A stretch of DNA of 35,649 bases from positions 1 to 35,649 of the IMG/VR virus record IMGVR_UViG_3300035670_000729; one strand, written 5' to 3'. Shown here one piece after another: positions 1 to 35,649 of this stretch (position 1 is its first letter; the number at the start of each line of letters is the position of its first letter). This DNA comes from a virus. Made by a program: the position numbers and the translations under genes. The notes beneath the pieces are model-generated. The model saw nothing but the letters and a program-made list of their open reading frames with translations. It made no database searches and had not been told where the DNA came from.

Positions 1-2
1 TG

Positions 3-149
3 CATCGGCGAGCGGCAAAGGAGGCGGGACTGCCGACGATGGGAGATGACGGAAGGCACCTGGACGACTTCATGGCGGTTCACTGGGCGCGAGTTGTTGA
101 AGAAGGCCAGCCTGATGAAAAGCAACAAGTGGCCCGAGGAGGAGTTTGA
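3..149 (+). CDS. 3' end of a truncated small ORF at the window edge
   Basis: An open frame enters from the left edge and stops at TGA 147-149. The readable part includes MGDDGRHLDDFMAVHWARVV and then an acidic, Gln-rich tail, which looks protein-like. An internal ATG lies at 39. It overlaps the next ORF by 35 bases, in keeping with the packed small rightward genes that follow. I recognise no family. It could also be a chance open frame, since only about 48 codons are visible and the true start lies outside the window. Confidence 0.35.
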   Translation, partial: HRRAAKEAGLPTMGDDGRHLDDFMAVHWARVVEEGQPDEKQQVARGGV

Positions 150-462
150 CTACGAACACGCAATGACCACCCCACACGAAACTCCGCTGTGGCACCTGAA
201 CGAGACGACCCGCAAGATGCGCGAAGGACTGGAGCAAAGCTCATTCGCTGCACCGGATAGTTCAGCGACGTGCTGCTCATGCGCCTACTGGGAACACGGC
301 CAAACTCCGAGACTGATTGCGGTCAGCGGATACTGTCCAGTCTTCGACAAGAAAACGTGGGCATACCACGGCGAGAAATGCACGGCCCACAGCGTGACTG
401 GTTCACCGAACGAGAAAGCTCAGCGATCACTGCCAGACCGTGACGCCGGGCGGAAAGAATGA
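115..462 (+). CDS. Small Cys/His-rich hypothetical protein
   Basis: A 115-residue product from ATG 115, preceded by AGAAGG about 7 bases upstream; an in-frame ATG at 46 would add 23 residues that look less protein-like. The C-terminal half has CCSCAYWEHG, then a Cys in SGYCPVF and a late GEKCTAH, a spacing that suggests a small metal-binding module (inference). No family is recognised. The stop (460-462) is one base before the next start at 464, so the two are probably co-translated. Its function is unknown. Confidence 0.5.
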   Translation: MKSNKWPEEEFDYEHAMTTPHETPLWHLNETTRKMREGLEQSSFAAPDSSATCCSCAYWEHGQTPRLIAVSGYCPVFDKKTWAYHGEKCTAHSVTGSPNEKAQRSLPDRDAGRKE

Positions 463-463
463 C

Positions 464-718
464 ATGGCAATACCTGTGACGATGAAAGCAGAAAAGCGGG
501 GCAGTGATTCGCTGGAGCGCATTGTTCGGCGTCTGAGGCGGATTGCCGTGCCGAGAATAAGACGATGGTGGTGCAAGCTGGCGCATCGCAAGCACCACAT
601 GCCAGCGTATTATTTGCCGCGTCTGTGGCGCTGCGACAAATGCTGCCGAGGTTGGTTTAAGCAAATCAAGCGAGTGGAAACTTGCTCGCATTGTGGTGGA
701 AGTGGATACGAACCATGA
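464..718 (+). CDS. Small basic zinc-ribbon protein
   Basis: An 84-residue product from ATG 464, chosen over an upstream in-frame ATG (440) because GGAAAGA at 452-458 gives a ribosome site and the previous gene ends at 462. The N-terminal half is strongly basic (RIVRRLRRIAVPRIRRWW). The C-terminal half has two CxxC pairs, CDKC and CSHC, followed by GGSGYEP, which is a zinc ribbon like those in many small phage proteins. A nucleic-acid-binding role is plausible from charge and fold but is inference. An attC-like hairpin starts two bases after the stop codon. Confidence 0.6.
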   Translation: MAIPVTMKAEKRGSDSLERIVRRLRRIAVPRIRRWWCKLAHRKHHMPAYYLPRLWRCDKCCRGWFKQIKRVETCSHCGGSGYEP

Positions 719-719
719 C

Positions 720-839
720 GCCTAACGCTGCGGGTGAGCTAACAGCCACCCGCGCCTCAGTTTCGTTCGTTTGTTCAGTTTGCATATTCAGTTTTTTGGT
801 TGTTCGGCGGGTGGCTGTAGCTCGACCTGCTTGTTAGCC
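720..839 (+). repeat. attC-like imperfect inverted repeat
   Basis: The left arm starts GCCTAAC (720-726), then 5 bases, then GGGTGAGCT and AACAGCCACCCGC (ending 753). The right arm (807-839) is GCGGGTGGCTGT, AGCTCGACC, 5 bases, GTTAGCC. Read against each other the arms pair in the order 7-bp outer box, 5-nt unpaired spacer, 8-9 bp inner box, one extra base on the left arm, then a 12-bp perfect stem and a 53-nt T-rich loop. That order (R box, spacer, L box, extrahelical base) is the architecture of integron attC sites. The right box misses the GTTRRRY consensus at one position. No integrase is visible, so cassette origin is an inference. Confidence 0.4.
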
Positions 840-842
840 GTT

Positions 843-1094
843 TTGCGCTGCCTCAGACTTCTCCAAGAGTGTCCTCCAACGGCGCGCCAAATCATCGAGG
901 CTGGTGATAGGGCAATCGACGCTGCTGGACTGAACCCGTGGGCAATGAATGAAGGTCTGGCTACCGGAGATGAGCGGCATACGCCTTGGATGCTGGAGGA
1001 CTGCATCCAAGACATCGCTGCTGCTATATCTTCGGCTAACGGCGGAGGTGAGCCACGCCGGACCAATGGCTCACGAACACCAGAAACCTTATGA
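843..1094 (+). CDS. Small hypothetical protein, start uncertain and possibly broken
   Basis: The frame encodes ARQIIEAGDRAIDAAGLNPW followed by MNEGLATGDERHTPW and a Cys-containing helix. This looks like a real small phage protein of a type often found in early regions. The protein-like sequence runs upstream of the only ATG (948) with no good start: a TTG at 843 lies just beyond the attC-like repeat and has no ribosome site. Either the gene lost its start when the repeat arrived, or translation starts at 948 and makes 48 residues. Its TGA (1092-1094) overlaps the next ATG at 1091, which supports co-translation. An 8-bp perfect inverted repeat, GTGAGCCA/TGGCTCAC, spans 1048-1074. Confidence 0.35.
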   Translation: MRCLRLLQECPPTARQIIEAGDRAIDAAGLNPWAMNEGLATGDERHTPWMLEDCIQDIAAAISSANGGGEPRRTNGSRTPETL

Positions 1095-1333
1095 GAAAAA
1101 TCAAAGACGCAATCCGGCGTTGGCTCGACCGACTGGTTGGGAGACGCGGCGAATATCCAAACACGTTCGAGGGCGGAATGAGCAAGGCTGCCGACATAGC
1201 CGACCTCATGGCGTGCAGTACTGATGACCAGCACCGCCGCGAAATGCAACTGTGGGTCGGCAGGGAAATACGCTCAAGCAGGGACTGGGGCAAGCGTTCT
1301 CCCAACAGTGTTGATAAACGCAACCCACAATGA
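1091..1333 (+). CDS. Small hypothetical protein A with repeated tail
   Basis: An 80-residue product starting at ATG 1091, overlapping the stop of the frame before it (ATGA). It has a basic N-terminus (MRKIKDAIRRWLDRLVGRRG) and a helical middle part. The last ten codons, PNSVDKRNPQ, lie in a 33-base sequence that recurs at the end of the next ORF. No domain is recognised. Its stop overlaps the start of the next ORF in another ATGA, so the small ORFs here form a translationally coupled series. Confidence 0.42.
   Translation: MRKIKDAIRRWLDRLVGRRGEYPNTFEGGMSKAADIADLMACSTDDQHRREMQLWVGREIRSSRDWGKRSPNSVDKRNPQ
1301..1333 (+). repeat. 33-base direct repeat, copy 1
   Basis: This segment begins CCCAACAGTGTTGATAA and ends exactly at the stop codon of the ORF at 1091-1333. 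It matches the segment at 1504-1536 at 26 of 33 positions (counted by eye), and both copies end on a stop codon. Confidence 0.55.
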
Positions 1334-1536
1334 CAACTGACCCAAGATTCAGCAATCACGCCGAATGGTGCAAATCCCTGCTCATCGGCGGAGGCCCGTG
1401 CAACTGTGGGTTCACGGAAAGAAAAATCCATGTTCATGTGGCGCACGAGCAGCCACAGAGCAGAGCGCCAGAAGCCGTCGGCGGTAGCGTGTCCGCCTTT
1501 AGCCCCAACAGTGCTGATAACCCCAACCCGAAGTAA
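1330..1536 (+). CDS. Small hypothetical protein B, His/Cys-containing, repeated tail
   Basis: A 68-residue product whose ATG (1330) overlaps the preceding TGA. The first half has HAEWCKSLLIGGGPCNCGF, a His/Cys cluster (H, C, CxC) that could bind a metal ion; this is inference from spacing only. The C-terminus, PNSADNPNPK, is the second copy of the repeated tail seen in the preceding ORF, although the N-terminal parts are unrelated. No family is recognised. Confidence 0.42.
   Translation: MTTDPRFSNHAEWCKSLLIGGGPCNCGFTERKIHVHVAHEQPQSRAPEAVGGSVSAFSPNSADNPNPK
1504..1536 (+). repeat. 33-base direct repeat, copy 2
   Basis: This segment begins CCCAACAGTGCTGATAA, ends on the stop codon of the ORF at 1330-1536, and matches copy 1 (1301-1333) at 26 of 33 positions. 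The two host ORFs are otherwise dissimilar, so the repeat looks like a shared 3' cassette end rather than a gene duplication. Confidence 0.55.
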
Positions 1537-1557
1537 CCACTCCACACAAGAACAAAC

Positions 1558-2430
1558 ATGAAACAAATAATACGTCTAACAACACTAGCTGCTGATAAAG
1601 CTTGCCGAGTGTTAAAAGGCCAAACATCCACGCACATGGACTGGCACGTTGCCAGGAAGGAGTTTCGACAGGCGTTCCTGACGCCTCTCAAGCACCTGCT
1701 ACTGTACGGCGATGCGAAGTTCCCTGAGGCCATTGCCATCGAGGTCGGCACGCACTGCAACCGCGCTTGCCCCTACTGCACCCAGTCAGTCGACAAGCAG
1801 CCCACGGGGTGGATGAGCGACCGTGTGCTCGACGCCGTGTCGTTCCGGCTGCGGCAACTTTACTTCACTGGGACGATCTTCTACTCTTGGAGGAATGAGC
1901 CGTTGTTGCGCAAGGATTTGGAGGAGGTCGTTGCCCGGTTCAAGCAGGACGCCCCGGCAGCTCGACACATGATCTACACGAACGGGGACGCCCTTACCGA
2001 CGACAGGATGCGCAAGCTGATCGTCGCCGGGATGAGCGAGTTCGTCGTCACGCGGCATCCGCCGTTCAGCGACGAGTGGGACAGGCGGATAGCGTTCCTA
2101 AAGCAGATGTACCCGAGACACGTCTCGCTCCGCGGGTCGATTGTTGACAGCCCGTGGTTGATGAACTACGCGGGCACCGTGAACATCCCCAACAAGAAAA
2201 GCATGGGCTGGTGCAACGTTCCCAACGTCCACTTCCAGATACTCGCCAACGGGGACGTGCCGCTCTGTTGCGCGCTGCCGCGGCGCGACGTGCTCGTGAT
2301 GGGCAACGTGCTGGAGGAGTCCATCCTCGCCATCTGGGGCAAACCGCAGTTCAAGGAGCTGCGGCAGCAGGCCGCAAGCGGGAACCCGTCCGAGCCAATC
2401 TGCAGGAGGTGCCTGTGTCTCGAGGGCTGA
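1558..2430 (+). CDS. Radical SAM enzyme with SPASM-like C-terminal domain
   Basis: A 290-residue protein. The radical SAM cluster motif is CNRACPYC (Cys67, Cys71, Cys74), which in this family binds the [4Fe-4S] cluster that cleaves S-adenosylmethionine to start radical chemistry. It is followed by strand/helix patterning typical of the partial TIM barrel. The C-terminus carries a second set of Cys: Cys219, the adjacent pair Cys237/Cys238, then Cys282 and Cys285 (CRRC) plus Cys287, with an 'LAIWGKPQFKELR' segment. This is the usual pattern of SPASM auxiliary-cluster domains. SPASM enzymes often modify peptides, but some act on sugars or small molecules, so the substrate is not determined. The gene is GC-rich compared with the polymerase gene downstream. 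Its end overlaps the small membrane-protein gene at 2415. Confidence 0.9.
   Translation: MKQIIRLTTLAADKACRVLKGQTSTHMDWHVARKEFRQAFLTPLKHLLLYGDAKFPEAIAIEVGTHCNRACPYCTQSVDKQPTGWMSDRVLDAVSFRLRQLYFTGTIFYSWRNEPLLRKDLEEVVARFKQDAPAARHMIYTNGDALTDDRMRKLIVAGMSEFVVTRHPPFSDEWDRRIAFLKQMYPRHVSLRGSIVDSPWLMNYAGTVNIPNKKSMGWCNVPNVHFQILANGDVPLCCALPRRDVLVMGNVLEESILAIWGKPQFKELRQQAASGNPSEPICRRCLCLEG
2404..2409 (+). promoter_or_regulatory. Shine-Dalgarno site fixing a GTG start
   Basis: AGGAGG lies inside the 3' end of the radical SAM gene, five bases before GTG 2415. It decides the start of the overlapping membrane-protein gene, whose frame otherwise stays open far upstream through non-protein-like sequence. Confidence 0.75.
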
Positions 2431-2711
2431 CAGAGCTAGCCATACTCGCCGCCGTCAGCGCAGCCGTGGCGCTGTGCTTCGACTACACCTCCAAGCTCGG
2501 CATGTGGGGGGAGTTGGCGATCCTGTGGGGCGCAGCCGCCGCGGTGTGGGTCTTGTGCTGGATCGACCACAGGCACCCGGTCACAGAAGACCCGAACCCC
2601 ACCAGCCCCGCACGGTTCTTGCTCTACTTCGTGGCGACGATCGGCTGTATCGTGCTCGTCGCCAACGTCGCCAAGTGGATCGGCAAACTGATCGGGTCGG
2701 ACTACATATGA
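2415..2711 (+). CDS. Small multi-pass membrane protein
   Basis: A 98-residue protein starting at GTG 2415 behind a perfect AGGAGG. Three hydrophobic stretches are visible: ELAILAAVSAAVALCF, ELAILWGAAAAVWVLCW and FLLYFVATIGCIVLVANVA. The first two are separated by a short loop and the third by a charged, Pro-rich loop. It is expected in the inner membrane. It overlaps the radical SAM gene by 16 bases, so the two are probably made together; whether it is a partner, exporter or unrelated superinfection-type protein cannot be told. Its stop is followed at once by further tiny ORFs. Confidence 0.68.
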   Translation: MSRGLTELAILAAVSAAVALCFDYTSKLGMWGELAILWGAAAAVWVLCWIDHRHPVTEDPNPTSPARFLLYFVATIGCIVLVANVAKWIGKLIGSDYI

Positions 2712-2736
2712 GCGAACTTACCAGAAAGGGAGCCAC

Positions 2737-2817
2737 ATGATAGACTCAATTCAAACATGGCACATTGCGCTACTCGTCGCTTTCGTGCTGATAACAGCAA
2801 TCGGAGCAGAAGCATGA
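2737..2817 (+). CDS. 26-residue single-pass membrane peptide
   Basis: ATG 2737 is preceded by AAAGGGAG four bases upstream. The product is MIDSIQTWHIALLVAFVLIT followed by AIGAEA, a single hydrophobic segment with a short polar start. Its last codons overlap the next start (ATGAGC at 2814), and that start again has GGAG at 2803-2806. Length and overlap fit small phage membrane peptides, but with so few codons coding status rests on the ribosome sites. A 10-codon ORF at 2708-2740 just before it is probably only a leader or chance frame. Confidence 0.42.
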   Translation: MIDSIQTWHIALLVAFVLITAIGAEA

Positions 2818-3086
2818 GCAAACATGACTGGGTGATAAGGTGGCTCGCACTGGCCAGTTGGCTCGACGACCTCGTGGCGCTGTTCCGCCCATGCAGCCGG
2901 GCTGCGTGGTACGTGGAAACCCCCGACGGCTGGGTCGGTCCGTGTAAGACAATGGAAGATGCTATAAGTCTTGGTGCAACAATGCATCCTGGAGATACAT
3001 TTACTCTAAAAACAAACCAACAACCATCAAAAACTTGGACTGTTAGCTACACCAAAACCTATGCAAATTCTCCATCGCATACTTGA
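2814..3086 (+). CDS. Small hypothetical protein spanning a composition break
   Basis: A 90-residue product starting at ATG 2814 with GGAG seven bases upstream. The N-terminal part, WVIRWLALASWLDDLVALF, is amphipathic to hydrophobic. The rest has AWYVETPDGWVGPCKTMEDA and then a Thr/Lys-rich tail. The DNA changes composition within the gene: bases 2821-2880 are 62% G+C while 3001-3060 are 35%. That suggests a recombination joint inside or near this ORF. No family is recognised. The end overlaps the next ORF by 26 bases. Confidence 0.48.
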   Translation: MSKHDWVIRWLALASWLDDLVALFRPCSRAAWYVETPDGWVGPCKTMEDAISLGATMHPGDTFTLKTNQQPSKTWTVSYTKTYANSPSHT

Positions 3087-3219
3087 CGTTGGCTCAACTG
3101 TTGTATTAACCGTTCTCACCTACATCGGCTGCCTCTGGCTGCTAGGTATACTCACCGGTCTCACTTGTTTCTTTCTCGTGAAAGGCTTCCGTTTTGGCCG
3201 TTACTTATTTGGTATGTAA
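3061..3219 (+). CDS. 52-residue membrane peptide
   Basis: This short ORF reads MQILHRILDVGSTVVLTVLT and continues into a long hydrophobic run (YIGCLWLLGILTGLTCFFLV), ending KGFRFGRYLFGM. It has one or two membrane spans with positive charge at the C-terminal end. It overlaps the preceding ORF and has no clear Shine-Dalgarno sequence. A degenerate version of the dispersed palindrome (TCAACTGTTGTA, 3094-3105) lies about 35 bases into it. A membrane or lysis-related role is only a guess. Confidence 0.45.
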   Translation: MQILHRILDVGSTVVLTVLTYIGCLWLLGILTGLTCFFLVKGFRFGRYLFGM

Positions 3220-3250
3220 GCCACCTCACTTTCATTAACACCTTCCTTCT

Positions 3251-3436
3251 ATGTCTAAAAAATACCAAGTTTCAGTGTTCACTGACAACGATCTTTATCT
3301 TGTCTTAATAGCAGACAACTTAATCATTCGTGTTACCAAATTCATGGGCGACAGTCAGATTGGACGTGAGGTAAGTTTTAACTCATTGCCGGTTGATGTG
3401 CAAGAGAAAATTATCGAGATTGTTACTGCACAATGA
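3251..3436 (+). CDS. 61-residue hypothetical protein
   Basis: A small soluble-looking protein beginning MSKKYQVSVFTDNDLYLVLI with alternating hydrophobic strands and a short C-terminal helix (DVQEKIIEIVTAQ). Its stop overlaps the polymerase start in ATGA (3433-3436), a sign of translational coupling, so it may be an accessory of replication (inference from position only). No Shine-Dalgarno motif is evident before ATG 3251, as for several genes here. Confidence 0.5.
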   Translation: MSKKYQVSVFTDNDLYLVLIADNLIIRVTKFMGDSQIGREVSFNSLPVDVQEKIIEIVTAQ

Positions 3437-6123
3437 AAACAAAACCCATTGCTATGTATCTGCAGGAGTCGAACCCGCCGAGTATGCTTGACGCACCAGC
3501 GGGTTGCATCATCACCTCCGAGCCGCCTAAAGTTCCAAACAAGTTTCCAACGATTCGTGCACTAAACCGCATCGCCATAATTGGTGAAGCACCTGGAGCA
3601 GACGAAGTCTTGCACAAAGAACCCTTCGTAGGCACATCTGGGCGTATGCTCACCGCGTTGTTGAGGAAAGCCGGCATCTCACGTGAGGCTTGCTTTATCG
3701 GCAACGTGTGCCAGGTTCGTCCACCAAACAACGACATATCAGCCTTCTCTTTCGACGGTAGAGAAATCCAAGAAGGTCTAACTCAGCTAGGCGAAGACTT
3801 AAATCGCATCAACCCTAACATTTGCCTGCTCCTGGGTAAAACTGCGTTGCGTGCTGCGAACGGCGAGCAAGCTATTTCTAACTGGCGTGGCAGTCTCTTC
3901 GAGGGGACAAAGCCACCTTTTGTTGGACGTAAATGCATCGCTTCTTACCATCCCGCCGCTTGTCTACGTCAGTACGACTGGACCCCTCTTTTAATGTTTG
4001 ATGTGAAGAAAGCCATCCAGAATGCAGCGTCTCCTCAACTGCACCTTCCGGTGCGCAATCTGCAAATCGACCTAACGCCGGCGGCTATCATAGACCGTCT
4101 CAATGCCTTGCGCTGTTGCAGACAACCGGTCGCTCTTGACATCGAGGGAGGTGTTCGCTCTATGTCTTGTATCTCCTTCGCTCCTGCCGCAACGGATGCC
4201 TTCATCGTACCCTTTACTAAATTCACCGGCGAGTCAATCTTCACCGAAGAAGACGAGCTTGCTGTCTGGCGTGCGCTTGCCGCCCTTCTCGAAGACCCGG
4301 AGGTGCCAAAGGTATTGCAAAACTCCATGTACGATCGCTTTGTTCTCCAATACAGCTATGGCATCTGCGTTCGTGGTGTGGTCGATGACACCATGTTAAA
4401 GCACTGGGAGCTTTATTGCGAACTAGAAAAATCCCTCGGCTTTCAAGCGTCTCTTTACACCAACGAGCCATTTTACAAATCTGATCGCAAGACCGACGAC
4501 TTGGCTACCTTCTGGCGGTATTGCTGTAAGGATAGCGCCGTTACTCACGAGATAAACGAAAAGCTGAACGGCTTTTTGTCCGACTCACAACGAAAGCATT
4601 ACATCTTCAACGTCGGTTTGCTTAATCCATTGTTGTATATGGAACTAACTGGCATACTTTATGATGCCAAACTCGCTGCAGAACGCAAGCGACAAGTTGA
4701 GCAGACTACATACAAGCTTCAAGCCGAACTTGACACCATTGCAGGAGTAGGTCTCTCGCCAGATACGCCCAAACCCGAACTCTTGCAAAGGGTGCGTGAT
4801 GTTATGTGCTATAAGCGCGATGCTAGCACTCCGAAGAAACAATTCGAAGAATCGTACTACATTCTCCTCAACTGGCTCAGTGGTCCAACTCCTATCACCG
4901 TTGAACAAATCGGCTACCTTAACACAGCCCTTGATTGCGGTATGAACATCAAATCCCCACGTTTCAAAGACTATTTATATAAGCAGTTGAAACTCCCACC
5001 GCAGTATGCAAAAGATCCACTCACGAAGCAAAAGCATCTCACCGCCAACTATGAAGCCTTGCTAAAGTTGTTCAAGCAGTCTGGAAACCGTGCGGTTGAA
5101 TGTGCCTTAGCTATTAGTGAACTACGAACACGCTCTCAGATGTTGGCAATTAGTGCAGATAAGGACGGTCGTGTGCGTTGCGGCTACAACATAGTCGGCA
5201 CAGAAACTGGACGCCTCACTTGCTATACCTCTCCAACGGGAAGTGGTTACAACTTGCAAACTATACCCGCCGACAACCCACTCCGACCAGAAGGGCATCC
5301 CCTGCGCAAAGGTATGCGAGACCTATTCATCGCCGACAGCGATTGCTACATGTTCCAATGCGACCTATCGGCAGCCGACGGCTGGACAGTTGCTGCACAT
5401 CTTGCTCGTCTAGGCGATCCCACCTTGCTTGACGACTACCGTAGCAACATCAAACCGGCAAAGGTGCTTTGCTACATGCTTCGACATGGCGCAGATTCGT
5501 TACGTAACAAATCTCGTGAAGAAGTCAAACATTTGTCTAACGAAGTGAACAAAGACTCCTGGGACTATTTTGCGTGCAAGGCCGGTGTATACGGCTCCTT
5601 CTACTTGATGGGACCACGCAAACTTGCTGACTGGATCTTTATTCAGAGTGAAGGTGACATCACACTGTCTGAGAACGAAGCCCGCTCGTTACAAAACTTG
5701 TTCTTCTCTCGTTACAAAGTCTCCTTATGGCACGATCACACACGTGCACAACTTGCTCGCTCGCCGGAGTTGGTATCTGCTAGCGGACACAAGCGCCGCT
5801 TTTTTGGCAGACCTACTGAAATCCTTAGTCAAGCTCTGGCCCATGAGCCGCAATCAAACACCACCTACGCAACTAACTTAGCTGTTGCCCGATTGTGGAA
5901 TGACCCCGAAAACCGCTTAGGCAAACACCTGGTTGTAGAACCCTTGCACCAAGTGCACGATGCCTTGCTCGGTCAGTTTCCTAAAGAGCGCACTGAATGG
6001 GCTATTGCAAAAATTCGTAGCTGGTTTGCTAACGAGATAACCATTGCCGGCGTCTCCGTTACAATCCCCTTCGAAGGTTCATATGGGGAGTCTTGGGGTT
6101 CTCTGAACACAGGCTCTATCTAG
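3433..6123 (+). CDS. Fusion DNA polymerase: UDG-like + 3'-5' exonuclease + PolA
   Basis: An 896-residue replicative polymerase. Residues about 46-195 are a uracil-DNA-glycosylase-superfamily domain: GEAPGADE (51-58), FVGTSGRML (65-73), RPPNN (96-100), YHPA (172-175). It lacks the N-terminal CxxC of iron-sulfur family-4 enzymes. Residues about 230-380 are a DEDDy proofreading exonuclease: Exo I DIE (236-238), Exo II N297...D301, Exo III YCCKD (363-367). The rest is family A polymerase: GTETGRL (589-594), motif A DLSAAD (644-649), motif B around K716-Y724, motif C VHD (841-843). The two metal-binding Asp residues (644, 843) are kept. By eye the usual Glu of motif A is Asp649 and the residue after the motif C Asp is Ala844, not Glu. 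Phage SPO1 polymerase is a known precedent for the UDG-PolA fusion. Confidence 0.95.
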   Translation: MKTKPIAMYLQESNPPSMLDAPAGCIITSEPPKVPNKFPTIRALNRIAIIGEAPGADEVLHKEPFVGTSGRMLTALLRKAGISREACFIGNVCQVRPPNNDISAFSFDGREIQEGLTQLGEDLNRINPNICLLLGKTALRAANGEQAISNWRGSLFEGTKPPFVGRKCIASYHPAACLRQYDWTPLLMFDVKKAIQNAASPQLHLPVRNLQIDLTPAAIIDRLNALRCCRQPVALDIEGGVRSMSCISFAPAATDAFIVPFTKFTGESIFTEEDELAVWRALAALLEDPEVPKVLQNSMYDRFVLQYSYGICVRGVVDDTMLKHWELYCELEKSLGFQASLYTNEPFYKSDRKTDDLATFWRYCCKDSAVTHEINEKLNGFLSDSQRKHYIFNVGLLNPLLYMELTGILYDAKLAAERKRQVEQTTYKLQAELDTIAGVGLSPDTPKPELLQRVRDVMCYKRDASTPKKQFEESYYILLNWLSGPTPITVEQIGYLNTALDCGMNIKSPRFKDYLYKQLKLPPQYAKDPLTKQKHLTANYEALLKLFKQSGNRAVECALAISELRTRSQMLAISADKDGRVRCGYNIVGTETGRLTCYTSPTGSGYNLQTIPADNPLRPEGHPLRKGMRDLFIADSDCYMFQCDLSAADGWTVAAHLARLGDPTLLDDYRSNIKPAKVLCYMLRHGADSLRNKSREEVKHLSNEVNKDSWDYFACKAGVYGSFYLMGPRKLADWIFIQSEGDITLSENEARSLQNLFFSRYKVSLWHDHTRAQLARSPELVSASGHKRRFFGRPTEILSQALAHEPQSNTTYATNLAVARLWNDPENRLGKHLVVEPLHQVHDALLGQFPKERTEWAIAKIRSWFANEITIAGVSVTIPFEGSYGESWGSLNTGSI

Positions 6124-6134
6124 CCTCTCTCATA

Positions 6135-6161
6135 TGTATTGTACAACTGTTGAACAAAACC
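6135..6161. promoter_or_regulatory. Dispersed palindrome, copy 1 (intergenic)
   Basis: The core is TTGTACAACTGTTGAACAA at 6139-6157, with flanks TGTA and AACC that extend the dyad. It lies in the 48-base gap between the polymerase and the ATPase gene, ending 11 bases before ATG 6172. The consensus half-site over five copies is GGTnTTGTwCAAC with one central A/T. Proximity to a gene start suggests an operator, but the binding protein is unknown. Confidence 0.75.
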
Positions 6162-6171
6162 TAGCTGCTCT

Positions 6172-7407
6172 ATGCCGAACATCGTTGCTGACTTCTGGAC
6201 ATACTGTTCTTGTTACGAAATCCCACGCAACTACGCCATATGGTCCGCTCTCTCAATGATAGCGTCGGCAACTGGCCGGCGTGTCTACATACGACAAGGC
6301 GACATCATACATCATGCTAATCTCTACGTCTGTCTAGTCGGCCACCAAGGAGGACGCAAGAGTGTCTCAAAAGACTTTGCAAGAGACTTCTTCACGGAAG
6401 TGTTCCCTGACGCAGTCGTGGGAGCAGCTATGCAATCTCGTGAGGCAATTGCCACCTTCTTGTCGTCGCCGGAAAGTATACGTACCTACCATGACGAGAA
6501 CGGTGTGCTTGTCGAATGGCACCCTATTTCGTTCTTCATTAACGAGTTGAAGAACTTCCTCTCATATAATCCCGCCGGCATGATTGAATTCCTCACCGAC
6601 ATCTATGACCGTAAATACTTCGATGCTAGTACAATCAAACGTGGCCTGGAGAAAATACCTAACCCATGTATAAATATCCTCGCTTGTGAGACAGCCGATT
6701 GGATCGTCGATAGGTTGAAGTCAAAAGTTGTTACTGGCGGTTTCAGCCGACGCATGTTGTATGTCTACGTTCTCCGCCCTACTAACACCAACGATATCGT
6801 ATGTATCCCTCGCCCAGTTGTTACCGACACGGCGCGGCTGGCTAAAGAACGTGTCTTACGGCAGCTTGAAAAAATCCCTAGTTGCGTCGGCGAATTCGTG
6901 TGGACCCCGGACGGTGAACGTGCCTTCGATAACTTCTACAGAGAAACAAAATTCTCTTTCAACGAAGACCCTGTAATTCAAGGCTACAGAGAAACCAAAG
7001 ATGTGCAATTATTAAAGCTATGTATGTTACTCGCCCTTGCAGAAGAGAACCCACGTCTGCAAATAACAGAACCCCTCATAACACAGGGTCTTGCCGTCCT
7101 TGACACTGTCGAGGAGAATCTTGCAAAGCTGTCGGTGGCTGCCGGGCGCAACGAGCTTGCTGTACCTATGCAACGTGTCACGGAAATACTTGCCCAGAAC
7201 AACGGTATAATGCCCGAGAAGAAACTAATGCAAAAACTACTGCGCGACTTGTCTCCTTATGAACAACAAATCGTCTTACCCTTTCTTCGACAAACCGACA
7301 TTATTGTTACCAAACCAATGGACCTTGATGGCAATGGTGTAACAAAAATGTACACTATGCTGCCAGAAGTATGGACAAAACTACAACAAACAGGAGGAGT
7401 TAAGTAA
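6172..7407 (+). CDS. DUF3987-like P-loop ATPase, probable replicative helicase
   Basis: A 411-residue protein. A Walker-A-like loop, GHQGGRKS (57-64), follows the strand LYVCLV. A Walker-B-like strand ends ISFFINELKNFL, with Glu in the metal position. Downstream, INILACETADWIVDRL and TGGFSRRMLYVYV match the sensor/arginine-finger layout of DUF3987-type phage helicase-primase ATPases. The C-terminus (about 320-411) looks like a small winged-helix region. No primase domain is present, so priming must come from the host or an unrecognised gene. It follows the polymerase gene and a palindrome, consistent with a replication pair. Assignment to the family is by eye; the helicase role is from family knowledge. 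Confidence 0.75.
   Translation: MPNIVADFWTYCSCYEIPRNYAIWSALSMIASATGRRVYIRQGDIIHHANLYVCLVGHQGGRKSVSKDFARDFFTEVFPDAVVGAAMQSREAIATFLSSPESIRTYHDENGVLVEWHPISFFINELKNFLSYNPAGMIEFLTDIYDRKYFDASTIKRGLEKIPNPCINILACETADWIVDRLKSKVVTGGFSRRMLYVYVLRPTNTNDIVCIPRPVVTDTARLAKERVLRQLEKIPSCVGEFVWTPDGERAFDNFYRETKFSFNEDPVIQGYRETKDVQLLKLCMLLALAEENPRLQITEPLITQGLAVLDTVEENLAKLSVAAGRNELAVPMQRVTEILAQNNGIMPEKKLMQKLLRDLSPYEQQIVLPFLRQTDIIVTKPMDLDGNGVTKMYTMLPEVWTKLQQTGGVK
7392..7399 (+). promoter_or_regulatory. Strong Shine-Dalgarno site
   Basis: AGGAGGAG inside the end of the ATPase gene lies seven bases before ATG 7407. It supports a 55-codon gene that overlaps the ATPase stop (TAATG). Confidence 0.75.
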
Positions 7408-7574
7408 TGAAATGCGCACACCGTGAAGAACCAGCAAAATCCTACACATCAGCTATGTATGACGCTAAGCGACGTAAAGCAAAAGGAGAACGCCAGTGGT
7501 TTTGCTCCGTCTGCAAGCGTTGGATATGGGAAACTTACTACCGCAAAGAGAAGAAACAGAAACCAACACACTAA
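7407..7574 (+). CDS. 55-residue Cys-rich (zinc-finger-like) protein
   Basis: It starts MKCAHREEPAKSYTSAMYDA and continues with a Lys/Arg-rich helix, FCSVCKRWIWETYY and a basic tail. Cys3/His5 and Cys33/Cys36 could make one zinc site. The start overlaps the ATPase stop and has an unusually good Shine-Dalgarno site, so I favour a real gene despite its size. The basic character suggests nucleic-acid binding (inference). It is followed four bases later by another small Cys-pair protein. Confidence 0.62.
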   Translation: MKCAHREEPAKSYTSAMYDAKRRKAKGERQWFCSVCKRWIWETYYRKEKKQKPTH

Positions 7575-7578
7575 CTAT

Positions 7579-7878
7579 ATGCGTTGCACAATGTGTCTTA
7601 GTAGTTTTGCGCAGTTCGAATTGCGAGATTCGCTTTGCTTAAACTGTCACAACACCCTCCTACGTAAAATACTCCTCGCGCTACGTGAACGCGAGGAGTA
7701 TGAATGTGTCGAACCTGCTGCTACTCTCGATTTGCCACAATGCGTTGAATCACTTTTGCTCGGGCCTTCTGACGCGCCGCAGCAAGCCAAGCATCCAGTA
7801 CCTCCTGCGTCTTCTCCTTGTCCGACTTGTGAAAGTGCAGAAGCATCTCGTTGTAACTTGCAACAAGAGCAGAGTTAA
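7579..7878 (+). CDS. Small zinc-ribbon protein overlapping the late block tail-to-tail
   Basis: A 99-residue frame starting at ATG 7579. The N-terminus, MRCTMCLSSFAQFELRDSLC, followed by LNC, gives two CxxC pairs of a zinc ribbon, then a helix LLRKILLALREREEYE. The last 52 codons lie opposite the 3' end of the giant leftward gene (stop at 7721-7723) and include a Pro/Ser-rich stretch and a late CPTC. The ribbon part is credible. The overlap part may be real or a fortuitous extension, because the stop at 7876-7878 is simply the first one met. A terminator hairpin for the opposite strand is embedded at codons 31-41. Confidence 0.5.
   Translation: MRCTMCLSSFAQFELRDSLCLNCHNTLLRKILLALREREEYECVEPAATLDLPQCVESLLLGPSDAPQQAKHPVPPASSPCPTCESAEASRCNLQQEQS
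7664..7701 (-). terminator. Terminator of the leftward late block
   Basis: A perfect 12-bp inverted repeat, ATACTCCTCGCG (7669-7680) and CGCGAGGAGTAT (7690-7701), has a 9-base loop. Read leftward it begins 20 bases after the stop of the giant gene and is followed by a short TTTT. The U run is brief, so termination may be partial. Read rightward it lies inside an ORF and lacks a T run on that side, so it is directional. Confidence 0.65.
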
Positions 7879-10800
7879 GTAAGCGTTCTTCTTCTAACGT
7901 AAGACGCAATGTTTGTCCCTTGAGTGAAACTGTTTCGCTCGTATACGGCACCGAAAGTCCGTAGCGTTTAAGTATCTGACGCGACGTATCATTAAGTTGC
8001 CGCTCCATCACCGTGTCCGCTCTTACTTCTTTTGGACGTGCCGCCTCTACAGCGAGACGCTCTCTTGGTGCAAGCTGTTCTTTCTCCTTACCGAACATCT
8101 CTTGAGAGCGTTGCTCCTCGAAGTAATCCGCAATGTGACCCACCCCTTCGTCGTAACGTTGAAGCAAACTATACAACTTATTGCCAAGACGCTTCCTAAT
8201 TGTTTTCTCTTGCTCCTCGCTTAACTTCCCGCCTTCTGGCGTCTTAAGAATCGTTCGAGCCTTCAGCGAACGGTAAAGCTCTTCTTCTGTCGTTACCTCT
8301 AGCACCTTCCGCAGTTCCTTCTCGACATCCCCGCCGTTTTGCACAGCCCTGATTACCCGCTTCGCTGCGACACGTATCGGACGATGCACATCTTCTCGAA
8401 GGTGCATTTCTGTGGCTTTCGATCCTAGCGTTTCCCTCCTCCAACGATAGAAGGCACGCACTGCTGTATCGAAATCCTGCTCTTCGGTGTTGGCCAATCC
8501 CCACAAGGCCATCAAGGTTTTTACAAAGCCAAAGCCGGGTGATTTATTCCGCGCAAACTCCAGTGCTCGTTCACCCGGCGACAGGCCTTCATACTTACCG
8601 AGGCCCATACTTGCATCTGTCAACTCCGAAGCAAGCGCCATAGGTGTAACTGCCCATGCAAGATTACGCCGCCATGTTTCTGGCGTCTTCATGGTACGCC
8701 ATACAAGATATACCGGCCCACTGAGAGACGCCGCAATACACTCTTTAAGAAACTCAAGTGGCTCTTCTTCAGCCTCTCTCCAACGTTGTCCAGGCCCTGA
8801 TAACCCTGTGAGAAGGCCAGCGATCACTGTCGTAATTGCTCCCTGCAATGCAAGACCGCCGAACAAGCGGCCGGCAAGTATCGCATCGTGCTTACCTTGC
8901 TCGAAGTTTTTGTTCCTTATATCGTCAATAAGGTTGTTCACCACACCACGCATTTGGTTCAAACGGGTTTGTGGATAAATATGAAACCAGAAGAAGTTAT
9001 TAAACAACCGCGAAGCCCCAAGTCGAGAACGCTCGGCGACACCTACATTCCCGCCAGTCAGCCAAGGAGCAGCACGTGTCACAAACTGTTTTAGCAACTC
9101 CTCATCTGTCGCATTGGCAATCGCTTCTGCTTCAACGGTAGGGAACCCCATAGCACGTGCTACAGCCTTTGCTCGCTGTCTCATATACGGAGTCGCGTCC
9201 TTTGACTTTAATCGCTCCACCAACACATGTGCCCCGACAGCAGCCATAAGCTCTTGCAACTCGTTTAGATATTGCTGTCCTGTATACTTCCGAATCCCTG
9301 TCGACAACTGCCGTCCAATCGACCGCAAAGGTGCATTTGGATTAAACGACAAATCGTAAAGCGCTTTATTAACCGCGCCAGCCATCTCAAGCAGTTCGTA
9401 AATTCCAACAGAGTTTACCTGCCGAAGCACATTGTCCAAACCGAGAAACACAACAGGAGCACCTACAAGCGTTTCTCCCAAGTTGACTAGCGCATTCGCC
9501 GACAGCATCATGGATTTAATTACCGGCACTGCCGCGTCAGCTGCAGCAGACACCATACCAATCGGCATATCCTTCGCTGTCCACCATCCATGCAACGCTT
9601 CAAGTGGATGTCCCTGTAACGCAAGCATCAAGTTATCAAACTCACGCCCGTGTCGCGGAGTTTGCAATTCTCTTTGCACATTCTGTCGTGTCTCCTTCAA
9701 CAAGCCGGAATCAGGCTTGTACACCTCACGAAAAGCAACAGCATGTGCAGTGCGTTGCGCTGCATTTTCTAGATAATGGAACGGACTAGAATGCACTAAC
9801 TCGTGCCATATTCCGTGCAGTTTAACATGCGTTACAGTCTTTGGAAAGTAGCGAATAAAGTCTTGTGCAATACGATTAAGCGCAGCTGTGTCGTACCCGC
9901 CGCGATCAAGTGCAGCTTTCCACTTCACCAAGATGTCTTCGACATCGCTCACAGGTTTGCCATTTGCCTTAGCGACACCCGCCGCGAAGCGTTGCCACAG
10001 TTGATCTCCTGGCCCCCGTCGCACAACATCATAACCAAGCACAGTAAGATTTCTCTGCACTAACCCACGTGCATGAAACCCTTCAACCGCTTTTTCAGCC
10101 AACTTACCAATAGCCAAGTTCGCTTTCTTCAACTCCGCTACAAGCTCTTTTGCTTTGTTCGGAGCCGCCAATGTCCCTTCGATGGCACCAACCATGCGGG
10201 ATGTAGCAGCAAAGTCTGTTACCTTTTCCAATCCTTGAATCCAAGTAGAGCCGCCGCGGTAAGCCCTCCCCGCTAACTCCTTAGCGTAATCTAACGTTGG
10301 AGTCAACTCTCCATAATACCTCTTTGCGCGAGACGCAATCTGTCGCGCCTCTTTTGCAACTTGCTTACTCACCGGACCTCCTAACCGCTCCAACCGGTCA
10401 ATAAGAGGCTCAGAGTAAACATCGCCAATTTTCAACGGCTGCACAGCCCGCACAGCTGCCCTTACCGCAGGTGGTGCATAATACTTCTTGGTAAGGGTCA
10501 TTTTGCCCTCTTCCACAGACTTCTTTGCAAATTCACCAAGGTCGTAAATAAGACCCGTTATGTCGTCTTTTGGTGTGCCGTCTTTACTTGGCGCGATACC
10601 CAACGGCCGATCCTTTTCCAGTTCCTTGCTAAGTGTTGTTGTAAACCATAAATTATCTTCTGGAGTGGTGTTTAACTTAAATGTTGTCGGTTTTTCGCTA
10701 GTTGCAGTCTGCTCCTTACGCGTTTGCTCCCCCTCCGTCGTCTTCTTCAGCTCATCCGCAATATCCGCAATATGCCGTAGCACTTGATCGACTTTTGAAC

Positions 10801-13800
10801 CAGGAGCAACTCCCAACAACTGTAGTATCCGATTCCACCACCGAGAAATTATATCAATTGCTCTAGGTTGCAAATCGAGAGTATTAACAAACTGTCTGAA
10901 TTTCTTCGACTCCATCATTACAGAAGTAAATTCATGCAAGTCTGTTAGGCCGTATGCCACAAGACCTTCGCCGGCAAAAGCAGAATCAGTTAAAGCATAA
11001 TGCTCTTTCCACAGTTTATCCTCTTGTTCTTTAGTCAACTCCCCGCGAAGTTCTTCAACAATCTTCTTCATACGCTGAACTGCTTTCTTTTGCGTGGGTG
11101 TCAACCCATCAAGCACTTCATCGTAAATACGCTTAATGCCTTTCACTGCTGCAACGAGCTGTGGCTCACTATTTCGCCCTTGTATTACATCTTCCATTGC
11201 TTTATACAAGGCTGCATGTGCTGTTTCGTGCAGCAAGTCGCTTACGATTAAGCGATTAGTATCTAAGCCAAAGTTAATTGTGTTGGTGGCACTATTATAA
11301 TACGTCGTATCGTTAATATTAAACGATAGCTTTGTCGTGGAAAGTAACTTACCAAATTTTACCAAGAAAAACCGCAATGTAGCCAATTCATTTGCACTTA
11401 CTTTTTCTCTTTGCTTAGTCGCGACGTGAACTAACACATCTCTAAGTGACTTCTCACTGCCCTCTGCAAGTCCAAGGAACGTTCGAGCAGCTTGCACGGC
11501 GGCCGAAGAAGCGCCCGTGGTTTTCACAGGCGCTTCAGCTACTTGTGCTTTTTCTTCTGTGCCTTGCTTCCGTACTTCTTCGTCCACTTGCGTGCCACCT
11601 CTGGGTGTTTCAGCCACAGGTAGCGCCTTTGTTTCTCCGACTTGAACGGCACTTCTCTCACCTCCTCTCGATTTGCTTGCTATCACTCCGGCAGGTGTTG
11701 TCCCCGATTGAGTGAACTTAAAGCCAGCGGGACGCGTCTGCTCGTACAAATGTGCAATCTCGGTAATAGCCGCTTCGAATAATGTGTCCGATATGTTGTG
11801 CAAGCCGACAATGCGCTTAACAGCTTGTATGAACTTAGTGAAAAGGCTTACATCTCCTTTAACATTATACGGAATACGTTGCAAAAACCGTTGAAATTCT
11901 GGTTTCGTCATCGTCTCCGTAATAAACTCATAGATATGCGTGGTACCGTAATGTACCCTTGCCGTGTCACTTTGCTTTGCACGCAGATAGACAGTAATCA
12001 ACTCCTTAACATGCGGGTCGGTATTTGAGTTTTGTAACGCCGCTTCAAGCAGTGCTCTCTCGCCCCTGTCAAAGTGCGTGTTGTCGTATGTGCTACGCAA
12101 GCCCGAAACAAACTTCTCCAGCTTATGAACCGTACCAGCGTGCCAAATCTCGTGCATGATGATACGACTATCATCCCAGTGACGCGGTCCGATTTCAATT
12201 GCGTCTCTTTCCGGTGAGTAAAAGCCGGCTGTGCCACCTGACTGCGGTGTAACCTTTATCGGCACGTCTAACATCTCTGGATCGGCTTTAGCCAACGTCT
12301 CTTGTGCAAGATGCGACCATTTGTCGTTTGGGTTGCTCGCAATACGCTCCAGGTCGCCCTTTACAGTACGACCAGTACGCGATGGCCTAAATGGGTCAGG
12401 CCCAACGGGCGGGAACTCCCCACGCTCTCGCGAAGGCTCAGTGCGTTCCAACGCCGGAATTCGTTCTCCTTCCCGTAACGGGCCCCATTCAATTCGTGTC
12501 TGTCTAAGTGCCGGGTCATAAACCGGTCTGCCTACTTGCCGCGCACCAGCCGCGTTAGCTGGGCCTGCAAATGCAGTATAAGCACCGGTCGGAGTAAGCA
12601 CATTGACTAGCGTATTACCTCGCGCTACCTGCTGTCGCATTTCCTTCCGTGAAATAGCCGGAACATCCTCGAAGCGTCCTTGCTGTGTAGGCGTCTGCGC
12701 AACATCTAACGACGGCTGTCGCTGTTGCGTTTCCATCTCTTGGCCGTATCTGACACGCTCTCTTACAGTACCGCCTGGCACCCGCTCGATCTGCTTCACC
12801 TGCGATGGCACTTGAGTCGGAACGGGTTGCGCCTGCTGCAACATGTTGGGGATACCGCCGGCCTCAGCACCGAAGCTAACGCGGCCACGCTCTGTGGGCC
12901 CACCTCCAGGACGCTCCACTTCACCTGGCGTAACAACTCCTGGCACATTAACAACTGGCTGTTCAGTTGCCGACAGCGGATAAGGAGGTGCAATTGCTGG
13001 CCCAGTAGGTGGCACAGCTTCCGCTGGCGCAATAGTCTTCTCGTCTCGCCAGGCGGGTGTAGACGCCGCTAAGGTGCGTGACAACTCCTGCAAGCGTTCG
13101 ACCTGTGCTGCTACACGTTCCTTACGAAAACGAAGAACGGCTAGTTGACGTTCCGCTTTACGTTGCTTCCTCGGACGAGAAGCGTCTTCAGCCAACACCG
13201 TTAACTCTTGCTCTCTTGCATCAAGTGCAGCAAGTCGCTCATTTGCGTGTTGTACCTCACTAGCAAGCGTGTCCGACGCCATTAGAGCTGTATCGGACGG
13301 ACGAGCAACAGCCGGCGGTATAGGCGGCGCGGGACGCTCCTGGCTGAACACGCCAGTAACACCACCAAAAGCACCACCACTTACAAAGCCGGCAACAGCC
13401 CCCTCACGCCGTTCCTTTTCCATGTCCTCAGTAAAAAGATACTTCGGCACATCCGCAAGAGGAACACCTTGTGCAGTTAGCTTATTAAACTGCTCGACAA
13501 GCGTTTGCCAATACTCAGTCGGCGCTTCGCTTACAGCACTTTCTAACAAACCCGTTGCGCCTTGCCCAACGCGAGACTCGACAAATTCCTTACCGAACAT
13601 CTTTGTCGCAAAATTGTCGAGAGGTGTAACAGGGGCACCATGAAAACGACGCAAGGCGAGCACAGGCTGTACTGCTTCGGCAAAGCCGGCAGGCACAGAC
13701 AACATAAGTGTCTTCAATGCCTGCGCTGCACCACGCTTCTCCTCGGGCACTTCGCTGTACATCGCGCCTGCTTCGATTCCAGCACCCGTACTAGCCGCCC

Positions 13801-14542
13801 CTACAATCTCGCCGGCGGCTTGCAACGCTTGTTGCGAAGCCTTTGGCAACAACCGCTTACCAATTTGCTTCGTCGCAACACCTGCTGCACCACCAGCACC
13901 AAAAGTAGTACCAAGCAACGGCAATTGCTCTCCGATAGACTTGGTACCATACTGCATCGTTTGCCGCAGGCGCTGTGCCAAGCCAGCAGGACCGCTTTCT
14001 ACCCCAGCACCCACCTGCGCGAAGTCAGCAATACTCGGCGGGTTAGCAGCAATCTCCTCCCGGTTTGCCTCTGCCCTTTGCGTAAGCCAATTACTAAGTG
14101 ATTCCCCCAACTTGGGTGCAAGAGGCTTTATAGCCAAGTCAGTTAATAGTTTTCCTCCTCCGTAACCAATGTCTTGCAAAATATCAACACCGCGCAACGT
14201 ATCGCTTACTATCCCGCCGGGAGGTGGTCGTAAATTGCCTTCTGCGTCAAAAAATCTACCGATTATGTCTTCCTTACCTGAAGCAATAGCCGCTTGTGCG
14301 TCTTGAGACCACTGCTCCGGCGTAGGTCCCGTAAGAGGCGACAGTATCGAGCGCAATGCACCTGAAGACTGCTGCCCTGGCAAGGGAGCGCCAATACTCG
14401 AGGTAGCAGTCTGCTTCGGCGTTTCGTTCAACTGTTGAACAAGACCTACCGCAAGCTTCTGCAGAGCATCTGTTGATAGCTCTTGCGGCGACTCGACGTC
14501 GTACTCCTCGCCAGTCGGTAGAGTAATTTGATACGTAGGCAT
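7721..14542 (-). CDS. Giant polyvalent virion/ejection protein with two zincin domains
   Basis: A 2273-residue protein, the last gene of the late block. The N-terminus is short and polar, then come Gly/Ala-rich helical stretches (about 165-310) able to contact membranes, and a Pro-rich linker. Two gluzincin-like modules follow: H797-E-I-W-H801 with downstream E872 (YEFITE), and H1105-E-T-A-H1109 with E1204 (HEFTSV). Each is followed by a similar W/F-rich helix, so they look like an internal duplication. Residues about 1800-1900 (FWFHIYPQTRLNQ, then a Gly/Ala hydrophobic stretch) resemble the C-terminal region of large polyvalent phage proteins. Such proteins are injected with the DNA and may cut the cell wall or host proteins; the substrate here is unknown. 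It starts at ATG 14542 behind AAAGGGA. A copy of the dispersed palindrome lies about 105 bases into the gene. Confidence 0.85.
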   Translation of the reverse strand: MPTYQITLPTGEEYDVESPQELSTDALQKLAVGLVQQLNETPKQTATSSIGAPLPGQQSSGALRSILSPLTGPTPEQWSQDAQAAIASGKEDIIGRFFDAEGNLRPPPGGIVSDTLRGVDILQDIGYGGGKLLTDLAIKPLAPKLGESLSNWLTQRAEANREEIAANPPSIADFAQVGAGVESGPAGLAQRLRQTMQYGTKSIGEQLPLLGTTFGAGGAAGVATKQIGKRLLPKASQQALQAAGEIVGAASTGAGIEAGAMYSEVPEEKRGAAQALKTLMLSVPAGFAEAVQPVLALRRFHGAPVTPLDNFATKMFGKEFVESRVGQGATGLLESAVSEAPTEYWQTLVEQFNKLTAQGVPLADVPKYLFTEDMEKERREGAVAGFVSGGAFGGVTGVFSQERPAPPIPPAVARPSDTALMASDTLASEVQHANERLAALDAREQELTVLAEDASRPRKQRKAERQLAVLRFRKERVAAQVERLQELSRTLAASTPAWRDEKTIAPAEAVPPTGPAIAPPYPLSATEQPVVNVPGVVTPGEVERPGGGPTERGRVSFGAEAGGIPNMLQQAQPVPTQVPSQVKQIERVPGGTVRERVRYGQEMETQQRQPSLDVAQTPTQQGRFEDVPAISRKEMRQQVARGNTLVNVLTPTGAYTAFAGPANAAGARQVGRPVYDPALRQTRIEWGPLREGERIPALERTEPSRERGEFPPVGPDPFRPSRTGRTVKGDLERIASNPNDKWSHLAQETLAKADPEMLDVPIKVTPQSGGTAGFYSPERDAIEIGPRHWDDSRIIMHEIWHAGTVHKLEKFVSGLRSTYDNTHFDRGERALLEAALQNSNTDPHVKELITVYLRAKQSDTARVHYGTTHIYEFITETMTKPEFQRFLQRIPYNVKGDVSLFTKFIQAVKRIVGLHNISDTLFEAAITEIAHLYEQTRPAGFKFTQSGTTPAGVIASKSRGGERSAVQVGETKALPVAETPRGGTQVDEEVRKQGTEEKAQVAEAPVKTTGASSAAVQAARTFLGLAEGSEKSLRDVLVHVATKQREKVSANELATLRFFLVKFGKLLSTTKLSFNINDTTYYNSATNTINFGLDTNRLIVSDLLHETAHAALYKAMEDVIQGRNSEPQLVAAVKGIKRIYDEVLDGLTPTQKKAVQRMKKIVEELRGELTKEQEDKLWKEHYALTDSAFAGEGLVAYGLTDLHEFTSVMMESKKFRQFVNTLDLQPRAIDIISRWWNRILQLLGVAPGSKVDQVLRHIADIADELKKTTEGEQTRKEQTATSEKPTTFKLNTTPEDNLWFTTTLSKELEKDRPLGIAPSKDGTPKDDITGLIYDLGEFAKKSVEEGKMTLTKKYYAPPAVRAAVRAVQPLKIGDVYSEPLIDRLERLGGPVSKQVAKEARQIASRAKRYYGELTPTLDYAKELAGRAYRGGSTWIQGLEKVTDFAATSRMVGAIEGTLAAPNKAKELVAELKKANLAIGKLAEKAVEGFHARGLVQRNLTVLGYDVVRRGPGDQLWQRFAAGVAKANGKPVSDVEDILVKWKAALDRGGYDTAALNRIAQDFIRYFPKTVTHVKLHGIWHELVHSSPFHYLENAAQRTAHAVAFREVYKPDSGLLKETRQNVQRELQTPRHGREFDNLMLALQGHPLEALHGWWTAKDMPIGMVSAAADAAVPVIKSMMLSANALVNLGETLVGAPVVFLGLDNVLRQVNSVGIYELLEMAGAVNKALYDLSFNPNAPLRSIGRQLSTGIRKYTGQQYLNELQELMAAVGAHVLVERLKSKDATPYMRQRAKAVARAMGFPTVEAEAIANATDEELLKQFVTRAAPWLTGGNVGVAERSRLGASRLFNNFFWFHIYPQTRLNQMRGVVNNLIDDIRNKNFEQGKHDAILAGRLFGGLALQGAITTVIAGLLTGLSGPGQRWREAEEEPLEFLKECIAASLSGPVYLVWRTMKTPETWRRNLAWAVTPMALASELTDASMGLGKYEGLSPGERALEFARNKSPGFGFVKTLMALWGLANTEEQDFDTAVRAFYRWRRETLGSKATEMHLREDVHRPIRVAAKRVIRAVQNGGDVEKELRKVLEVTTEEELYRSLKARTILKTPEGGKLSEEQEKTIRKRLGNKLYSLLQRYDEGVGHIADYFEEQRSQEMFGKEKEQLAPRERLAVEAARPKEVRADTVMERQLNDTSRQILKRYGLSVPYTSETVSLKGQTLRLTLEEERLLNSALVASYNEMLLHFHKSDKEKTQEVLDAWLAAARQKARAKVIQRIVANRE
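14420..14446. promoter_or_regulatory. Dispersed palindrome, copy 2 (in giant gene)
   Basis: The perfect core GTTCAACTGTTGAAC lies at 14426-14440 with the right flank AAGACC matching the consensus. It is 102-116 bases inside the giant gene, where it is read as VQQLN (codon phase GTT CAA CAG). The left flank has two mismatches. Confidence 0.7.
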
Positions 14543-14571
14543 TGAATGTTCCCTTTACAGAAGATTAAATG

Positions 14572-15495
14572 CTAAGGGCGTTTCTTAATACGCACCTCAC
14601 CAACTCCTGGAACATCTACAACCGTGCCGCTGGCGTCGTTTGTTGGATTACCAGTGTTCAATCGCGGCTGATTAGTCCCACTAAGCGGTAAAAGCGGCAG
14701 CAACTGTTGCAGCATATCACGTAACTGTTGCACATCTTGTGGCTCGGCAGTAGGATTAGCGCCTGCAGTAGCCGCACTTCTTGCTAAGTTGACAACAGTA
14801 GACATCAGATTATATAACCCCATCATCTGAGCCGGTCCAGCATAGGTATTAACCTGCCCGCTTTGACGCGTTGCACCTGCTGCTGGCTCAAGCACTTGCT
14901 CACCTGGCGACAACGCACCCCCTCCTTGTGCTAACACATCTACACCTGTACCCGCTGCATTCGGCGTAAACGCGGTTTGATCCTTATTGAGCATTAACAC
15001 ACTCCCCTCTTTTATCGCTGCAGACAACGGGTTGCGCGACGAACCACCTATCAACGCCGTCCATAACTGCAACGCCTCTCTCTGTTCTGCAGCTGGCAAC
15101 TTAGCAAGTTCGTTATCCAACGAAGTACTTATTTCAAGCATTGCTTGCTGATCACCTGTTTCTAGTGCCTTCCTATACTGCCCCATCAACCGACCAACCG
15201 CGACTTGTGCATCAAACTGCTGCTTTGTTTGTCCCGTCCTTTGTCGCACTTCATTCGCGCTAATACGCTCATGCTCTGTGCGTGCCCCAAGCAAATCACG
15301 TTGCAACATCTCCGTAAGAGTTTGCTCTTGCGTAAGTTGCGTTTGTGCTTTTCGTGACGCAGTTTCGGCTTTTCGCGCCTCCGCTTCGGCACGCATCGCC
15401 GGCAATTGAAACATCATAGTTCCAAGCTGCCGACCTAAGTTTTCGCCAACAGCACCAGCTGCCTGCAGCGAGTCTTCGCTTCGTATATAAGGCAT
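14572..15495 (-). CDS. Coiled-coil internal virion protein (putative)
   Basis: A 307-residue protein starting MPYIRSEDSLQAAGAVGENL, with a long charged coiled coil (about 30-110, rich in A, E, K, Q, R) and then a Gly/Pro/Thr-rich, less ordered half with a Gln-rich helix (QQLRDMLQQLLPLLPL). It sits between two small virion-like proteins and the giant ejection protein, the position of internal core/ejection proteins in short-tailed phages. I recognise no specific family. The TTAAATT leader before ATG is shared with other late genes here and lacks a Shine-Dalgarno site. Confidence 0.6.
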   Translation of the reverse strand: MPYIRSEDSLQAAGAVGENLGRQLGTMMFQLPAMRAEAEARKAETASRKAQTQLTQEQTLTEMLQRDLLGARTEHERISANEVRQRTGQTKQQFDAQVAVGRLMGQYRKALETGDQQAMLEISTSLDNELAKLPAAEQREALQLWTALIGGSSRNPLSAAIKEGSVLMLNKDQTAFTPNAAGTGVDVLAQGGGALSPGEQVLEPAAGATRQSGQVNTYAGPAQMMGLYNLMSTVVNLARSAATAGANPTAEPQDVQQLRDMLQQLLPLLPLSGTNQPRLNTGNPTNDASGTVVDVPGVGEVRIKKRP

Positions 15496-15510
15496 AATTT
15501 AACTCTTTCT

Positions 15511-16149
15511 TTAAGCAAATGTTACAGGATTCTGTCCTAACTTATATGTCTGACCAGCACCGCCATTACCACTAGCACCAGCACCATACAAGCTCATTAA
15601 AGAACCAAGCGCTCCAACAAGCTGTCCTCCGCCTGCTAAACTGTCTCCCGCATGTGATGCGTCTTGAATTTCAGTAGGCAAAACAGACGACGAGTCTCTT
15701 GCAAATGCACCAATAGTACCGAGTTTTTGTGCCACATCCAAATTCTTCATTGCTTGTTGTAGTTCCCACTCGCTAAAACCGCCGAGCTTGGCACGTTGCA
15801 AATTTTCACTTCTCGTTTTTACAATCGTCGCTTCCTTGCTCTCCTTGGTACTTGCTCTTTCAATCGGCGTCTCCATTCCCTGTAATCGGCGCTTTTGTGC
15901 TTGTTCGTATGCTTGCTTACGTCGTATCTCTCCTTCCTGTACTTGTTGAGCAGAAGTGTCAGGCTCACTCTCCGCAATCGACCGCTCAATAATAGGTTGC
16001 ATCTCCTCCTCGTATCGACGCTGACGATCTATCTCTCGTCGCGTCATCTCTTCCATACGACGGCGGGCCTCACTTGCCGCTGCCATTTCCATACCGGTAC
16101 GCGTAGCCGACAGGGCTAAACCGATTAGTAAAGGAATCCAAGCTGGCAT
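15511..16149 (-). CDS. Internal virion-like protein with N-terminal hydrophobic segment
   Basis: A 212-residue protein. It begins with a membrane-like segment (MPAWIPLLIGLALSATRTG), followed by a strongly charged coiled coil rich in Arg/Glu (about 25-120) and a Gly/Ser/Ala-rich C-terminus ending YKLGQNPVTFA. The hydrophobic start plus coiled coil suits a protein that forms part of the ejection channel, as do the small ejection proteins of T7-like and P22-like phages (inference from architecture and position). No sequence family is recognised with confidence. Confidence 0.6.
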   Translation of the reverse strand: MPAWIPLLIGLALSATRTGMEMAAASEARRRMEEMTRREIDRQRRYEEEMQPIIERSIAESEPDTSAQQVQEGEIRRKQAYEQAQKRRLQGMETPIERASTKESKEATIVKTRSENLQRAKLGGFSEWELQQAMKNLDVAQKLGTIGAFARDSSSVLPTEIQDASHAGDSLAGGGQLVGALGSLMSLYGAGASGNGGAGQTYKLGQNPVTFA

Positions 16150-16161
16150 ATGTTTAGCTTT

Positions 16162-16833
16162 CTACGAAACAATACGAGAAGATCCTCGATTCGTGTTATA
16201 CGAAGGACCTGCATCTTGTTCGGGTCGATACATGTTGCTTATACGATTCATCAAATATGCATTAGTGAAGTCCGTAAAGAACTGTCCAACAGGAGCAAAT
16301 CCCGAAGGTGCACTCACAGTAGAAGCAACACGCATTGCTTCACTAACAGCTAACGACGGATCAAGGCCGGACTGTGCTTGTGCATACAACTGTTGCTTGT
16401 TTGATTGTACCTTTTGCCGTAACTGATTTTCTTGATTAAGCGCTTCGTCTGCAATCTGCCGTTGTCCCCGCTGTTTAGCCATCTCTAACTCCTGCCCCAT
16501 TGTATCCGCTGCGCTAGCACGAAGCAGGCCACGTCTTGCTAGCTCATATACAAGGTTCTTCTTCTGCGTTTGGTATTGTTCGGCAAGTTGTGGCATCGCG
16601 TAATTTTCATACGCTTGCCCACGGTCCTTAAAAAAAGCGTCATTAAATCCGCCGAATGCTGTATCAATTCTACTTTGTGTATCCCTTATACGTGCTTCCC
16701 TTGCTTCTTGTTCACGGCGCATTTCTTTTGCAGAATCACTACCCCCTCCTGAGTAGCACTTTGCCCACTTAGGTACATGTCTCCAACCAGGCATGTATCT
16801 GTCCACAACACGCATTTCTTCATTCCTTGTCAT
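16162..16833 (-). CDS. Podoviral internal virion protein A-like
   Basis: A 223-residue protein. The stretch FGGFNDAFFKDRGQAYENYA, then PQLAEQYQTQKKNLVYELARRGLLRASAA, is a pattern I associate with small DNA-transfer/internal virion proteins of short-tailed phages. Helical, Gln-rich sequence follows and a mildly hydrophobic C-terminus (GQFFTDFTNAYLMNRI). It overlaps the end of the preceding gene by 14 bases. Family assignment is from memory of the motif and has not been searched. Confidence 0.65.
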   Translation of the reverse strand: MTRNEEMRVVDRYMPGWRHVPKWAKCYSGGGSDSAKEMRREQEAREARIRDTQSRIDTAFGGFNDAFFKDRGQAYENYAMPQLAEQYQTQKKNLVYELARRGLLRASAADTMGQELEMAKQRGQRQIADEALNQENQLRQKVQSNKQQLYAQAQSGLDPSLAVSEAMRVASTVSAPSGFAPVGQFFTDFTNAYLMNRISNMYRPEQDAGPSYNTNRGSSRIVS

Positions 16834-17155
16834 AGTACCTCATTATTTTACAAGTGTCATACCACTTTATTTGTTTTCTGCCTTTACTATACCTCGCCCA
16901 ACCGATAAAAGGTAACCAGTAAGGCATCCACTGAAAAAGGTCTTTAATTCCGTTAAGACTAACCACACAATGCAAAAACCAGCCCATGCCTCTTTTTTCA
17001 AACAACGCAAACAAACGATCTGTCCATATAATATGTCCATAACGTTGATAATACCAGACATCAGCTTCAAAGTCCATATCAGGACATTTTCGATACAGGT
17101 CTGCAATTTCTTCACAAAGTGTCGCCTTCACGGTAATGAATAATGACAGCTGCAA
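16820..17155 (-). CDS. Small aromatic-rich protein after the tail-tube genes
   Basis: An up to 111-residue product rich in Trp, Tyr and Phe (for example DVWYYQRYGHIIWTDRLFAL, then EKRGMGWFLHCVVS and WMPYWLPFIGWARY). The frame overlaps the previous gene by 44 bases, so the real start may lie a little further in. In T7-like genomes a small accessory gene sits here, between the tail-tube gene and the ejection proteins; equivalence is only positional. It contains no clear signal peptide. Confidence 0.5.
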   Translation of the reverse strand: MQLSLFITVKATLCEEIADLYRKCPDMDFEADVWYYQRYGHIIWTDRLFALFEKRGMGWFLHCVVSLNGIKDLFQWMPYWLPFIGWARYSKGRKQIKWYDTCKIMRYYDKE

Positions 17156-18404
17156 TAGTTGCCAACTCTTTCGATTCGTGGACCAGTTTAACTATGAGAT
17201 GCGTGCCTGTGAACGAGATTGGAAGCTGCCCTTTGTTAATGGTGCTTAGTGTAAGCGCTGTTGTAACAGCAACTTCCCTGAAGGAACTACTGTTAGCAGG
17301 ATCATCACCGATGTAAACTTTCCAGGAGCCGGTACCGATCAGGTTAATTCCTGTCCAAAGCTTACGGGTTGCCGGCTTCTTCACATCAAAAAACGGCAGC
17401 ACAATCGTCGTAGGTGTCGCATGTGTCGTAATCAGCGAGCTATACGAATTCTCGTAGTATCGTGCAGTATAATACGAATACAAGTGATCGTATATTACGC
17501 GATAACCCTCTGTCGGATACGGAGCGTCTGTTCTTGCACGTATATACAAAGCGCCGCCTTTAACAGCAAAGTCAACAGTTCTCGTTTCGAAACTTGCAAT
17601 ATCAGTAGGAGTGACGTAATACTTATAAGTCGACCAAGCCGCAATTTTCGACCCAGGATAGTGGCTGAACACATAGACAACATCTTTTATGCTTACCCAA
17701 TAGCGCCCATCCACGGGGCTATAAGATGCCACGCATTTTGCTTTTTGCTCATCTGTAAGAGAAGCTAAAATTGGCTGCAACACCGCATCAATCGGCGTCC
17801 CCACGTCTTTTACATTGACAAGATCGACATATTCACGAGCACGAATAGAGCGTATTCCAGTGTCAGACAAAAAGAACAAGTCGAGTTCACCATAACTAAC
17901 AATACTTGCTCCTGAAATAGTACCGGTGTTGTCTAGCACTTGTAACAAAACAAAATTCTCGGGATTAGGGTCTATTTGCCAGAGTTGTGTAGTGTTACGT
18001 GAGAAAACAACTAACTTCTTGCCGTAAATGCCAGTGCCTTTTACCTCCAGCGACTCGCTTCGCTGACCACTAGCGGTAATAAAGCCGTATCCTGCATAGC
18101 GAGGCTCCCAACCTGTCGGTTCTTCGATACCGCTTATGTAAACACGATCCCCTACAGAGATAAAAACACGATCTCCGTACGCCATTGCATGCACAGGCGC
18201 AAGAGACAAAGCCGGGCCGTCTCCAAGATTAAATAACGTTTCATCGCTGTTTACGGTAAGCTCTACTATCTCGTTAGCTGCCCAGTTGCCAACGCCATCT
18301 GTTGTAACAAAAACGTTAAACTCAGGGCCTGTGCCTTGTACAACATCAACGCCGCCGGCCATGTCAACTACTGTGCTATTTAATGTACTTGTAGCCGTTG
18401 CCAT
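17112..18404 (-). CDS. Tail-tube / DNA-stabilisation protein, C-terminal propeller half
   Basis: A 430-residue beta-rich protein. Repeated blade-like strands are visible (AYGDRVFISVGDRVYISG, KLVVFSRNTTQLWQIDPNP, ELDLFFLSDTGIRSI, VDGRYWVSIKDVVYVFSHYP), as in the beta-propeller of nozzle proteins (T7 gp12 and P22 gp10 type). It seals the portal-tail channel in such phages. It follows directly after the gene for the N-terminal type of sequence (18419-20185), so the two may together replace one longer protein. Start ATG 18404 lies 14 bases after the upstream stop. Confidence 0.7.
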   Translation of the reverse strand: MATATSTLNSTVVDMAGGVDVVQGTGPEFNVFVTTDGVGNWAANEIVELTVNSDETLFNLGDGPALSLAPVHAMAYGDRVFISVGDRVYISGIEEPTGWEPRYAGYGFITASGQRSESLEVKGTGIYGKKLVVFSRNTTQLWQIDPNPENFVLLQVLDNTGTISGASIVSYGELDLFFLSDTGIRSIRAREYVDLVNVKDVGTPIDAVLQPILASLTDEQKAKCVASYSPVDGRYWVSIKDVVYVFSHYPGSKIAAWSTYKYYVTPTDIASFETRTVDFAVKGGALYIRARTDAPYPTEGYRVIYDHLYSYYTARYYENSYSSLITTHATPTTIVLPFFDVKKPATRKLWTGINLIGTGSWKVYIGDDPANSSSFREVAVTTALTLSTINKGQLPISFTGTHLIVKLVHESKELATIAAVIIHYREGDTL

Positions 18405-18418
18405 ATTAGTAGTAGTTG

Positions 18419-20185
18419 CTATACTCCATATGTTGCTATGTCTTTTAACAAAACGTAGAAGAAAATGGATTCAGTTACATTCTGACTATCTTTTACAGTA
18501 AGCCTCCACTTCGACGGAAAGCCGGTACTTTCAAAAACAGATTTCCATATAAATTGGCGTGTATCCAAATGATCCGTATCAAATATCGGCACATATTTTA
18601 TTACCGGGTCTGACCACAAAGAATTTGTATCGTATACAAGCATATCACGCTGCTTTTCGTTGCCATCAGCAAAATACAAATTACCCCGATAAGGAGGCGT
18701 TCCACCTGTAATGCTTAAGCCTAGCGTAGACGGCAAGCGCAATCCTACGTTGTTGGTCATATTATACGACGCTCCCACTACTGATGCTTCTGTCATATAA
18801 TAAACAATACGTGAACTTGTCGATGTGCCATTAGCTATAGCCAAGCGCAAGGGTGTAGGATCAGGTGTCCCCGTAAGAGATTCTTCTATAATCAAACCAC
18901 CTGTGTAAGTTACTACTGTAGACAAACCTGTAACTGCCGCGTTTTGCACTTTCTTGCAAATGTAAAAAATTTCACTATTCGCAACAGCGGTATAAGCCGT
19001 TCCAGCCGCACGAATTGCAGCAGCTATTTGTTCTGCATACGCAATACGATCTGTCGCACATGTTACAGTGCCCGACAACAACTCCACTCCGGCAACTTTT
19101 ATTGACGTAACAGTATCGCCAGCAGTAGCTTCTTGTATGTTAAAAGCAACACCACCAACTACCATACCACCTGATACAGTTACCTCTACTGCCTTTGCGT
19201 TGTAGCTTGCCGCACTTGCAGCTGGGCCATAAAGAAATACAGTGTTTCCGTTAGAGTCTGCTGTATAGTCAGTATCTATAGTAGCCGTTTTGTAAGCATT
19301 TATTGCATTAGCCACTGCTGTTGCTGTAGCAGCTGCTGTAGTCTGCCATGCAATTGGTGTGGCCGGATTCATAATAGCAACACTGTCAACTTTGACATTC
19401 GCAATTAAACCCGAAGAAGCCGTGGCACCGTGCGAAATTTTGAATGTTCCAACAGCACTCGTCGCTGGTGTTCCAGGTGTTCCAGCCGATACCTGCTCGC
19501 TTCCTAAAATACCGTGTGTAGAGTCCTCTTCCAAAGTGAAAGATACATTCTGACCGGCGACACCTTTGATATTTACATTACTACCACTCCGCACAGCAGT
19601 CAACCCTGGTACACGTCCGAACATATCTTTAATATGTTCAGCCACGTCTTCAGTGTCCGTCAACCCATCAAGGATTAGTCCGTCGCGAAACGCGCGAATC
19701 AACGCACCGTCATAAAAACAAAAGGTCTTCCCATCGGCGTACTTCGCTGCTACCCAAGGTTTGTTGTTGATTACTGTTTGTGCCGTGAGCGCCACCATAA
19801 GATGTTTGTTCGCATCGTAAGTCGGTGGCGACGCTTGCAACATAGCCGGATGCTTTAGTTGTTGGTAGGTAAGGCCGGCAGCTGTCCACGCAGCAAGCTG
19901 TTCTGCTGTTTGATCCGCACTACCGAAAATGTAAAGCGTAGTGTCTGTCGACAACAGTCCGAATGTAGTGCCAATTACAGTATCAAACGGCGAAGGATGA
20001 CTTGCTGAAAGGTATACCGATTGCTCTATGGCATTTTTTAACTCAAAACCCCGCCGCTTTTCTAGCTCACCACCACTAGTTATAGCAGCGTTCAAACACT
20101 GCACTAAGGTACCCGGCTCCGAAGTCAACGCATTACGCCGTTGATCCAAACCAGCTTTGAAGTTGTCAACTATAATGTAAGGCAT
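18419..20185 (-). CDS. Tail-tube (nozzle) protein, N-terminal half
   Basis: A 588-residue protein from ATG 20185 (MPYIIVDNFKAGLDQRRNAL); an in-frame ATG ten codons earlier would overlap the preceding gene. The opening, including TLVQCLNAAITSGGELEKRR, is typical of podoviral tail tubular protein B, where incoming parameters of the propeller begin. The middle has two copies of an 'ANAINAY...DYTA' type beta domain (around 255-435), often found as insertions in these proteins. The C-terminal part returns to strands (NLYFADGNEKQRDMLVYD). It lies at the tail tip with the next gene's product (family knowledge). Confidence 0.75.
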   Translation of the reverse strand: MPYIIVDNFKAGLDQRRNALTSEPGTLVQCLNAAITSGGELEKRRGFELKNAIEQSVYLSASHPSPFDTVIGTTFGLLSTDTTLYIFGSADQTAEQLAAWTAAGLTYQQLKHPAMLQASPPTYDANKHLMVALTAQTVINNKPWVAAKYADGKTFCFYDGALIRAFRDGLILDGLTDTEDVAEHIKDMFGRVPGLTAVRSGSNVNIKGVAGQNVSFTLEEDSTHGILGSEQVSAGTPGTPATSAVGTFKISHGATASSGLIANVKVDSVAIMNPATPIAWQTTAAATATAVANAINAYKTATIDTDYTADSNGNTVFLYGPAASAASYNAKAVEVTVSGGMVVGGVAFNIQEATAGDTVTSIKVAGVELLSGTVTCATDRIAYAEQIAAAIRAAGTAYTAVANSEIFYICKKVQNAAVTGLSTVVTYTGGLIIEESLTGTPDPTPLRLAIANGTSTSSRIVYYMTEASVVGASYNMTNNVGLRLPSTLGLSITGGTPPYRGNLYFADGNEKQRDMLVYDTNSLWSDPVIKYVPIFDTDHLDTRQFIWKSVFESTGFPSKWRLTVKDSQNVTESIFFYVLLKDIATYGV

Positions 20186-20187
20186 AA

Positions 20188-21693
20188 TTAAAAAGCGTAG
20201 ACTTTCAGTTGCCAATAACCGCCGTCAGATTGCAAGCCACAAGCTTGATTCGAGGTTTTTGCGTAAATGACAATGCCAGCACCATTTGCATTCACCTGTA
20301 TAAACACATTTGTCTCGTTCGCACCCCAAACACGGGCACCACCAATTTCAGCTTCAATAGGCACGCAATCACCTACAGAGTAGTCGTATTCGTTAGTAAC
20401 ACAAACTAATGACCACTTGACAACATTAGGCGTGTAGCCTAAACCATGCGCTATATCAACAATGGAGTTGCTATCGCCGTAAATATCCCATCTATTTGTA
20501 GGCGCAAACGCGCGAATTCCGGTGCCAGGCAAGTTGGTAATGCCAGCGCCGTTAAAGACAGGGGCGTTCGTTGAGGTGAAAACCAAATTGGAGCAAGATA
20601 ACAGTTGAACTGCTAAGTTACCGTTAGTATTTTGACCAGTACCATCGCCAACAGCTAGCCAATTTGTTGTAGAGCGGCTCAGACTAACGTCGGCGTTAGT
20701 GGAAAAAAGAATATGTGGGGTGTTGGTAGAGGTGGCGGAGAGGACGAGGTTGCTGGCGGTGACGGTGTTGGTGAAGTAAGCTGGCAAAGCGAAGTAAGCA
20801 TTGCTGTGCGCGGTGAGATTCATTGTGTGGAAAGAACCGAAGCGCAGCGCCGCAGAACCGAGCGGATAGTTGGCGTTGTTATCGATCGCCGGAAACATGC
20901 CGCCATAACCAACGCCAACGCCAGTGCCAGCGCTGACCAGATACCCTGCCCCTAAATAGTGCCTTTTGCCACTGCTGGCGTAAGTGTTATTCAAAAACCC
21001 ACTCGCCCCATAATTCGTCAGCCCGCTCGTGACGACATTGGTGGCGATCAGGCTGTTGCTGGCGATCAGGGTGTCGGTGTAGGTGGCGGGCGCTGACAGG
21101 CTCGCCGCCGTGATTCCGTTGGTTACCTGAATTGAGCCGGTGATAATGCCGTTGTCAACTGTCAGAATAGGACTGGCCTCCGCTCGCAATCTCGCATAGG
21201 TTGTTCCGTCACCGGCATAAACATCAACATACCTGTGCACGCTGAGAACCTGCTGATTGTCGCCACCACCGACTGTGACATATCCGGGCACAATCGCAAT
21301 GTTCGTTCCAAGCGTTATATTGTCCCCGCTTACCGTCAGATTGGTCGCCACGGTCACCATCGCATCCGTCTCCACCACATTGGTCAGCCCCGCCGCATAG
21401 ATTTCATGCGCCTCGGCACTCAGGCTGTTGGTGCCAATGTTGGTCAAAGACGAGCCATTACCGGCAATCGTTCCTAACACCGACAAGTTTGTTGCTACTG
21501 TTACAAGAGATGCTGTCTCTGTAACATTGGACAATCCAGCAATGCCGCTAACAACTGCTGTAATAGCCGCCGCATTTGACGCCCACAAGTTTGTGGGGTA
21601 TACTGTGTAATTTGTATCATACATAACTGTACGATACGGTTGCGCTAGCGTAGAACTAGCTAGCAAGCAAAGGAGCAATACAATTTTCTTCAT
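20188..21693 (-). CDS. Secreted, Thr/Asn-rich tail-fibre-like protein
   Basis: A 501-residue protein. It opens with a textbook Sec signal peptide, MKKIVLLLCLLASSTLA, then Gln. Repeats such as VETDAMVTVATNLTVSGDN, GNGSSLTNI and GAGITNLPGTG mark a fibrous beta-repeat shaft of a type common in fibre-like proteins of Verrucomicrobia and their phages. The C-terminal 100 residues (DIAHGLGYTPNVVKWSLVCV, then GDCVPIEAEIGGARVW) form a compact tip domain often seen at the end of phage fibres. A fibre with a cleavable export signal is odd, since virions are built in the cytoplasm. Its ATG overlaps the previous stop. G+C rises in the middle of the gene. Confidence 0.65.
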   Translation of the reverse strand: MKKIVLLLCLLASSTLAQPYRTVMYDTNYTVYPTNLWASNAAAITAVVSGIAGLSNVTETASLVTVATNLSVLGTIAGNGSSLTNIGTNSLSAEAHEIYAAGLTNVVETDAMVTVATNLTVSGDNITLGTNIAIVPGYVTVGGGDNQQVLSVHRYVDVYAGDGTTYARLRAEASPILTVDNGIITGSIQVTNGITAASLSAPATYTDTLIASNSLIATNVVTSGLTNYGASGFLNNTYASSGKRHYLGAGYLVSAGTGVGVGYGGMFPAIDNNANYPLGSAALRFGSFHTMNLTAHSNAYFALPAYFTNTVTASNLVLSATSTNTPHILFSTNADVSLSRSTTNWLAVGDGTGQNTNGNLAVQLLSCSNLVFTSTNAPVFNGAGITNLPGTGIRAFAPTNRWDIYGDSNSIVDIAHGLGYTPNVVKWSLVCVTNEYDYSVGDCVPIEAEIGGARVWGANETNVFIQVNANGAGIVIYAKTSNQACGLQSDGGYWQLKVYAF

Positions 21694-21938
21694 ACAACGT
21701 CTAAGGAGCTTGGCGAACCACGTGCACCAATTTCTTCTACCGATTGTGTATCGGCATTGTACATTTTCAGCGTGCCGTAGTTAGTTGCTGTCAGCTCAGT
21801 TTCAACTAACTCTATTACACTAATTCCACCTTCGCTTCTCACCCGCAGGCGCACTAGCTTACCAGTGTCGATATTAGGCAACGTAACTTCTTGGAACAAA
21901 TTACCTACATTATTCCCAGAAGCGTCAATGATTTTCAC
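21690..21938 (-). CDS. Small hypothetical protein of the tail region
   Basis: An 82-residue, beta-rich product starting MKIIDASGNNVGNLFQEVTL. It is linked to both neighbours by ATGA overlaps (21690-21693 and 21935-21938), so it is certainly translated with them. It has no Cys, signal peptide or recognisable domain. A structural role, perhaps as a fibre connector, is inferred from position alone. Confidence 0.6.
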   Translation of the reverse strand: MKIIDASGNNVGNLFQEVTLPNIDTGKLVRLRVRSEGGISVIELVETELTATNYGTLKMYNADTQSVEEIGARGSPSSLDVV

Positions 21939-22243
21939 GTTATTTTAACCTCCTCGCCACTAATGAAGTATTTTAACCCCGTAGAGTCAGCAATGGCAGA
22001 CAATACAGCTTCGCTGTCAAGCCGTATTAAACGCCCTTCAAAGTCTAACGTAGAGCCGGCACAAAGAATCAACTCTGGTGTAAGCCCGGATTGATAATCT
22101 TGCGTGGTTACGTAAAGCTTCACCTTCACTGGAAGCGCGGTCGGATTGTCTATAGTAAGCCAATCAATAACTGCGTTAAAACCCTGCGGCACCTCGTAGA
22201 TGGGTCCGAGAGTTGTAAAAACGTTTCCAGCACACGGAAGCAT
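21935..22243 (-). CDS. Small structural-type hypothetical protein
   Basis: A 102-residue beta-rich product containing YEVPQGFNAVIDWLTIDN and ending GLKYFISGEEVKIT. The pattern (short strands, ALPVKVKLYV) is like small virion or head-decoration proteins that many phages encode. I do not recognise a family. It overlaps its downstream neighbour by four bases. Confidence 0.58.
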   Translation of the reverse strand: MLPCAGNVFTTLGPIYEVPQGFNAVIDWLTIDNPTALPVKVKLYVTTQDYQSGLTPELILCAGSTLDFEGRLIRLDSEAVLSAIADSTGLKYFISGEEVKIT

Positions 22244-22251
22244 ACGCTTAC

Positions 22252-22440
22252 CTAGTCAGGGTCTTGTTCAACTAGCCAATGAGGAGCCGTAAAAAGCGCG
22301 GCATGTTCTTGCCGCAGGCGTGTATATTCCTCGTCTGTCACCTCCCCTTTGGCTTTTGCTGCTTCAAGTAGGTAGTTAACAAGACGCGACAACTCTTGAA
22401 TGGCATTAAGAGCAAGTGTAATGGCAGCTATTGTATTCAT
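22252..22440 (-). CDS. 62-residue helical protein
   Basis: A short, all-helical product starting MNTIAAITLALNAIQELSRL and continuing with VNYLLEAAKAKGEVTDEEYTRLR. The second half resembles the short helical hairpin seen in small phage proteins next to holins. Its start overlaps the stop of the lipoprotein gene upstream (22437-22440). Function unknown. Confidence 0.55.
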   Translation of the reverse strand: MNTIAAITLALNAIQELSRLVNYLLEAAKAKGEVTDEEYTRLRQEHAALFTAPHWLVEQDPD

Positions 22441-22811
22441 GGTGTTACAGTTTGTCGTTGATACTCAAACAAAGCGGCTGATGCAGTAGACGCTGCAGCT
22501 TCGACTACAGACACTGCACGTGCAACAGCATCTTCATTGGTTTTGCCTTGCCGATACGCGGCAATCATGTCCCACGCGTGAGCGTTCCAGCCAGGATAGT
22601 GCACACGTAAAAAGTCTGCTGTATGTTTAATTTCTGGTGCAGTTGCCCACAAGAGCGCGCGATTTTCTTTCTCGTAAGAGAGAAAGCTATTCACAGTGCG
22701 TGTGGAGTAATCGACAGTTGCCACGCTCATCCGTGTGAAATTTGTTGCACAACCCGCCAAGATAAAGGCGGCGAGAAGTGTTGTACAACAGTTGAACAAT
22801 ACCTTTTTCAT
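22437..22811 (-). CDS. Outer-membrane-type lipoprotein
   Basis: A 124-residue protein with a clear lipoprotein signal: positive start, hydrophobic core and lipobox ILAGC, so Cys21 should be lipidated after cleavage. Asn, not Asp, is near the new N-terminus (CATN), so sorting to the outer membrane is expected. The mature part is helical with a long Ala-rich helix (AVSVVEAAASTASAALFEYQ). It lies directly after the holin-like gene, so an outer-membrane spanin role in lysis is plausible, though it is longer than most Rz1-type proteins. A palindrome copy lies over codons 4-11. Confidence 0.65.
   Translation of the reverse strand: MKKVLFNCCTTLLAAFILAGCATNFTRMSVATVDYSTRTVNSFLSYEKENRALLWATAPEIKHTADFLRVHYPGWNAHAWDMIAAYRQGKTNEDAVARAVSVVEAAASTASAALFEYQRQTVTP
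22777..22803. promoter_or_regulatory. Dispersed palindrome, copy 3 (in lipoprotein gene)
   Basis: The core TTGTACAACAGTTGAACAA is at 22781-22799 with the right flank TACC. It lies 12-30 bases inside the lipoprotein gene, where the codons are phased TTC AAC TGT TGT ACA. That phase differs from copies 2 and 4. Confidence 0.75.
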
Positions 22812-23077
22812 GCTGATTCCTTTTGTTTAGTTTCAAGTGAATTTTTCAAACCGCTATGAACACCTGTAGCCATCGCGGCCGTCAGGATACCTTCCACAAG
22901 CCCGGCGCCAGTGAAATCCTTCGTGACTAGCACGTAAGCGGTTGCCGACAGGACCCATGTCACGAGCGGGATCAGCCGGTTCGGAAATGCCTCCCAGGCG
23001 TTTTTGAGGATTCCGGCCACTACCCAGACGGCGACAACGATTGGCATCGCCGCGCTCCCATCAATGTTTAGGTTCAT
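22808..23077 (-). CDS. Holin-like membrane protein
   Basis: An 89-residue protein with three hydrophobic segments: MPIVVAVWVVAGILKNAW, LIPLVTWVLSATAYVLV and GLVEGILTAAMATGVHSGL. The layout is short N-terminus, three spans and a charged C-terminal tail with Lys and Glu. Size and pattern fit phage holins that form pores in the inner membrane at lysis. It is adjacent to a lipoprotein gene and has the ribosome site AAAGGA before ATG. The DNA is more GC-rich than the flanking tail genes. Confidence 0.68.
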   Translation of the reverse strand: MNLNIDGSAAMPIVVAVWVVAGILKNAWEAFPNRLIPLVTWVLSATAYVLVTKDFTGAGLVEGILTAAMATGVHSGLKNSLETKQKESA

Positions 23078-23105
23078 TCGTTCCTTTCGCGTTGGTTTGT
23101 TGTCA

Positions 23106-23435
23106 CTACCTCCAGAAAGATTTTACCAGCATTAGCACCACCCCGATCACGCTCGATGCGCACACGGACCATCCGACGATCCACGCCTCGCGGCGTTCTA
23201 GGCGCTTAAGCCGCTTGTCCGTTGTCGCCGACTCTTCCTTGATGTCATCTGAGAGCGCGGTCAATGCAGACTCTAAGCTGAGGCACTTGCCGGGCGACGG
23301 ACACGGGTGATGCATTAGTTGATGATCCCGCACTTCCTTAAGCGTTCGTTTCATGTCGTCTTGTGCATCCTCAATAATTCTCAGACGCAGCAAAATCACA
23401 CTAGTTGATCCATTGGGTGTCTCCGTTTCCTTCAT
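23106..23435 (-). CDS. Coiled-coil protein with C-terminal membrane anchor
   Basis: A 109-residue protein. A charged helix (EDAQDDMKRTLKEVRDHQLM) leads to a HPCPSPGKC segment, then a second coiled coil (DIKEESATTDKRLKRLERRE) and a C-terminal hydrophobic segment (AWIVGWSVCASSVIGVVLML) ending KSFWR. This resembles small haemolysin-XhlA-like proteins that work with holins. I assign it to the lysis group by topology and position. Its start overlaps the stop of the preceding gene. Confidence 0.55.
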   Translation of the reverse strand: MKETETPNGSTSVILLRLRIIEDAQDDMKRTLKEVRDHQLMHHPCPSPGKCLSLESALTALSDDIKEESATTDKRLKRLERREAWIVGWSVCASSVIGVVLMLVKSFWR

Positions 23436-23857
23436 ACTTCTTTATGATTTACTCTTGTGTAACCCCCGTCAACCTCGACGACCTCGCCCGCACGAACAAG
23501 CACCTCCAAGGAGTTGCGCACGTTCGTGGCTATGTTGCCTTTACCCAGCTCGGGGTGCGCGGCGCGGATGCGGCGCTTGAAGTCACGCTTGGCGAGAACG
23601 TCTCCGTTCATTTGCGAGATTACTTCTCGGCACGCGTCAGTGAGCGTGAACAGCCTGCGCTTCTTTCGGATGCGCTCAGTGGCCAGCGGCACGGTCCCCG
23701 GCTCGTCGGTCGGCGCCCAGTCTCCGCTTGCCGCGATCTCCACCATGGCGCGTTGCTTCTCCAGAATGCGACGCTCTAGGTACAGCATCGTGCTCCGCAA
23801 CGTGGCGATTTCGTCCTGCAACTGCCGCAAAGCTTCAATCACGGTGCGCGGGCTCAT
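23432..23857 (-). CDS. Coiled coil plus winged-helix-like protein
   Basis: A 141-residue protein. Residues 1-45 form a coiled coil (RQLQDEIATLRSTMLYLERR). After a Pro-rich linker, about 65-141 look like a winged helix: FTLTDACREVISQM, RDFKRRIRAAHPELGKGNIA, LVRAGEVVEVDGGYTRV. DNA binding is an inference from this pattern. Such a regulator-like protein inside a late lysis patch, with unusually high G+C, suggests the patch was acquired together. It is coupled to both neighbours by ATGA overlaps. Confidence 0.55.
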   Translation of the reverse strand: MSPRTVIEALRQLQDEIATLRSTMLYLERRILEKQRAMVEIAASGDWAPTDEPGTVPLATERIRKKRRLFTLTDACREVISQMNGDVLAKRDFKRRIRAAHPELGKGNIATNVRNSLEVLVRAGEVVEVDGGYTRVNHKEV

Positions 23858-24363
23858 GGTTCCACCTCCGGAACGATTTCAATAGTGGTGCGGGGTCGGA
23901 TGATTGCCTGGGGCGGGACTCCGCGCAGGAGGACGCGCGCGGGTTCGGTGCCGGGGGTGTAGGTGGTGCCGTTGGTTGACCAGTCAAACATCACGGTCAC
24001 CAGCATGCGGCCGTTGAGGGTGGGGGGTGCGGGCGCGGTGGGGTGGACGAGTAGCTCGTTTGAGTAGTCGCTCTCCAGGCCCTGGGCGTCGTACGCCGTG
24101 GCGGCGAAGTAGTTGGTGGCCTGTGGCGCGATTGGCACGGACAGCACAAGGTTCGTGCCAGCGTTGGTCTGCCATGTGTACGCGCCGCTTTGCGTCCCTC
24201 GGTGGATGCGGTAGCCCGCCACAAGCGGGGACGGCGACGGATCCCACGAGAGCCGCACGGTGGGCGATGCGGGCGGGTCGTCCGCAATGGCGCTCGTCGG
24301 CAGCGGCGGCAACGGCTGCGCCACGCATTGCCATGCCAAACACACTTGCAAGAAATGCTTCAT
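23854..24363 (-). CDS. Secreted fibronectin-III protein
   Basis: A 169-residue protein. A signal-peptide-like start (MKHFLQVCLAWQCVA, then Gln) is followed by a Pro-rich linker and one fibronectin type III domain: VRLSWDPSPSPLVAGYRIHR to TNYFAATAYDAQGLESDYSN. The C-terminal 60 residues are another short beta segment (MLVTVMFDWSTNGTTY). The FnIII sequence is very like those in Verrucomicrobia secreted proteins. The gene lies in the most GC-rich stretch (bases 24001-24060 are 72% G+C). It may coat or bind the cell surface, but its role is not established. Confidence 0.6.
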   Translation of the reverse strand: MKHFLQVCLAWQCVAQPLPPLPTSAIADDPPASPTVRLSWDPSPSPLVAGYRIHRGTQSGAYTWQTNAGTNLVLSVPIAPQATNYFAATAYDAQGLESDYSNELLVHPTAPAPPTLNGRMLVTVMFDWSTNGTTYTPGTEPARVLLRGVPPQAIIRPRTTIEIVPEVEP

Positions 24364-24367
24364 ACAA

Positions 24368-25933
24368 CTATCGCAGTTCCACCTTGGCGTCGATTAGCCA
24401 CACGTTATTTGTTGGAGCAACTGGACCATTGCCGATCGCAATGCTTAATGGCGAGTAAGTATAATACACATTTTTGGTGAACGTAAAGCTTACGATGTTT
24501 GTATCCGTTGCAGTTCGAGTCCATGACTGAGTATCCAGCGAACCCCATGCTGACGTGCGCGGAATCGACGGTGCGAGCTGACCCAAACGCACAGCGACGC
24601 TGCCTTGTCGCATCGCATTTGTGACGAGAAACGTTGCGATTACAGTCACATTCGTCCGGTAAGCGGTCGCAGACGCAGGAAGCATCACTGCCTTTCGTAC
24701 GTTCTCCGTCATTGTCAAGTCCTGTCCCCACACGTAATTCGTCGATGCCCCGTAGATCGGCAAACTCACCGGCGTGCTGTATGCACCATCCGATTCGTTA
24801 ACAAACTGCGGCGCGGCAAAGTGATACGCTTCAATGAAGTTATCCTCTTTGACTTCCACGTCTTTGAATAAGAAGATGCGCCAATAAGTACTATCAACCG
24901 CCACCACAGCATCACCGCTGTTCACATACACATCAAAGCGCAACGGGTTAAGTGACTTCGGAATAAGCGATGGCTTGTACCAACCGTAGTTCTCGTGATG
25001 CGTCCACGAAAACGGATCTTTAGGTATCCAATTCTCGACGCGTGCGGTCCAGTTGGTGCAATCAACTGAGGTCAAGAACCTGAGATTGCCCATTGTCGTC
25101 ATGGATATTCCAGAAGAGGCGACGTATAAATTAGTCGTGATGCGTTGTATGTCATGGTGCCACCAGCCCGTAAAAGGAAATGTCGCGCCGAGATACGGGT
25201 TGCCAGTTGCCCCAACGTTAGCCGACCAATTCGTTCCGGTGTTATCACCTACCATCACACGCACCCACGCAGCCTCGTCGGTGCATACAGACATAAAACG
25301 ATCCTTTTCCGGCTCCCAAACCATTTGTGGACAAACCAATCGCTGGTTGATTGCCGGACCGTTGACTGCAATGCTTGGGGCTGTCCATGTAATACCGTCT
25401 GTGCTGGTTTGATGAAATATAGACCGCACGTTAGGTGTCGCATTGCTCCATCCCACGTACCACATGTGCATCTTGTTGGAGACAATGAGAATTTCAGGGT
25501 CCGCGAACAAAGTGATAGGATGGTAGTTAGTAGAAATGTAACTAACTGTATTTGTACCGCATACCACCAATTGCCCGCCGGTAGGCACCTCCCAATTTAC
25601 ACCATTATGACTAGCTACAAGTTGCACATACTCATATGACGCATCAGGGTAAGGGCAATAAGCCATCCAGTGAGAATAGCCGTTCCAGTTGCTCGACAGT
25701 GCAATAACAGAAGGGTGAACAACACTCTGCATGTTTGTCCACATGGGCAGCTGTAACACAGATACAGTCCCAGCTGCGTTGTCAGTGCTCGGCAGAGCCA
25801 TTGCAGACCGTGCGGCTTCCGCATCAGCAGACCGCAAAAACTCGCGCGAATAAGGCGTTGTCGGTGGCGGCGGCGGATGCGCCACTGCATTGTTACAAAC
25901 AACCACCGCAATAGCTAAAAGCAGTTTCTTCAT
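24368..25933 (-). CDS. Secreted beta-propeller protein, tail-spike/glycosidase-like
   Basis: A 521-residue protein with a textbook Sec signal, MKKLLLAIAVVVCNNAVA, then HPPPPP. Next comes SREFLRSADAEAARSAMAL, a linker motif I know from tail fibres. Residues about 60-360 resemble the phage HPS...WNGYSHWMAYCPYP family of GH43-like five-bladed propellers: HPSVIALSSNWNGYSHWMAY, LFADPEILIV, MVWEPEKDRFMSV, WKPS-like blade ends (GWYKPSLIPKSL). The C-terminal 150 residues form a beta-sandwich. A surface glycan-binding or cleaving tail spike is likely. The export signal is unexpected for a virion part. Confidence 0.7.
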   Translation of the reverse strand: MKKLLLAIAVVVCNNAVAHPPPPPTTPYSREFLRSADAEAARSAMALPSTDNAAGTVSVLQLPMWTNMQSVVHPSVIALSSNWNGYSHWMAYCPYPDASYEYVQLVASHNGVNWEVPTGGQLVVCGTNTVSYISTNYHPITLFADPEILIVSNKMHMWYVGWSNATPNVRSIFHQTSTDGITWTAPSIAVNGPAINQRLVCPQMVWEPEKDRFMSVCTDEAAWVRVMVGDNTGTNWSANVGATGNPYLGATFPFTGWWHHDIQRITTNLYVASSGISMTTMGNLRFLTSVDCTNWTARVENWIPKDPFSWTHHENYGWYKPSLIPKSLNPLRFDVYVNSGDAVVAVDSTYWRIFLFKDVEVKEDNFIEAYHFAAPQFVNESDGAYSTPVSLPIYGASTNYVWGQDLTMTENVRKAVMLPASATAYRTNVTVIATFLVTNAMRQGSVAVRLGQLAPSIPRTSAWGSLDTQSWTRTATDTNIVSFTFTKNVYYTYSPLSIAIGNGPVAPTNNVWLIDAKVELR

Positions 25934-26628
25934 ATAGCACGATAAGTTGCGTAAGTTGTAGTCGTTCCTATACTAGCCGCCGTAAAAACACCCGTCGTAG
26001 TGCTCCATGCAATAGAGCACACCGACATAATGCGACCTTCACGACCGAAGTTCAGCTCCTTTAACCCCTCAGTGGATGCACACTTTATCTCCGCCACCGG
26101 AACAGCATCAGAAGCCAACACCAAATCTGCAGCAGCCATTGCGTGTACCTGCAAATACAGCGTCCCTGACGAGCAACTACCGCGTGCACGTAACAAACGT
26201 GAGGACGAAGTAAACACCTCACGCACAGGCTCATCAGCGGTGTCGTCCCCTACAGCAGTTTCTGCACGCTTGCCTACTGTATCCACATATGCAACATCCA
26301 GCAACATGCCGTTCCCATCAGCCACAAAAGCAGAAGCACATGGATGATTAGCAGCTGTGCCGCCGTCAGTATGCACACCCACATAACACTTCTTCATTGC
26401 TCTAGGTGCCACCATAGAGAAAACAAAACGTGCTTGCGCATCTACAGCTTGTGCCGCAATTGCACGATCGGTAGAAATAGGTGCCCTATCCGTTTCATAG
26501 AGTGCGACATACACAGTAGTCCCACTTGCAATCGTATCGACATAATGACCCATCACATCGTGTAGGTCAATTGAATCTGCACTGACTACCAAGCCGGTAG
26601 CCTTTGCTGAGGTAGTTTTGTGTTTCAT
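25930..26628 (-). CDS. Structural-type hypothetical protein
   Basis: A 232-residue beta-rich protein (SIDLHDVMGHYVDTIASGTT, then VYVALYETDRAPISTDRAIA). Several Cys (for example MKKCYVGVH, GSCSSGTL, IKCAS, MSVCSIAW) are unusual for a cytoplasmic virion protein. There is no signal peptide. It lies between the adaptor gene and the secreted propeller gene, and its stop overlaps the latter's ATG. The most likely role is a tail- or head-surface component; no family is recognised. Confidence 0.55.
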   Translation of the reverse strand: MKHKTTSAKATGLVVSADSIDLHDVMGHYVDTIASGTTVYVALYETDRAPISTDRAIAAQAVDAQARFVFSMVAPRAMKKCYVGVHTDGGTAANHPCASAFVADGNGMLLDVAYVDTVGKRAETAVGDDTADEPVREVFTSSSRLLRARGSCSSGTLYLQVHAMAAADLVLASDAVPVAEIKCASTEGLKELNFGREGRIMSVCSIAWSTTTGVFTAASIGTTTTYATYRAI

Positions 26629-26629
26629 A

Positions 26630-27298
26630 CTAAGTTACAAAAATTTCACGTAATCCTTTTTCCGCCGTACCACCTAGCACGAACGGAATATCACGCCCCG
26701 GTTGGTTGCGGCGTAATTGACCTAAACGACCAATTGCTTTTCTCAGTTTCAACTCTGCGTCTTTTTGATTATAACGTGCACACAATTCAGCAGCTGCAAA
26801 ATAAACAATCAACAAATCGTCCAGCACAGCTACTTTGTCGTCTGCCGAGAGAGTTGTAGGTTTACCTTGCCCTGTGAAGCGCACTGTTTGCGCGGTGGCC
26901 GGCCGAGGCCACACCTCGAACGTGGACGAAGATGCGTATCTCCAGCGCGAGATCGGGTCGGCAGTGTCACCCGCTGTAGAATCATATGTGTTGTACTCGG
27001 AAGAACCCACACCGAATTCAACAGGGTACCACAAGTCGTTAAACTTTGTCTCAACAGAAAACCCCCTTCCAAGGTTTATTGTCGACGGCAAAGTGAGACC
27101 TGTGTATGAACCCGCTCCTACAGACACATCAGCTCTCGTTTCGAGGTGTGGCCAAGAGTAGTCAATCGCCAGCGTTTCTTGCGTACTGTCAAGAAGCTGA
27201 TTCAGCGTCGTATCTTCTGCCGTCGATACATTCAAATTCGCACCAATCTCAGCTTTCAACTTAGTGCGAAGAGTCGCAAGCGTTTGACCTAAGGCCAT
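26630..27298 (-). CDS. Head-tail adaptor (tail tubular A-like)
   Basis: A 222-residue protein. The N-terminal helices (LATLRTKLKAEIGANLN, then LNQLLDSTQETLAIDYSWPHL) and a beta part (FEVWPRPATAQTVRFTGQGK) with a C-terminal helix run (VYFAAAELCARYNQKDAELK) match the pattern of podoviral adaptor proteins that join the portal ring to the tail (T7 gp11 / P22 gp4 type by topology). Its position after the capsid group and before tail genes agrees. Start ATG 27298. Confidence 0.72.
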   Translation of the reverse strand: MALGQTLATLRTKLKAEIGANLNVSTAEDTTLNQLLDSTQETLAIDYSWPHLETRADVSVGAGSYTGLTLPSTINLGRGFSVETKFNDLWYPVEFGVGSSEYNTYDSTAGDTADPISRWRYASSSTFEVWPRPATAQTVRFTGQGKPTTLSADDKVAVLDDLLIVYFAAAELCARYNQKDAELKLRKAIGRLGQLRRNQPGRDIPFVLGGTAEKGLREIFVT

Positions 27299-27299
27299 A

Positions 27300-27653
27300 T
27301 TACACCTTCACAGTCGTAGGTTGCACCGGCTTCGCAGGCGGCGGCGGTGGCGCAACAGCCTTCGGTTCCAAATCAGCGAACTTTTCAGGCAGCGTACCAG
27401 TCTCCCCCGGAAAGACATAATCGACAATGTGCTTGCCGTCTTTACGCGCACCGTATTTCGAAAAAAGCCGCTTACGCTCTTGCATATACGTACGCTGCTC
27501 GTTTCGAACGACAGAAACATCATGCACAGGCTTTGGCACAGCTATTGATTTATGCAAACAATCCAACAGCAATGCCTCTGCTGGAGTAATGTTCAACAGT
27601 TGTACAACACCTGAGCCGCCTGCAATACTCAACTTACAATTTCCGATTTCCAT
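27300..27653 (-). CDS. Small virion-associated hypothetical protein
   Basis: A 117-residue protein containing NITPAEALLLDCLHKSIAVP and RTYMQERKRLFSKYGARKDG, then a Pro-rich tail (APPPPPAKP). Small proteins with this 'TPAE-LLL-H' and 'R-E--RL--Y' pattern are common next to capsid genes of short-tailed phages, function unknown. The gene is the first after the strong terminator at 27675-27710, so it should have its own promoter or depend on read-through. A copy of the palindrome lies at codons about 15-23. Confidence 0.58.
   Translation of the reverse strand: MEIGNCKLSIAGGSGVVQLLNITPAEALLLDCLHKSIAVPKPVHDVSVVRNEQRTYMQERKRLFSKYGARKDGKHIVDYVFPGETGTLPEKFADLEPKAVAPPPPPAKPVQPTTVKV
27585..27611. promoter_or_regulatory. 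Dispersed palindrome, copy 4 (in 117-residue protein gene)
   Basis: Core GTTCAACAGTTGTACAAC at 27591-27608 with the flank ACC on the right. It lies 44-62 bases inside the gene, read as VVQLLN with codons GTT GTA CAA CTG. It is the first copy downstream of the mid-block terminator. Confidence 0.7.
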
Positions 27654-27674
27654 ATTTATTGATGTGTTTAATTA

Positions 27675-27710
27675 AAGGGAGGGGTGGCTTCACCCGAGCC
27701 CCCCTCCCTT
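27675..27710 (-). terminator. Strong mid-block terminator
   Basis: Perfect 10-bp outer arms, AAGGGAGGGG (27675-27684) and CCCCTCCCTT (27701-27710), plus inner GGCT/AGCC pairs (27686-27689 and 27697-27700), give a long stem with one bulge. Read leftward it is followed by TTTAATTAAA. It lies between the secreted capsid-neighbour gene and the 117-residue protein gene and divides the late block in two. Confidence 0.75.
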
Positions 27711-27724
27711 CCCCACGTTGCCGA

Positions 27725-28357
27725 CTATGGTTTAGGGCTATTTAGCACGATACTATTAACCCATACAGCAGACGAAGCGTCTGTATCCGGGTTAACAATA
27801 GTGCGCAAGCGCAAACCAGCAGCGCCCGGCCACCTCCAAACCGGAACAGTAGCAATTGTGTTCACCGTAGCAGCGGCCGGCGCAGTTGCGCTAACCGACC
27901 AATACGAGCCGCTAGGGCCTTCCACCATGTTGCCTTCGTCGTCCTTAAACAACGGAGCAAAAACCAAAGCAACAGCACTATTAGCAGCAGCACCCTGCCC
28001 AGTTAGTGAGATACAAACAGTTCCCATAGAGAAGTAGTTTGTTCCCAGATTAGCTTCAGCCACATTTGAGCCAATAATAGGCTCCAAGTGGCTGATTTCA
28101 ACTGAACTAACAGGGTTAAGCACGTTTGCCGCGCCGTGAGTTGTGCTTACTTCAACTCGTGTGTTAGACTTATTCGTCCACACCGTACCGACAAAATTTG
28201 TCGTAACCACACCAGGGCTCGACAAATTCGTAATACACAACGTATTCGAAACCATCAGGGTTCGAATCTGTGAATTCAAGAAGTTCTGAACCCACACCTC
28301 GGCGTTAGCCGAGAACGACGCCACAACAAGCGCCACGACAAGCATCAGTTGTTTCAT
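27725..28357 (-). CDS. Secreted capsid-neighbour protein
   Basis: A 210-residue protein. It opens with an ideal Sec signal, MKQLMLVVALVVASFSANA, then EVWVQNFLNSQIRTLMVSNT. The rest is beta-rich and Ser/Thr/Asn-rich (TTNFVGTVWTNKSNTRVEVS). Genes in this position, just after the major capsid, usually make decoration or head proteins, but those carry no signal peptide. AGAAAGGA stands before ATG 28357, so the start that includes the signal is supported. It is followed by a strong terminator. Confidence 0.62.
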   Translation of the reverse strand: MKQLMLVVALVVASFSANAEVWVQNFLNSQIRTLMVSNTLCITNLSSPGVVTTNFVGTVWTNKSNTRVEVSTTHGAANVLNPVSSVEISHLEPIIGSNVAEANLGTNYFSMGTVCISLTGQGAAANSAVALVFAPLFKDDEGNMVEGPSGSYWSVSATAPAAATVNTIATVPVWRWPGAAGLRLRTIVNPDTDASSAVWVNSIVLNSPKP

Positions 28358-28386
28358 ACTGTATGTCCTTTCTCTCGAAGGTGTTG

Positions 28387-29427
28387 CTAGGCAACTTCGT
28401 AAACACCACTGGAATTCGGCTGCGTCTGAAGCAGCCCACCAGTCCAGGTCATAGACCGCAAGAAAACCAACTGATCATACGGCCGAGTCGGCTTAATAAT
28501 CCGGTTCTCCTCGCCCTCCATCGGGCGCAGTTTCAAACGGCGTGTATCAAAAACATAACACCGTTTAGCCAAGCCCAGATCATCCAACGTCGGATCGTAC
28601 TCAAAACGCAGCCCGTCCAGTTCGATGTAAGGCATCGAAATGTCCGTGGATTTCTTGAAACCTGTCTGCGTGTACTGGCCTTTTTCATGCACCTCGAGAC
28701 GCAACGCATCAATGAAGTCAGAGCCGCACAGAGCAGCATTCGGTCGACCTCCATAGCGCATCAGTTGCACTCTCTCAGAACGCAACGTTTTTGTCAACGT
28801 CTGAGCGCTCGCGCTGGCAGTGATCTTGTTACCGCTAACAAGCGCACGGTTGCGCCACCACGTATAGGTACGTGCGATATTCTCGAACGTGCCCGACGTA
28901 GGATCATCAGGGATCATGTAAAGCAAGCCTGGCACCTGCTTCGAATCTTGTGAACCGTCCTGCCACAGCATCTTGTTCATACTGCGGGCCCACGATTCAG
29001 TGAAGTCCTGCATGCGATTGGCGAAAAGACTAGTAAGGATAACTTGATCCCTCTTACTATGCATCGACGGCTCATCACTCTCAGTGATGGTAATACCATC
29101 GCGCTTCAGATCCGTCCAACTAATCTCAAGACCGGCATGAACTTCATACCAAGGCACCTGGCAACGATCCAAGTTGCCTCCTTCGGAGAAGGTCAGTGTG
29201 TCAGCGTGTTCATACCCAGCAAAGAAGCCCGACGCTGAGGTGTCCATATAAACACCCTGCACAGGCTCGCTAATATACTGTTTACCACCCGGAAACGTCT
29301 CTTGTGCTCCAGTAAGAACCCGAAGCAAAGGACGTTCCTGCATGGTTTGACTCATCGCGTCGCCTCGCACATAAAATTCGAGCAACGCATCGGCGGCATC
29401 AGTGGCCGCGGTGTAGCTAATAGCCAT
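28387..29427 (-). CDS. Major capsid protein (HK97-fold type)
   Basis: A 346-residue protein. Its place directly after the scaffold gene, its length and its content (helical N-arm MAISYTAATDAADALLEFYV, VLTGAQETFPGGKQYISEPV, AGYEHADTLTFSEGG, ALCGSDFIDALRLE, PYIELDGLRFEYDPTLDDLG, C-terminal WTGGLLQTQPNSSGVYEVA) fit capsid proteins of short-tailed phages. It forms the icosahedral shell with the scaffold product. Start ATG 29427 is two bases past the scaffold stop. Confidence 0.85.
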   Translation of the reverse strand: MAISYTAATDAADALLEFYVRGDAMSQTMQERPLLRVLTGAQETFPGGKQYISEPVQGVYMDTSASGFFAGYEHADTLTFSEGGNLDRCQVPWYEVHAGLEISWTDLKRDGITITESDEPSMHSKRDQVILTSLFANRMQDFTESWARSMNKMLWQDGSQDSKQVPGLLYMIPDDPTSGTFENIARTYTWWRNRALVSGNKITASASAQTLTKTLRSERVQLMRYGGRPNAALCGSDFIDALRLEVHEKGQYTQTGFKKSTDISMPYIELDGLRFEYDPTLDDLGLAKRCYVFDTRRLKLRPMEGEENRIIKPTRPYDQLVFLRSMTWTGGLLQTQPNSSGVYEVA

Positions 29428-29429
29428 AC

Positions 29430-30407
29430 TTATTTCCTATGTTTTGCCAACGCCCGTTCCACAGCTTCCTGTGGTGTTTTGGGCGGTGCTTGTTTTACGT
29501 TAGTGGAAGAACCGGTCGAAGTCAGAACTTTGCGAGCCGGCGGTGGTGGGACCAACCCCTGCACAGCCTTCTTCACAGACTGATACGCATCTTCAAACAG
29601 CTTTACTGCTTCCTGCGGTGTTTTCGGCGGGGCATTACGCCACAAACCAGCACCCCGATCCAACACAAGTTGATACAAACCAGAACCCGGCTTAAACGTA
29701 GGATCACTTTTCACCTTCGTTTGCTCCCACACGCCAACAGACTCCGCAACAGCGCTATGGAATTGCTTCTCCACAGTCTGCTGTGCCTGCTTTGCCCGTT
29801 GGGCTTCCCCTTGTGCAGTAGCTCTCAACCTGGCTAACTCCTTAGCTCGCGCTTCGGAAATCAACCCATCCTCCACTTCTTGCTGTAAATCGTTAGGCAA
29901 CTTCGCCCCAACCTGCTCTTCGAGCCGCTCGGTATACACCTTAAGCGCCTCTAACGCCTGCTCGGGTTTAGTATTGCCTAACGCTACAACTTGAAGTGCA
30001 GCTTCCATCTGTTCCTCGGAGACACCGTACTGGGTACGAAACTCAGTAAGTTTATCGAACGCTTGCTGTTTTTCACGCAAGACTTTCAACTCACCTTGCA
30101 CCTCTTTCCAGCGCGGATGTTCGTGAAACGGCGGAAGTTCCTCTTCTTCAGTAGCTGTTGTCGACTCTTTCTGTTCCGACTCAGCAGTGGCTTCTTCCTT
30201 CTCTCCACTGCTTTGTCCCTCTTCTTCCTGTGTGGCGGGTTGCGAAGCCGCCGCTTTGTCGAACACAGCAGCAACAATAGTCTCTGCTGTCACAGGAGCG
30301 GTAGAAGCTGACGAGGCTTCTGACTGCGTCTCTTCAGCAGGGGTTGACGACTCCTCTGCTTGGGCTTGCGCCTCTAGTGTGTTTAGCGTCGGTATTTCTT
30401 GTGGCAT
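29430..30407 (-). CDS. Scaffold protein
   Basis: A 325-residue protein from ATG 30407 (MPQEIPTLNTLEAQAQAEES); an in-frame ATG at 30434 would overlap the portal gene and add nine unlikely residues. It is acidic and Glu/Gln/Ala/Ser-rich in the first third, then a long coiled coil with RLEEQVGAKLPNDLQQEVED, and ends basic (LTSTGSSTNVKQAPPKTPQE, then AVERALAKHRK). The segment PPKTPQEAV occurs twice, near residues 265 and 310. Composition and position between portal and capsid are typical of scaffolds, which guide shell assembly and then leave. A protease function is not seen. Confidence 0.78.
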   Translation of the reverse strand: MPQEIPTLNTLEAQAQAEESSTPAEETQSEASSASTAPVTAETIVAAVFDKAAASQPATQEEEGQSSGEKEEATAESEQKESTTATEEEELPPFHEHPRWKEVQGELKVLREKQQAFDKLTEFRTQYGVSEEQMEAALQVVALGNTKPEQALEALKVYTERLEEQVGAKLPNDLQQEVEDGLISEARAKELARLRATAQGEAQRAKQAQQTVEKQFHSAVAESVGVWEQTKVKSDPTFKPGSGLYQLVLDRGAGLWRNAPPKTPQEAVKLFEDAYQSVKKAVQGLVPPPPARKVLTSTGSSTNVKQAPPKTPQEAVERALAKHRK

Positions 30408-30414
30408 AAAATCT

Positions 30415-32463
30415 TTACGCGCCGGCAAGCGCACTCAACGGAGTACCGCCCTCACCTTGGCTTTCTGCTGTTTGCAATGGCTGCTCTGCACCTGCCTGCT
30501 GCTCCTGCATCGGCATCGGTGCAGCAAGACCTGGCACCGGGAAAAAGTCTTCCACCCGCAGCCGGTCGTCCAACCGCCGTACGCCTTCTTTAATCAACGC
30601 GATCGGATTTGCACCCGCGGCGAGAAGGTGTGGTACGAGTCGCTCGTAATTTGCAACTTCAACTGCCTTATTTGGTCGTCCTGAGGAGGCGGCTTCCACT
30701 TCGAGGTACAACTCTCGTGCAAATGCTTCCCTGTCAACAGAGGGCCACACTGCTCCAGGCCCAACGACAGTCTGCACTTGCTCGGGTGTAGCCTCATGTA
30801 GTAACCACTCTCCTCCGGCTTTAGCCATGTCCGAAAGGAAGTCGTCCAAATCGTCAACGTTAGAGCCGGTTGCTGACATTCTAGACTGCTCAGCGATTGT
30901 CGACTCTGTTGCGGTACTGCCAGACAACGGACCAAGGTTCGCTTCTTGTAAACCGACAGTAAGTAATACGTCTTGTTGCAATGGCGCGTTGTCATACAGC
31001 ATCGGGTCTAAAGGAGCATGTTGAAAAGGAGTTAGCAACTTGTTCACATCGCCGTCGGTAGGCACGCCCTCGAGTTCTACAACTGAGCTAGACGGCAAGT
31101 CTTTCAAAATGGCACGATCGCCCTCGGTCAACCAACCTTTACCAGTAAGATACTTAGGACGGTTCGCCTTGCGGTGTGCACGCAATTCATTACGTGTTCT
31201 GTTCCATTCCTTCTGTGCGTGCTTGAGAAGCTGCACATCACTCGGCGGGTAAATCGACGTCTTTGCACCTGGCTCGGTCTCGATGTCGTTGAAAGTCAAC
31301 GCAAAGATTGGCCAGAAGCGAGACAGCGAAGGGTAAAGCGGCTCCGGCGGTCGTAGAAAGGCCGGCCACCCCTCCGCGATGAAGAAACTAGACTGCGTCC
31401 GCTTATCCAACACCTCCCAAATGCGCACCCGCCGTGTCGCACCTTCTCCAGACATGAAGACTTTGTCTCCCAAACGGACAACACGCGCATTAGCTATTGT
31501 CTCCGATGGCCGGCCCCCTTCATCGTACACCACCACACCATCCATCCCGCTCATTTGCACACCGAAAAATGCATTAGCCTCCTCCAGTGGCACAAGAAAC
31601 TCCTGAGCAACCCAAGACGCACCGACAAAACCCTTCAGTATGCGACATGCCGGATCGACTATCACGCTAGATACCGAGGGGAAGTCAAACACCAAACGCT
31701 CTTCTGTAACCGTTGGGTTTACTTGCAGTGCGCTCATTAGCATTTGCAAGTCATTAGCTTCTGCGTCGCTTGCTTGAACGTCCCCTCTCGAAAGTCGATC
31801 AGACAACTCAACTGCTCTCCTTTGCAACTGAGCGGAAGTGGCTTCAGTCTGGGAAGAGGTAAGCGGCTCTTCCAAGTCACGTTGAAAATGCATTCGCACA
31901 TAGCCGACACCGCACACTACCGTTCGCCGTACAAGCTGCTTCATTTGCAACTTAAACTCCGGCTCTTGTCGATCTATGTTCCAGTCATAGAGCAACTCTA
32001 GCGTCTGCCCAACACGGTCAAGTATTTCTTGTTGTGCTGTGCCTTGCTTATAGTCTTCTATAATGGCCAGCGCCTCCATGTCATTCAACGCGGCATTCTG
32101 AATTGCCAACGCTAGGGTTTCTAGCCGGCCATCCCACAACCGATAGAGCATCCGCTTTCTCGACCGGTAAACAGCTTTCGGGTTCCTTGCGTACAACGAA
32201 GCCACTTTCTGATTTGTCGCACGCACTGTCAAATTGGCAACATACTCATCAGTGTCCATCTGTGTCTGACCCCGCCACTGGAAGCCACCGACGAAGTCCA
32301 TATTGTCCCGCATTCGGTCAAAGTCGGCGGCCCAATGACTCTTCGCGGAGATAATACATGATTGCCAACGCGAAACAGCAGCCTTCTCTTGCTCAGACGT
32401 AAAGCCTTCGAGCGCTTCCTTGTCAGGAAGCAGCTGACGCTCAGTTGTAGTGTCACCAGTCAT
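30415..32463 (-). CDS. Portal protein
   Basis: A 682-residue podoviral portal of P22-like size. It opens with a polar N-terminus, then the stretch WQSCIISAKSHWAADFDRMR, the clip/stem pattern (VSSVIVDPACRILKGFVGAS, WVAQEFLVPLEEA), the conserved late region KHAQKEWNRTRNELRAHRKA, and GLQEANLGPLSGSTATESTI. The C-terminal tail is helical and Gln-rich, ending PLSALAGA. It forms the DNA entry ring at one vertex and docks the terminase. It overlaps the terminase stop by 11 bases. Confidence 0.85.
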   Translation of the reverse strand: MTGDTTTERQLLPDKEALEGFTSEQEKAAVSRWQSCIISAKSHWAADFDRMRDNMDFVGGFQWRGQTQMDTDEYVANLTVRATNQKVASLYARNPKAVYRSRKRMLYRLWDGRLETLALAIQNAALNDMEALAIIEDYKQGTAQQEILDRVGQTLELLYDWNIDRQEPEFKLQMKQLVRRTVVCGVGYVRMHFQRDLEEPLTSSQTEATSAQLQRRAVELSDRLSRGDVQASDAEANDLQMLMSALQVNPTVTEERLVFDFPSVSSVIVDPACRILKGFVGASWVAQEFLVPLEEANAFFGVQMSGMDGVVVYDEGGRPSETIANARVVRLGDKVFMSGEGATRRVRIWEVLDKRTQSSFFIAEGWPAFLRPPEPLYPSLSRFWPIFALTFNDIETEPGAKTSIYPPSDVQLLKHAQKEWNRTRNELRAHRKANRPKYLTGKGWLTEGDRAILKDLPSSSVVELEGVPTDGDVNKLLTPFQHAPLDPMLYDNAPLQQDVLLTVGLQEANLGPLSGSTATESTIAEQSRMSATGSNVDDLDDFLSDMAKAGGEWLLHEATPEQVQTVVGPGAVWPSVDREAFARELYLEVEAASSGRPNKAVEVANYERLVPHLLAAGANPIALIKEGVRRLDDRLRVEDFFPVPGLAAPMPMQEQQAGAEQPLQTAESQGEGGTPLSALAGA

Positions 32464-33934
32464 CTAAAGCCATTAACCTTTCTTGTTCACTACGTTTCGC
32501 TTCGCCTTTAAGCCAAGCGAAGGTGTAAGCACGTGCCGGCGTAACCACCTTTGGTACTGTCGCAGATACCATACGTGAGAGCCCCATACCAACATGTGCT
32601 AGCCAATCAACAAAGTCATCGTGTTTTCCCACAGGGAAAGTAAGCAACTCGTGCTTAGCTTGTGGCCACCAATGTGCGAAAATAGGAAAATGTACCATAC
32701 CCATCTTCATCCTACCGCGAATTGCTTGCGCCCGCGTGGGCTTGTCTTTCGCCGGCGTCACCTCTTCCACCACTGCAAAAACCCCACGCTCCCTCATGCG
32801 CTTGTACAAAAACGGACCAACCGACTTCGATATGTGTCCCGCTTCTGACCACGTTGTTATAGGCTTACGCCTAGACAAGAAATCCACGAATGCCTCTGTG
32901 CTCTCGCCCGTGTCCGCTCTCTTCCACCATAAATCCGGCAGCACCCATATCTCCCCCCTCTCGTCAACCCCAACTGCGCCAAAACACGTTGCATCGGCGT
33001 CTTGACGCAGCGACACAGCCCAATCAGCCGCCGCGTAGATGCGTAGATGTTTTGGCAATTCATCATATGAACGATACCCAACAAGCCATTCCGCTTTGAA
33101 GTAGTCACCTTCTTCCGGCGTAGGATTTTGCTGGTAAAGAGAATTCCATACTCTCGAATCGCTTTGTGCTTCCAACACCTGGGTTTCTGTAAAATACCCA
33201 GGCCACAGACGCTCGCCGGGCTTTCTCCCCAACGGGTCGTCTGGCCCTGCTATCATTGGGAGTTTAACAATCGTCCATCTGTCGCCTTCCGCGGCAAGAA
33301 TACGCCCTGCCAGATCGTCCTCGTGCCAGCGTGTCTGTATCAACACAATCGCCGCGTCCGGCTTCAGTCGTGTTTTTAGGTCAAAGAGATACCAATTCCA
33401 TTGAGTCTCCCGATACACTTCGCTAGTAGCGTCCTCGAAACTTTTCACGGGGTCGTCGATAATCGCCAAGTCAGCACGACGGCCGGTAATACCGCTGCCT
33501 ACGCCAGCTGCGAAGTATTCGCTGCCGTTGGTAGTCATCCACTGGCCGGCAGCTTTCGAGTCTTTCCGCAGTGCGTAACCCAAAAACTTCTCCTTCTCGA
33601 CGATCAAGTTGCGGCAACGCCTACCGAAGTGCTCGGCAAGGTCTGTCGTGTGACTCGCTGCAATCAGCGCCGAGCCGGGGTTGTTAGCAAGAAACCACGG
33701 CGGCGCAAGCACGCTCGCATAGGTGGACTTTGCACTCCCAGGAGGTAAGAAGAACGCTAGCCGCGTTAACTCCCCTTTCGCAACCGCTTCGAGTTTGTCA
33801 ATGATCAACTGGTGGTGGGCTGCCGGCTCAAACCCACACACACGTACCCACGCCGTCAACGACCGCTTCGCCTCACGACGCAGGAGTAATTGAGCTGCCG
33901 CTTCCTCTGCGGACAATGGCCTGGAGTTCATCAT
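32453..33934 (-). CDS. terL: Terminase large subunit
   Basis: A 493-residue packaging motor. The ATPase half has Walker A PPGSAKST (64-71), a motor motif SHTTDLAEHFGRR and Walker B DLAIIDDP. The nuclease half has RNase-H-like acidic residues: AAADWAVSLRQDADATCFG (about 300-320), TWSEAGH, and GKHDDFVDWLAH near the end. Together these cut and pump the DNA into the head. It overlaps the small terminase gene by 62 bases, so the pair is coupled. ATG 33934 is directly followed by a second ATG. There is no Shine-Dalgarno motif, as for several genes in this block. Confidence 0.93.
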   Translation of the reverse strand: MMNSRPLSAEEAAAQLLLRREAKRSLTAWVRVCGFEPAAHHQLIIDKLEAVAKGELTRLAFFLPPGSAKSTYASVLAPPWFLANNPGSALIAASHTTDLAEHFGRRCRNLIVEKEKFLGYALRKDSKAAGQWMTTNGSEYFAAGVGSGITGRRADLAIIDDPVKSFEDATSEVYRETQWNWYLFDLKTRLKPDAAIVLIQTRWHEDDLAGRILAAEGDRWTIVKLPMIAGPDDPLGRKPGERLWPGYFTETQVLEAQSDSRVWNSLYQQNPTPEEGDYFKAEWLVGYRSYDELPKHLRIYAAADWAVSLRQDADATCFGAVGVDERGEIWVLPDLWWKRADTGESTEAFVDFLSRRKPITTWSEAGHISKSVGPFLYKRMRERGVFAVVEEVTPAKDKPTRAQAIRGRMKMGMVHFPIFAHWWPQAKHELLTFPVGKHDDFVDWLAHVGMGLSRMVSATVPKVVTPARAYTFAWLKGEAKRSEQERLMALDDW

Positions 33935-34520
33935 CGGTTAGTTGAGTAACATCGGCTTCGCTGTGCTCGACAGAGACGCTTTGATGAGGTGTGCCATAAA
34001 CACGATCCAGCAATGCTCGTGAGGCTTGAATACGCTCGGCCGGCTTCGCCGCCATGTTGTCGACTTCTTTAACGAGCCGTCTTGCCGCTGCGACAGCGCC
34101 CGCCGAGAGTGTTGACTCGATTTGATCACGGCCGGCTCGTGCTAACTCTGTAACTAGGCGGGCCCTTGCCCACGGTTGTTTGAGAATATCATTCACAGTT
34201 CCGTACTTCATACCAAGCGTGGCAGCGATTTCCCCTACGGACGCACCCGCCGCTTTCATAAAGATAATACTGCGGTGCTCCGGCTTCTCATGCAATCGGT
34301 AGCGGACAGGCTCGGTGGGATTAAACAAATCCTCGCCGGCGTCTGGCCCTCCTAGGTGCCCCACTTTCTCCAACACCCTCGCCTTTGTCTTCGCCCTTAT
34401 CAACTCCGTCGTTGATAGCTGCTCCCCCAGGTATTGTTCAACAGTTGAACAACACCCCTCCCCCTCGCTTTGCTCAAAAGCGCCTTCACACCTACTTACC
34501 TTCACCTCCTCACTCCTCAT
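33873..34520 (-). CDS. terS: Terminase small subunit
   Basis: A 215-residue protein from ATG 34520; the frame stays open to 34772 but the extra 84 codons are Pro/Gly/Arg-rich and translate a G-tract region, so I reject them. A helix-turn-helix-like part (RSIIFMKAAGASVGEIAATL, then GMKYGTVNDILKQPW) should bind the packaging site. Helices with LVTELARAGRDQIES, RLVKEVDNMAAKPAERIQAS and a C-terminal acidic segment follow. The N-terminal 30 residues (EQSEGEGCCSTVEQYLGEQL) contain a palindrome copy and may be untranslated if a later start is used. Confidence 0.72.
   Translation of the reverse strand: MRSEEVKVSRCEGAFEQSEGEGCCSTVEQYLGEQLSTTELIRAKTKARVLEKVGHLGGPDAGEDLFNPTEPVRYRLHEKPEHRSIIFMKAAGASVGEIAATLGMKYGTVNDILKQPWARARLVTELARAGRDQIESTLSAGAVAAARRLVKEVDNMAAKPAERIQASRALLDRVYGTPHQSVSVEHSEADVTQLTDDELQAIVRRGSGSSITPAS
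34430..34456. promoter_or_regulatory. Dispersed palindrome, copy 5 (best copy)
   Basis: The 19-base core TTGTTCAACAGTTGAACAA (34434-34452) is a perfect palindrome around its central A, and the flanks GGTA and CACC extend it to 27 bases with one mismatched pair. It lies 64-90 bases inside the small terminase frame, phased TCA ACT GTT GAA CAA, the third codon phase seen among the copies. Confidence 0.8.
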
Positions 34521-34659
34521 GCCCCATCCTAAGCCCGCTGCCGCCGCGTTGCAACTCCCCCTCAAAAGATTCTTTTGCCTTTGCAGTGTGGGGAATAGTT
34601 TTGTAAAGTGCTGGGAAGGTGGTGGATGGGACCCGTTAGCCGATCGCGCCTGCAGCTTT

Positions 34660-34717
34660 GGGGGGGGCAGGGGGGGGGTATCGGAGCACGGTCGCCTACG
34701 GTCGCCGGGGGGGGGGG
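34660..34717 (+). repeat. Long G tracts
   Basis: G8 at 34660-34667, G9 at 34670-34678 and G11 at 34707-34717, with two GGTCGCC units just before the last. The closely spaced runs could fold into a G-quadruplex on this strand. Homopolymer lengths may be affected by sequencing or assembly. Confidence 0.6.
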
Positions 34718-34742
34718 CAGCAGGTGAGGTGCCAACGCCGGC

Positions 34743-34783
34743 TGGCATGGGGGATGCTGCACAATGGAGCAAGGGTCATGCCG
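34743..34783. repeat. Dyad element, copy 1
   Basis: TGGCAT, 5 bases, ATGCT, a 9-base centre, then AGCAAGGGTCATGCCG. The outer arms (TGGCAT/ATGCCg) and inner arms (TGCT/AGCA) pair with each other. GG-N10-GC spacing occurs on both strands. It recurs 27 bases after its end. Confidence 0.55.
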
Positions 34784-34810
34784 GAGGTGTGGCGCTTGTC
34801 GTTTTTAGAT

Positions 34811-34849
34811 TGGCATACAAGATGCTCCATGCAAGCAAGGGCCGTGCCA
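34811..34849. repeat. Dyad element, copy 2
   Basis: TGGCAT, 5 bases, ATGCT, a 7-base centre, then AGCAAGGGCCGTGCCA. The structure is the same as copy 1, with the right arm closer to the sigma-54 consensus. Two near-identical dyads in tandem look like an operator pair or a structured processing/recombination site. Confidence 0.55.
34834..34849 (-). promoter_or_regulatory. Sigma-54-like promoter facing the late block
   Basis: On the minus strand TGGCACGGCCCTTGCT matches TGGCAC-N5-TTGCW exactly, with GG (34848-34847) and GC (34836-34835) ten bases apart. It would start RNA near 34824 and read into the small terminase gene. It forms the right arm of dyad copy 2, so it may instead be part of an operator. 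Whether the host or phage supplies a sigma-54 activator is unknown. Confidence 0.45.
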
Positions 34850-34877
34850 GAAAAATGCAATTTTGAAACTAAAGGTC

Positions 34878-34905
34878 TTGCAATGACGGACCCATACGCT
34901 AGAAT
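34878..34905 (+). promoter_or_regulatory. Sigma-70-like promoter
   Basis: TTGCAA (34878-34883), 16-base spacer, TAGAAT (34900-34905). Four and five matches to the TTGACA/TATAAT consensus are seen. It lies about 110 bases before the gene at 35016 and reads toward it. Confidence 0.4.
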
Positions 34906-35015
34906 CAGGCTAGTTCATTGACATAGACGGCAGAGGCAAAGCGGGCGGCGCGCGGCAGAAGTCGCGCGGTCGTACGTCCCTCCAAAGTCGCAATGGACGT
35001 GTGGAGAGAAGCGTT

Positions 35016-35285
35016 ATGACAGCGAAAGAAGTCTTTGGCGCAGCAGTTGCGGAGGCATTGGTCCGGTGGCCGGGTGGTTGGGGGAAAGAAGCGTCGATGC
35101 ATTGCATTGACGCCCTTTGGCGGTCGGAAACTGGTGACCCAATGCCGAAGGAGGTCGCGGATCTTGTCGGCGAAGTCGTCAATCCTTCCGCCTTCCGGCA
35201 GGTGCTAGAGCGGTTAGGCAAGCTGACGAAAGGGCCGAAACGCGCCGAGCGCAGGACTCCCGGGTGGGAGCAATACGTCCAGTAG
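35016..35285 (+). CDS. Small hypothetical protein at the right end
   Basis: An 89-residue protein from ATG 35016, with GGAG at 35003-35006; an in-frame ATG at 35001 would place the start before that site. It begins MTAKEVFGAAVAEALVRWPG, has a likely helix MPKEVADLVGEVVNPSAFRQ, then VLERLGKLTKGPKRAERR, and ends GWEQYVQ. It is a compact helical product with a basic C-terminus and no recognised family. A strong terminator follows within ten bases and a promoter candidate precedes, so it is a single-gene unit reading away from the late block. It may be an early gene. Confidence 0.55.
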   Translation: MTAKEVFGAAVAEALVRWPGGWGKEASMHCIDALWRSETGDPMPKEVADLVGEVVNPSAFRQVLERLGKLTKGPKRAERRTPGWEQYVQ

Positions 35286-35292
35286 AGCACAC

Positions 35293-35347
<55 letters not shown>

Positions 35348-35649
35348 GCCTTGCGTCGGCGGGCAATGGGGTGCGGAATACACAGGAGCGTGGCCCTACG
35401 GCCGCACAGCAGTAGTGTAAGACTAAGGCTATGAATAAGCGGGGCTAATAGAAGCTGCGCTAATGAGAAGGTCGTCGGTCGGTCGGTCGGAAGGTTCTCT
35501 CCCTACCCCCCTATATGGCCATCCCCCCTATCCCTCTCCCCCACACACCACACCCCCTCACCACACACCCCCTTAGCTCCACACACCACACCCCCTATAT
35601 ACAAGTGAAATTTTTTTTTTTTTTTTTTTAACAAATAGAGAGATTGGTT
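35348..35649. other. Low-complexity right end
   Basis: No gene is seen. It contains a GTCG/GGTC tetranucleotide run (about 35471-35490), two CCCCCTATAT blocks (35506-35515, 35591-35600), two exact 18-base direct repeats CCACACACCACACCCCCT (35541-35558 and 35579-35596) and T19 (35611-35629). The top strand between 35500 and 35600 is strongly C/A/T-biased with few G. It could be a terminal or packaging region, or the frayed end of a contig. Confidence 0.5.

Follow-up and report, generated by a model that had tools for sequence, protein, structure and literature searches.

A tailed phage appears to carry an accessory pair of genes for a Twitch radical SAM enzyme, which would act as an oxidoreductase or epimerase on a sugar-type substrate, and for a 98-residue membrane protein serving as its partner, a reading to which we give about an even chance. 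The DNA analysed here, referred to as the window, is a whole 35,649-base IMG/VR virus record of class linear with genes for a terminase, a portal protein, a major head protein, a DNA polymerase and a primase-like DUF3987 protein; neither Rfam families (at gathering thresholds) nor tRNAs were found in it.

Motif, profile and fold concur in making the 290-residue product of the first gene (1558-2430, forward strand) very probably a member of the BtrN-like Twitch family. Its CX3CX2C motif, CNRACPYC (C67, C71 and C74, invariant in the alignment), together with a match to Pfam Radical_SAM (PF04055, E 3.6e-9, 37.5 bits against a cut-off of 29.5), places it in the radical SAM superfamily. The initial annotation had called it a radical SAM/SPASM protein, and while the reading frame, the motif and the Pfam matches, including one to SPASM (E 5.5e-14), bear out much of this name, the SPASM half of it does not hold. 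According to PMC6231123, a full SPASM domain has the seven-cysteine motif CX9-15GX4C-gap-CX2CX5CX3C-gap-C and two auxiliary clusters, whereas four auxiliary cysteines (C219, C237, C282 and C285) stand here in register with those of BtrN, in columns that are cysteine in 27 of 27 aligned rows, BtrN among them, and the protein ends at residue 290, five residues past C285. The full SPASM label was therefore rejected, and the pattern, of BtrN type and with one auxiliary cluster, makes the protein a Twitch enzyme; C238 and C287 are further C-terminal cysteines.

Searched as a single sequence against the PDB (E ≤ 0.01), the enzyme matched two BtrN chains only (E 1.3e-25), and a 19-row profile reached BtrN at E 3.3e-67, with the next family, 6y1x (NifB according to its PDB title), at 4.1e-11. 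Likewise, an AlphaFold model (mean pLDDT 77.6, with residues 196-218 and the N-terminus weak) retrieved BtrN as the best Foldseek match at E 8e-16, with SuiB next at 1.1e-7, and in VIA-align 2 BtrN superposed over 230 residues at Z 26.1 and rmsd 2.5, while the next non-BtrN entry had Z 18.2. Profile and fold thus put the enzyme in the BtrN-like family, far above other radical SAM families. Subfamily assignment by profile had been proposed earlier as a check on the idea of peptide modification, and its outcome speaks against that idea. Prokaryotic viperin (pVip) was rejected as an identity, as its match of 18 bits covers residues 64-153 only and not the whole model. Beyond BtrN, the enzyme has an N-terminal extension of ~50 residues with two predicted helices.

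A genome scan for relatives yielded 24 loci, 10 of which had their neighbours annotated. Clusters that combine 2-deoxy-scyllo-inosose synthase with a glycosyltransferase and a PIG-L deacetylase were present at four of the 24 loci and likewise on a Sodalis plasmid. In addition, an ABC-2 exporter pair adjoins the relative in L101, a GT2 protein lies nearby in L102, a GT2 protein and a polysaccharide flippase in L103, and three further genomes found by profile (L142, L143 and L144) have GT2/GT4 proteins, methyltransferases or B12-type radical SAM proteins in the vicinity. The tested neighbours in L100, L105 and L110 were a phosphofructokinase, a Phe-tRNA synthetase and a P5C reductase, none of them related to glycans apart from the phosphofructokinase. 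No relative exceeds 36 % identity, the value of the closest annotated one, the Sodalis plasmid protein; plasmid matches also comprised three proteins from Edwardsiella tarda and some remote members of the radical SAM superfamily, with Sodalis alone being close. Relatives at E ≤ 1e-40 numbered one in 288 genomes and three in 337 genomes, G280 belonging to both sets; these were drawn from the surroundings of a genome to which a Lentisphaerae locus had led and are not indicative of the phage host. As a separate observation, L105 and L107-L117 form a related group of ~320-residue Twitch-like radical SAM proteins with the motif ETHSYCNRRC, which come from genomes that include Roseomonas-like and Rhodobacter-like ones and show no clear neighbourhood.

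Searched as a single protein, the enzyme had no match in virus contigs and none among 50,697 phage records at E ≤ 1e-5; relaxing the threshold to E ≤ 1 gave six weak hits in the phage records, the best of which, MT835743, was rejected as a phage relative because it reads like a bacterial contig. The profile of alignment A1 found no viral relative among the virus contigs either. With the profiles of alignments A2 and A3, five other virus records were recovered, L121, L122 and L123 at E 3e-43 to 2e-33 (29-31 % overall identity to the enzyme) and the more distant L126 and L127, along with further partial matches. In L121, an FkbM methyltransferase gene follows the relative and a gene of the UDP-glucose/GDP-mannose dehydrogenase family lies ~4 kb upstream; in L127, a GHMP kinase gene follows, and both L126 and L127 encode a large glycosyltransferase-type protein downstream. 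PF00534 or PF00535 matched in three of these five records against one of 20 comparison records, which were hand-chosen among polymerase- and terminase-related contigs with the gene content of nine polymerase-related ones known beforehand; the count becomes two of four once L121 is removed, a 172-kb record in which the glycosyltransferase matches score poorly and lie a long way from the enzyme gene. These counts are profile-based, a phmmer comparison of neighbourhoods having been set aside as circular since its queries came from the enzyme loci, and neither family was detected in the window's own record.

In a tree of 27 rows, the enzyme, the five viral proteins and L142 form one group (support 93/94), and BtrN, L101 and the proteins of the inosose-synthase clusters form another (96/94). 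Branches are long and the joining of the window's enzyme with L122 is flagged as unsure; alignment A2 leaves out L098, L113, L116 and L118-L120 of the 24 scanned loci, and the tree additionally L111, L114 and L117 as well as the weaker or partial viral matches L124, L125 and L128-L134. Arg152 of BtrN is said, in the paper on its structure, to contact the substrate. We located this residue as the arginine of NRGG by counting along the alignment, numbered so that the first of BtrN's cluster cysteines is C16 (PMC9012708). The corresponding residue is Tyr204 in the window, Ile in L121 and L123, and Trp in L142, L126 and L127, so that the arginine is absent from six of the seven members of this group, whereas L122 and all 20 rows outside it keep it. 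Its replacement suggests a changed substrate, and Tyr204 makes 2-deoxy-scyllo-inosamine itself an unlikely substrate of the phage enzyme. We also rejected the enzyme as a BtrN orthologue, given Tyr204, its separate branch and the lack of an inosose-synthase gene nearby. W and R at 174 and 177 are shared by the enzyme and L121-L123.

The initial annotation had considered possible a SPASM enzyme that modifies a peptide, which fits poorly with a BtrN-like family that has a cyclitol-oxidising member and several relatives in glycan and inosose-synthase clusters. Judging from these gene neighbourhoods, the substrate is probably a sugar or cyclitol; a sugar would be more likely than a peptide, perhaps on the host surface, and a host surface glycan in particular is conceivable, at somewhat less than even confidence.

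The 98-residue protein (2415-2711, forward strand) matches its earlier description as an overlapping three-span membrane protein with a GTG start. Its gene overlaps that of the enzyme by 16 nt, AGGAGG at 2404-2409 lies five bases upstream of the GTG at 2415, the three predicted spans appear as three hydropathy peaks, and the codon-position GC (0.57/0.48/0.87) is coding-like. Profile searches in Pfam and NCBIfam found no family for it, and it had no match in phage records. Between about codon 23 of the enzyme and the end of the 98-codon gene, GC3 is 0.86, significantly above that of the first 22 enzyme codons (4/22). Owing to this common GC3, the two genes look like one acquisition, in our reading a recent one. 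The overlap, the common GC3 and the two predicted N-terminal helices of the enzyme argue for the 98-residue protein as a partner of the enzyme, which we regard as a fair guess falling a little short of an even chance.

Among the other explanations, the one that survives best is that of a lone acquired gene whose product acts on another small molecule (a lipid, nucleotide or cofactor), next to an unrelated phage membrane gene, e.g. for a lysis protein. We consider it unlikely: while the loss of the Arg152 equivalent, the absence of any sugar gene from the window's record and the missing family of the 98-residue protein would all agree with it, it is at odds with the glycan setting in which several relatives, viral as well as bacterial, are found, and with the way the two genes overlap and resemble each other in composition.

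Downstream of the proposed pair, three short reading frames follow on the same strand. A 26-residue hydrophobic ORF (2737-2817), preceded by the Shine-Dalgarno-like AGAAAGGGAG, and a 52-residue hydrophobic ORF (3061-3219), with no visible Shine-Dalgarno sequence and weak codon-position evidence, each encode one hydrophobic segment as had been described, but a 90-residue ORF between them (2814-3086), which has no predicted span and whose start overlaps the stop of the 26-residue ORF, had gone unmentioned. The whole module had also been called GC-rich, which is true of the enzyme from codon ~23 and of the 98-codon gene but not of the 26- and 52-residue ORFs, whose GC3 (11/26, p 2e-7, and 26/52, p 4e-10) is significantly lower than that of the enzyme stretch; both are probably separate phage genes outside the acquired pair. 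The 90-residue ORF is GC-rich in its 5' part (34/43, not different from the enzyme) and significantly poorer in its 3' part (10/47), which puts a composition break inside it. Its product gave four chance-level matches in phage records (E 6), and neither it nor the 98-residue protein had a relative in virus contigs.

Could the enzyme instead mature one of these small neighbours (26, 52, 90 or 98 residues) as a modified peptide? Small hydrophobic ORFs do adjoin the enzyme in the window, L122 and L123, the fold matches that come next after BtrN include RiPP maturases such as SuiB, CteB and SkfB, and the Pfam SPASM match points the same way; but every comparison put BtrN well ahead of all other matches, and the NCBIfam RiPP maturase models stayed well away from their cut-offs (at best 48.3 bits against 380). 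Moreover, with tblastn the 98-, 26- and 52-residue ORFs had no homologue in L092-L120 or L002-L091 (E ≤ 0.01) or in L121-L125 (E ≤ 1), a search whose scope was L002-L125. Co-occurrence of such ORFs with homologues of the enzyme had been proposed as a check, and its lack had been named beforehand as what would count against a peptide substrate; none was seen beside the relatives tested, which weakens the idea, and the GC3 of the 26- and 52-residue ORFs is unlike that of the enzyme. Maturation of a neighbouring peptide is thus quite improbable.

A small hydrophobic ORF lies beside the enzyme in three of six viral loci (L122 and L123 by script, the window by hand), compared with 20 of 538 comparison genes under the same script, a crude one that missed the window's 98-codon gene, left a 61-residue ORF of L121 just under its threshold and returned no row for L126. 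The relative in L122 is followed by a 90-residue ORF encoding a single hydrophobic segment, and this in turn by a GpA terminase gene; the one in L123 is followed by a polytopic membrane protein without known family. The small hydrophobic ORFs beside viral enzymes are not homologous to one another; their presence also in L122 and L123 makes it possible that viral enzymes need some small membrane partner, and the membrane-modifying system once put forward as an alternative is likewise conceivable, given the three loci of six.

With regard to its place in the record, the module occupies a position where polymerase-related virus records have other genes, and its earlier designation as an acquired accessory unit of the phage early region is supported: a SPASM/Twitch domain was found in none of ten virus records with related polymerases, the window being positive, and the GC3 of the enzyme gene and the 98-codon gene is unlike that of their surroundings (0.52 in the polymerase). 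A 61-residue ORF (3251-3436, forward strand), which lies directly before the polymerase, has a homologue in the related phage L002 (E 1.4e-5) and marks the right-hand border of the accessory stretch. Further upstream of the polymerase, L002, L003 and L004 have a ParB-N/DNA-methylase gene, and in L002 a gene with an AP2 domain, which also matches HNH weakly, stands between that gene and the small ORF. The place at 3061-3436, upstream of the small ORF and the polymerase, thus holds differing genes in L002-L004, such as the AP2/HNH-like gene in L002 and a 280-residue gene without Pfam match in L004, and is possibly a hotspot for accessory genes.

A chimeric assembly, in which the leftmost 2.9 kb would come from a non-phage replicon, is highly doubtful. 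GC3 does change sharply near 1623 and 2942, an attC-like fold lies at ~720-839, and window 1-3500 has no DNA match in phage records and its small proteins no named family in profile searches; but both composition breaks fall inside reading frames that run on in frame, the listed upstream genes point the same way as the polymerase, and the same enzyme group is found in five other virus records, in one of them (L122) beside a phage terminase gene. Against plasmids, window 1-3500 gave one 41-nt chance match.

Several other features of the record deserve mention. At 720-839, GCCTAAC and GTTAGCC boxes surround long inverted repeats whose strands fold at -55 and -49 kcal/mol, an element that presumably resembles attC; no integrase was seen, and an integron-type site in a phage record would be unusual. 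A 38-nt repeat (79 % identical; 1301-1338 and 1504-1541) lies where two small ORFs, one directly after the other, each reach their 3' end, and gives them the similar tails SPNSVDKRNPQ and SPNSADNPNPK. The palindrome TGTTCAACNGTTGAACA occurs in five copies with at most one mismatch (6140-6156, 14425-14441, 22782-22798, 27590-27606 and 34435-34451) and in a sixth with three, where 0.2 matches are expected at ≤ 3 mismatches; a close form of it has no mismatch-free copy in 120 compared loci, and the palindrome is possibly a phage operator. Near the right end, long T runs and simple C-rich sequence (35321-35347 and 35611-35629) reflect either assembly trouble or a true terminus.

If the accessory pair is what we propose, the enzyme, with cysteines for the radical SAM [4Fe-4S] cluster and for one auxiliary cluster, would work by analogy with BtrN: SAM would be cleaved reductively to a 5'-deoxyadenosyl radical, which would abstract hydrogen from the substrate at a carbinol carbon; the second electron would pass to the auxiliary cluster, yielding a ketone, as in a dehydrogenase, whereas return of a hydrogen atom to the substrate would make it an epimerase. 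Going by the gene neighbourhoods, the substrate would most likely be a nucleotide- or lipid-linked sugar of a host surface glycan. The 98-residue protein may hold the enzyme at the inner membrane or move the product, and the pair could serve to change the host surface during infection, for exclusion of other phages or for masking. In its most specific form, the proposal is that a branch of BtrN-like Twitch enzymes carried by phages, which has another residue in place of the substrate arginine and bears two N-terminal helices, forms a cassette of two genes with a small membrane protein and, during infection, oxidises or epimerises a lipid-linked sugar on the host surface; taken as a whole, we regard this as tentative and rather unlikely.

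The kinship with sugar-type dehydrogenases gives this phage gene a concrete and testable substrate class, and it delivers a set of viral genes linked to a possible change of host surface glycans. It also illustrates that a Pfam SPASM match alone is insufficient to call a peptide maturase. A literature search, conducted largely outside subscription journals, returned no paper on BtrN-like enzymes in phages.

Among known systems, BtrN of butirosin (aminoglycoside) biosynthesis (PDB 4M7T, 4M7S) is the obvious point of reference, as both proteins have the same Twitch fold, the four auxiliary cysteines in register and the motifs NEPLL/GEPLL and TNGD, at ~30 % identity. BtrN is a Twitch enzyme that oxidises the cyclitol 2-deoxy-scyllo-inosamine, its auxiliary cluster being the proposed electron acceptor (PMC9012708). 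Unlike BtrN, the window's enzyme has the N-terminal extension, Tyr204 in place of Arg152, W/R at 174/177 and no inosose-synthase cluster around it. The BtrN-like proteins of inosose-synthase clusters in Sodalis, Xenorhabdus and Photorhabdus also differ from it, as they keep the Arg152 equivalent, lack the extension and sit in a biosynthetic cluster. SpeY (PDB 7WZV, named after its PDB title) is likewise a Twitch radical SAM dehydrogenase, with a match much weaker than that of BtrN (Foldseek E 1.5e-7, Z 13.8). Finally, pelagimyophages, which are different phages, also have radical SAM genes, there as variable cassettes near LPS genes in a region with glycosyltransferases (PMC7029224).
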